This document shows positions 1 to 41,904 of a stretch of DNA of 41,904 nt, one piece after another. The position numbers were made by a program, and so were the translations under genes. The notes under the pieces were generated by a model, which worked only from the letters and a program-made list of their open reading frames with translations, ran no database searches and was not told the origin of the DNA. Positions within the stretch are counted from its first letter, which is position 1; each line of letters starts with the position of its first letter. This DNA is from Xanthobacteraceae bacterium (GTDB lineage Bacteria > Pseudomonadota > Alphaproteobacteria > Rhizobiales > Xanthobacteraceae): the NCBI GenBank assembly GCA_019745775.1, contig JAIESR010000079.1, forward strand, positions 1 to 41,904, written 5' to 3'.

Positions 1-88
1 AATCACCCCGTCGTGTCCAATCCAACGGAATCACGATCAGGTCTTGCCGTCGAGCGAGTTTTTCAGCAGCCTGCTAGTGCCGAGCGGT

Positions 89-556
89 TTAGCGCCGGGC
101 GTCGGGGGCTTCGGCGGGATTCATCGGGTGCGCTTCCGTGACCCGCGTCGGACCGAGGTCGACCAGCTCGACCTCCAGGCACTCGACTTCGAGCCGCAGC
201 GCCGGACCGCCGGAGAACACCAGCGTCACGATGCCGGCGGGCGTGTCGGTCAGCTCGAATTCGATGTCCAGAAGATTGAGGACCTTGTCCTTGGCGATCG
301 GCTCGACGTGCTTGCATTTGCAGCTCAGCACGCGATCGAACCGCAATGCCGCACGGCGGCGGCGCATTTCCGGGCTCGTCGCAATCCAGGCCTGCCAGTC
401 GAAGCGATCGACGCCGACCACCAGGCGCTTTTCCTGCGGCCGCCAGTGGACGTCCGCGACCTTGACCTCGGCATCCTGCAGATGGGTCGACACGACCTCG
501 AGATCATCCGCGTCGAGCGCGACGAATTTCAACGGCTCCATATCGGCCGGCTCCAT
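89..556 (-). CDS. DUF2948 family protein
   Basis: A 155-residue soluble protein of unknown function. It opens with LKFVALDADDLEVVSTHLQD and contains RFDRVLS, LVFSGG and a Cys-Glu-rich LEVECLEVELVDLGP end, which matches the DUF2948 family as I know it from Rhizobiales. The frame stays open upstream, but family members begin just before LKxxALD, so I chose the ATG at 556, preceded by GGGGT; an ATG at 541 is also possible. In related genomes this gene usually sits directly after murA and before hisD. Here it lies on the same strand as murA but about 3.5 kb away, with three plus-strand genes between. No catalytic motif is visible and no function is claimed. What lies at 1-88 could not be assigned. 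Confidence 0.8.
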   Translation of the reverse strand: MEPADMEPLKFVALDADDLEVVSTHLQDAEVKVADVHWRPQEKRLVVGVDRFDWQAWIATSPEMRRRRAALRFDRVLSCKCKHVEPIAKDKVLNLLDIEFELTDTPAGIVTLVFSGGPALRLEVECLEVELVDLGPTRVTEAHPMNPAEAPDARR

Positions 557-724
557 GACTACCCCAGTGCCATCGTCCCAGAATAAGGTGGTAGTTAGGG
601 AGCAAACCATCCATCCGCAAGCGCCTGTCGCACCCCTGGCGCGGGTACGTCACTTGTCCCCCCGTCCCCCGCTGACATACCATCGCCCCGACCCGCCTCC
701 CCTGTTGACCCGCCCAAAGGACTG

Positions 725-1507
725 ATGATGTCGAAGCCCGTATCGGCCATTCCCCGTTTTGTCGTCGGCCTCGCGCTGCTCGCCGCACTGGCGGGGGGAA
801 GCTATGCCCAGGTCCGGCTCGACGTGCCCTATGTGCCGACGCCGCAGGACGTGGTCGAGCGCATGCTCGACATGGCGAAGCTCGCCAAGGACGATTTCCA
901 CATCGATCTCGGCTCCGGCGACGGGCGCATCGCCATCACCGCGGCGAAGCGCGGCGCGCGCTCGATCGGCATCGACCTCAATCCGGTGCGCATCGCGGAA
1001 GCGAAAGAGAATGCCCAGAAAGCGGGCGTCACCGACCGCGTGACCTTCATCGAGGGCAATCTGTTCGAGCAGGACATCAGCAAGGCGGACGTGCTGACGA
1101 TGTACCTGCTGCAGGGCGTCAACCTGCAACTGCGTCCGAAGATCCTCTCGACGCTGCGGGCGGGCTCGCGCGTCGTCTCGCACGCCTTCAGCATGAACGA
1201 CTGGGAGCCGGACCAGCACGCCAACGTCACCGGCCGCAACGTCTATCTCTGGATCGTGCCGGGCAAGGCCGAGGGCGCCTGGCAGGCGGAAAGCGGCGGC
1301 CGCAAGTTCACGCTGAACCTCAAGCAGGCGTTCCAGAAGCTCAGTGGCACCGCCACCGTCGACGGCAAGTCGGCGCCGGTGACCGGGAAGCTCACCGGCA
1401 ACACCCTCGAATTGTCCGCCGATCTCGGCAAGGGAGCGACGGTGCTGCGCGGCGAGATCAAGGGCGACGCCATCGACGGCGGCAACCTCACCGCCACGCG
1501 GTCTTGA
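725..1507 (+). CDS. Exported class I SAM-dependent methyltransferase-like protein
   Basis: A 260-residue protein with an N-terminal hydrophobic segment (residues 12-28) ending SYA|Q, which reads as a Sec signal peptide. The Rossmann methyltransferase core follows: motif I DLGSGDGR (61-68), the acidic ribose-binding loop GIDLNP (about 82-87), and VTFIEGNLFE after it. The VPYVPTPQDVVERML segment before motif I is typical of a Rhizobiales family annotated as class I SAM methyltransferase. The last 90 residues, rich in beta-type sequence, have no motif I can name. The substrate is unknown. The odd point is a complete SAM site behind an export signal, since SAM is cytoplasmic. The start is one of two adjacent ATGs, with AAAGGA just upstream. 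It is followed by a permease 90 bp downstream on the same strand. Confidence 0.8.
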   Translation: MMSKPVSAIPRFVVGLALLAALAGGSYAQVRLDVPYVPTPQDVVERMLDMAKLAKDDFHIDLGSGDGRIAITAAKRGARSIGIDLNPVRIAEAKENAQKAGVTDRVTFIEGNLFEQDISKADVLTMYLLQGVNLQLRPKILSTLRAGSRVVSHAFSMNDWEPDQHANVTGRNVYLWIVPGKAEGAWQAESGGRKFTLNLKQAFQKLSGTATVDGKSAPVTGKLTGNTLELSADLGKGATVLRGEIKGDAIDGGNLTATRS

Positions 1508-1597
1508 CCGGCCGCGTCACCACCCTGCAAGTAGGCCCTGCAACCCGAGCGGCACCCGCCATGGCCCCGCCGCCGCAAACCTCCCGGAGATGCTCCC

Positions 1598-2920
1598 ATG
1601 GCTGAGCCAACAAGCGCAAGCGCGACACCCCGCGCCAGCCTGTCGACGCTCGACGCCGCCGCGATGCTGATCGGCATCGTCATCGGAATCGGCATCTTCA
1701 AGACGCCGTCGCTGGTCGCGAACTTCGTGCCCAGCGAGGCGTACTTCATCGGCGTATGGGCGTTGGGCGGGTTCGTCACCTTCGTCGGCGCGCTGTGTTA
1801 TGCGGAGCTCGGATCGTCGCGCCCGAGCGCCGGCGGCGAATATCAGTTCCTGAAGGAAGCGTACGGTCCCAAGGTGAGCGTGCTGTTCGCCTGGGCGCGC
1901 TGCAGCGTCATTCAGCCGGGCGCGATCGCGGCCGTCGCCTTCGTGCTCGGCGACTACGCCAATGTGCTGCTCAATCTCGGAAGCTACGGACCGGCGATCT
2001 ATGCCGTGATCGGCGTGCTGATCGTCACCGGCATCAATTTCGCCGGCACGTTCCAAGGCAAGTCGACCCAGCTCGTGCTGTCGCTGCTGACGGTTTCGGC
2101 GGTGCTGATCGTCGCGATCGCCGGCTTCACGGCGCCCGCGACTGCCGCGCCGCCGGCGCCGCCGCGCGACCTGGTGTGGGGCATGGCCGGCCTGTCGATG
2201 GTGTTCGTGCTCTTGACCTACGGCGGCTGGAACGAGGCGGCCTATCTCTCGGGCGAGCTGAAGGACGTCAAGCGCAACATGGTGCGCGCGCTGATGCTCG
2301 GCGTCGCCGTCATCGTCACGCTCTACCTTCTCATCAACTTCGCCTACCTGCACGTGCTTGGCATCGAAGGGCTGCGCAAGAGCAACGCCGTCGGCGCCGA
2401 CCTGATGAAGGTCGTCGTGGGCACCAGCGGCGCGATCGTGCTGAGCATCATCGTATGCATCACCGCCGGGTCGACCCTCAACGGCACCATCTTCACCGGC
2501 GCACGGTCGTACTACGCGCTCGGCCGTGACGTCAGCGTCTTCCATCGCCTCGGCATCTGGCAAGAGCGCGGCGACACGCCGGCCAACGGCCTGATCGTCC
2601 AGGGCATCATCGCCATCGTCCTGATCCTGTTCGGATCGACGACGCGGGACGGCTTCGAGGCCATGGTCGCCTACACCGCGCCGGTGTTCTGGCTGTTCAT
2701 GTTCCTGGTGGCGATCTCGATCATCGTGTTCCGGGTGCGGGAGCCCGGACGCGAGCTGCCGTTCCGGGTGCCGCTCTATCCCCTGCCGCCGCTCATCCTC
2801 GCCGCCGCCTGCGCCTGGATGTTCTATTCGGCGCTCGTCTATGCCGGCTGGGGCTCGATCATGGGCGTGGTCGTGCTCGTGGTCGGCCTGCCGCTGATCT
2901 TGCTGCGGCGGGATTCGTAG
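1598..2920 (+). CDS. APC-superfamily amino acid permease
   Basis: A 440-residue integral membrane protein with about 12 hydrophobic segments. The first helix carries IGIVIGIGIFKTPS, the glycine-rich substrate-binding unwound helix typical of the amino acid-polyamine-organocation superfamily. LCYAELGSSRPSAGGEYQFL follows, equivalent to the YAEL...PxxGGxY motif of the family. It is expected to carry amino acids or related amines across the inner membrane by proton or solute exchange; the substrate cannot be read from sequence. The ATG at 1598 follows CCCGGAGATGCTCCC. The gene is co-directional with the methyltransferase upstream and the TctC protein downstream, but separate transcription is possible. 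Length is normal for the family. Confidence 0.88.
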   Translation: MAEPTSASATPRASLSTLDAAAMLIGIVIGIGIFKTPSLVANFVPSEAYFIGVWALGGFVTFVGALCYAELGSSRPSAGGEYQFLKEAYGPKVSVLFAWARCSVIQPGAIAAVAFVLGDYANVLLNLGSYGPAIYAVIGVLIVTGINFAGTFQGKSTQLVLSLLTVSAVLIVAIAGFTAPATAAPPAPPRDLVWGMAGLSMVFVLLTYGGWNEAAYLSGELKDVKRNMVRALMLGVAVIVTLYLLINFAYLHVLGIEGLRKSNAVGADLMKVVVGTSGAIVLSIIVCITAGSTLNGTIFTGARSYYALGRDVSVFHRLGIWQERGDTPANGLIVQGIIAIVLILFGSTTRDGFEAMVAYTAPVFWLFMFLVAISIIVFRVREPGRELPFRVPLYPLPPLILAAACAWMFYSALVYAGWGSIMGVVVLVVGLPLILLRRDS

Positions 2921-2948
2921 CGGCTGGAGTCGGCGCGAATGTTGCATT

Positions 2949-3000
2949 AGCCTTCGGGACGGACGCCAGCCTTCGGGACGGACGCCGGCGTCCGTTCCGG
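2949..3000. repeat. Tandem 19-bp duplication running into a GC-rich palindrome
   Basis: Two perfect tandem copies of a 19-bp unit occupy 2949-2967 and 2968-2986. The second runs into a perfect 18-bp palindrome at 2978-2995 (ACGGACGCC/GGCGTCCGT). It lies between the permease stop and the TctC start, 9 bp before the latter. It could form a hairpin ahead of the TctC start or end permease transcription, but there is no T-run, so a terminator role is only a guess. Confidence 0.6.
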
Positions 3001-3008
3001 AGGTTTCC

Positions 3009-4061
3009 ATGCGCATATCGATGTCATGGTCGATGTCGTGGGCCGGCGCCACCCTGCTGCTTTTGCTGGCGGGGAGCCAGCCAGGCGGCGCGCAAAGCGC
3101 CGCGGATTTCTACCGCGGCAAGCAGGTGATCCTCATCGTCGCCGCCTCGACCGGCGGCGGCTACGATACTTACGGCCGCACGGTGGCGCGCCATCTCGGC
3201 GAGCACATCCCGGGCAAGCCGACCGTCGTCGTGCAGAATATGCCGGCGGCAGGCGGGCTCGGCGCGGCCAATCACACCTACAACGTCGCCGCCAAGGACG
3301 GCACCGTCATCACACTGTTCCAGAACACCGTGCCGCTGGAGCCGTTCTTCGAGAACAAGCAGGCGCAGTTCGACGCCGCGCGCTTCGGCTGGCTCGGCAC
3401 GCCGACCGCCGAGGTCGCGCTCTACATGTTCTGGCACGCCTCGAAGATCAGGACGCTCAAGGACGCGCAGACGCAGGAATACGTGGCGGGCGCCGCCGGC
3501 GCGGCGTCGACGCCGGCGTTCTACGGCCGCGTGTTCAACCAGCTCTTCAACATGAAGGCGCGTTTCATCTCGGGCTATCCCGGCCAGAACGAGATCCTGC
3601 ACGCGCTGGAGGGCGGCGAGGTCGAGGCGATGGCGTCGCCGTTCTGGTCGAGCCTGAAGACCTCGCGCCCGGCCTGGTACAAGGAAGGCAAGATCCGCTT
3701 CCTGTTCCAGTACGGCGGCGAGGATCATCCCGAGCTCAGGAGCGTGCCGCGCGCGCTCGATCTTCTGCAAACCGACGCCGACAAGACGCTGCTCACGATC
3801 GCGGCGGCGCCGCTCGGGCTCGGCCGTCCGTTCGGCGCGCCGCCCGGCATCCCCGCCGATCGCCTCGCGGCGCTGCGCACCGCCATGATGGCGACGTTCA
3901 AGGACCCCGCCTTCATCGCCGACTGCGCCAAGCAGCGGCTCGAATGCGATATTCCGACGAGCGGCGAGGAGCTCGGCACGCTGATCGGCCGCGCCTATGC
4001 CGCGCCCGCCGACGTGCGCCGGCGCCTGATCGGGATGTATCAGACGGGATCGGGGAAGTAG
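3009..4061 (+). CDS. TctC/Bug-type solute-binding protein (DFYxGK subgroup)
   Basis: A 350-residue periplasmic binding protein of the tripartite tricarboxylate transporter (TctC/Bug) family. A Sec signal peptide covers about residues 1-29 (hydrophobic LLLLLAGS, cleavage near GGAQSA). The mature protein begins DFYRGKQV and has the family's ligand-loop glycine motif ASTGGGYDTYGR and VVVQNMPAAGG. It is similar in wording to the protein at 18680-19678 and unlike the other four TctC proteins here, so these two form a subgroup. It should bind a carboxylate in the periplasm for a TctAB permease encoded elsewhere. The ligand is unknown. The start ATG has only weak Shine-Dalgarno support (GGAGG about 10 bp upstream). 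It converges on murA across a palindromic repeat. Confidence 0.85.
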   Translation: MRISMSWSMSWAGATLLLLLAGSQPGGAQSAADFYRGKQVILIVAASTGGGYDTYGRTVARHLGEHIPGKPTVVVQNMPAAGGLGAANHTYNVAAKDGTVITLFQNTVPLEPFFENKQAQFDAARFGWLGTPTAEVALYMFWHASKIRTLKDAQTQEYVAGAAGAASTPAFYGRVFNQLFNMKARFISGYPGQNEILHALEGGEVEAMASPFWSSLKTSRPAWYKEGKIRFLFQYGGEDHPELRSVPRALDLLQTDADKTLLTIAAAPLGLGRPFGAPPGIPADRLAALRTAMMATFKDPAFIADCAKQRLECDIPTSGEELGTLIGRAYAAPADVRRRLIGMYQTGSGK

Positions 4062-4068
4062 GCCCCCA

Positions 4069-4120
4069 CCGCCGTCATTCCGGGGCGCGGACGAAGTCCG
4101 CGAGCCCGGAATGACGGCGG
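4069..4120. terminator. Palindromic REP-like hairpin between convergent genes
   Basis: The arm CCGCCGTCATTCCGGG and its near-perfect complement CCCGGAATGACGGCGG enclose a second small stem. The element fills the 67-bp gap between the convergent TctC gene and murA. The CGTCATTCCGGG core is a common intergenic palindrome in Rhizobiales. A bidirectional terminator or mRNA-stabilising role is likely but inferred; no T-run is present. Confidence 0.7.
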
Positions 4121-4128
4121 AGTGAAAC

Positions 4129-5418
4129 CTACCCGACGATGCGCTCGATATCCGCGCCGCAGGCCTTGAGCTTGTCCTCGAGCCGCTCGAAGCCGCGGTC
4201 GAGGTGGTAGACGCGGTTGACCATGGTGTCGCCTTCGGCGGCGAGCGCGGCGATCACCAGCGACACCGAGGCGCGCAGGTCGGTCGCCATCACCGGCGCG
4301 CCCTTGAGCCTGTCGACGCCCTCGATCGTGGCGGTCTCGCCGTCGAGATTGATGCGCGCGCCGAAGCGTACCAGCTCCTGCACGTGCATGAAGCGGTTCT
4401 CGAAGATCGTCTCGGTGATGCGCGACGTCCCCGACGCGCGCGTCATCAGTGCCATGAGCTGCGCCTGCAGGTCGGTCGGGAAGCCCGGGAACGGCTCCGT
4501 CGTCACCTCGACCGGCTTCAGCGCGCCGCCGTTGCGCGCCACGCGCAAGCCCCGGTTGGTCTCGTTGTATTCGAGGCCGGCGCTCGCGAGCACGTCGAGC
4601 CCCTCCTGGAGCAGTTCCGCGCGCGCGTTCTCCAGCATCACGTCGCCGCCGGTCATCGCCACCGCCATCGCGTAAGTGCCGGTCTCGATCCGGTCCGGCA
4701 GCACGCGGTGGCGCGCGCCGTTGAGCTTCGCCACGCCCTCGACCACGATCTGCGAGGTGCCGGCGCCGGTGATCTTCGCGCCCATCTTGTTGAGGCAGTC
4801 GGCGACGTCCTTGATCTCGGGCTCGCGCGCCGCGTTGTCGATCACGGTGGTACCGCTGGCGAGCGCAGCCGCCATCAGCGCCGTGTGGGTGCCGCCGACC
4901 GTCACCTTGGGGAATTTGATCTCGCCGCCCTTCAGGCCGTTCCTGGCGCGGGCGATCACATAGCCGCCGTCGATCTCGATGTTGGCGCCGAGGCGCTCCA
5001 GCGCCATGATCAGGAGGTCCACCGGCCGCGTGCCGATCGCGCAGCCGCCGGGCAGCGAGACCTTCGCCTCGCCCATGCGCGCGACCAGCGGCGCGATCAC
5101 CCAGAAGCTCGCGCGCATCCGCGACACCAGCTCGTAAGGCGCGGTGGTGTCGATGATGCGCTCGGCCGAGATGTGAAGCGTCTGGCCGTCGTATTGCGTC
5201 TCGCCCGGCCGCTTGCCGCCGGTCATCACGTCGACGCCGTGGTTGGAGAGGATGCGTTGCAGCAGGCCGACGTCGGCGAGCCGCGGAACATTGTCGAGGA
5301 TCAGCGTCTGGTCGGTCAGCAGCGCCGCGATCATCAGCGGCAGCGTCGCGTTCTTCGCGCCCGAGATCGGGATCGACCCGTTGAGCTTGCGCCCGCCCGC
5401 GATGCGAATGCGATCCAT
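4129..5418 (-). CDS. murA: UDP-N-acetylglucosamine 1-carboxyvinyltransferase
   Basis: A 429-residue cytoplasmic enzyme that transfers enolpyruvate from PEP to UDP-GlcNAc, the first committed step of peptidoglycan synthesis and the fosfomycin target. The visible motifs are SGAKNA with K22/N23, the catalytic loop [14 protein letters not shown] with C126 (so fosfomycin-sensitive type, not the Asp variant), and the C-terminal [17 protein letters not shown] arginine loop. Length and motif spacing are normal. The ATG at 5418 has AGGAG 7-8 bp upstream. A small conserved gene lies 95 bp upstream on the same strand and may be co-transcribed. DUF2948, its usual downstream neighbour, is displaced by about 3.5 kb. 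Confidence 0.97.
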
Positions 5419-5513
5419 GCCCTGCTCCTGACGCCGCTACCTGCTGTGCCGGGCATTGGGTGAACCGGCGGCCCGCCCGCGGGACCCGCCTTCGTCACCC
5501 TAGCACGGCGGGT

Positions 5514-5726
5514 CTAGCGATTGCGCTTGTCCTCGGGGAATCCGGCGGAATCGTGGGTCCCGGTGGACGACCCGGCGGGGCCGTCCTTTTCGGCCCCGCC
5601 GCCGAGATCGCGGCCCCCATCGCGCGCCCTCGCTTGCACCTTGCGGCGCTTGAGATTGTCCCGCAGCGCCGCCGATAGGCGGCGATTGCGGTTCTGCTTC
5701 TGCTGGTCCTTGGGCCGGTCGGTCAT
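5514..5726 (-). CDS. Small conserved basic protein upstream of murA
   Basis: A 70-residue, highly charged protein beginning MTDRPKDQQKQNRNRRLS. The segment RLSAALRDNLKRRKVQARAR is the conserved part in small rhizobial proteins of unknown function that I recall near murA. The rest is low-complexity (Gly, Asp, Lys) and probably disordered. The frame extends further upstream, but the internal ATG at 5726 matches the usual start of the family. No enzymatic motif is visible. It may be transcribed with murA, whose start lies 95 bp downstream. Confidence 0.65.
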   Translation of the reverse strand: MTDRPKDQQKQNRNRRLSAALRDNLKRRKVQARARDGGRDLGGGAEKDGPAGSSTGTHDSAGFPEDKRNR

Positions 5727-5841
5727 GGTCGTCGGATGGCAAGCGGGTCCTGCCGAAAGGTTGCGCCACGGACGCCCTTGTGGCAAGGATCGCCGCGTTC
5801 CGGCGCGATTTGTTCGGAAGCCGCCGGAAACCCGCGACCAT

Positions 5842-5894
<53 letters not shown>

Positions 5895-5916
<22 letters not shown>

Positions 5917-6560
5917 GCCTCGGGGCGATCAACCATCCGTCCGCTTGGCGATCGATTGAATTGCCCGCGCGGCAACTCATCCAGGACTACGTTCCAAATG
6001 ATGCGGTCCGACAATCCTTCGTAGTCGTGCCGCAGGACATTTCCGATGCCGCGCGCTTTTCGCCATGGAATTCCCGGTTCCGTGCCTGTCAATTCGTCCG
6101 GGATCGCCCGGCTCGCCTCGGAAATGATCTCGTTGGCTCGTTGAACAAGCCAACGTAGTTGCCAACTTGCCTCGAAGTCGCCCAAGGACTTGCCGCGAGT
6201 GATATCTTCGACCCGCTCGATCGCTTCCAGGATATCGTGAAGAGCGTGGGCGACCCTGCGGGCCATCAGAAAATCTGCACGGCTGTTTTTTTTCTCCGCC
6301 CGCAACATCGGATGAAGCCCGTCGCGTGTCGTCACGTCGACTGGGATTCTGAGCTCATCTTCGAGATACTGCTTGATACCCACGAGATCGAAGGCGTTGA
6401 ACCTGCTGCCTGGGTCGTAATCGATGAACAGACCAAGGTCGCGGGCGGGCTGAGCCTCGTCACGCACGGTCGAGCCGAACACATAGAGCGACGTCGCGCC
6501 CATGGCGCGGATGGCCTGCGCGTGCTGCTTCAATACCGAGACTGCCTCTATTCGGCCCAT
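5895..6560 (-). CDS. MntA-HepT (MNT-HEPN) toxin-antitoxin pair read as one frame
   Basis: The 221-residue frame joins two proteins that are normally separate. Residues 1-98 are a minimal nucleotidyltransferase antitoxin (MntA): GS at 29-30, ten residues, then DLG where active enzymes have DxD, so the second Asp is replaced by Gly. From M99 on it is a HepT/DUF86 HEPN ribonuclease toxin ending in RGIGNVLRHDYEGL; HxY is kept, but Gly sits at the Arg position of RX4HxY. An A8 tract (6286-6293) lies just before the junction. With seven A the upstream frame ends ...AVQIF-TGA at 6266-6268, overlapping the HepT ATG at 6266, which is the usual gene order. So this is a frameshifted pair, a sequencing slip, or slippage-controlled. 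The last 20 or so residues diverge from HepT and run antisense into the tRNA. RBS TCAGGA precedes the ATG. Confidence 0.75.
6286..6293 (-). other. A8 homopolymer at the mntA/hepT junction
   Basis: Eight consecutive A on the coding (minus) strand. Loss of one A restores separate, overlapping mntA and hepT genes (TGATG). Such tracts are slippage-prone in replication, transcription and sequencing, so the length decides whether the products are fused. Confidence 0.8.
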
Positions 6561-6659
6561 GCCTGTATCCTGACCATTCCTTCAGTGCTAGCAAAGAACC
6601 TCGAATGAACCAGGGTTGCCATACGGTTGCGAGATTTGCACGCGCAAGCCCGCGACGAT

Positions 6660-6697
6660 GCTGCCGTAGCTCATTTTCAATCCTGTCCGACAGCACC
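6660..6697 (+). pseudogene. tRNA-Thr remnant with internal deletion
   Basis: The first 14 bases (GCTGCCGTAGCTCA) and the last part (TTCAATCCTGTCC...CAGCACC) of the tRNA-Thr at 5842 are repeated, with the D-loop, anticodon arm and variable region missing and CGGCAGC changed to CGACAGC. The preceding CCCGCGAC-ATG is shared as well. It therefore began as a copy of the tRNA plus its 5' flank and then lost its middle. It lies immediately before the FAD monooxygenase gene. Confidence 0.85.
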
Positions 6698-6702
6698 GGC
6701 CC

Positions 6703-8022
6703 ATGAAACCTGCGAGCGGCGTGACCAGGGACCATGCGATCGTCATCGGTGGCGGCATCGCGGGCCTTCTGGCGGCGCGCGTGCTCGCCGATCACTTCCG
6801 ACAAGTCACGTTGATCGAGCGCGACCGGCTCCCGGCGCCGGAATCACGCAAGGGCGTACCGCAGGGCGACCATGTCCATTGCATGCTGGCGAAGGGTCAG
6901 GAAATCCTGGCGCAGCTTTTTCCCGACCTGCTGCCGTCGCTGATCGCCGGCGGGGCGATCCCCGCGGACATGGGATTGCATTTTCACTGGCATCATCACG
7001 GCGTCTGGAAGACACGCTTCGACAGCGGCATCGCGATTACGTTCTTCACCCGTCCTTTTCTCGAAAGTCAGATCGCCGAGCGGGTACGGGCACTGCCCAA
7101 CGTCCGCGTGTTCGACGCCTCGGCCGAGCAATTGCTGATCGACCGCGACGTTGGCCGCGCTCTCGGCGTCGCTATTCGCTCTTCGTCGGACGCACCAACG
7201 TCAATTCATGCCGACCTTGTCGTCGACGCCGGCGGGCGCGGATCGCAGACGCCGCAATGGCTTGAGCCGGCAGGCTACGTCCGGCCGGCGGAGTCAGCGG
7301 TCCAGGTCAACATCAGCTACGCGTCGCGCCTCTACCGTGCGCCGCGCGCGAAGCGCGAATGGCATGCACTGCATGTGACCTCGCTCCCGCCCTCCAAGCG
7401 GCAAGGCGTGATCTTCGCCGTCGAAGGCGATCGATTGCTGACCACGCTGGTGGGCCTGCACGGCGAGCGCCCACCGGGCGGCGACGCGGGCTATCTCGAC
7501 TTCGCGCGCAGCCTCGCCATTCCCGATAACCACCAGGTGATCGCAAACGCCGATCCGCTCACGCCGATTGCGACGCTGCGATTTCCCGCCAACCTCCGCC
7601 GGCACTACGAACGCCTCGCCGCATTTCCCGACCGCCTCCTGGTCATGGGCGACGCCGTCTGCACGTTCAATCCGATCTACGGCCAGGGCATGACGGTAAG
7701 CGCGCTTGAGGCCATGGCGCTCGGTCGGCTCCTACAGGTGGATAACGATCTCACCGGCGTGTGCCGGAAGTTTCGCAAGCAAGTGGCTGACATCATCGAC
7801 ACGCCGTGGCAGCTCGCGACCGGCGAAGACTTCCGCCACGCGGAAGCCGCCGGTGCGCGCCCGGCGGGCATCCCGTTTCTGCATTGGTACACGGGACGGC
7901 TGCACGTCAATTGCGCGAGCGATGCCGCGCTGGCGCTCGCCTTCTACCGCGTCATGCATATGCTCGACGCGCCGTCGGCACTGTTCCGGCCGTCGGTCGT
8001 CTGGCGAACGCTGCGAGGGTAA
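6703..8022 (+). CDS. FAD-dependent monooxygenase/oxidoreductase (PHBH-like fold)
   Basis: A 439-residue flavoprotein. The N-terminal dinucleotide-binding motif is VIGGGIAGLLAARVLAD (about residues 14-30) with LIERDRLP at the end of the second strand. The second FAD motif is LLVMGDAVCTFNPIYGQGMT (about 310-330), the GD...P motif of aromatic hydroxylases and related monooxygenases. VVDAGGRGS matches the DG motif region. Substrate unknown; relatives act on aromatic or polyketide-like compounds or are halogenase-like. The ATG lies 5 bp after the tRNA remnant with no Shine-Dalgarno, so its leader may have been replaced by rearrangement; a GTG at 6721 is an alternative start. There is no clear operon partner. 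Confidence 0.8.
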   Translation: MKPASGVTRDHAIVIGGGIAGLLAARVLADHFRQVTLIERDRLPAPESRKGVPQGDHVHCMLAKGQEILAQLFPDLLPSLIAGGAIPADMGLHFHWHHHGVWKTRFDSGIAITFFTRPFLESQIAERVRALPNVRVFDASAEQLLIDRDVGRALGVAIRSSSDAPTSIHADLVVDAGGRGSQTPQWLEPAGYVRPAESAVQVNISYASRLYRAPRAKREWHALHVTSLPPSKRQGVIFAVEGDRLLTTLVGLHGERPPGGDAGYLDFARSLAIPDNHQVIANADPLTPIATLRFPANLRRHYERLAAFPDRLLVMGDAVCTFNPIYGQGMTVSALEAMALGRLLQVDNDLTGVCRKFRKQVADIIDTPWQLATGEDFRHAEAAGARPAGIPFLHWYTGRLHVNCASDAALALAFYRVMHMLDAPSALFRPSVVWRTLRG

Positions 8023-8064
8023 CGGACCAGGAGAGCGTAAGGTCTACGCACCCACCCCGAGCGA

Positions 8065-8152
8065 CCGCTGCACCTCGGCAGTGCGTCGATCATCGTCTGC
8101 TCCCGCACGCCATCGCGGCGGCGACCTCGCGAGACACCGCGCCGTCGGCGCA
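8065..8152 (-). pseudogene. Decayed fragment of a cinA-type gene
   Basis: The stretch from CCGCTGCACCTCG to CCCGCACGCCATCGCGG closely follows 9311-9364 of the CinA-family gene. It then jumps to sequence matching about 9533-9571 (CATCGCGGCGGCGACCTCG, GACACCGCGCCG). It is in the same orientation as the intact gene 1.2 kb away, with a deletion between the two matching parts. No reading frame survives. The rest of 8023-8310 holds no gene that I can support. Confidence 0.65.
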
Positions 8153-8310
8153 CGCGCCGCCGCCACCTCATCGATTGCTTCGACACGCCGCAGCGATTGC
8201 TCAACTCTTGACCTTGCCGCGGCCGCGGACCGGCTGAATACTTGCGGTCCTCAGAGGGGCAACGTGGCAGAGGCTTACGCGGCCAGGCGCCGCCGGCATG
8301 GGAGAGACAG

Positions 8311-9291
8311 ATGGTGGACTACAATGCTTCCAAGGCTTGCATCGCGCTGCTCGCCGCGGCGCTGCTGGCGACAGCCGCCGTCGACGCCCGCGCGACGGAA
8401 TGGCCCACGCGCCCGGTCACCGTGATCGTCCCCTACCCCGCGGGCGGCAACACCGACACCATGGCGCGGATCGCCGGCGCACGGCTCGGCGCCAGGCTCG
8501 GACAGACCTTCATCATCGACAACCGTGGCGGCGCCAATGGCATCCCCGCCACCGCGCAGGTCGCCAAGGCGGCGCCCGATGGCTACACCGTCGAGTTCGG
8601 CGCGGCCACGCAATTCATCATCATGCCGATGCTGCAAAAGGTCGGCTACGATCCGGAGCGTGATTTCGTTCCGGTCGGGATCGTCGGCGCCGGCGCCTAC
8701 ATCCTCGGTGTCCGCGCGTCGCTGCCGGTGAACACGCTGCCGGAGCTGATTGCCTATGCCAAGGCCAACCCGGGCAAGCTGAATTACGGCACGGCGGGAA
8801 CCGGCGGCATCATCCATCTCGCGTCTGCCCTGCTGGCCGCCAAAGCCGGCATCGAGATGGTGCAGGTGCCTTACAAAGGGGGAGGACCGGCCGTGATGGC
8901 GTTTGTCGCCGGCGAAGTCGATCTCTATTTCGGGAATGCATCGGAGATGATCTCGCAGGCCGCCAGCGGCAAGATCAGGCTGTTGGCGGTATCGGCTGAG
9001 AAGCGACTTCCCGCTTTCCCCAACATGCCGACCGTGAGCGAGTTCTTCCCGGGTTTCAAGATCACGTCCTGGAACGGGTTCCTGGCTCCGGTGGCGACGC
9101 CTCCGGCGATCGTGGAACGGCTGGCCGACGCCGTGGCGGCGGTGGTGAAAGAGCCCGACGTGGTGAAGCGCCTCAGCGATCTCGGCATCGCGCCGAGCGG
9201 CCTCACGACGACAAGGATGGGCGACCTCATCGCCGGCGAGCGCATTTTCTATGCGGAGGCGATCAAGGCGGCAGGGATCAAGCGCGAGTAA
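8311..9291 (+). CDS. TctC/Bug-type solute-binding protein
   Basis: A 326-residue periplasmic binding protein. The Sec signal peptide is IALLAAALLATAAVDARA (cleavage before TEWP). The mature part has the Bug-family layout: WPTRPVTVIVPYPAGGNTDTMAR, FIIDNRGGANG, then APDGYT, NPGKLNYGTAGTGG, VPYKGGGPAVMAFVAGEVD and MPTVSE. It presents carboxylate ligands, probably for an unlinked TctAB or for signalling; the ligand is unknown. An upstream in-frame ATG exists, but the ATG at 8311 is preceded by GGAGAG and directly precedes the signal peptide. Its 3' end overlaps the convergent CinA-family gene by 14 bp. Confidence 0.9.
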   Translation: MVDYNASKACIALLAAALLATAAVDARATEWPTRPVTVIVPYPAGGNTDTMARIAGARLGARLGQTFIIDNRGGANGIPATAQVAKAAPDGYTVEFGAATQFIIMPMLQKVGYDPERDFVPVGIVGAGAYILGVRASLPVNTLPELIAYAKANPGKLNYGTAGTGGIIHLASALLAAKAGIEMVQVPYKGGGPAVMAFVAGEVDLYFGNASEMISQAASGKIRLLAVSAEKRLPAFPNMPTVSEFFPGFKITSWNGFLAPVATPPAIVERLADAVAAVVKEPDVVKRLSDLGIAPSGLTTTRMGDLIAGERIFYAEAIKAAGIKRE

Positions 9292-9811
9292 CGGCGCGGT
9301 CCCCCAGCAGCCGCTGCACCTCGCGCAATGCGTCGATCATCGCTCGCTCCCGCACGGCATCGCGGCCGATGTCACCATAGTTCCGCTCGAGCACCGACGG
9401 CGGCAATGATTTCCGGGCCACCGCCATGCAGACCAGCCCCACCGGGTTGCCGTCCTCGTCGGGACTCGGACCGGCGACGCCGGTGATCGCGATCGCCACA
9501 CCGGCCGGCGAACGCTCGAGCGCGCCCTCAGCCATCGCGGCGGCAACCTCGGGCGACACCGCGCCGCGGGGTCCGTCCAGCAGCTCCGGTGCTATCCCGA
9601 GTGCGGCGGTCTTGTTGGCCTTGGTATAGGTGACGAAGCCGCCATGCAGGAGCTCGGCCGCGCCCGGCGCTTCCGAAAGCGCGCTCGCCAGCAGGCCGCA
9701 GGTGCAGGACTCGGCCGTCACGATGCCGAGCCGGCGCTCCCCGGCGAGCGCGAGCACGCGCGCGGCCAGCGTGGCGAGATCTGTCGAGCTCAGACGGGCG
9801 GCTCCGGCCAT
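9278..9811 (-). CDS. CinA-family nicotinamide-nucleotide amidohydrolase
   Basis: A 177-residue stand-alone CinA C-terminal (PncC-type) domain. It hydrolyses nicotinamide mononucleotide to nicotinate mononucleotide in pyridine-nucleotide recycling. The motifs are VTAESCTCGLLASALSE with the catalytic Ser/Lys region, GGFVTYTKANKTAALGI, SPEVAAAMAEGA and AITGVAGP. The usual TAESCTGG reads TAESCTCG here, a Gly-to-Cys change next to the nucleophile. Length is normal for the single-domain form. The ATG at 9811 follows a Rhizobiales-typical MAGA start without a strong Shine-Dalgarno. It is divergent from the PurC-PurE fusion; a degraded second copy of its 3' part lies at 8065-8152. Confidence 0.88.
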   Translation of the reverse strand: MAGAARLSSTDLATLAARVLALAGERRLGIVTAESCTCGLLASALSEAPGAAELLHGGFVTYTKANKTAALGIAPELLDGPRGAVSPEVAAAMAEGALERSPAGVAIAITGVAGPSPDEDGNPVGLVCMAVARKSLPPSVLERNYGDIGRDAVRERAMIDALREVQRLLGDRAVTRA

Positions 9812-9980
9812 TCAAGGAAGAGAACACGGCACCACCCCGGTCAGTTCCTGGCCGCCGTGAAATCCACCGGCAGACAACGGATTGTTGAAAGGCCCAGGAT
9901 GGCCGGTAAATACGCTTGGTACCGGCCGCCCCGGACACTATCCTTCGGCGCTTCTCTTGACAGGAGAGGCGAAGAAAGCC

Positions 9981-11288
9981 GTGGACGCCAAGACTCCTCC
10001 CGCCGCAAAGCCCACACCGGGCGCGCTGGTCGCCGAAGGCAAGACCAAGCGGATCCATAAGGTCGCCGGCAGCGCCGATCTCGTGACGCTCGTCGCGAAG
10101 GACGACATCACCGCCGGTGACGGCGCCAAGCACGACGTCATCCCCGAGAAGGGCCGGCTCGCCACGCGCACGACCTGCAATGTGTTCCGCCTGCTGAAGG
10201 CGTGCGGCATCCCGGTCGCGTTCGAGGAGCAGGACTCGGAGACGTCGTTCATCGCGCCCGGCTGCACCATGCTGCCCTACGAGGTGGTGACGCGCCGCGA
10301 AGCGCACGGCTCCTATCTCAAGCGCCATCCGCACATCGCCAAGGGCCATCTGTTTCCGCAATTGCTGGTCGAGTTCTATCTCAAGACCAAGAACAAGGAC
10401 TGGAAGGGCAAGCCGCTGGTCGCCGACGATCCGCTGATGGATTTCGCCGACGGCGCCTCGCAGATCAGGCTGCTCAATCCGGCGAAGCCGCTGGTCGGCC
10501 AGGCGCCGTTCCTGATCCTGCCCGCGTCCGACTTGCTGACGTCGGACGACGAGTGGACGATCTTCCCGGAGATGCGGCGTATTGCACGCCAGACATTTCT
10601 GGTGCTCGAGAAGGCGTGGCAGCTGCAAGGCGGCACGCTGGTCGATCTCAAGGTCGAGTTCGGCACCGACAGCCAGGGGCGCCTGCTCCTCGCCGACGTC
10701 ATCGACAACGACTCCTGGCGCGTGATCGAGGGCGGCTCCTATATCGACAAGCAGGTCTACCGCGATGGCGGCGCGCTCGACGACGTGGCCGCGAAGTACC
10801 GGCGCGTCGCGGAGATCACCGACCGCTTCCAGCTGCCGCGCCAGCGCATCATCCTGTGGCGCGGGTCGGACACCGACGCGACCGCGCCGTTCGAAGCGGC
10901 GCTCGGCGAGCTCAAGGACCTGATGACCGTCGTCACCTGCTCCGCGCACAAGGAGCCGGTCAGGGCCGCGACCACGCTCCATCGCATGGCGCAGGAAATC
11001 CCCGACACCGTCCTGATCGCCAATGTCGGACGCTCGAACGGCGCCGGGCCGACCTTGGCGGCGATATCGACCGTGCCGGTGATCACCGTGCCCGCGAGCG
11101 CCGAGGCGTTTCCCGAGGACGTGTGGTCGGCGCTGCGGGTTCCGGGCAAGGTGCCGGTCATGACGGTGCTCGATCCGTCCAACGCGGTGCTGGCGGCGCT
11201 GAACATCCTCGCCGCCCGCACCCCCCGCATCTACGCGCATGTGCGTGCGGAGATCGAGTCGCGCACGGCGAACACGATTTTGGTCTGA
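9981..11288 (+). CDS. PAICS-like PurC-PurE fusion (SAICAR synthase / AIR carboxylase)
   Basis: A 435-residue bifunctional purine enzyme. Residues about 10-285 are SAICAR synthase: EGKTKRIHKV, KDDITAGDG, CGIPVAFEEQ, CTMLPYEVVTRREAHGSYLK, LVDLKVEFG and LADVIDNDSWRV. Residues about 290-435 are a PurE-type AIR carboxylase: WRGSDTDATAPFEAAL, TCSAHKEP, VGRSNGAGPTLAAIS, PVITVPA and DVWSALRVPGKVPVMTVLDP. The order PurC-then-PurE and the wording around GRSNGxGP and DVWSxLR match animal PAICS rather than separate bacterial PurC and PurE. The frame opens upstream at a TTG, but I chose the GTG at 9981 because the domain starts just after it and AGGAG lies upstream. Whether it replaces or supplements ordinary purC/purE genes elsewhere cannot be told. 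Confidence 0.88.
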   Translation: MDAKTPPAAKPTPGALVAEGKTKRIHKVAGSADLVTLVAKDDITAGDGAKHDVIPEKGRLATRTTCNVFRLLKACGIPVAFEEQDSETSFIAPGCTMLPYEVVTRREAHGSYLKRHPHIAKGHLFPQLLVEFYLKTKNKDWKGKPLVADDPLMDFADGASQIRLLNPAKPLVGQAPFLILPASDLLTSDDEWTIFPEMRRIARQTFLVLEKAWQLQGGTLVDLKVEFGTDSQGRLLLADVIDNDSWRVIEGGSYIDKQVYRDGGALDDVAAKYRRVAEITDRFQLPRQRIILWRGSDTDATAPFEAALGELKDLMTVVTCSAHKEPVRAATTLHRMAQEIPDTVLIANVGRSNGAGPTLAAISTVPVITVPASAEAFPEDVWSALRVPGKVPVMTVLDPSNAVLAALNILAARTPRIYAHVRAEIESRTANTILV

Positions 11289-11310
11289 TCCCGCGAGCGC
11301 GGTCGCGGGT

Positions 11311-11470
11311 GCCGTGCCCTCGCCCCGCTTGCGGGGAGAGGGCGACGAGGTCTCTCAACACGACGGACTGGGTGAGGGGTGTGCGTTCGCGGAGCGATAC
11401 CCCTCACCCATTCCCCATTGTTGCAACGCTGCGGCTGCCCTCTCCCGCAAGGGGAGAGGGCGCAATAATG
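11311..11470. repeat. Intergenic palindromic repeat, copy 1
   Basis: A roughly 160-bp element whose ends are CGCCCCGCTTGCGGGGAGAG... and ...CCCTCTCCCGCAAGGGGAGAGGGCGCAATNATGA, with inner arms GGTGAGGGG and CCCCTCACCC. It shares its first 60 and last 30 bases with the copy at 11906. The remainder of 11471-11647 shows no gene. Confidence 0.8.
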
Positions 11471-11647
11471 ACCGCCCCGCACCGCTGTAAGGACCAAATG
11501 CGATAGCCCTACCGCACGCGGGGCCCCCGGTTTTGCTCCCGGTGCGCAGCGGTGCCCCGTCCGTGTCCCGGTGGCGGCCCCGCGTCGCGCGGGGTAGACT
11601 TGCTGATGGAAGACGACAGCCAACGAAGCCAATAGCCAAGGCGCACC

Positions 11648-11887
11648 ATGATTCGGACCGTTTTGTTGTTCGTTCTCGCGGCGGGCTTTATCGTCCCGAG
11701 GGCAAACGCCGAGGAGTTAAATCAGTACTGCCAAATTCTAGTGATTGCACATTACGCAAAAACACCGCCGCAAAAAATTCGGGAGTACGTCAGACGTTGC
11801 AGTCACAGCCCGGTTAGTTGCAACGCCGCACTCAAGGTTCTGCGCGCTCGCAAGCTGCCGACGCATGGCCTCGTCTGTGGGAGATGA
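11648..11887 (+). CDS. Small exported cysteine-containing protein, unrecognised
   Basis: A 79-residue protein with a clear signal peptide, MIRTVLLFVLAAGFIVPRANA, then a mature part of about 58 residues beginning EELNQYCQ. Four cysteines remain after cleavage (about 28, 51, 58, 77), enough for two disulfides in the periplasm. I do not recognise the family. It is A+T-richer than its neighbours and sits between two direct copies of a palindromic repeat, so it may be a recent acquisition. The ribosome-binding site is weak (AAGGCG). It could be a chance frame, but the signal peptide plus Cys pattern argues for a gene. Confidence 0.5.
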   Translation: MIRTVLLFVLAAGFIVPRANAEELNQYCQILVIAHYAKTPPQKIREYVRRCSHSPVSCNAALKVLRARKLPTHGLVCGR

Positions 11888-11905
11888 CCCGCCGTAGCGC
11901 GCATT

Positions 11906-12077
11906 GCTGTGCGCTCGCCCCGCTTGCGGGGAGAGGGCGGCGAGGTCTCTCAACACGATGGACTGGGTGAGGGGGACTCTCCACACGACGTCGTGTTGAT
12001 GGCCCCTCACCCACTTTGAATGCGCTGATGGTTCAGCGCTGCCCTCTCCCCGCACGCGGGGCTAGGGCGCAATCATG
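11906..12077. repeat. Intergenic palindromic repeat, copy 2
   Basis: Second copy in the same orientation as 11311-11470, with nearly identical ends and a diverged centre (ACACGACGTCGTGT). From 12078 to 12352 I see no gene; the sequence is mixed in composition. Confidence 0.8.
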
Positions 12078-12352
12078 AGTGCCGCCTTGGTGGCTCGAAA
12101 ATGCGTCGCAAACCTTGTGATAGCCGGTGCATAGCATTGTGCGGTGGCATCGCGAAAGCGTGCGCTTGTGCCGTCGTTATCATCAGACTTACGCTCATTA
12201 CATCGAAATAATTTGACGCGGGCTTGCTTGCACCTATCGTCGTGCCGTCCTGCGTACATGGCGCGTCATCGCCCTGCCGGAGTCGTCCGGGCGACACCGC
12301 CCGTCCGCCACCACGAGCGGAGCGTGCGAACGCACCCACGTCACGTCGGAGG

Positions 12353-12446
12353 GCACACAGTGGTAAGAGCCGTAAGAATGTAAGAATCGAACTTAAGTCA
12401 ATGATTGCTCTCAAGAATAAATCTTACACCCCAATCTTACACCCGG
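12353..12446 (+). repeat. GTAAGA-repeat element, copy A
   Basis: GCACACAGTGGTAAGAG is followed by two further GTAAGA units at 7-9-bp spacing, then an A+T-rich stretch, then two inverted units AATCTTACACC. The same arrangement occurs on the opposite strand at 28090-28195. Direct GTAAGA units facing inverted TCTTAC units can fold into alternative stems. The function is unknown. Confidence 0.65.
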
Positions 12447-12554
12447 CGTACGCGGTGAAAGAAGACACCGCCGGCCGCCGCGGTGAGGGGCCAAACCGCG
12501 GCGGGCCGCGCGAGCGCGATGATGGTTGGCAGCACTGCTATGAACGCGCGCCGC

Positions 12555-13562
12555 CTACAGCTTCTTGATGCCGGCCTGAGCGATGATGTCGCGGAACATC
12601 GCCACCTCCTTGGTGACGCGCGCCATATGGCCCTTGCCGTCCCGCGCCGTCACCTCGAAGCCCGACTGCGTGAGCTTCGCGCGCATGTCCGGCCGGTTGA
12701 GGATTTCCAGCGCAGACTTCTCGAGGGTACGCACAATCTCCGGCGGCGTCTTCACCGGCGCCATCAGCGCGGTGTAGGTGTCGAACACGAAATCCTTGTA
12801 GCCGGCCTCGATCATGGTCGGGATCTCCGGCAGGTCGTGCCAGCGCGAGGTGCCGGTGACGGCGAGACCGAGGAGGTTGCCGGCCTTGATCTGCGGATGC
12901 GCTGGCGCGAGCACGCCGGAGGAAAGCTGCACCGTGCCGGCGATCACCGACTTGAGCGCATCGCCGCCGCCCGCGAACACCACGGTTGCCATCTCCTGCA
13001 GCCCTTCGCGCTGCTTGAGCACCTCGGCCTGGAGCTGCGGCGTGGTACCGATCGGGGGCGTCGCGACGTTGAACTTCGACGGGGCCTTCTTCGCGAGCGC
13101 GACAAACTCCTTCATCGTCTTCGGCCCGAGGTCGGGCTTGATCGCGAACACATGTGGCGAGACCGCGAGCTCGCAGATCGCGGAGAAATCCTTGAACGGA
13201 TCGTAGGGCAGCTTTTCGTAGAGCCCGGGATTGACCGAATAGGCGCTGGTCGTGAGCAGGATGGTGTAGCCGTCCGGCTCGGCGCGGGCGGCAAATCCCA
13301 TGCCGATATTGCCGCCGGCGCCGCCGCGGTTCTCGACGAAGAACGAGCCGCCCATCGACTGCTGCAGCGCCGCCGCCATGATGCGCGCGATGATGTCGGA
13401 CGGACCGCCAGGCGTATTGGCGACGATGATCCGCACTGGCCGTTCCGGGTACGCGGCCAGCGCAGACGTGACGCGCAGGATCGCAGGCGCCGCGACGCCC
13501 AACGCCAGCGCGCCCTTGATCACACGGCGCCGGGACGGCGTGGCAACGGTCTTGGTCTCCAT
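12555..13562 (-). CDS. TctC/Bug-type solute-binding protein, Tat-type signal
   Basis: A 335-residue binding protein with a twin-arginine signal: SRRRVIKGALALGVAAPAIL, cleaved after SALA. The mature part shows YPERPVRIIVANTPGGPSDIIAR, FFVENRGGAGGNIG, PDGYTILLTTS, PYDPFKDF, VVFAGGGDALKSVIAG and LPEIPTMIEAG, the Bug/TctC layout. Tat export implies folding before export. The ATG at 13562 has GGGGAG 7 bp upstream; an ATG at 13568 would overlap that site. It is divergent from an NCS2 nucleobase permease 196 bp away, which may share its regulatory region. A stem-loop (13603-13619, GCCCGTC/GACGGGC) lies between them. Confidence 0.9.
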   Translation of the reverse strand: METKTVATPSRRRVIKGALALGVAAPAILRVTSALAAYPERPVRIIVANTPGGPSDIIARIMAAALQQSMGGSFFVENRGGAGGNIGMGFAARAEPDGYTILLTTSAYSVNPGLYEKLPYDPFKDFSAICELAVSPHVFAIKPDLGPKTMKEFVALAKKAPSKFNVATPPIGTTPQLQAEVLKQREGLQEMATVVFAGGGDALKSVIAGTVQLSSGVLAPAHPQIKAGNLLGLAVTGTSRWHDLPEIPTMIEAGYKDFVFDTYTALMAPVKTPPEIVRTLEKSALEILNRPDMRAKLTQSGFEVTARDGKGHMARVTKEVAMFRDIIAQAGIKKL

Positions 13563-13758
13563 GGGCATTCTCCCCGCCCCCTCCCTTCCCTCCCCCCGCA
13601 TAGCCCGTCGAAGACGGGCGTGAACGCCCTTAACCGGGGGAGGGTTAGGGTAGCCTTATTTGGCCTGCATGCTAGGGAGTTACGGCAAGCGCAGCAACCA
13701 CCCGCCATCGCGACACGATGGCTCTCCGAAGACCGCTGGAGACACCTTTATCGACCCC

Positions 13759-15516
13759 ATGAATTCTCCTAGCCTGATCCGCGGGACGGGAACGGGGCGC
13801 GTCGACGCCATGGCGGAAGCAAAGAAGCCGGCGGGCCTGATCTATGGGCTGAACGATACCCCGCCCCCGGCGATCATCGCGCTGAACGGCATCCAGCACG
13901 TCGGCCTTATCGCGATCAATCTCGTTTATCCGGTTCTCATCTTCCGCGCCGCGGGCGTCCCGGCCGACACCATCGCCAACTTCCTGGCGCTCGGCATGCT
14001 CGTGCTCGGCGTTGCGACCTTCCTGCAGGTCTCGCGCGCCGGCCCGGTCGGCTCAGGATTCATGTGTCCGGCAACGTTCACCGCGACTTATTTCGTTCCC
14101 TCGTTGCTGGCGGCCAAGATCGGCGGACCGCCGCTCGTCTTCGGCATGACCGTATTCGCCGGCATTCTGGAAACCGCCCTGGCGCCGCTGCTCAACCGGC
14201 TGCGGGCGATTTTCCCGCCGGAGATTTCAGGCCTCATCATCGTGATGATCGGGCTGTCCGCCGCGGTCTCGGGCCTGCGTTCGGTCCTGGCACCGGACGC
14301 GACGCCCGTGAGCGTCGCCGAATGGTGGGTGGCCGGCATCACCATCGCATCGATGGCGGTTCTCAACGTCTGGGGCACGGGACCCCTGCGCATGCTATGC
14401 GCGCTGATCGGGCTCGTCATCGGTTACGTCGCGGCCACGTCGATGGATCTGGTCGGCGCCAACATGACGTCCGTAAGCAACGCGTCATGGATCGGCCTGC
14501 CGCATTTGTCCGATGTCGCTTGGTCGTTCGATCTGGCGATCGCGTTGCCATTTGCCATCGCCGCCGTCGCGGCCGCGATGAAAGCGGCCGGCACCATCAC
14601 AATGTGCCAGCGCATCAACGACGCGAACTGGGTGCGTACCGACATGACGTCCGTCACGCGCGGCGTGCTGGCCGACGGCTTGTCGACCACCCTCTCCGGC
14701 GCATGCGGCGGCACCGGAACCAACACATCGACGCCGGCGGTCGGACTCTCGCAGGCGACCGGGGTCACCAGCCGCATCGTGGCCATCGCCGTCGGCGCGA
14801 TCTTTGTTCTGCTCGGGATATTGCCGAAGCTGACGGCGCTGCTGGCGGTCATGCCGCGTTCGGTCATGCTGCCGGCGCTGCTGTTCACGATCACGTTCAT
14901 CCTCGTCAACGGCCTGCAGGTGCTGACGTCGCGCCTCTTCGACGTGCGGCGCACGCTGGTGATCGGGCTGGCGTTGATCATCGGCGTGTCGATCGAGGCG
15001 TTTCCGGGCATCGCGGCGGCCGCGCCGCCGTCGATTGCACCGATCATCGGCTCGTCCATGGTGTCCGCGACCGTGGCCGCGCTGGCGCTGAACCTCGTAT
15101 TCCGCATTGGCGTCCGAAAAACGGCCCGGCTGACGTTCGAACACGGCGAGACCGACCACCAGAAGATTCAGGACTTCTTCGAGACGCAAGCCGCCGTTTG
15201 GGGAGCGCGGCCGGACGTCGCGAAGCGCGCCACGTTCGGCGTGCTGCAGCTCATCGATGTCGTGGTGGAGGAATTCTGGACCGGCGGACCGATTACGATC
15301 GAAGCCAGCTTCGACGAGTTCAACCTGGACGTCCGCGTCATCTATCGCGGCGAGCCGCCACCGCTACCCGATCGTCGCCCGACCAACGATGAGATCATGG
15401 AGAGCGAGCAAGGCGCCCGCATGCTTGCCGGCTTCATGCTGCGCCGTAACGCCGACCGGGTGCGCGCCGACAAGCAAGCCGACAGGGCGCGCGTCCATTT
15501 CCATTTCGATCACTGA
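13759..15516 (+). CDS. NCS2 nucleobase permease with C-terminal anti-sigma-like domain
   Basis: About 585 residues. Residues about 25-450 form an NCS2 (uracil/xanthine/urate) permease with a dozen or more membrane segments and the motifs GIQHVGLIAINLVYP, GSGFMCPATFTATYF, PPEISGLIIVMIGLS and CGGTGTNTSTPAVGLSQATG. After the last helix comes a cytoplasmic tail resembling an RsbW-type HATPase anti-sigma domain: GVLQLIDVVVEEFWTGGPITIEASFDE, then LDVRVIYRGE, then QGARMLAGFMLRRNADRV. The N-box Asn and the DxGxG loop are absent, so ATP binding is doubtful. The next gene, convergent 16 bp away, encodes a STAS protein, the natural partner of such domains. The start is uncertain: 13759 or 13810. It presumably transports purines, perhaps with a switch. 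Confidence 0.8.
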   Translation: MNSPSLIRGTGTGRVDAMAEAKKPAGLIYGLNDTPPPAIIALNGIQHVGLIAINLVYPVLIFRAAGVPADTIANFLALGMLVLGVATFLQVSRAGPVGSGFMCPATFTATYFVPSLLAAKIGGPPLVFGMTVFAGILETALAPLLNRLRAIFPPEISGLIIVMIGLSAAVSGLRSVLAPDATPVSVAEWWVAGITIASMAVLNVWGTGPLRMLCALIGLVIGYVAATSMDLVGANMTSVSNASWIGLPHLSDVAWSFDLAIALPFAIAAVAAAMKAAGTITMCQRINDANWVRTDMTSVTRGVLADGLSTTLSGACGGTGTNTSTPAVGLSQATGVTSRIVAIAVGAIFVLLGILPKLTALLAVMPRSVMLPALLFTITFILVNGLQVLTSRLFDVRRTLVIGLALIIGVSIEAFPGIAAAAPPSIAPIIGSSMVSATVAALALNLVFRIGVRKTARLTFEHGETDHQKIQDFFETQAAVWGARPDVAKRATFGVLQLIDVVVEEFWTGGPITIEASFDEFNLDVRVIYRGEPPPLPDRRPTNDEIMESEQGARMLAGFMLRRNADRVRADKQADRARVHFHFDH

Positions 15517-15532
15517 AGGAGAGCTCAAAGCA

Positions 15533-15871
15533 CTACGCCAGCCGGGCGATGCCTTCCTCGCGCGAGCGATAGATCGCGAAGTAGTCGGTCAGGCCGCCGA
15601 GCTCCAGCACCCGCATGACCTCGGCGGTGATATTGCAGAGCGCGAGACGGGAATCGTTCTTCTGCGCGAGGCGCATGGCCACCAGCAAGGCGCGGCATCC
15701 CGCGCTGCTGATGAAAACCAAGCGCTTGCAATCGACCATGACGCGGTTGCGGCCGGACTGGAGCAGCGAGACCAGCCGCTCCTCGAATGGCTTGGCGGCG
15801 CTGCCGTCGACACGGCCATCGATGTCGAGGATCGTGATCTCGCCATCCTGCTCTTCGGCGATCGTGATCAT
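15533..15871 (-). CDS. STAS-domain protein (anti-anti-sigma factor type)
   Basis: A 112-residue single STAS domain of the SpoIIAA/RsbV type. It shows the opening strand EITILDIDGRVDG, then MVDCKRLVFISSAGCRALLVAMR, where S56 in ISSAG aligns with the phosphorylated Ser of SpoIIAA, and the closing LELGGLTDYFAIYRSREEGI. In the classic partner switch such proteins bind an anti-sigma kinase and are controlled by Ser phosphorylation. Here the only visible partner is the degenerate HATPase-like tail of the convergent permease; no sigma factor or phosphatase gene lies in the window. The ATG at 15871 has only weak Shine-Dalgarno support. Confidence 0.9.
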   Translation of the reverse strand: MITIAEEQDGEITILDIDGRVDGSAAKPFEERLVSLLQSGRNRVMVDCKRLVFISSAGCRALLVAMRLAQKNDSRLALCNITAEVMRVLELGGLTDYFAIYRSREEGIARLA

Positions 15872-16001
15872 TGTCTCGCGCCCGGATGGATTCGGCGCCT
15901 GTACGGTTGCTTACGGTGTCGTGATTGTATCGATGGCTCAAACGTTAGTCTATCTCGCCGATCGATGATACGGTGATCGCGACAGAAAGGGACCGCTCAC
16001 C

Positions 16002-16478
16002 ATGATTCTCGGATTCACGCCGTTTACCTGGCTTCACACCATACTCAGCCTCGTGATGCTGGTTGCAGGCTTCGTCGTGGTCAAAGACCTGCTCCGCTCG
16101 CATATCGACAACACCTGGATGGCGGTTTTCCTGATCAGCGGCGTGCTGACCAACGTCACCGGCTTCGGCTTCCCGTTCAGCCGCTTCACCGAGTCCCACT
16201 ACACCGCAATCGTCTCCCTGATCTTCCTGGCGGGGGCTTTCCTCGGGCTCTACGTGTTCAAGCTCGCCGGCGCCTGGCGCTGGATCTTCGCGATCAGCGC
16301 CGTCCTGGCGTTCTACACCGACGCCCTCGTCACCATCGCGCAGATCTTCAAGAAGATCCCGGCCCTCGGCGCGCCGACCGCCAGCACCGAGCCGCAGTTC
16401 ATCGCCGCGCAGCTGCTCCTGCTGGCAATCGTCGTCTGGCTGTGCGTGAAGGCCTTCCGGCAATTCCGGCCGGCGTAA
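16002..16478 (+). CDS. Four-helix inner-membrane protein, unknown function
   Basis: A 158-residue hydrophobic protein with four predicted membrane segments: TWLHTILSLVMLVAGFVVV, MAVFLISGVLTNVTGF, AIVSLIFLAGAFLGLYVF and WIFAISAVLAFYTDALVTI, plus a fifth hydrophobic stretch near the C-terminus (AAQLLLLAIVVWLCVKAF). Similar small proteins are widespread in proteobacteria with no assigned role. An AAAGGG Shine-Dalgarno precedes the ATG at 16002. It follows the STAS gene divergently by 130 bp and converges on a flavin reductase. I cannot name a function. Confidence 0.7.
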   Translation: MILGFTPFTWLHTILSLVMLVAGFVVVKDLLRSHIDNTWMAVFLISGVLTNVTGFGFPFSRFTESHYTAIVSLIFLAGAFLGLYVFKLAGAWRWIFAISAVLAFYTDALVTIAQIFKKIPALGAPTASTEPQFIAAQLLLLAIVVWLCVKAFRQFRPA

Positions 16479-16519
16479 GGCCGCTACTTCGCGCGCCGAT
16501 AACGGTTCTGACCGATGCT

Positions 16520-17197
16520 TCAGGGGACGCCGGCCGCGACCAGCCGCTTGGGCACCGCCTCGCCGACCTGTCCGGCCTGCGTGCCCTGCGGCGCCATGGT
16601 GAACACTTCGGTGACGCTGGTGTAATCCATGTAGCCGAGGCGCGCGAGCGGGCGCACTTTGGCGATGTCGATCTTGCCGTCGGCGCCGATCACGTCGTCG
16701 CGGATATGGATGCCGACCACTTCGCCGATCACGACATGATGGCTCGAGTGTCGCCGGTTGGCCGGCAGCGTCCAGGTGCCGTGATAGCGGCATTCGAGAT
16801 GGATCGGGGATTCGGCCACGCGCGGCGGCCGCACCAGCTTGGACGAGAGCTTGGTGAGCCCGGCGAGCTCGAACTCGTCCACCTCGGGACCGACGAATTG
16901 CGAGGTCTTGCAGACCTTCTCGCGCAGCTCGTAGGTCGCCATGTTGACCACGAACTCGCCGGTCTCCTCGGCATTGGTGACCGAGTCCTTGCGCTGGCCG
17001 GTGTTCGGACGGTTGGAACCGGAGAAGCATACGAACGGCGGGTCGTAGTTGAGCTGGTTGAACATGCTGAACGGTGCCAGGTTGACGATGCCGTCATGGC
17101 TCACGGTCGAAACCCAGCCGATCGGCCGCGGCACCACGCAGGATTTGAACGGATTGAACGGCAGCCCGTGATTGTTCTTGGCGGTTTCGTAGAACAC
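16520..17197 (-). CDS. Flavin reductase-like FMN-binding split-barrel protein
   Basis: A 225-residue protein of the flavin-reductase-like family. It has the N-terminal PRPIGWVSTVSHDGIVNLAPFSMFNQLNYDPPFV barrel signature and TGEFVVNMA, typical of FMN-binding proteins that reduce flavin with NAD(P)H or act on small aromatics. The GTG start at 17197 is supported by a strong GGAGG 6 bp upstream; there is no ATG nearby. It is divergent from the MmgE/PrpD gene (94 bp apart), so a shared control region is likely. Electron acceptor and partner are unknown. Length is normal. Confidence 0.85.
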   Translation of the reverse strand: MFYETAKNNHGLPFNPFKSCVVPRPIGWVSTVSHDGIVNLAPFSMFNQLNYDPPFVCFSGSNRPNTGQRKDSVTNAEETGEFVVNMATYELREKVCKTSQFVGPEVDEFELAGLTKLSSKLVRPPRVAESPIHLECRYHGTWTLPANRRHSSHHVVIGEVVGIHIRDDVIGADGKIDIAKVRPLARLGYMDYTSVTEVFTMAPQGTQAGQVGEAVPKRLVAAGVP

Positions 17198-17291
17198 GTG
17201 TTTCCTCCGTCGGCCGATTTCTTGCTGGCATGATTGTAAGTCATGCGCGATGATCGGCGCCAGTCACTAATGACACGAGCGGGAGATTTGA

Positions 17292-18662
17292 ATGGCAGGC
17301 GAAGCAACCCAGGTGCTGGCGCAATTCGCGGCCACGCTCAGCTATGACGACCTGCCGCCGAAGGTGCGCGAGCACTGCAAGGACCTGCTGCTCGACGCGC
17401 TCGCCTGTGCGCTGGCCGGCCACCAGGGTGAGGAAACGCACCAGATGGCGGCGCTCGCGGGTGCGCTGGCGCTCTCGGACGAAGCAAGCGTGATCGGTGG
17501 CGGCCGTCTGTCGCTCGCCGGCGCGACGCTGCTCAACGGCTACCTGATCACCGCGACGACGATGTGCGACGTGCATCGCGCGACCATGACCCACGTCACG
17601 CCGGAGGTGATCCCGCCGTCGCTCGCGATTGCGGACGAGAATGGCAACTCCGGACGCGACCTGATGGTCGCCATCGCCGCCGGCTGCGAAGTGACGACGC
17701 GGATCGGCAACGGGATGGATTATCCCGAGTTCAGGAAGCGCGGCTGGCACGGCCCCGGCGTGTTCGGCCCGTTTGGCGCCGCCGCGGCGGTCGGCCGGCT
17801 CAAGGGCTTCGACGCCGAGACCATGGCGCGCGCCTTCGGCCTTGCGGGAAGCCAGGCCGCCGGCACCTTCGCGGCCTGGGGCACGCCGACGGTGAAATTC
17901 CATCAGTGCCGCGGCGCCCTCTCCGGCCTGATGGCAGCGCTGCTCGCCGAACAGAAATTCGTGGCGACGCGCGAATTTCTCACCGCCAAGGACGGCGGGC
18001 TGTTCAACACCTATGCCAGTGGCGGAAAAGTCGAGCTCGCGATCGGCGATCTTGGCAAGCGCTGGGAGCTCGAGCAGATCGCGCTGCGCCTCTGGCCGTC
18101 GGCGTCGCTGATGCAAGGGATGAATACCGCGCTGTTCGATATCCTCGCCAAACAAGCGATCGACCCGGCCAAGATCAAGACCGTGCGCGTGACGCTGCCG
18201 CAGATGGGCTACGATATGCATGGCAAGCTTGCCGTCTACAAAGGCAAGTTCGAAGCGCTGATCTCCGCGCACTACACCGCGGCGGTGATCCTGCATGACC
18301 GCTCGCTGACGCTCGCCGAGTTCGAGCCGGCGCGCTACGACGATCCGAAGCTGCGGAAATTCGCCGAGCATCACGTGACCGCGCAGGCCGATCCGTCGAT
18401 GAACCTCTTGCAGACGGCGGTCGATGTCGAGATGGCGGACGGCACCGTGCACAAGGTGAAGAGCGATTATCCGAAGGGATCGCTCGAGAACCCGCTGTCG
18501 CGGAAAGAGGTCGAAGACAAATTCCGCGTCTATGCCAAGGGCCGCCTGTCCCCGTCCGCCATCGACGAGATCGTCGCGGCGGTGAACACGCTCGAGCAGC
18601 TCCCCTCGGTGAGCGCGCTGGTGGACATGCTCAGTCCGGCTAAGCGGCGTGACGCGGCCTGA
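17292..18662 (+). CDS. MmgE/PrpD family protein
   Basis: A 456-residue cytoplasmic protein of the MmgE/PrpD family (2-methylcitrate dehydratase, cis-aconitate decarboxylase and relatives). The visible family marks are LLLDALACALAG near the N-terminus, LNGYLITATTMCDVHRATMTH at the catalytic His region, GCEVTTRIG, RGWHGPGVFGPFGAAAAVGRLKG and VKFHQCRGALSG. Members dehydrate, decarboxylate or isomerise tri- and dicarboxylates; the substrate cannot be read here. The AUG at 17292 is preceded by GGGAGA. It converges on a TctC gene 17 bp downstream, which fits a carboxylate uptake and breakdown locus, though that link is inferred from position only. Confidence 0.88.
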   Translation: MAGEATQVLAQFAATLSYDDLPPKVREHCKDLLLDALACALAGHQGEETHQMAALAGALALSDEASVIGGGRLSLAGATLLNGYLITATTMCDVHRATMTHVTPEVIPPSLAIADENGNSGRDLMVAIAAGCEVTTRIGNGMDYPEFRKRGWHGPGVFGPFGAAAAVGRLKGFDAETMARAFGLAGSQAAGTFAAWGTPTVKFHQCRGALSGLMAALLAEQKFVATREFLTAKDGGLFNTYASGGKVELAIGDLGKRWELEQIALRLWPSASLMQGMNTALFDILAKQAIDPAKIKTVRVTLPQMGYDMHGKLAVYKGKFEALISAHYTAAVILHDRSLTLAEFEPARYDDPKLRKFAEHHVTAQADPSMNLLQTAVDVEMADGTVHKVKSDYPKGSLENPLSRKEVEDKFRVYAKGRLSPSAIDEIVAAVNTLEQLPSVSALVDMLSPAKRRDAA

Positions 18663-18679
18663 CAGAGAATCGGCGTTTT

Positions 18680-19678
18680 CTATTTGCCCGCCGCAAGCTT
18701 CTGCAATTCGGCGATCACGTCGGGCGTGGTCGCCGCCGCCAGCGCGCGCATCATGTCAGCGAGCTTGCCGCCTTCGATCGGGCTGCCGACCGGCAACTCC
18801 ACGCGCCGCGCGTCGGCCTGGTAGACGGCGTCCTGCGCCATGGCGAGGAACGCCTTGCGCAGGATTGCCGTCTGCTCGGCTGGGATGCCAGGCGGGGCGA
18901 CAATCGGAACGCCGAACGTATCGGTCGCCATCACGAGGTCGAGCACGTCTCGATGCTCGGGGCGGACGACATCGCGTAGCAGCGGCAATCCCGGGTAGCG
19001 CGCCGACGATTGCACGATCGGGGCGACCTGCTTCGCCAACGCCGGGCGGTTGGCGAGGCCGTCGCCGGTGGTGAAGGAGCCGTCGACCTCGCCCTGCTCC
19101 AAAGCGAGCAGGATGCGCGCGGTCGACACATAGCCGAGCACGACCCGGATCGGCGCGCCGGCCGCCGCGAGCAAGCTCGGCACGGTCGCGGTGTGCGACC
19201 CGGCCCCGAGCGCGCCGAAGCGCACGGGTTTGCCCAAGGCCTTCAGCGCGTCGAAGGACGTGATCCCGGTGGCGGTGCGGATGAAGGCGGCCGACGTCAC
19301 CGCGCCGGGACTTCCGATATAGGTCAGCGTGACCGGATCGAAGGCGATGCCCGCCCGTTTGACAATGCCCTCGACGAACCAGGAGCGCCCGGGGATGCCG
19401 AGCGTCAGTCCGTCCGGCGCCACGCGGCGCACCAGATGGTTCACCGACACGATGCCGGCGGCGCCCTCCATGTTCTGGACCGAGACCGTGGGGTTCCCAG
19501 GAATGAAGCGGCCGAGGTGGCGCGTGACCGCCCGCGCCGTGGTGTCGACGCCGCCGCCCGGCGCATACCCGACGATCACGGTCAGCGTCTTGCCCTGGTA
19601 GAAGTCGGCGGCTTGCCCCCGCGGCCCGCCCGCCAGGAGCCCGATGCCAACCGCCATCAGCAGCCGCAGGATGTGCAT
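18680..19678 (-). CDS. TctC/Bug-type solute-binding protein (DFYxGK subgroup)
   Basis: A 332-residue periplasmic binding protein with Sec signal LLMAVGIGLLAGGPRGQA, then mature DFYQGKTLTVIVGYAPGGGVDTTARAV and VSVQNMEGAAG. This is the same subgroup as the protein at 3009-4061. VAPPGIPAEQTAILRKAF near the C-terminus is typical of TctC. An upstream in-frame ATG exists, but 19678 starts the signal peptide directly and GGGGAA lies upstream. It is divergent from the molybdopterin dehydrogenase gene at 19834. A role in uptake of a carboxylate for the surrounding enzymes is inferred only. Confidence 0.85.
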   Translation of the reverse strand: MHILRLLMAVGIGLLAGGPRGQAADFYQGKTLTVIVGYAPGGGVDTTARAVTRHLGRFIPGNPTVSVQNMEGAAGIVSVNHLVRRVAPDGLTLGIPGRSWFVEGIVKRAGIAFDPVTLTYIGSPGAVTSAAFIRTATGITSFDALKALGKPVRFGALGAGSHTATVPSLLAAAGAPIRVVLGYVSTARILLALEQGEVDGSFTTGDGLANRPALAKQVAPIVQSSARYPGLPLLRDVVRPEHRDVLDLVMATDTFGVPIVAPPGIPAEQTAILRKAFLAMAQDAVYQADARRVELPVGSPIEGGKLADMMRALAAATTPDVIAELQKLAAGK

Positions 19679-19833
19679 CGATTCCCCAGTCAGTGGTCGC
19701 AACGCAGGCATGCGTGCCGGTTATCGCAACCGGCCGAATTTGACAGGCCTTGACCCCCGAAAGCAATGCCGCGATACATTTGCCGCATTCCGCCCTTTCG
19801 CGCATTCGCGCCTCACGAACGCTCCAGGACATC

Positions 19834-22158
19834 ATGGGTGAATTTGGAATTGGCCAGCCGGTCCCGCGGGAAGAAGACCCTTATCTCGTGCGCGGCGATG
19901 GCCGCTATGTCGACGACGTCAGCCTCGTCAATCAGGCGCGCGCCTATGTGGTGCGCTCGCAGCACTCGCATGCCAAGGTCGTCTCGATCGACGTCAAGCG
20001 CGCGCGGCAATCGCCCGGCGTGCTGCACATCCTGACCGGCAACGATGCCGCCGTGCTCGCCCTCGGCCTCCAGGCGCCGAAGCACCCGCGCAAGCGCCGC
20101 GACGGCTCGCCGCAGTTCGTCACGCCGATGCCGCTCTTGGCGCGCGACCGCGTGCGCTTCATCGGCCAGCCGGTGGCGATGGTGATCGCCGAGACGCTGA
20201 ACGAGGCGAAGGACGCCGCCGAGCTGATCGAGATCGAATACGAAGACCTGCCGTCGGCGACGACGCTGGAAGAAGCGATCGCGCCGGGTGCCCGGCCGAT
20301 ATGGGACGAGTGCCGCGATAACATCGCGTACTTCCACGAGGCCGGCAATAAAGCGGCGGCCGACGAAGCCATCGCCAAGGCCGACCACGTCATCAAGCAC
20401 CACATGCGGATCAACCGTCTCACCACGGTGTCGATGGAGCCGCGCGGCTGCCTCGCCGACTACGATCATCGCGACGGGCGCTACACGCTCCGCTGCACGG
20501 TGCAGGGACCGCATCAGGTGCGGCGTATCTTGGCGCAGGACGTGTTCAAGATTCCCGAGCAGAGCATCCGCGTGATCTCCGACAATGTCGGCGGCGGCTT
20601 CGGCATGAAGGGCGGCGTCTATCCGGAATATCAGCTCACGATGCTGGCGGCGAAGCTCACCGGCCGGCCGGTGAAATGGATCGCCGACCGCAGCGAGTCG
20701 TTCCTCGCCGACGAGCACTGCCGGGACAACATCACCGAGGCGGAGCTCGCGCTCGACAAGAACGGCAAGTTCCTCGCCATCAAAGTGAAGAACTACTGCA
20801 ACATCGGCGCCTACAACGCCTCCGACCGCGCCGGCGGTCCGCCGACCAACAACATCGGCGTACTGGCGGGCACCTACACGTTCCCGGCCGGTTATGTCGA
20901 GGTGAACGGCACCTTCACCAACACCATGCTCACCGGCCCGTATCGCGGCGCCGGCCGGCCGGAAGCGGCCTACGTGCTCGAGACGCTGGTCGATCTCGCA
21001 GCGCGCAAGCTCGGCGTCGATCCCGCGGAGCTGCGCCGCAAGAACATGATCCCGAAGGAAGCGATGCCGTTCAAGACCGCGCTGGTCTACACCTACGACT
21101 GCGGCGACTTCGGCAAGAACCTCGCCGACTGCCTCGCAATGGCGGACTACAAGGGCTTCGAAGCGCGCCGCCGCGAGTCGTCGAAGCACGGCAAGCTGCG
21201 CGGGCTTGGCATCTCCAGCACCGTCGAGGCCTCGAACGCCGGCCTGATCGAGCATTCGGAATTGCGCTTCGACCAGTCCGGCGCACTCACCGTCGCGATG
21301 GGCACGCACGATCACGGTCAGGGCCACGGTACCGCCTATCGGCAGATCATCGCCGACAAGCTCGGCATTCCGCCCGACCGGGTGCGCTTCCAGTACGGCG
21401 ACACCGACCAGATCGCGATCGGCACCGGGACCTTCGGCTCGCGCTCGATGGCCTGCGGCGGCACTGCGCTGCTGATGGCCGCCGACAAGATCGTCGCCAA
21501 GGGCAGGAAGCTTGCGGCGCACACGCTTGAAGCCGCCGAGCACGACATCGTGTTCGAAAAGGGCAAGTTCACCGTCGCCGGAACCGACAAGACCATCGAC
21601 CTCGCCGAGGTCGCGCGGAGGTCGTTCAACCTGAAGGCGTTGCCACCGGGCATGGAAGCCGGCCTGTTCGAGAGCGGTACCTGGGACGGCGGGGAGCGCA
21701 CCTATCCGAACGGCTGCCACATCGTCGAGGTCGAGATCGACGAAGCGACCGGCTCGGTCGAGATCGTGCGCTATCACGCGGTCGACGACGTCGGCCACAT
21801 GATCAATCCGATGCTGGTCGAAGGCCAGCTCCACGGCGGCATCGCCATGGGCGTCGGCCAGGCGCTGATTGAAAATATCGTCTACCAGGGCGACCAGATC
21901 GTCACAGGCTCGTTCATGGATTACGGCATGCCGCGCGCCGACGATTTCTGCGCGTTCGTCGCGGGCGAGAACGAAGTGCCGACCAAGCTCAACCCGCTCG
22001 GTGTCAAGGGCGCGGGCGAATCCGGCACGGTCGGCGCCCTGCCTGCGGTGATGAACGCGGTCAACAACGCGCTCGCGCGGATCGGCGCGCCCTATGTGGG
22101 CATGCCGGCGACGCCGGAGAAGGTGTGGCGGGCGATCGCGGCGGCCGCGAACAACTGA
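19834..22158 (+). CDS. Molybdopterin-binding large subunit, xanthine dehydrogenase/CoxL family
   Basis: A 774-residue molybdenum hydroxylase large subunit. It contains RGDGRYVDDV near the N-terminus, FIGQPVAMVIAET, SDNVGGGFGMKGGVYPEYQL for molybdopterin binding, the active loop TGPYRGAGRPEA, GTHDHGQGHGTAYRQI and GVKGAGESGTVGALPAVMNAV with the catalytic Glu. The active loop lacks the Cys of Mo-Cu carbon monoxide dehydrogenase (AYRCSFR), so it is an aldehyde- or heterocycle-hydroxylating type. The FAD (medium) and 2Fe-2S (small) subunits normally beside it are absent within this window. I chose the ATG at 19834 because MGEFGIGQPVPREED is the usual family opening; 19750 is an alternative. Confidence 0.9.
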   Translation: MGEFGIGQPVPREEDPYLVRGDGRYVDDVSLVNQARAYVVRSQHSHAKVVSIDVKRARQSPGVLHILTGNDAAVLALGLQAPKHPRKRRDGSPQFVTPMPLLARDRVRFIGQPVAMVIAETLNEAKDAAELIEIEYEDLPSATTLEEAIAPGARPIWDECRDNIAYFHEAGNKAAADEAIAKADHVIKHHMRINRLTTVSMEPRGCLADYDHRDGRYTLRCTVQGPHQVRRILAQDVFKIPEQSIRVISDNVGGGFGMKGGVYPEYQLTMLAAKLTGRPVKWIADRSESFLADEHCRDNITEAELALDKNGKFLAIKVKNYCNIGAYNASDRAGGPPTNNIGVLAGTYTFPAGYVEVNGTFTNTMLTGPYRGAGRPEAAYVLETLVDLAARKLGVDPAELRRKNMIPKEAMPFKTALVYTYDCGDFGKNLADCLAMADYKGFEARRRESSKHGKLRGLGISSTVEASNAGLIEHSELRFDQSGALTVAMGTHDHGQGHGTAYRQIIADKLGIPPDRVRFQYGDTDQIAIGTGTFGSRSMACGGTALLMAADKIVAKGRKLAAHTLEAAEHDIVFEKGKFTVAGTDKTIDLAEVARRSFNLKALPPGMEAGLFESGTWDGGERTYPNGCHIVEVEIDEATGSVEIVRYHAVDDVGHMINPMLVEGQLHGGIAMGVGQALIENIVYQGDQIVTGSFMDYGMPRADDFCAFVAGENEVPTKLNPLGVKGAGESGTVGALPAVMNAVNNALARIGAPYVGMPATPEKVWRAIAAAANN

Positions 22159-22173
22159 GCGAGGCGTGCGGCG

Positions 22174-22884
22174 CTACTCCGCCGCCGCCAGTCCCTTCCT
22201 GCCGTTGTTGCGCAGGCAGCCGATCAGCATGTCGGTCGACATCACGTCGCCGAAGGTCAGATAGAACGCCGCCAGCGACGCATTGTGGTCGTCGTCGGTG
22301 GCGGCGGCGTTGCCGTCCGACACCATCACGGTCTTGAAGTTGCACATCATCGCGTCGCGCGCGGTCGACTCGCAGCACACATTGGTCACGGTGCCGGTGA
22401 CCAGGATGGTGTCGATGTTTTTCGCACGCAGAATGTCCGCCAGGTTCGACGAACCCTGGATGAACGCGGAGAAGCGGTTCTTTTCGACATAGATGTCGTC
22501 CGGCCGCGCGTCGAGCGTCTCCCACAGCTCATAGCCCTTGCTGCCGCGCGCCAGCGCCTCGGCGCGCTTGGCGTTCTGCTCGGGCTTGCTGATGTGGTAG
22601 TAGACCGACCAGCTCTTCCTGGTTTCGTCGGTGTAGGCGGTCTGGACCCAGATCACCGCGCCGCCGGTCTCGCGTACCGCCTCCGCCAGACGGTTGATGT
22701 TGGGCACGATCTCCTGCGCTTCCAGGCAGAGCGCGTGCGCGACGCCCGGCATCATGAAAGCGTTCTGCATGTCGACCACGACCAGCGCCGTGCGCGCCGG
22801 ATCGAGATCGTCGTGGATATGCTCGCGGCCGCGCCGCGCGATCACGCGATCGACGACCGACTGCGGAATGGCAATCTTGTGCAT
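22174..22884 (-). CDS. Cysteine hydrolase of the isochorismatase-like family
   Basis: A 236-residue hydrolase. The catalytic triad is visible: Asp38 in LVVVDMQNAF, Lys in VEKNRFSAF, and Cys in TGTVTNVCCESTARDA, preceded by the cis-peptide region. Relatives include N-carbamoylsarcosine amidase, RutB and nicotinamidases, so amide or ureido hydrolysis is likely; the substrate is unknown. The ATG at 22884 has AAGGAG 7 bp upstream. It appears to be the last gene of a minus-strand unit: phosphotriesterase-like protein, small membrane protein (13 bp upstream), this gene. It converges on the molybdopterin dehydrogenase gene. Confidence 0.88.
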   Translation of the reverse strand: MHKIAIPQSVVDRVIARRGREHIHDDLDPARTALVVVDMQNAFMMPGVAHALCLEAQEIVPNINRLAEAVRETGGAVIWVQTAYTDETRKSWSVYYHISKPEQNAKRAEALARGSKGYELWETLDARPDDIYVEKNRFSAFIQGSSNLADILRAKNIDTILVTGTVTNVCCESTARDAMMCNFKTVMVSDGNAAATDDDHNASLAAFYLTFGDVMSTDMLIGCLRNNGRKGLAAAE

Positions 22885-22897
22885 CAGAAGCTCCTTG

Positions 22898-23053
22898 TCA
22901 CTTCGGGCTGGTGACCTTGGGCGGATCATCGGCGATCGGAAGCGGCCGGACATAGACGATCGAGATCAGCCCGGCGAGCGCCGCAAGGATGAACGCGATC
23001 ATGCTCATCGTGCCGATGCTGCGCTCGCGCCGTTCCCGGTCTGGGTCGGACAT
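22898..23053 (-). CDS. Small single-pass membrane protein
   Basis: A 51-residue protein: a charged N-terminus (MSDPDRERRERS), one membrane segment (MIAFILAALAGLISIVYV) and a short Pro-rich tail. It lies between the phosphotriesterase-like gene and the cysteine hydrolase, 13 bp before the latter's start, so co-transcription is likely. GAGGG lies about 7 bp before the ATG at 23053. Family unknown; orientation N-in is suggested by the arginines. Confidence 0.55.
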   Translation of the reverse strand: MSDPDRERRERSIGTMSMIAFILAALAGLISIVYVRPLPIADDPPKVTSPK

Positions 23054-23112
23054 TCCCTGGCCCTCGCCTAACAATGCCGATGATCGGGCCAACGCCGCGC
23101 CCGGTCAATCCG

Positions 23113-24015
23113 CTATTTCGCAAAGGTAAGCATGCGCCGTGGATTGTCGCGGAGCATGATCTCAATGGTGGTATCGGGGATGCCCCGCTCCTTCAGCATC
23201 GGCACGAAGTCGCGCAGCACCGTCGGATAGCCCTTCCCGCCGTACCGTTGGAGCATGGTGCGGCGGGCGACATCGGACGAGAGGATCAGTTGCCGCTCGA
23301 GCCCCTTGTCGCAGGCATCGCGCACCAAGCCGGCAAGCTCGACGTTGGTCGGCCCCTTGGGGAAGCTCACTTTGTCGATGCCCATGAACGCGCCGCAGCG
23401 CCCGACCTCGACCAGCTCGGATATGTCCTTCGCGGCACCCATGTGGCTGATGACGCAATGCGTCATGTCCATGCCGGCGCCTTCCAGCACGCGGATGTGC
23501 CACGCCGCCTGCCCCGTGTTCGACGTATGCGTGATCACCGGCGCACCGGTCGCGCGCGACGCCTGCGCCGCCGCCTTGAACAGCCGCTCGGCCGGCTCGT
23601 TCGGCTCCCGGGCGGTGCCGACCTTGATGACGCCGCAGCGCACGTCGGTGCCGTCGGTGCCCTGCTCGATCTCGGCGATCATGGCGTCGCGGATTTCCTC
23701 GACCGAGCTCTCGAGAGCGATCTCGGGGAACGGGTCCCAGTAGAACCCGGCAGCGCAGACGACTTTCACGCCGGCGCGCCCGCTGATGCGGCGCAGCGCC
23801 GCCGGATCGCGGCCCCAGCGCGGCGCGCTGAGATCGGTGATGGCGGCAAGGCCGAGCGCCTTGGCCGCCACCAGGTCCTCGACGACCGCATCCTCCTCGC
23901 CGGCGCCGACCTTGTTGGCCGGCCCCTTCTGCGCCGAGAGGTCGATCTGCAAGTGCTCGTGCGCAAGGATGCGCCCGCTGATCGATTCGACGTCGCCGGT
24001 GACGGTGCGGATCAC
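23113..24015 (-). CDS. Phosphotriesterase-family metallohydrolase (lactonase-like)
   Basis: A 300-residue TIM-barrel amidohydrolase of the phosphotriesterase family. The metal ligands are recognisable: HEHL after strand 1 (about 19-22), the bridging Lys in GVIKVGT, His in VITHTSNTG and VISHMG, and the Asp in LILSSDVARR. Bacterial relatives are lactonases or act on esters; true phosphotriesterase activity is unlikely to be primary. The start is a GTG at 24015 (MIRTVTGDVES), with GGGG upstream. It heads a likely unit with the small membrane protein and cysteine hydrolase downstream. The zinc-bridging Lys and all His are present, so it should be active. Confidence 0.85.
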   Translation of the reverse strand: MIRTVTGDVESISGRILAHEHLQIDLSAQKGPANKVGAGEEDAVVEDLVAAKALGLAAITDLSAPRWGRDPAALRRISGRAGVKVVCAAGFYWDPFPEIALESSVEEIRDAMIAEIEQGTDGTDVRCGVIKVGTAREPNEPAERLFKAAAQASRATGAPVITHTSNTGQAAWHIRVLEGAGMDMTHCVISHMGAAKDISELVEVGRCGAFMGIDKVSFPKGPTNVELAGLVRDACDKGLERQLILSSDVARRTMLQRYGGKGYPTVLRDFVPMLKERGIPDTTIEIMLRDNPRRMLTFAK

Positions 24016-24046
24016 GTTAAACCCCGTACCAAACAGCGGACTCCGA

Positions 24047-24158
24047 CCTCATCCTGAGGAGCGTCGCGCAGCGACGCGTCTCGAAGGATGGCGGACAGTT
24101 CGGAGGGCACGGCCATGGTTCGAGACGGCGCGCTCGCGCGCGCCTCCTCACCATGAGG
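24047..24158. repeat. Palindromic intergenic repeat (CCTCATCCTGAGGAG type)
   Basis: Begins CCTCATCCTGAGGAGCG and ends GCGCCTCCTCACCATGAGG, with inner arms GCGTCTCGAAGGATG and CCATGGTTCGAGACGGCGC. It folds into one long stem. This kind of repeat is common between genes in Bradyrhizobium-like genomes. It separates two same-strand genes and may end transcription of the upstream one. Confidence 0.75.
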
Positions 24159-24177
24159 CCGAGTGAGAGTTCGCACG

Positions 24178-24906
24178 CTAGAGCCTGCCGTTGAACGCGT
24201 CGGTGATGAACGCGTCGAGCATCGCCCCGGTATAGCGCGACGCCGGCTCGTCGTACTTCGCCACCGGAAGCATGTTCGCCTGCGGGTCGGTATAGGCATG
24301 CACCACGCCGCCAAAGGCGAGCAGCATCCAGCGCGCGCCGGCCGCGTCCATCTCGGCCTCGAACATGTCGCGATGCTGCTTCGGCGACACCGGATCGGCG
24401 GCGCCATGCAGCACCAGAACCTTGGCCTTGATGCCGCCCTTGGTCGCGGGCTTCGCGGTCGCCAGCACCCCGTGGATGGACACCACCGCGGCGACGTCGG
24501 CGCCCTCGCGCGCGAGGTCGAGCACATTGGCGCCGCCGTAGCAGTAGCCGACCGCGGCCCGGCGCGTGGCGTCGCCTATGCCGCGCTTTGCCGCCTCGGC
24601 GGTCATGGCGTCCAACGCGCCGACAATGGCGCGGCGCGTGCCGGCAACGTCCTCGATGAAGGGTGCCAGAAATTCCATCGGATTCTCGGTGCCCTTCGGC
24701 CCTTTGCCGACGCCGAACATGTCGGGCATGAACACGACATAGCCGGCTTTCGCATGGCGCTCCCCGATCGTGATGTTGTCCGCGACCACGCCGCGCCAGT
24801 TCGGCGCCACCAGCAGCAGCGGCTGGCCCTTCTGGCTCTCGTCATAGATGATCTGTCCCTGGTGGCTCGCGCCGCCGATCGAATAGTGCACCGGTTCGCT
24901 TCTCAC
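24178..24906 (-). CDS. Dienelactone hydrolase family protein
   Basis: A 242-residue alpha/beta hydrolase. The triad is Cys in AVGYCYGGANV, Asp in LHGAADPVSP and His in GGVVHAYTDP, the dienelactone hydrolase arrangement with a Cys nucleophile. Family members hydrolyse dienelactones in chloroaromatic breakdown or other small esters. The start is a GTG at 24906, preceded by GGGGAG about 7 bp upstream. It lies 20 bp downstream of the IlvD/Edd dehydratase on the same strand, so the two probably form an operon. The substrate is unknown; the pairing with a sugar-acid-type dehydratase suggests lactone opening, but this is inference. Confidence 0.85.
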   Translation of the reverse strand: MRSEPVHYSIGGASHQGQIIYDESQKGQPLLLVAPNWRGVVADNITIGERHAKAGYVVFMPDMFGVGKGPKGTENPMEFLAPFIEDVAGTRRAIVGALDAMTAEAAKRGIGDATRRAAVGYCYGGANVLDLAREGADVAAVVSIHGVLATAKPATKGGIKAKVLVLHGAADPVSPKQHRDMFEAEMDAAGARWMLLAFGGVVHAYTDPQANMLPVAKYDEPASRYTGAMLDAFITDAFNGRL

Positions 24907-24926
24907 CGTCGTCTCCCCTCTTTGAG

Positions 24927-26630
24927 CTATTGCGGAGGCCGCAGGAATGCGAAATCGCAGCCCTCGTCGGCGCCCAGGATCTGCTCCGCATAAAGCTTGG
25001 CGTAGCCGCGCGTCGGGGTTTCCGTTTCCGGATGCACCGGCGCGACGCGTTTCTCGAGCTCGGCGTCGTCGACCAGCAGCTCGATGCGCCGATCCTTCAC
25101 CGAGAGCCGGATACGGTCGCCGTTGCGCACAAGCCCAAGCGGGCCGCCTGATGCGGCATCCGGCGTCACGTGCAGCACGATCGTGCCGAAGGCGGTGCCA
25201 CTCATGCGCGCGTCAGAGATCCGGACCATGTCCTTGATGCCCTTCTGCGCGAGCTTCTTCGGGATCGGCAGATAGCCGGCCTCCGGCATCGCCTCGGGCG
25301 CATGCGGGCCGGCGTTCTGTAGCACCAGGATGTCCTCCGCCCGCACCTCGAGCGTGGGATCGTCGATGCGCGCAGCGAGATCGGCGAGCGAGGAGAACAC
25401 GACAGCGACGCCTTCGTGCTCGAACAGCTTCTCGTCCGCCGCCGAACGCTTCAGGATCGCGCCCTTGGGCGCAAGATTGCCGAACAGCGCGACCAAGCCG
25501 CCCTGCGGCTCGAACGGCTTCTCCCGCGAGGCAATGATCGTGCGATCGACATAGCTGCCCTCGTCCGCCGCAAGACGCTCGCCGAGCGTGCCGCCGGTGA
25601 CGGTCAGGCAATCGAGATGCAACAGCGGCTTCAATTCACGCAGTAGCGCGCCCATGCCGCCGGCGGCGAAGAAATCCTCCATGTAGCCGTTGCCGACCGG
25701 CTTCAGGTTCACCAGCACCGGCGTGGTGTCGGAGAGCCGGTTGAGCTGATCGAGCGTCACCTTGACGCCGGCGCGTCCGGCGACCGCAGTCAGGTGGATC
25801 ACCGCGTTGGTCGAGCCGCCGAGCGCCAGCAGCACGCGCAGCGCGTTCTCGACCGACTTCTCGTTGACGATGCGCTCGGGCGTCACCTGCGAGCCGATGA
25901 GATTGACCGCCGCCATGCCGGTCGCTTCGGCGGCGCGCAGCCGGTCGGCATGCACCGCCGGGATCGCCGCAGTGCCCGGCAGGATCAGGCCGAGCGCTTC
26001 GGCGATGCAGGCCATGGTCGACGCAGTGCCCATCACTGCGCAGGTGCCGGCGGTCACCGCGAGGTTGCCTTCGACCTGCGCAATCTCCTCGGCACTGACT
26101 TCGCCGGCGCGGTAGCGCGCCCAGAAGCGGCGGCAGTCGGTGCAGGCGCCGAGCCGCTCGCCCTTGTGACGGCCGGTCATCATCGGCCCGGCCACCAGCA
26201 TCACCGCCGGCCGCCCGGCCGAGACCGCGCCCATGAGCTGCGCCGGCACGGTCTTGTCGCAGCCGCCCATCAGCACGACCGCATCCATCGGCTGGGCGCG
26301 GATCATCTCCTCGGTGTCGATCGACATCAGGTTCCGGTATTTCAGGCTGGTCGGATTGAGGAACACCTCGCCGAGCGACACGGTCGGAAATTCGATCGGC
26401 AGTCCGCCCGCCGCCAGCACGCCGCGCTTTACCGCTTCGAGCAGTTCCGGAAAATGCCGGTGACAGTTGTTGAATCCGGAGCCGGTATTGGCAATGCCGA
26501 CCACCGGGCGCTCCAGCATCTCGCGCGAATATCCCATCGAACGCGCAAATGAGCGCCGCAAATACAGCGAAAAGTCCTTGTCGCCGTAGTTGGTGAGGCC
26601 GTGTTTCAGGCCCGTCCCTCGTTCCGTCAT
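24927..26630 (-). CDS. IlvD/Edd family Fe-S dehydratase
   Basis: A 567-residue dehydratase. The iron-sulfur cysteines lie in MGGCDKTVPA, GACTDCRRFW and AGTCAVMGTAST, and the C-terminal lid carries RISDARMSGTAFGTIVLH. These are the marks of the IlvD/Edd family (dihydroxyacid, 6-phosphogluconate and aldonate dehydratases). The ACTDCRRFW form is more like sugar-acid dehydratases than housekeeping IlvD. The ATG at 26630 has GGAGG 7 bp upstream. It probably leads an operon with the dienelactone hydrolase, which would fit lactone hydrolysis followed by aldonate dehydration; substrate not determinable. It is divergent from hemA. Confidence 0.9.
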   Translation of the reverse strand: MTERGTGLKHGLTNYGDKDFSLYLRRSFARSMGYSREMLERPVVGIANTGSGFNNCHRHFPELLEAVKRGVLAAGGLPIEFPTVSLGEVFLNPTSLKYRNLMSIDTEEMIRAQPMDAVVLMGGCDKTVPAQLMGAVSAGRPAVMLVAGPMMTGRHKGERLGACTDCRRFWARYRAGEVSAEEIAQVEGNLAVTAGTCAVMGTASTMACIAEALGLILPGTAAIPAVHADRLRAAEATGMAAVNLIGSQVTPERIVNEKSVENALRVLLALGGSTNAVIHLTAVAGRAGVKVTLDQLNRLSDTTPVLVNLKPVGNGYMEDFFAAGGMGALLRELKPLLHLDCLTVTGGTLGERLAADEGSYVDRTIIASREKPFEPQGGLVALFGNLAPKGAILKRSAADEKLFEHEGVAVVFSSLADLAARIDDPTLEVRAEDILVLQNAGPHAPEAMPEAGYLPIPKKLAQKGIKDMVRISDARMSGTAFGTIVLHVTPDAASGGPLGLVRNGDRIRLSVKDRRIELLVDDAELEKRVAPVHPETETPTRGYAKLYAEQILGADEGCDFAFLRPPQ

Positions 26631-26806
26631 GCCGATCCTCCCACCCGGGAGCTACACCAAACCGCGACCGGCAAGGCAAGGACCGTCCGCCGAATGGCCC
26701 AGGCCAACCCATCATAACCGCCTCGACAAACCGGCTGGAACCCTTCTAAAAAGGGGTGGCTGGACACAAAAACAAGCGATCGCGTGCGGGTGGGGAAGGC
26801 TGTCCA

Positions 26807-28036
26807 ATGAACTACGATGCGTATTTCAGTGATGCGCTGGCCCGTCTGCGGGAAGAGCGCCGGTATCGTGTTTTCGCCGACCTCGAACGGCTCGCCGGGC
26901 GGTTCCCCCGCGCGGTATGGCACTCGCCCGATGGCCCGCGCGACGTCATCGTGTGGTGCTCCAACGACTATCTCGGCATGGGCCAGCATCCCAAGGTGAT
27001 CGGCGCCATGGTCGAGACCGCGACCCGGATGGGCACCGGCGCCGGCGGAACCCGCAACATCGCTGGCACCAACCATCCGCTGGTGGAGCTCGAGCGGGAG
27101 CTCGCCGACCTCCACCACAAGGAGTCGGCGCTGGTGTTCACGTCGGGCTATGTCTCCAACGAGACCGGCATCTCGACCCTGGCCAAGTTGATGCCGGGCT
27201 GCCTGATCCTGTCCGACGCCTTCAACCACAATTCGATGATCGAGGGCATCCGGCAGTCGCATTGCGACAAGCAGATCTTCCGTCACAACGACATGGCGCA
27301 TCTCGAGGAGCTTCTGCGCGCCACCGATCCCGCGCGGCCGAAGCTGATCGTGTTCGAGACGCTTTATTCCATGGACGGCGACTGCGCGCCGGTGAACGCG
27401 ATCTGCGATCTCGCGGAGAGATACGGCGCCATGACCTATGCCGACGAGGTGCACGCGGTCGGCATGTACGGTCCGCGCGGCGGCGGCCAGGCCGAGCTGC
27501 AAGGCGCGATGGCGCGCGTCGACGTGCTCGAAGGCACCCTCGCCAAGGCGTTCGGCTGCCTCGGCGGCTACATCGCCGCGAAGGCGTCGCTGATCGACGC
27601 GGTGCGCAGCTATGCGCCGGGCTTCATCTTCACCACCGCGCTGCCGCCGTCGATCTGCGCCGCGGCGACCGCGGCGATCCGCCACCTCAAGGCGTCGAGC
27701 TACGAGCGCGAGCGCCACCAGGACCGCGCCGCGCGCGTGAAGGCGGTGCTCGCGGCCGCCGGCCTGCCGGTCATGATGAACGACACCCACATCGTGCCGG
27801 TGTTCGTCGGCGATCCGGAGAAGTGCAAGGAAGCGACCGACATCCTGCTCGAGGAGCACGGCATCTACATCCAGCCGATCAACTATCCGACGGTGCCGAA
27901 GGGTACCGAGCGGCTGCGCATCACGCCCTCGCCCTATCACGAGGACGCGCTGATCGACGCACTGGCGGAAGCGCTGCTGGACGTCTGGGAGCGACTCGAC
28001 CTGCCGCTCAAGCCGCGCGCGATGGCGGCGGAGTAG
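26807..28036 (+). CDS. hemA: 5-aminolevulinate synthase
   Basis: A 409-residue PLP enzyme condensing glycine and succinyl-CoA to 5-aminolevulinate, the C4 route of heme and tetrapyrrole synthesis confined to Alphaproteobacteria and mitochondria. The marks are [60 protein letters not shown] and the PLP lysine K247 in [16 protein letters not shown]. The ATG at 26807 is preceded by GGGGAAGG. The last 125 bp, including the stop, are repeated at 33276-33400 with 8 differences. A weak promoter candidate lies upstream (TCGACA at 26723, CTAAAA at 26746, 17-bp spacer). No obvious FNR/FixK palindrome was seen. Confidence 0.97.
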
Positions 28037-28089
28037 CCGCGGCGATCCGGTCGATTTCTCTGCGGGACGGGTCACGGCGCAGCGCGCCG

Positions 28090-28195
28090 CTGTAAGATCG
28101 CAAGATCCCTGTAAGATCGGGAACCGGCAGATTTCCCTGTTTAACCAATATCTTAAGCCTCCAATCTTACATCTTACACCTCTTACCACTGTGTG
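28090..28195 (-). repeat. GTAAGA-repeat element, copy B
   Basis: Reading the minus strand from 28195: GCACACAGTGGTAAGAG, then TGTAAGA and TGTAAGATTGG, then, after about 50 bases, two ATCTTACA units in inverted orientation. It matches copy A (12353-12446) on the other strand for about 45 bases with few changes. Both copies are preceded by TCCGCCACC. The region 28196-28509 otherwise shows no gene. Confidence 0.65.
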
Positions 28196-28424
28196 CGTCA
28201 TCGGCGCGATGCGGCGCTTCGCGCCGGTGGCGGAGGGAGGCCGCAATCCAACGCATCCAACGCGATCCCATGCGCGCGTCAGGTCGCCAAAGCGGGAAGA
28301 TGCCTTTCCATAACTGTGCATTGAAGCCATTATCCAACGATCTCACGCATCTCAGGCGCTTTTCGCGTGAAACATCGCTTCGTCGCCAGTCCGCGGGGCG
28401 CCGCTGGTCGGGTCCCGCGGTCTA

Positions 28425-28449
28425 CGGGATGCGGGTAGTGGGTCAGTTT
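28425..28449. repeat. Left boundary repeat of the A+T-rich cassette
   Basis: Contains CGGGATGCGGGT (28425-28436), which recurs in the same orientation at 30847-30858, and GTGGGTCAGTTT (28438-28449), which recurs inverted at 30832-30843. CCTAGGA follows on both sides (28473, 30870). These mark the edges of the 2.4-kb segment holding the Ntn hydrolase and transposase. Confidence 0.6.
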
Positions 28450-28509
28450 GACTTCAATCCTATTGACACGAACCTAGGAAAGCGCCGGTGACGGAGGCAT
28501 ATTGGATGC

Positions 28510-28749
28510 ATGGATCAGCGCCGAAAACGCCCGCGCGACCCAGCTCAGCTGGCGAAATTCGTGATCGACCTCGCCACTGGCGAGGCCGAGGAGCCCCCTC
28601 ATCAGGCAGAGGAGACGGCAGCGACCAAGTTCGCCCGAAGTGGTGGGCTAAAGGGCGGCAAGGCGCGGGCCGAAGCCTTATCGCCGCGCCGTCGAAAGCA
28701 GATCGCTCGGCAGGCCGCAGCAAAACGCTGGGGCAAGGATCGCTCCTAA
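28510..28749 (+). CDS. Small basic protein upstream of the Ntn hydrolase
   Basis: A 79-residue, Lys/Arg-rich protein: PRDPAQLAKFVIDLATGE at the N-terminus, then ARSGGLKGGKARAEALS and RRKQIARQAAAKRWGK. This GGxKGGxARA...AxxRW pattern is common in small bacterial proteins of unknown, possibly DNA-binding function. GGAGG lies 12 bp before the ATG, a long spacing. The next gene (Ntn hydrolase) starts 65 bp downstream on the same strand, suggesting a two-gene unit. It sits inside the accessory segment downstream of hemA. Confidence 0.7.
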   Translation: MDQRRKRPRDPAQLAKFVIDLATGEAEEPPHQAEETAATKFARSGGLKGGKARAEALSPRRRKQIARQAAAKRWGKDRS

Positions 28750-28814
28750 GTCTCACTGCAAGCAAGGATTGTGGTAGCCTCCTACGGCAACGACGCGACC
28801 GAGGGAGGAAAGAT

Positions 28815-29756
28815 TTGACCGTATGCATCGCTGCTCGCTGTCTAGATGGGGCTGTTTTTTGCGCAGCTGACCGAATGGTCACCGTTGGCGACATCGAAAT
28901 GGAGTCGCCTCAGACAAAGATATTTTCGCTGTCAAACTCGCTTTTGATTATGCCCAGCGATGACGATGCCGCATTTCATATGGAGATAATGAATGATGTT
29001 TCCACAACGATTCACGCTCGTATAAATGCTGATCGAGACCGCTGGTGGACAGTACAAGAAGCAGTTGATGTGTATGTGTCGTGTGTCGAGGAGCATCGCG
29101 CTAAGCGCTCTGAGCGGTCGATACTCAAGCCATTAGGGCTGGATCGTTATTCATGGCACATATCGGTGAGCCCAGATTCTGAGCTGGGAAAGCAAATCGC
29201 GTCCGACTTGGTGAATTTCAAAATCCCGTTCCTTTCAGTGATTATCGTCGGCATTGATCCCAATGGACCACACATTAATGTGGTTGAGACGAGCGAATAC
29301 GGACAGATTGATACCGGCTGCTACGATTCAATTGGCTTTGCTGCTATCGGCGCAGGCGGCCGACATGCACGCGCTGAATTCTTGGCAGCCGGTCACACGT
29401 ATCGGACCCCGCTTCCAGAGGCGCTCTGGAATGTTTATTTGGCGAAGAAGCGTTCTGAGGTCGCCCCCGGTGTCGGGTCCGCCACCGATATGTACATGAT
29501 GGGGCCAACTCTAGGTTTTGGCACGACGATTAGAACCGAGATAACGGACGAACTAGAAAGGCAATACGTTATCACTCGTGCCAAAGAAGAGGCGGCGCGC
29601 CAGACAGCTGCAAAGGACATGACCACCTATGTCGAAACCATCACGCAAGAATCCCAGCAGCAGCAAATTCAAACCTCAGTCACGGACACAGGCGAGCCTA
29701 TTGAGACCCCAAATGAGCCTGCTGAGGGGATCGAGCACAAACCTCAAGAATCGTGA
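28815..29756 (+). CDS. Proteasome-beta-like Ntn hydrolase with TTG start
   Basis: A 313-residue protein whose first 200 residues resemble 20S proteasome/HslV-type Ntn hydrolases: M-TVCIAARCLDGAVFCAADRMV ... ESPQTKIFSLSNSLLIM. The TTG at 28815 has a near-ideal GGGAGG 6 bp upstream. Removing Met leaves Thr1; Asp18 (AADR) and Lys34 (TKIF) then sit where proteasomes have Asp17 and Lys33. This is neither HslV nor Anbu by wording, and there is no ATPase partner in the window. Residues about 245-313 form a charged Gln/Glu-rich tail, probably coiled then disordered. The gene is A+T-rich against its surroundings, preceded by a small basic protein and followed by a transposase. Peptidase activity is a prediction; a structural-only role is possible. 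Confidence 0.7.
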   Translation: MTVCIAARCLDGAVFCAADRMVTVGDIEMESPQTKIFSLSNSLLIMPSDDDAAFHMEIMNDVSTTIHARINADRDRWWTVQEAVDVYVSCVEEHRAKRSERSILKPLGLDRYSWHISVSPDSELGKQIASDLVNFKIPFLSVIIVGIDPNGPHINVVETSEYGQIDTGCYDSIGFAAIGAGGRHARAEFLAAGHTYRTPLPEALWNVYLAKKRSEVAPGVGSATDMYMMGPTLGFGTTIRTEITDELERQYVITRAKEEAARQTAAKDMTTYVETITQESQQQQIQTSVTDTGEPIETPNEPAEGIEHKPQES

Positions 29757-29763
29757 TGTTTCC

Positions 29764-29779
29764 CGCTCATTGCTGAGCG
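29764..29779. terminator. Stem-loop after the Ntn hydrolase gene
   Basis: CGCTCA-TTGC-TGAGCG starts 7 bp after the stop codon. It is followed by AAAA, not T, on the plus strand, so it is at best a weak or RNA-stability hairpin. Confidence 0.35.
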
Positions 29780-29810
29780 AAAAGGCGCTCGGTAGGCGCG
29801 CAAATCCAAA

Positions 29811-29852
29811 ATGACCCTTATGCTTGACAGTCAAGCATAAGGGTCATATAGT
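29811..29852 (+). promoter_or_regulatory. Palindromic sigma70-type promoter of the transposase
   Basis: A perfect inverted repeat with 18-bp arms (ATGACCCTTATGCTTGAC / GTCAAGCATAAGGGTCAT) and one central A occupies 29811-29847. It contains TTGACA (29824-29829); 17 bp further lies TATAGT (29847-29852). Transcription would start about at the transposase ATG (29859), giving a leaderless mRNA. The palindrome may be an operator, a transposase binding site or an attachment site. Confidence 0.75.
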
Positions 29853-29858
29853 CCAGTC

Positions 29859-30767
29859 ATGAACAGGCTGGACGCCAAGGGCCGTGCGCAAATCCTCCAC
29901 TTGCTCTGTGAGGGTAATTCGATCCGTGCGGTTACTCGGCTGACCGGAGCCAGCAAAAACACTGTTACGAAATTGATGATCGACGCGGGCCGCGCTTGCG
30001 ACGACTACCACCATTGGAAAGTTCACGGCCTCCAATCGAAGCGCGTGCAGGTCGATGAAATTTGGTCGTTCGTCTATTCGAAGCAGGCCAACGCGCCCAA
30101 GACCAAGAACCAAGTCAAGGGCCGCGGCGATTGCTGGACCTGGACGGCGATCGATGCCGATAGCAAGTTTCTGATCAGCTACTACGTTGGCACGCGCGAT
30201 GGTGAGTCCGCGTTCTTTTTCTTGAGCGATCTCAAGAGCCGCCTTGCTGGTCGCGTGCAACTAACCAGTGATGGACACAACGCCTACTATCGCGCGGTCG
30301 CTGACTCGTTTGGCGAAAAGGAAGTCGATTACGCCCAACTTGTGAAGCTGTACGGCTCCCCGAAAGAGGGCGCGCCTGGTTCTGCTGAGCGGCGCTATAG
30401 CCCGGCGGTTTGCACTGGCGCAAAGCCGTTTGCGGTGTTCGGCAAGCCCGAACGTAGACACGTCAGCACGTCCTATGCGGAGCGGCAGAATTTGAATTTG
30501 CGGATGCACAATCGCCGCTTCACACGATTGACCAATGCATTCTCAAAGAAACTCGAAAACCATTATTGGGCCATCGCGCTTTTCACGTTCTACTACAACT
30601 TCGTTCGCATCCATAAAACGCTTCGCGTCACTCCTGCGATGGCCGCTGGCGTTACGGACAAGCTCTGGGAAATGTCCGACATGGTGCAGATGCTTGAGGC
30701 GTTCGAGGCCAAACAGATTGAGGCGAAGCGCAATCACGCGCTAGAGCCAGCGGGCGCGTGGGAGTGA
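29859..30767 (+). CDS. IS1-like DDE transposase
   Basis: A 302-residue transposase. It has an N-terminal helix-turn-helix (ILHLLCEGNSIRAVTRLTG, SKNTVTKLMIDAG), then the DDE catalytic residues: D66 in VQVDEIWSF, D138 in LTSDGHNAYY and E208 in SYAERQNLNLR, followed by NRRFTRLTNAFSKKLENHYW. I place it with the proteins annotated as IS1 family in rhizobia, longer than the E. coli InsAB product; it needs no frameshift. No Shine-Dalgarno precedes the ATG, which fits leaderless translation from the promoter at 29811-29852. I could not find convincing terminal inverted repeats, so the ends of the element are undefined. All three catalytic residues are present, so it may be active. Confidence 0.85.
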   Translation: MNRLDAKGRAQILHLLCEGNSIRAVTRLTGASKNTVTKLMIDAGRACDDYHHWKVHGLQSKRVQVDEIWSFVYSKQANAPKTKNQVKGRGDCWTWTAIDADSKFLISYYVGTRDGESAFFFLSDLKSRLAGRVQLTSDGHNAYYRAVADSFGEKEVDYAQLVKLYGSPKEGAPGSAERRYSPAVCTGAKPFAVFGKPERRHVSTSYAERQNLNLRMHNRRFTRLTNAFSKKLENHYWAIALFTFYYNFVRIHKTLRVTPAMAAGVTDKLWEMSDMVQMLEAFEAKQIEAKRNHALEPAGAWE

Positions 30768-30831
30768 AAATGAACAACGCGTGTAATTCATCAACGTGGT
30801 CTGATTGGGACTTTTATCCGCCGCCACAATG

Positions 30832-30858
30832 AAACTGACCCACCACCGGGATGCGGGT
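30832..30858. repeat. Right boundary repeat of the A+T-rich cassette
   Basis: AAACTGACCCAC (30832-30843) is the inverse of 28438-28449, and CGGGATGCGGGT (30847-30858) repeats 28425-28436 directly; CCTAGGA follows at 30870. It closes the segment that starts at 28425. Confidence 0.6.
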
Positions 30859-30876
30859 CAGATTATATACCTAGGA

Positions 30877-31235
30877 TCAAAAATGTCAACGACTTTCGGC
30901 AGGGGCGCAGCAAGGCTGGGCAGGTCGCCCGACGTCGTGCGCGCCGCTGACATATCAATTCCTATCAAAGATCATGGAGCAGGTGACGCTGCGCCGTGCC
31001 CGACGCTTGGAAATGAGTCAGCCGCAATCCGTAATTTCGTCACCCGTAATTTCGCAGCTGATGCCGACAGACATCAATCGGCGCAGCACCGGACATGCGT
31101 CAGTGCCGGAAGCGGCGCGAATGACCCACAACGGACCTTTCCGCCTTCGCGGAATTGCAACCAGCATTATGAGCACGACTTTGGCGGACGTCGTCCACTC
31201 GACGTCCGTGAGCAAGGCGAGAGGTGGCGTCCCAA
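30877..31235. other. Gene-free stretch
   Basis: No supported gene, RNA or clear hairpin. The sequence is a patchwork, with two nearby copies of CCGTAATTTCG (31029-31054), and looks like decayed intergenic or mobile-element remnants upstream of the MarR-linked TctC gene's 3' end. Confidence 0.5.
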
Positions 31236-32219
31236 TCATTCGATTCTTGGGATTTTCGCTTCGCGAATGACCTTGCCCCACCGGTTGACTTCCGTCTTGA
31301 TCCAGGCGCCGAACTCCTCGGGTGTATTCGCGACCGGGTCAAAGCCCAGGACCGCTAAACGCTCCTTCACGTCCGGCAGTGCGACGATTCTGACGACCTC
31401 GCGATACCAAAGATCGACGATGTCCTTCGGAGTTCGTGCCGGGGCCAGAACGGCCTGCATAAAAATGGATTCCTGGTCCGGGAAGCCGGCTTCCATCATC
31501 GTCGGCACGTGTGGGAAGGCAGAGGAGCGCTTACCGCTCGTCACGACCAGCGCGCGCAATTTGCCGCCTTTAATATTGGATGCCGCCGCCGGCAGGGCGG
31601 TAAACGCGATCGGCGTGTGTCCTCCGATCGTCGAAGTAATTGCCGGATTGGCTCCATTGAACGGCACATGGATGAGGTCAAGCCCGAGTGAGAGCTTGAA
31701 CAGTTCACCAGCGAGCTGGCCGGTCGTTCCAGCGCCAGGGGAAGCGTAGCTGTACTTGCCGGGGTATGCCTTCACCAGCGCGACGAGCTCTTTCACGTTG
31801 TTTGCCGGGACTGAAGGATGAACCACCAGCACATGGGCCGAAGCCACCGCCAAGGTAACGGGCGCAAAATCTCGTACGGGGTCCCAGGTGATCTTGGCAT
31901 AGAGGCTCGGATTCACGACGTAGCTGCTGCTGGGCATGAGTATCGTATAGCCGTCCGGCGGCGCCTTTGCGGTCATGCCCACGGCAACATTGCCGGCACC
32001 GGTTGGAAGATTTTCGACATAAACCTGCTGGCCCCAGCGCTCCGCAAGCTTTTGCGCGATCAAGCGCGCGATCGTGTCGGTCGGGCCACCGGCCGCCACT
32101 GGCACAATCACGCGGATTGGACGAGCAGGATAGGTCTGCGCCCGTGCGATCCGCGAGATCGCAGGGACCGCGACAGCAGCTCCTCCAAGCTGAAGGAATT
32201 GACGTCGAACGAGGGTCAT
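31236..32219 (-). CDS. TctC/Bug-type solute-binding protein, Tat-type signal
   Basis: A 327-residue binding protein opening MTLVRRQFLQLGGAAVAVPA, a twin-arginine signal cleaved after ARAQ. The Bug layout follows: YPARPIRVIVPVAAGGPTDTIAR, VYVENLPTGAGNVA, PPDGYTILMPSSSYVVNPSLY, YPGKYSYASPGAGTTGQLAGEL, VPFNGANPAI and FPHVPTMMEAG. GAGGAGG lies just before the ATG at 32219. It is divergent from a MarR-family regulator 197 bp away, the arrangement expected when the regulator controls the binding protein. It lies within the segment between hemA and its 3'-end copy. The ligand is unknown. Confidence 0.9.
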   Translation of the reverse strand: MTLVRRQFLQLGGAAVAVPAISRIARAQTYPARPIRVIVPVAAGGPTDTIARLIAQKLAERWGQQVYVENLPTGAGNVAVGMTAKAPPDGYTILMPSSSYVVNPSLYAKITWDPVRDFAPVTLAVASAHVLVVHPSVPANNVKELVALVKAYPGKYSYASPGAGTTGQLAGELFKLSLGLDLIHVPFNGANPAITSTIGGHTPIAFTALPAAASNIKGGKLRALVVTSGKRSSAFPHVPTMMEAGFPDQESIFMQAVLAPARTPKDIVDLWYREVVRIVALPDVKERLAVLGFDPVANTPEEFGAWIKTEVNRWGKVIREAKIPRIE

Positions 32220-32378
32220 CGGCTCCTCCTCTGAAAACCTTCGTGGCGGGTTCCGGCATGCGGATGCTGAAAGGCCACCCGCGAGGATGGAAGTCGATCT
32301 TTTCTAGAGCGCCATATGCAGACGCCCCGCAAGCGCAGCGAGCACCCCTCCGAGCTTGCAAATTGCGCTTGCCTATCG

Positions 32379-32412
32379 TAAAGTTACTTTATAAAAGGTA
32401 AAACAGCTTTAC
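32379..32412. promoter_or_regulatory. Two inverted repeats before marR (candidate operator)
   Basis: TAAAGT-T-ACTTTA (32379-32391) is a perfect 13-bp palindrome, and GTAAA-N5-TTTAC (32398-32412) follows it. Both lie in the A+T-rich region between the divergent TctC and MarR genes, over a TATAAA (32390-32395). They are of the type bound by MarR dimers. No Shine-Dalgarno is visible before the marR ATG. Confidence 0.55.
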
Positions 32413-32416
32413 TCCG

Positions 32417-32965
32417 ATGTCAAGAGCACGAAAAGCAAAGTCCCAGCCTGCCGCAAAAAATTCGCGCGGCCCACCCTATGTCGGCGCGCTGCTGCGGATG
32501 ACCTATCAGATGACCCGCCGGCCGCTGCTGACGGCCTTGATGGAGCGCGGGTTCACCGACCTCAATCAAGCGTATCTGACCGTGTTTCAATATCCGCACC
32601 CGGATGGCTCGCGCCCCACTGAGCTTGCTGATCGGGCCCACATGACAAAGCAGGCCATGAATTATCTCCTCGGCGAGCTGGAAACGCTTGGTTACATCGA
32701 ACGCCGGGCTGAGAAGGGGCGCAATCGGCGGCTCGTGTATCTGACGCGCCGCGGATGGGAGGTCGTCGAGACACAATTGGTGGCGATGCAGCACTTGGAG
32801 GCACAATGGGCGACGATTCTCGGTAAGAAAAGGTTCGACGAATTTCTGAGCGCGCTTCGGAAACTGTCGTTGCTTGACTCAAAAGGCGGTGCGCAATCGG
32901 CAGCACTGCATTCGCGCGATCAAATACACAACCGTAGCCTCAAAAGGTCGAGCGACATCCGTTAA
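32417..32965 (+). CDS. MarR-family transcriptional regulator
   Basis: A 182-residue winged-helix regulator. The N-terminal helix region is PYVGALLRMTYQMTRRPLLTAL, the recognition region RPTELADRAHMTKQAMNYLLGELETLGYIER, and the wing AEKGRNRRLVYLTRRGWEVVE, followed by a dimerisation helix. MarR proteins usually repress the gene they diverge from and release DNA on binding an aromatic or carboxylate ligand; here that would be the TctC gene at 31236-32219. Two inverted repeats lie just upstream and suggest autoregulation. The last 30 residues are variable. The start may be leaderless. Confidence 0.88.
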   Translation: MSRARKAKSQPAAKNSRGPPYVGALLRMTYQMTRRPLLTALMERGFTDLNQAYLTVFQYPHPDGSRPTELADRAHMTKQAMNYLLGELETLGYIERRAEKGRNRRLVYLTRRGWEVVETQLVAMQHLEAQWATILGKKRFDEFLSALRKLSLLDSKGGAQSAALHSRDQIHNRSLKRSSDIR

Positions 32966-33275
32966 TACCTTGGCGACCGGCGTCATAGTCGTACGGCGGG
33001 CAAGATGCATGAACTTGGGTTCCGGACGCCAGCCTTTCGCCCACGAACGAAGCGGTGCAAGGGCCAATGCGTTCCCGTAAATCACGCAATGGGAGATGAC
33101 CGCTCATGGCCCATCGCAACGGACACCGACACGTCAGCTATTGAGGCAACATCCGACATGCGCGTTTGGTGACGCCGGCGCGAATGATCGGCAGCGACAT
33201 GAAAGCTAGTTGGCGTATGGGGAATATCGAAAGAATCGGGCCCGCGAGCGGTTCGGCCTATATCGGCTTGATGTT
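32966..33275. other. Gene-free stretch before the hemA copy
   Basis: No supported gene. The sequence is heterogeneous and ends abruptly where 125 bp of hemA-like coding sequence begin at 33276, so a junction is placed at about 33275. Confidence 0.5.
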
Positions 33276-33400
33276 GGCTGCGCATCACGCCCTCGCCCTA
33301 TCACGAGGACGCGCTGATCGATGCGCTGGCGGAAGCGCTGCTGGACGTCTGGGAGCGGCTCGAACTGCCGCTTAAGCCGCGGGCGACGGCGGCGGAGTAA
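33276..33400 (+). pseudogene. Duplicate of the hemA 3' end
   Basis: 125 bp match the last 125 bp of hemA (27912-28036) with 8 differences and no gaps, in the same orientation. The frame reads [20 protein letters not shown] and on to TAAE-stop. Four differences are synonymous, three change an amino acid and one changes TAG to TAA, so the copy diverged while still coding. No upstream hemA sequence precedes it. It could be a displaced original 3' end left by an insertion, or the last trace of a second hemA. Confidence 0.9.
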
Positions 33401-33514
33401 GCTCACTCATCGCCGGGCCGGGTCGCTGCGCGGCTCGATCTTGTCGCGGCCGCCGCCCGCAAGTCCACCATGCAAATCTCCGGCTTTCGGTTCATGATGG
33501 GGCCGGAGACCGGG

Positions 33515-34183
33515 ATGCGCGCAACCATCACCCTGACGGCGGAAGACGGCCACATGTTGCCGGCTTACCACACGGCGCCGGAGGGCCCGGCGCGCGGGCA
33601 GCTCCTTGTCCTCCAGGAATTCTTCGGGCTCAACGATCACATCCGCAGTGTCGCCGACCGCTTCGCGGCCCTCGGCTATGGTGCGATCGTGCCCGGCCTC
33701 TCCGATCGCGCCGAGCGCGGCGCCGAATTCGGCTACGACCCGGAAGGCATCGCCAAAGGACACGCGCTGCGCGCCAAAATCCCGTTCGAGGAGAGCCTGC
33801 TCGACGCCAAGGCGGCGATCGACTTCGTCAAGCCGCACGGCAAGGTCGGCGTCGTGGGCTATTGCTGGGGCGGGTCGCTTGCCTTCTATGCCGCGACGCG
33901 CCTCACCGATATCGCCTGCGCCGTCGGCTACTACGGCAGCCAGATCGTTCCCGGCGTGCAGGAGGTGCCCAGGGTTCCCCTGATGCTGCACTTCGGCGAC
34001 GACGACGCCAGCATTCCCCTGAGCGACGTCGAAACGATACGGCGGGCGCGTCCGGAGGTGGCCGTTTACGTTTATCCCGGCAAGCACGGTTTCAACTGCG
34101 ACGCGCGGGCGAATTATGTGCCGGCCTCGGCGCAGATCGCGTTCGGGCGCACGCTTGAATTTCTCTGGAAGCACATCGGGTAG
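33515..34183 (+). CDS. Dienelactone hydrolase family protein
   Basis: A 222-residue alpha/beta hydrolase opening MRATITLTAEDGHMLPAY, with LVLQEFFGLNDHIR (the Glu that positions the nucleophile), the nucleophile Cys in VVGYCWGGSLAF, Asp in LHFGDDDASIP and His in PGKHGFNCD. This is the full set expected for an active dienelactone hydrolase. The frame is open further upstream, but the ATG at 33515 has GGAG 6 bp before it and is the usual family start. The TctC gene begins 19 bp after its stop, so the two form an operon. It is a different subfamily from the protein at 24178-24906. Confidence 0.9.
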   Translation: MRATITLTAEDGHMLPAYHTAPEGPARGQLLVLQEFFGLNDHIRSVADRFAALGYGAIVPGLSDRAERGAEFGYDPEGIAKGHALRAKIPFEESLLDAKAAIDFVKPHGKVGVVGYCWGGSLAFYAATRLTDIACAVGYYGSQIVPGVQEVPRVPLMLHFGDDDASIPLSDVETIRRARPEVAVYVYPGKHGFNCDARANYVPASAQIAFGRTLEFLWKHIG

Positions 34184-34202
34184 CCGGACCAGGAGAAGCA
34201 CC

Positions 34203-35180
34203 ATGACTTTCCCGCGTCGACAATTCTTGCGGCTGGCGGCAGGCGCCGCAACGGCCCCGGCGGTGACGCGGATGGCCCGCGCGCAGGCGTATCCGACCCG
34301 GCCGGTGCGCCTGATCGTCGGCTTTCCGGCCGGCGGTGTCGGCGACGTGCTCGCGCGACTGGTCGGACAATGGCTGTCGGACCGGCTCGGCCAGCCGGTC
34401 GTCGTTGAAAACCGGCCGGGCGCCGCCACCAACATCGCGACCGAAGCGGTCGCGCGCTCCGCGCCCGACGGCCACACGCTGCTGTGGATCACCGCGGCCA
34501 ATGCGATCAACGCATCGCTCTACGAGAAGCTCGGTTTCAATTTCATCCGGGACATCGTCCCGGTGGCGAGCCTCGTCCGGGCACCGGGCGTGATGGAGGT
34601 CAACCCAGCGGTCCCGGCCAAAACAATTCCTGAATTCATCGCCTATGCGAAAGCCAATCCCGGCAAGATCAATCTGGCCTCGAGCGGACTCGGAACGGTC
34701 AGCCATGTCGCCGGCGAGCTGTTCAAGCTGATGGCCGGCGTCGATATGGTGCACGTACCATACCGCGGCGCAGCGCCTGCGCTGACGGACCTGATCAGCG
34801 GCCAGGTCCAGGTCATGATCCTGCCGATCACATCGTCGATCGAACATATCAAGGCGGGCCGGCTGCGCGCGCTGGCTGTCACCACCGCAACGCGACTCGA
34901 CGTCGTGCCGGACGTCCCGACCGTGGCCGAGTTCCTGCCGGGCTACGACGTGAGCGACTGGACCGGCATCGGCGTACCAAGAGGCACGCCCGCCGAGGTC
35001 GTCGACAGACTCAACAAGGAAATCAGCGCCGCGCTCGACGACCCCAAGATCAAGGCGCGCTTCGCCGAGCTTGGCAGCCAGTTGATCCCCATGTCGCGCG
35101 CGGACTTTGGCAAGCTGATCGCCGACGAAACCGTGAAGTGGGCCAAGGTGGTCAAGTCCGCAGGCCTCAAGGCCGAGTGA
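34203..35180 (+). CDS. TctC/Bug-type solute-binding protein, Tat-type signal
   Basis: A 325-residue binding protein with twin-arginine signal PRRQFLRLAAGAATAPAVTR, cleaved after ARAQ. The mature part reads YPTRPVRLIVGFPAGGVGDVLAR, VVENRPGAATNIATE, NPGKINLASSGLGTVSHVAGEL, VPYRGAAPALTDLISG and VPTVAEFLPG. AGGAGA lies 6-7 bp before the ATG at 34203. It is translated 19 bp after the dienelactone hydrolase, so the pair may take up and hydrolyse a lactone or ester-derived acid; this is inference. It converges on the AbrB-type gene with a 9-bp gap. Confidence 0.9.
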   Translation: MTFPRRQFLRLAAGAATAPAVTRMARAQAYPTRPVRLIVGFPAGGVGDVLARLVGQWLSDRLGQPVVVENRPGAATNIATEAVARSAPDGHTLLWITAANAINASLYEKLGFNFIRDIVPVASLVRAPGVMEVNPAVPAKTIPEFIAYAKANPGKINLASSGLGTVSHVAGELFKLMAGVDMVHVPYRGAAPALTDLISGQVQVMILPITSSIEHIKAGRLRALAVTTATRLDVVPDVPTVAEFLPGYDVSDWTGIGVPRGTPAEVVDRLNKEISAALDDPKIKARFAELGSQLIPMSRADFGKLIADETVKWAKVVKSAGLKAE

Positions 35181-35189
35181 AGCAGGATC

Positions 35190-36302
35190 TCAATCGTCGT
35201 CCATCCCCTGCCCCGGCCGCGTCCAGGGCTTCTTCGGCTCGGGCGGCGGGCCGCCCTTTCCGAACGACATCGACTTCGCGAAGATCGCGAGCGAGAACGT
35301 GCAGATCAGCCAGCGCGACACATGATGCGCGCCGACATAGACCGGGTCGAGCGTCAGCGCGAGCGCGAGCAGCATCATCTGGTCCTGCGCGCCGGGCGCG
35401 AAGGCGATGACCACGTCGGCGGGGCGGAACGGCAGCAGCAGCATGACCAGCGCGGCAAAGCAGGCCGCGACCGAGACCGCCACCGCGAACGAGCCGAGCG
35501 CCGCGCCGAGATAGTCGACCACCGTGCGCCAGCTCGTGTTCGAAAAGCGCGATCCCGCCACCGCGCCGATCACGATCACCGCGCCGCCGGCAAGCCACCA
35601 CGGCAGTATCGCGTGCACCCATCCGGTGCCGTGCAGGATCGCCGACCCTGCCATCGCGCCGAACAACAGGCCGCCGGGAAACTTGATCCAGCGCAGGAAC
35701 AGGGCGAACGCGGTCGAGACCACGACCAGAACCACGAGCTCGATCGGCGCGTTGCCGCCTGCGGGCTCGGGCGCGCCGAACACCGCTCCCGCCCACAGTC
35801 CGGCAAGCGCGAGGCTGCCCGGCAGGCCGATCATGATCAGCAGCACGCGCATCACCTGCACGATCGCGACGCCGCGCAGGTCGGCCTTGAACTCGGCCGA
35901 GAGCGCGACGACCTGCGCCATCGCGCCCGGCGAGGCGCCGAGGAAGGCCGACGCCCAGTCCCAGCGGTGGACGAAGCGCAGATAGGACGTGGTCGCGGCG
36001 ATCATCGCAATGGTCGCGACCGCCAGCACCGCGATGCTGAGCGGATAGGTGGCCATGCCCCGCAGCGTCTCCGGCGTGACGATCGCGCCGAGCAGAATGC
36101 CCACCAGCACGAAGCACACGCGCTGGATCATGGTCGGGACCCGCATCGGCCGCCCGGCGAGCGCGGCGATCGACACCGCCAGCACCGAGCCCGACACCAG
36201 CCCGGCCGGAATCCCGAGCTTCGCGAAGGCGATGCCGCCCGCGGCGGCGATCAGCAGGGTCTCAAGCGGCGGCAGGACGGCTTTGCGCGATGGGAGAGGC
36301 AT
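35190..36302 (-). CDS. AbrB-family membrane protein (putative transporter)
   Basis: About 370 residues with 9-11 hydrophobic segments and two internal repeats of the Gram-negative AbrB duplication: AFAKLGIPAGLVSGSVLA in the first half and IKFPGGLLFGAMAGSAIL in the second, with FLGASPGAMAQVVALSAEF and FAPGAQDQMMLLALAL as the matching second motifs. Despite the family name this is a membrane protein, not the Bacillus regulator; older annotations call it putative ammonia monooxygenase. Function unproven; transport is likely. The ATG at 36302 and a TTG at 36314 are both possible starts; neither has a good Shine-Dalgarno. Confidence 0.82.
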   Translation of the reverse strand: MPLPSRKAVLPPLETLLIAAAGGIAFAKLGIPAGLVSGSVLAVSIAALAGRPMRVPTMIQRVCFVLVGILLGAIVTPETLRGMATYPLSIAVLAVATIAMIAATTSYLRFVHRWDWASAFLGASPGAMAQVVALSAEFKADLRGVAIVQVMRVLLIMIGLPGSLALAGLWAGAVFGAPEPAGGNAPIELVVLVVVSTAFALFLRWIKFPGGLLFGAMAGSAILHGTGWVHAILPWWLAGGAVIVIGAVAGSRFSNTSWRTVVDYLGAALGSFAVAVSVAACFAALVMLLLPFRPADVVIAFAPGAQDQMMLLALALTLDPVYVGAHHVSRWLICTFSLAIFAKSMSFGKGGPPPEPKKPWTRPGQGMDDD

Positions 36303-36442
36303 TGGCGTGATCAATGCCGCGCGCGTGGCGGTGCGTCAAATGACGTCGATGCAGCGTGCCCGTACCCGACCACGCGTGGCGTGTCTGTTGGAGTTCTCAC
36401 AGTGAAGTCACAGACATGGTGGCAAGCGAGCTCGTGCCGCGA

Positions 36443-36598
36443 GTTACCGTCCTCCTTGTGGACAGGGTCGCGAGCGCAGCGAGCGGGGTGGGGGTCGGAC
36501 TGGTGTGAGGCGATTCCTCATCCTCCAACAACGACCCCCACTCCGACCGCTTTCGCTTCGCTCAAGCGTTCGACCCTCCCCACAAGGGGGAGGGTAAC
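36443..36598. repeat. Long palindromic intergenic element
   Basis: GTTACCGTCCTCCTTGTGG... at 36443 pairs with ...CCACAAGGGGGAGGGTAAC ending 36598, with inner arms GGTGGGGGTCGGA and CGACCCCCACTCCGACC. It folds into a hairpin of about 150 bases. It belongs to the same TTGTGGGGAGGG family as the arms around the DUF559 gene. The remainder of 36303-36680 has no gene. Confidence 0.75.
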
Positions 36599-36681
36599 TT
36601 GCGGCACCATCGAATCCGAAGCCTTGATTTTGTGTGCCACGGGTGCGCGCACGTGACCTCGCTGCGTTGCAAGCTGTAAGG

Positions 36682-36737
36682 TGGGCACAGTCTCTCCGTT
36701 CCCCTCCCCCTTGTGGGGAGGGGGAAGGGGTGGGGGT
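36682..36737. repeat. Left 56-bp inverted repeat arm around the DUF559 gene
   Basis: Runs from TGGGCAC to AGGGGTGGGGGT and contains CCGTTCCCCTCCCCCTTGTG. Its reverse complement is found at 37150-37205 with 4 mismatches in 56 positions. It ends 18 bp before the DUF559 start codon. Confidence 0.9.
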
Positions 36738-36755
36738 CTCGCGTGGGAAACGTCG

Positions 36756-37163
36756 ATGTCCAAGCGTGATCGCGAGCCGAGAACGTGGGCGTTGCTGGAC
36801 CGATCGGTCCCAGAAGCACCGCAGCGCCGCTTCGCACGCCAAATGCGTTCGTCGCCTACCGACGCCGAACGCAAGCTCTGGTGGCATCTGCGGCACCGCC
36901 TGGCCGCCAGTAATTCCCATTTCCGCAGGCAAGTGCGCATCAAGCAGTACATCGTCGACTTCGCGTGTCATTCCGCCCGCCTCATCATCGAGATCGATGG
37001 CGGTCAGCATGCTTCGACCATCGCAGCAGATGTCGAACGAACCAGGATACTGGAAGCGAACGGCTATCGCGTACTGCGATTTTGGAACAATGACGTGCTG
37101 GGCAATATCGACGGCGTGCTTGAGGTCATCCAGCGTGCCATGAGCAACCACCCCCACCCCTAA
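36756..37163 (+). CDS. DUF559 (Vsr-like) endonuclease-domain protein
   Basis: A 135-residue protein with the DUF559/Vsr-type PD-(D/E)xK fold: FARQMRSSPTDAERKLWWHLR, FRRQVRIKQYIVDFACHSA with the first Asp, LIIEIDGGQHA with the E-x-D pair and His, then RTRILEANGYRVLRFWNNDVL. Such proteins are predicted nucleases; activity and target are unknown. The ATG at 36756 lies 18 bp inside the left repeat arm. The stop codon (37161-37163) and the final His-Pro-His-Pro lie inside the right arm, so the repeats and gene form one unit. The frame is open upstream through the left arm, but that part reads as repeat, not protein. Confidence 0.85.
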   Translation: MSKRDREPRTWALLDRSVPEAPQRRFARQMRSSPTDAERKLWWHLRHRLAASNSHFRRQVRIKQYIVDFACHSARLIIEIDGGQHASTIAADVERTRILEANGYRVLRFWNNDVLGNIDGVLEVIQRAMSNHPHP

Positions 37164-37205
37164 CCCCTCCCCACAAGGGGGAGGGGAACGGAGAGATCGT
37201 GCCCA
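37150..37205. repeat. Right 56-bp inverted repeat arm around the DUF559 gene
   Basis: Reverse complement of 36682-36737 with 4 mismatches. It overlaps the last 14 bp of the DUF559 gene and supplies its TAA stop. Confidence 0.9.
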
Positions 37206-37258
37206 TCTTACACCTGCTCGAACCGCGCACAGTCCAGCGGAACTCGCGCCCGCCGAGC

Positions 37259-37906
37259 CTAAGCAGGCGCCGAGGGCGCCTCGGTGGTTTCGACCTTCGG
37301 CATGCGGCCGGCGAGTTCTCCGGCCAGCGCCAGAAGGTTCGAGCGCTGCGCGAACGCCTCCCGGATATGCCACAGCGAGAGCTTGAGCTGGTTGGTGAGC
37401 GCGGCGAAGTCGTCGGCGCCGAGTTTCGGGTGCAGCGGCATGATCGCGAGATAAAAGCTCGAATGATCGCGGGCCAGCTCTTCGGGCGTTTGGGTTCGCG
37501 TCCGCGCGAGATCGCTGAGCGAACGCTCGAGGTCGGCGCGCGCCGCCCGCCATTCAACATCGCCGATCGTCCGCGGGACCGGACGCTGGTCGAAGTGATC
37601 GAGGATCATCGTGATGAGCCCGAACAGCACCGCGTGCGCGTTCTCGCCGGCATAGGGACGCAGCGACGCCTCGGCGATCGTCCCCACCATGACGAGCGCC
37701 CGCGGATACGCCTCCCAGCAGGCCTTGTCGAGCGCCGCGGCAAACGCCGCGTCGGCTATCAGCGCGTCGGCGCCCTCGCCGGCCCGCAGCTTGCAATAAT
37801 CGCGCACACAGGATTCAGCGAGGTGAAGCGCCTGCTCGTCGATGAAGGCGCCAGCCGTCACCTGATCGCGGATCGCGCGACGACGAAAATGGTCGAGCAA
37901 AGCCAT
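37259..37906 (-). CDS. Uncharacterised alpha-helical protein
   Basis: A 215-residue soluble protein with no signal peptide and no membrane segment. It opens MALLDHFRRRAIRDQVTAG and has long amphipathic helical stretches (LHLAESCVRDYCKLRAG, AFAAALDKACWEAYPRALVM, LTNQLKLSLWHIREAFA). I do not recognise the family, though the sequence looks genuine (balanced composition, normal codon use). The ATG at 37906 follows GGAGTTGGGGCC. It is on the same strand as, and about 100 bp downstream of, the YjbQ gene, so it may be the last gene of a three-gene unit. Confidence 0.65.
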   Translation of the reverse strand: MALLDHFRRRAIRDQVTAGAFIDEQALHLAESCVRDYCKLRAGEGADALIADAAFAAALDKACWEAYPRALVMVGTIAEASLRPYAGENAHAVLFGLITMILDHFDQRPVPRTIGDVEWRAARADLERSLSDLARTRTQTPEELARDHSSFYLAIMPLHPKLGADDFAALTNQLKLSLWHIREAFAQRSNLLALAGELAGRMPKVETTEAPSAPA

Positions 37907-38009
37907 GGCCCCAACTCCATACAACGGGCATGCATCGGCCGAGCCCCAAACCTAACCCGAATCCAGATTGCTGCAAGGTGCACGAGAACGAATGAGCAAT
38001 AGCGGGTGT

Positions 38010-38468
38010 TCAGCGCCGGCTGCCGATGAACTGCAGCACGATCTCGCGCCGGTGCGGCCGGTCGCGGTGCTCCGCGAGATAGAGACCCTGCCAGGTGCCG
38101 ACGGCAAGCCGGCCGCCGATGACCGGAATATGCAGGGATACGCCGTTGACCATTGATTTGACGTGCGCCGGCATGTCGTCCGGACCTTCGGTGTCGTGCA
38201 CCCAGCCGGCATTGGCCGGCGCGAGCCGATCGAGCGCGGTCACGAGATCGGTCTGCACGTCGGGATCGGCGTTCTCCTGGACGACCAGCGATGCCGAGGT
38301 GTGCCGGAGGTAAGCCAGTAGCGCACCGTCACCGGCAGCGGCTTCATCGAGGAAGCGCGTCGCATCGCGGGTGAAGTCGAAAAATCCCGGGCCGGTCGTG
38401 TCGATGCCGAGCGTCGCCGTGGCGATAAGTTGCGGCGTGACGCCCTGGATCGTGGACAGCCGGTTCAC
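38010..38468 (-). CDS. YjbQ/UPF0047 family protein
   Basis: A 152-residue protein of the YjbQ (UPF0047) family. The conserved marks are all present: LAYLRHTSASLVVQENADPD, DTEGPDDMPAHVKS, NGVSLHIPV and GTWQGLYLAEHRD. YjbQ has been linked to a secondary thiamine-phosphate synthase activity; metal binding by the His residues is likely. The frame begins with a GTG at 38468 and there is no nearby ATG; GAGG lies about 12 bp upstream. It follows an exported coiled-coil protein by 15 bp, so the two are probably co-transcribed. Confidence 0.9.
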   Translation of the reverse strand: MNRLSTIQGVTPQLIATATLGIDTTGPGFFDFTRDATRFLDEAAAGDGALLAYLRHTSASLVVQENADPDVQTDLVTALDRLAPANAGWVHDTEGPDDMPAHVKSMVNGVSLHIPVIGGRLAVGTWQGLYLAEHRDRPHRREIVLQFIGSRR

Positions 38469-38483
38469 GCTTGCGACACTGCC

Positions 38484-38957
38484 TCAACCGCGCTTCTGGA
38501 GATCGCGTTGCACGCTCTGGATCATGTCGACCATTCGCCGCCAGATCTTCTCCATGACTGCCATGATGCGGTTGATCTCTGCGTCGTCCGGCAAAGGCGG
38601 GCGCTGGACCTGGCTCTTGGACCCCGGCTCGTCCGGGCGCATGCCGTTCGGCAGCGGCAGGCTGCGAGAGAGAAGTTCCTTCTTGAGCACGGCATTGTCG
38701 CTTTGCAGCCGGGAAATCTCGGCTTCGAGCGCGGTGCGCTCATCCGGCACCAGCTGGCACTGCCAGCCGCTGGTGCGGCGGTTGCACATCGACACCTGGC
38801 CGGAGCGGCCATCGAGCCGGAGATAGCCGTCGTCGGCCCGGTGGAACGTAAAGCGGGCGTCGCCGCCATCCGGAGACGAGGGCTGCGCCGCGGCGTCCCC
38901 TGACGTCAGCGCGGAACCTGCGATCATCAATATGGCCAGGAGGCTCGACCGGTTCAT
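38484..38957 (-). CDS. Exported coiled-coil protein, unknown function
   Basis: A 157-residue protein with signal peptide MNRSSLLAILMIAGSALTS and likely cleavage after DAAAQ. A short beta-rich part with two Cys follows (VSMCNRRTSGWQCQLV), then a coiled coil (ALEAEISRLQSDNAVLKKEL), a Pro-rich linker and a C-terminal helix (IMAVMEKIWRRMVDMIQSVQ). The two Cys could form a periplasmic disulfide. Similar proteins occur in Rhizobiales without a known role. GGGAG precedes the ATG at 38957. It leads a probable unit with yjbQ (15 bp downstream) and is divergent from the F0 operon. Confidence 0.75.
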   Translation of the reverse strand: MNRSSLLAILMIAGSALTSGDAAAQPSSPDGGDARFTFHRADDGYLRLDGRSGQVSMCNRRTSGWQCQLVPDERTALEAEISRLQSDNAVLKKELLSRSLPLPNGMRPDEPGSKSQVQRPPLPDDAEINRIMAVMEKIWRRMVDMIQSVQRDLQKRG

Positions 38958-39121
38958 AACTGAAACTCCCTCACATCCGCCGCCGCGCCGACCGCACGAA
39001 CCTACTGCGGGACGTTACCATTTCGCCTAACGCGGCAGAACTGTACCCGGTGCCACGCCGACGCGCTGCCACGCTTATTTGAACGGCGGAGGCGCCGATT
39101 CTGGCGCCGTTCCCAGCCCTG

Positions 39122-39150
39122 TGAAAAAGCCCGATCTGAAAGGCTTTTCA
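39122..39150. other. Stem-loop between divergent units
   Basis: TGAAAAAGCC pairs with GGCTTTTCA, with one bulged A and a 10-base loop. It lies upstream of the atp promoter, in the 310-bp gap 38958-39267 that has no gene. It has the shape of a terminator but no gene to terminate on either side. Confidence 0.4.
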
Positions 39151-39176
39151 GGCGGTTAGTGGAGGTAGCGGCTTCC

Positions 39177-39205
39177 TTGACTTGGGTAGACTCGGCCAGT
39201 ATGGT
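39177..39205 (+). promoter_or_regulatory. Candidate sigma70 promoter of the F0 operon
   Basis: TTGACT (39177-39182) and TATGGT (39200-39205) are separated by 17 bp. Transcription would begin near 39212, giving a leader of about 55 bases before the atpI ATG at 39268. Confidence 0.55.
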
Positions 39206-39267
39206 CCGCGCGGCCTTGAGGGCGGCAGACTGCCGCGATCTCTCGTATTGTCGCGGGTGTCGAAAGC

Positions 39268-39645
39268 ATGGCCGACGACTCACGCGACAAACACGACAAA
39301 GACGATCGCAAGCTTCAGCCATCCGACGAGGCTGCGCTCTCCGCGCGGTTCCAGCGTCTCGGCGAACGGCTCGGCGATCATCGCCAGCCCCCAGGCAGTC
39401 AGCCCGGTGCATCTCCGACATCCGATCCTTCGGCAATCGCCCGCGGGTTCCGGCTTTCGGCTGAGCTTGTCGCAGGCGTATTGGTTGGCGCCGGCATCGG
39501 CCGGTTGCTCGACTGGTGGCTGGGAATTTCGCCGTGGGGACTGCTGGTATTTATCTTGCTCGGCTTCGCGGCGGGGGTTCTCAACGTGATGCGGGCAGCT
39601 GGGTTGCTCCGGCCTGGTCCGCTGGACCCGCCCGGTTCGAGATAG
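39268..39645 (+). CDS. atpI: ATP synthase subunit I (AtpI)
   Basis: A 125-residue small membrane protein that heads the F0 operon and helps assemble the c-ring. The N-terminal 55 residues are charged and low-complexity. Two membrane segments follow (LSAELVAGVLVGAGIGRLL and WGLLVFILLGFAAGVLNVM) with the family's GxxxGxxLDxWLG spacing between (GAGIGRLLDWWLGISPWG). The ATG at 39268 gives the usual MADD start. atpB begins 71 bp downstream. A sigma70-type promoter lies 63 bp upstream. Confidence 0.88.
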   Translation: MADDSRDKHDKDDRKLQPSDEAALSARFQRLGERLGDHRQPPGSQPGASPTSDPSAIARGFRLSAELVAGVLVGAGIGRLLDWWLGISPWGLLVFILLGFAAGVLNVMRAAGLLRPGPLDPPGSR

Positions 39646-39716
39646 ACAAGACGCCGCCCGATCCGGGCCGGCAGGTGAAGGCGAAGGCTTGAAGGCTTAA
39701 GGGCTAAAAGACGGAT

Positions 39717-40463
39717 ATGGATCCGATCCACCAGTTCGAGATCAAGAACTTCTTCACGCTGCTGCGCATCGGCGCGCACGACATCGCGTTCACGAATTCC
39801 GCGCTGTACATGCTGATCGCTCTCGGCGTCGTCTCGGCGCTGATGATCGGCGCCACCGCGTCGCGCGCGGTGGTTCCCGGGCGGCTCCAGTCGCTCGCCG
39901 AGGTGTCCTACGAATTCGTCGCCAATACGCTGCGCTCGAACGCCGGCAACGAGGGCATGAAGTTCTTCCCGCTGGTGTTCACGCTGTTCATGTTCATCCT
40001 GGCGGTGAACATGATCGGGCTCATTCCCTACACCTTCACGGTGACCAGCCACATCATCATCACGGCGTCGCTGGCGCTGCTCGTGTTCTTCACCGTCATC
40101 GTCTACGGTCTCTGGCGCAACGGCATCAAGTTCTTCAAGCTGTTCGCGCCGAGCGGCATCCCGCTCCTGCTGATGCCGCTGATCATCCTGATCGAGATCA
40201 TGTCGTTCCTGTCGCGCCCGCTGTCGCACAGCCTGCGGCTGTTCGCGAACATGCTGGCCGGCCACATCACGCTGAAGGTGTTCGCCGGCTTCATCACCAT
40301 GTTGGGCGCCTTCGGTTTCTTCGGCTGGCTCGGCGCCATCGTGCCGTTCGCGCTGGTCGTTTCGGTGACCGCGCTCGAATTCCTGGTCGCGTTCCTGCAA
40401 GCCTACGTCTTCGCCATCCTCACCTGCATCTATCTCAACGATGCAATCCATCCGGGCCATTAA
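39717..40463 (+). CDS. atpB: ATP synthase F0 subunit a
   Basis: A 248-residue inner-membrane subunit forming the proton half-channels against the c-ring. Essential features are seen: the conserved Arg in [32 protein letters not shown], and the final helix [30 protein letters not shown]. Length is typical of alphaproteobacterial AtpB. The ATG follows an AAAGACGG site. atpE starts 34 bp after its stop. Confidence 0.96.
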
Positions 40464-40497
40464 GGCGCCCGACAGCCAACTCGAAAAGGAGCACACT

Positions 40498-40725
40498 ATG
40501 GACCCCGTTGCCGCAAAGTACATTGGCGCTGGAATTGCCTGCATCGGCATGGGCGGCGCCGGCGTTGGCGTCGGCACCATCTTCGGTCACTACCTCGCTG
40601 CCGCGCTGCGCAATCCGTCGGCCGCGGCCGGACAGTTCGGCAACCTGATCTTCGGGTTCGCGGTGACCGAGGCGCTCGGCATCTTCTCGCTCGCCATCGC
40701 GTTCCTGCTGCTCTACGGCGTGTAA
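40498..40725 (+). CDS. atpE: ATP synthase F0 subunit c
   Basis: A 75-residue two-helix proteolipid. Helix 1 is [24 protein letters not shown], the polar loop is RNPSAAAGQ, and helix 2 carries the proton-binding Glu in [22 protein letters not shown]. The glycine-rich first helix is normal. AAAAGGAG precedes the ATG at 40498; the upstream in-frame codons belong to the atpB end and spacer. The sodium-binding Gln/Ser pattern is not seen, so it is proton-driven. It is the smallest gene of the operon and has its strongest ribosome-binding site, as expected for a high-copy subunit. Confidence 0.96.
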
Positions 40726-40744
40726 GCCGGATCGGCTGGCGACG

Positions 40745-41338
40745 ATGGGCCGGATCATCACGAAGGTCGTTGCGGTGGCCGGGCTCGTCCTGGCGGCCGG
40801 CGGCGCTTTGGTCATCGATGCTTGGGCTGCCGAAAAGGGCGGCGGCCACAAGTTTCCGCCGCTGCAGGCGGAGACCTACGCGTCGCAGATCTTCTGGCTC
40901 GCGATCATCTTCGCCACCCTCTACCTGCTGATGGCGCGGATTGCGCTGCCGCGCGTCGGCGGCATTCTGCAAGAGCGCCAGCAGCACATCGACGGCGACC
41001 TCGCGGAAGCGAAGCGGCTCAAGGATTCATCCGACGCCGCCATCGCCTCCTACGAGAAGGCGCTCGCGGATGCCCGCGGCCGCGCCCAGGCGCTCGCCAA
41101 CGAGACGCGCGAGAAATACGCCGCCGAGGCCGAGGCGGCCCGCAAGTCGCTCGACAATACGCTCAACGAGCGGATTGCAGCGGCCGAACGGACCATCACG
41201 GCGCGGCGCACCGAGGCCATGGCCAACGTCCAGGATATCGCGGTGACGACCGCCGCGGCGATCGTGGAACGGCTCACCGGCAACGTGCCGTCGAACGCCG
41301 ACGTCGCCAAGTCGGTCGCCGACGCACTCAAGCGCTGA
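40745..41338 (+). CDS. ATP synthase F0 subunit b'
   Basis: A 197-residue peripheral-stalk subunit. An N-terminal hydrophobic stretch ([21 protein letters not shown]) precedes a Gly/His-rich linker and the true membrane segment [29 protein letters not shown] long charged coiled coil follows (about residues 75-175) that dimerises with subunit b. The longer form with the [16 protein letters not shown] opening is the b' type (atpF' or atpG in alphaproteobacterial naming). ATG at 40745, 19 bp after atpE. Confidence 0.93.
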
Positions 41339-41349
41339 GGATCGCGACG

Positions 41350-41832
41350 ATGCTTACCGCCGAATTCTGGGTCGCCGTCGCTTTCTTGGCTTTCCTCGGC
41401 ATCCTCGCCTATGTCGGCGCCCACAAGTTCATCCTCGATGCACTCGACCAGCGCGCCGCCAAAATCAAGGCGGAGCTCGACGAGGCGCGTCGCCTGAAGG
41501 AAGAAGCGCAGGCGCTGCTCGCCGAATATCAGCGCAAGAAGGGCGAAGCCGAGCGCGAAGCCGCCGACATCATCGCCGGCGCCAAGGCGGAAGCCGAGCG
41601 GCTCGCCATCGAAGCCAAGGCCAAGTCCGAGGAATTCCTGGCCCGCCGCACCAGGCTTGCCGAGACCAAGATCGCGCAGGCCGAAGCGCAGGCGGTCGCC
41701 GATGTGCGCAACGCCGCCGCCGAAGCCGCGGTGGCCGCCGCCGAGCGCGTGCTCACCGACACGGTCAAGGGCAAGCTCGCCGACGACCTGATCGGCAAGG
41801 GCATCGCGGAAGTCAAAGCCAAGCTGAACTAG
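41350..41832 (+). CDS. atpF: ATP synthase F0 subunit b
   Basis: A 160-residue peripheral-stalk subunit: one membrane helix ([20 protein letters not shown]) then coiled coil from [23 protein letters not shown] to the C-terminal [23 protein letters not shown] that contacts F1 delta. It begins 11 bp after the b' stop. The F1 genes (atpHAGDC) are not in the window, as usual for this order, in which F0 and F1 are separate operons. From 41833 to the end nothing further could be identified. Confidence 0.95.
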
Positions 41833-41904
41833 AGCATTTCCCAGTTAGGACGAAGCATATCCTGCATGGGCGAGGTAGTTAGCGCATTCGTCTGACGTAA
41901 AGGC

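Follow-up and report, generated by a model that had tools for sequence, protein, structure and literature searches.

Proteasome-like Ntn hydrolase gene carried as cargo by an IS1-type transposon of a Xanthobacteraceae bacterium, with a possible link to defence

The closest described relatives of the protein studied here are the beta subunits of the 20S proteasome (PF00227, peptidase family T1), with which it has the fold and the N-terminal Thr, Asp and Lys in common, and the prokaryotic proteasome-like proteins HslV, Anbu, BPH and connectase. In the sections drawn on here, Fuchs, Alva and Lupas report 22 new families of such proteins, rare and divergent prokaryotic homologues like ours, and no genomic context suggesting a specific function (Fuchs et al., 2021; PMC8665760). 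Our family may be among them, for instance as DPH or PMI, which is a guess. The main text of that paper, as far as covered, contains no word starting with "transpos", and a literature search for proteasome genes as passengers of insertion sequences found none in the sources it covered. IS1 and IS1595 elements with passengers share a DDE transposase, inverted ends and an 8-bp duplication with the element described below. Passenger genes in IS1595 elements are known. The IS1-type group to which our element belongs differs from the known IS1 and IS1595 passenger elements in combining a constant KGG gene with a variable cargo. What is new here is a proteasome-like homologue in a mobile context and, through it, an indirect link to defence. 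Orphan proteasome-like families have so far been without functional context, and the cargo slot is a first clue to their role.

The window, the whole stretch of 41,904 nucleotides that was analysed, contains a proteasome-like open reading frame which is real (Table 1). A preliminary description of this gene had given it a near-ideal Shine-Dalgarno sequence 6 bp before a TTG codon, a product starting with Met-Thr-Val-Cys in which Asp18 and Lys34 lie one residue off proteasome Asp17/Lys33, a charged tail of 70 residues and a KGG-type neighbor on an A+T-rich segment. We found start (28815-28817), stop (29754-29756), GGAGG, N-terminus and KGG gene as described. Once Met is taken off, the candidate active-site residues are numbered Thr1, Asp18 and Lys34, and the homologue in G007, a genome from the same genus, has Thr1, Asp17, Lys33 and Gly47 exactly (hand count on the sequence). 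The same frame is also open before the TTG, with a GTG at 28488, but this part overlaps the KGG gene, which is in another frame. The chosen start is supported by Met-Thr, which all 13 homologues keep while using different start codons (ATG in six, GTG in four, TTG in three). With 15 Asp/Glu and 6 Lys/Arg in the last 70 residues, the tail is acidic. The GC content of the gene is 51.7%, compared to 65.7% outside the element, in line with the A+T-rich setting noted earlier. The window and G007 proteins are 41% identical. Over 299 codons their genes differ at 136, 106 and 198 first, second and third codon positions, 43 of the 59 comparable fourfold sites differ and 128 of the 299 amino acids are identical; this pattern indicates that the protein sequence has been under constraint.

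Table 1. Features of the transposon and its cargo gene (positions in the window).
Feature	Position	Strand	Remark
Target duplication, left copy GGGATGCG	28426..28433	.	8 bp, perfect
Left terminal inverted repeat GGTAGTGGGTCAGTTTGACT	28434..28453	+	17/20 positions match other end
KGG-type small basic protein	28510..28749	+	79 aa; PHROG 2384 match E 2.9e-5
Shine-Dalgarno GGAGG	28804..28808	+	6 nt 5' of TTG
Proteasome-like Ntn hydrolase	28815..29756	+	313 aa, TTG start, Met-Thr; cargo gene
Inverted repeat, 18 bp perfect, 1-bp spacer	29811..29847	.	Overlaps promoter-like hexamers before transposase
IS1-type DDE transposase	29859..30767	+	302 aa, single ORF
Right terminal inverted repeat GGTGGTGGGTCAGTTTCATT	30828..30847	-	Pairs with left end
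Target duplication, right copy GGGATGCG	30848..30855	.	8 bp, perfect

Positions 28434-30847 are a 2,414-bp IS1-type transposon in which the Ntn gene is cargo between the KGG gene and the transposase gene, all three on the plus strand. Both the transposon and the cargo status follow directly from the computation and are practically certain. The element ends are GGTAGTGGGTCAGTTTGA and GGTGGTGGGTCAGTTTCA, matching at 17 of 20 positions. The transposase passes the cut-off of PF03400 (26.7 bits vs. 24.1) and matches NF033558 (E 9.7e-15) with 55 bits, which is under the cut-off of 100 of that model. The KGG gene product contains 20 K/R and 10 D/E. Within the palindrome region 5' of the transposase gene, hexamers TTGACA(17)TATAGT were recognized by eye. 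The element looks single-copy, as the end motif (<= 2 mismatches) has one other site only in the 6.3-Mb genome and the Ntn gene is present in one copy. The pairing with a KGG gene on an A+T-rich accessory segment is real, and the segment turned out to be a transposon bounded by inverted repeats and a target duplication, a setting that the preliminary description had missed. As the KGG gene is constant in all 30 delimited elements of the group (see below), the pairing does not show that the two genes form a peptidase system of their own, and a dedicated operon of KGG and Ntn genes was rejected on the same ground.

The palindrome sits over a strong promoter-like site, and pieces of it are found again in many sister elements. 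GCTTG was found in 27, AAGCAT in 19 and both in 13 of 38 loci, against mononucleotide-shuffle expectations of 4.7%, 2.9% and 0.1%, the loci being related and hence not independent.

Structure prediction makes a proteasome-like fold of the window protein very probable. An AlphaFold2 model trimmed to residues 1-245 and based on three aligned sequences reached a pLDDT of 76.7 and a pTM of 0.77; it is the single good model of five, the remaining four having mean pLDDT values of 50-52. Its elements follow the proteasome order, with four strands before and four after a long helical part and then two helices and two strands. A Foldseek search of the PDB with this model gave 819 matches at E <= 0.001 (best E 7e-11), and the best 50 of these are all proteasome structures, with TM-scores by target of up to 0.78. 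The proteasome-like sandwich anticipated in the preliminary description was found in this way. The model of the whole protein (pLDDT 53.1), whose best 50 Foldseek matches are also all proteasome, was set aside as too weak. A ten-row profile compared to PDB sequences yielded 155 matches at E <= 0.01 (best E 5.4e-8), of which the best 60 are all proteasome subunits. In the Pfam scan the window protein scored 17.1 bits with the Proteasome model PF00227, under the curated cut-off of 22.4. This cut-off was passed by three of nine relatives (L008, 26.0 bits; L010, 31.8; L101, 30.4); three others scored below it (L004, 13.0; L009, 19.8; L103, 15.1) and L100, L102 and L104 gave no match in the scan. 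An NCBIfam scan of the window protein gave no match.

The active site was compared in an alignment of 13 distinct homologues, ten from genomes and three from viral contigs. Thr, Asp and Lys, the residues on which the original reading depended, are invariant in all 13, at spacings within a few residues of proteasome Thr1, Asp17 and Lys33. The oxyanion Gly (proteasome Gly47) is present in 11 of the 13 and missing in the window protein and L113. At this place the window protein has PSDDDAAF, with Asp for Gly and a one-residue insertion, compared to AGDSAF, and L113 has AADD. The residues aligned by eye with what we take to be proteasome Asp166 and Ser169 are not kept. The invariant triad, together with Gly in 11 of 13, makes the family look catalytic, and activity of its members is likely; the window copy may be weakened and, with its oxyanion Gly missing, its peptidase function is unproven. 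Apart from this Gly and the sub-threshold Pfam score, the window protein differs from 20S beta subunits in having no propeptide and a long acidic tail predicted to be helical, and its element has no ATPase-type gene. The C-terminal helix H5 of Anbu, which forms a coiled coil according to the part of PMC8665760 used here, bears a likeness to this tail.

The placement of the protein outside HslV and Anbu fits the rest of the genome. An HslV-type gene lies beside an HslU-type gene away from the element, which itself has no hslU partner, and a second proteasome-family gene lies elsewhere (names assigned by eye). The second protein (L002) we provisionally take to be Anbu. In hhalign comparisons, a weak test with single sequences, the window protein gave E 0.07 with the HslV-type and E 0.35 with the second protein. 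An ATPase-type P-loop was not found in the window element, and the Walker A motif was absent from open stretches of at least 150 aa in all nine Ntn elements. No common partner gene was found among the recognized neighbors across the IS1- and IS1595-type Ntn elements.

Nine of the 13 distinct homologues lie between the inverted ends of IS1- or IS1595-type elements; the target duplication is an exact 8 bp in six of them, matches at 7 of 8 in one and is lacking in two. Seven of these nine are among the ten genome homologues (window, G007, G177, G244 twice, G1230 and G1234), and the duplication is exact in all of these except G1234, which has 7 of 8. The G007 element (2,449 bp) carries the same three genes as the window element, with an 8-bp duplication at a different target. 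These two have IS1-type transposases, and the remaining genome elements have IS1595-type transposases, assigned through PF12762 for L008 and L009 and by blastn/tblastn for the others. The other two of the nine are on viral contigs (L110 and L113), where the Ntn gene lies downstream of the transposase gene within an IS1-type element that has inverted ends and a KGG gene but no duplication. L111 is identical to L110 and L112 differs from it by one base, so that four viral-classed contigs (L110 to L113) carry KGG-type IS1 elements with a proteasome-like gene. Two of the IS1595 Ntn elements also carry a further protein, weakly BRO-N-like in one (L103:3609-4841, below the cut-off) and of KilA-N type in the other (L104:6078-6953).

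In a tree of ten members, transposon-borne genes stand on both sides of the single deep split (100/100), which indicates that capture or exchange recurred; the forks nearest the window are supported at 85-91% only. Genome G244 has one IS1595 element in two copies (L020 and L021), whose 1,159 bp around the transposase gene and a small basic gene are 95.9% identical. By contrast, the two Ntn cargos agree at only 53 of 286 aligned residues, and over the cargo half blastn found no alignment beyond 60 bp at the end. Near-identical transposase halves with divergent Ntn cargo point to cargo exchange.

The gene is found in few genomes in each scan. The search among relatives found it in 2 of 150 genomes, two order samples with overlapping genomes in 3 of 397 and 3 of 234, and family searches in 1 of 28 (family of G244) and 6 of 103 (family of G177). 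A scan of genome contigs gave two loci, and class and phylum samples gave the genome of the window only. Reading any single scan as a census was rejected as results vary among scans, and the counts are lower bounds. The window protein had no match in plasmids or phages, and plasmid searches with four further Ntn homologues had none. Viral contigs gave none with a single protein or the first alignment and five with the ten-row alignment.

To see what sister elements carry in the cargo slot, elements similar to the window transposase were collected, and the proportions given here apply to this group only. Among 297 genomes of the order, 34 had a match in the transposase search. The 38 loci consist of the window, L022 (G007), six of 17 plasmid records and 30 of the 44 transposase matches listed. 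Seven undelimited loci (L017, L064, L068, L079, L082, L083 and L084) and one that is delimited but distant (L018, 28% transposase identity) were not counted. Left were 30 close IS1-type elements with delimited ends. An 8-bp duplication flanks 24 of them; the other six (L013, L059, L070, L076, L077 and L078) have none and were delimited by ends set by hand. A KGG gene is inside all 30, in the orientation of the transposase in 29. Cargo ORFs of at least 140 aa number 59, of which 40 were scanned against Pfam; the ORFs were picked by a greedy rule, and some of their starts must be wrong.

When the cargo is sorted by BLAST cluster and Pfam, 15 of the 30 elements carry a protein of the XRE/M78 cluster, including L073 with a short M78 protein, and 14 of the 15 proteins have the M78 domain. 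In PADLOC, these 15 matched at E <= 1e-10 models of RmrA (eight) and PD-Lambda-2_B (seven). RosmerTA (RmrA) and PD-Lambda-2 have been described as phage-defence systems, and both include a protease domain (PMC10440598, PMC9519451, in the excerpts used here). HTH-metallopeptidase proteins related to the protease-domain components of these toxin-antitoxin systems fill the same slot in the sister transposons, whereas the window cargo matches no PADLOC model. PADLOC assigned no family to the Ntn and KGG proteins of the window. The other cargo comprises a ClpP-like SDH protease in three elements, P63C in three, Fic in two, a HipA-like kinase in two, the window-type Ntn protein in two and L057-type Thr/Asp/Lys proteins in two. 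It is unclassified in three (L061, L070 and L074, the last without a Pfam scan). L071 and L073 hold two cargo classes each, and a further ORF of L078, which clusters with Fic by BLAST, was not counted as Fic.

The ClpP-like SDH serine proteinases are the cargo of L015, L065 and L067, and the P63C proteins that of L069 (3870-4979), L072 (5971-7056) and L073 (5863-6948). The latter cluster by BLAST with KGG proteins, apparently via an N-terminal KGG-like stretch. One ClpP-like and one P63C protein were scanned with PADLOC, and neither had a match. Searches for IS1595 plasmid records gave 48 and 42 in two rounds; four related loci were opened, and in two of them PIN/VapC-type genes lie within an element delimited by its ends and a duplication.

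The reading we prefer, with about even confidence, is that of a proteasome-like threonine hydrolase that can be swapped for other cargo and most likely works in defence or addiction. That role is favored because the slot in sister elements often holds relatives of toxin-antitoxin and anti-phage proteins, several with protease domains; as an analogy drawn from the shared slot, it is plausible at a little under even confidence. Of the earlier proposal of a defence or stress protein, the defence part gains indirect support from the sibling cargo and none from PADLOC for the window protein. Removal of Met before Thr is usual. We infer Met removal, catalysis, oligomeric state, substrate and defence role together as a mechanism in which Met removal would expose Thr1, and Thr1, Asp18 and Lys34 would make up an active site of proteasome type. 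This site would be borne by the proteasome-like sandwich, to which the acidic helical tail is joined at the C-terminal side. Because the element has no ATPase-type P-loop, the enzyme would probably be uncapped and attack unfolded or specific proteins by itself or together with host factors. By proteolysis it would then confer host benefit or addiction, probably against phage. A more specific version, tentative and rather doubtful, is that of an ATPase-free transposon-borne protease that is a mobile anti-phage or addiction effector, interchangeable with RosmerTA-like, PD-Lambda-2-like and ClpP-like modules. If true, the proteasome fold has been recruited as a portable bacterial immune protease. 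An exchangeable proteasome-like cargo in a slot shared with anti-phage relatives gives a direct hypothesis and ready sequences for testing, and the KGG-marked transposon group of Alphaproteobacteria outlined here has a cargo slot that can be mined for defence or protease modules.

A chromosomal proteasome-like gene with an ordinary, perhaps stress-related, function could also have been captured repeatedly by IS1 and IS1595 elements with no role in defence. No transposon was found near four of the 13 homologues: the stretches examined around L100, L101 and L102 contain neither a transposase gene nor ends (just 215 bp upstream for L100), and none was found near the Ntn gene of viral contig L109. 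The neighbors of L101 and L102 differ by eye, and the new proteasome homologues of Fuchs et al. (2021; PMC8665760) have, in the sections used, no function-suggesting context either. This simple capture is nevertheless unlikely, as transposon-borne members in both clades speak for recurrent capture or exchange and sibling elements hold defence-like proteins in the same slot. A regulatory role within the transposon, with the transposase or the KGG protein as a possible substrate for degradation, is improbable. The same strand and tight spacing of the Ntn, KGG and transposase genes in the window and G007, and the palindromic promoter region before the transposase gene, would suit such a regulator, but 28 of the 30 elements have KGG and transposase genes and no window-type Ntn protein at E < 0.01, so that it is dispensable, and the IS1595 elements pair it with another transposase family.

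The chemistry might also be different. Connectase is a proteasome-like homologue acting as a ligase (PMC8665760, sections used here), and the family could by this precedent be a specific ligase or amidohydrolase and not a protease. We consider this very improbable, since the Ntn model is predicted to have the first helix pair, absent from connectase, and to lack a helical insert between strands 3 and 4. That the window copy is a passenger with weakened or lost catalysis, which is compatible with the other readings, is possible and on the unlikely side. The Asp for the oxyanion Gly and the one-residue insertion argue for it; against it stand the frame, intact over 313 codons, the kept triad and the constrained codon positions. 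Moreover, the oxyanion hole uses a backbone NH, so that loss of Gly need not abolish the hole.

Another Met-Thr family is present in two sister IS1-type elements (L057:3537-4802 and L058:6068-7675), with N-terminus Met-Thr-Thr-Glu and Asp18 and Lys34 conserved. Five plasmid homologues of L057 were opened, and three of them (L086, L087 and L088) lie near multiubiquitin and ThiF genes. With a profile of L057 and the five homologues, no PDB match at E <= 1 was a proteasome and Pfam gave no proteasome match, and hhalign of the L057 profile with the window family gave E 0.0015 and a probability of 17%. A second proteasome family was for this reason set aside and is a lead only. The surroundings of the window transposon have a further feature. 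A 124-bp direct repeat (94%) at 27912-28035 and 33276-33399 duplicates the 3' end of a 5-aminolevulinate-synthase-like gene. Between the repeats lie 5.4 kb with the transposon and with genes for a TctC-like receptor and a MarR-like protein (names by eye); this segment looks like an inserted island or a duplication.
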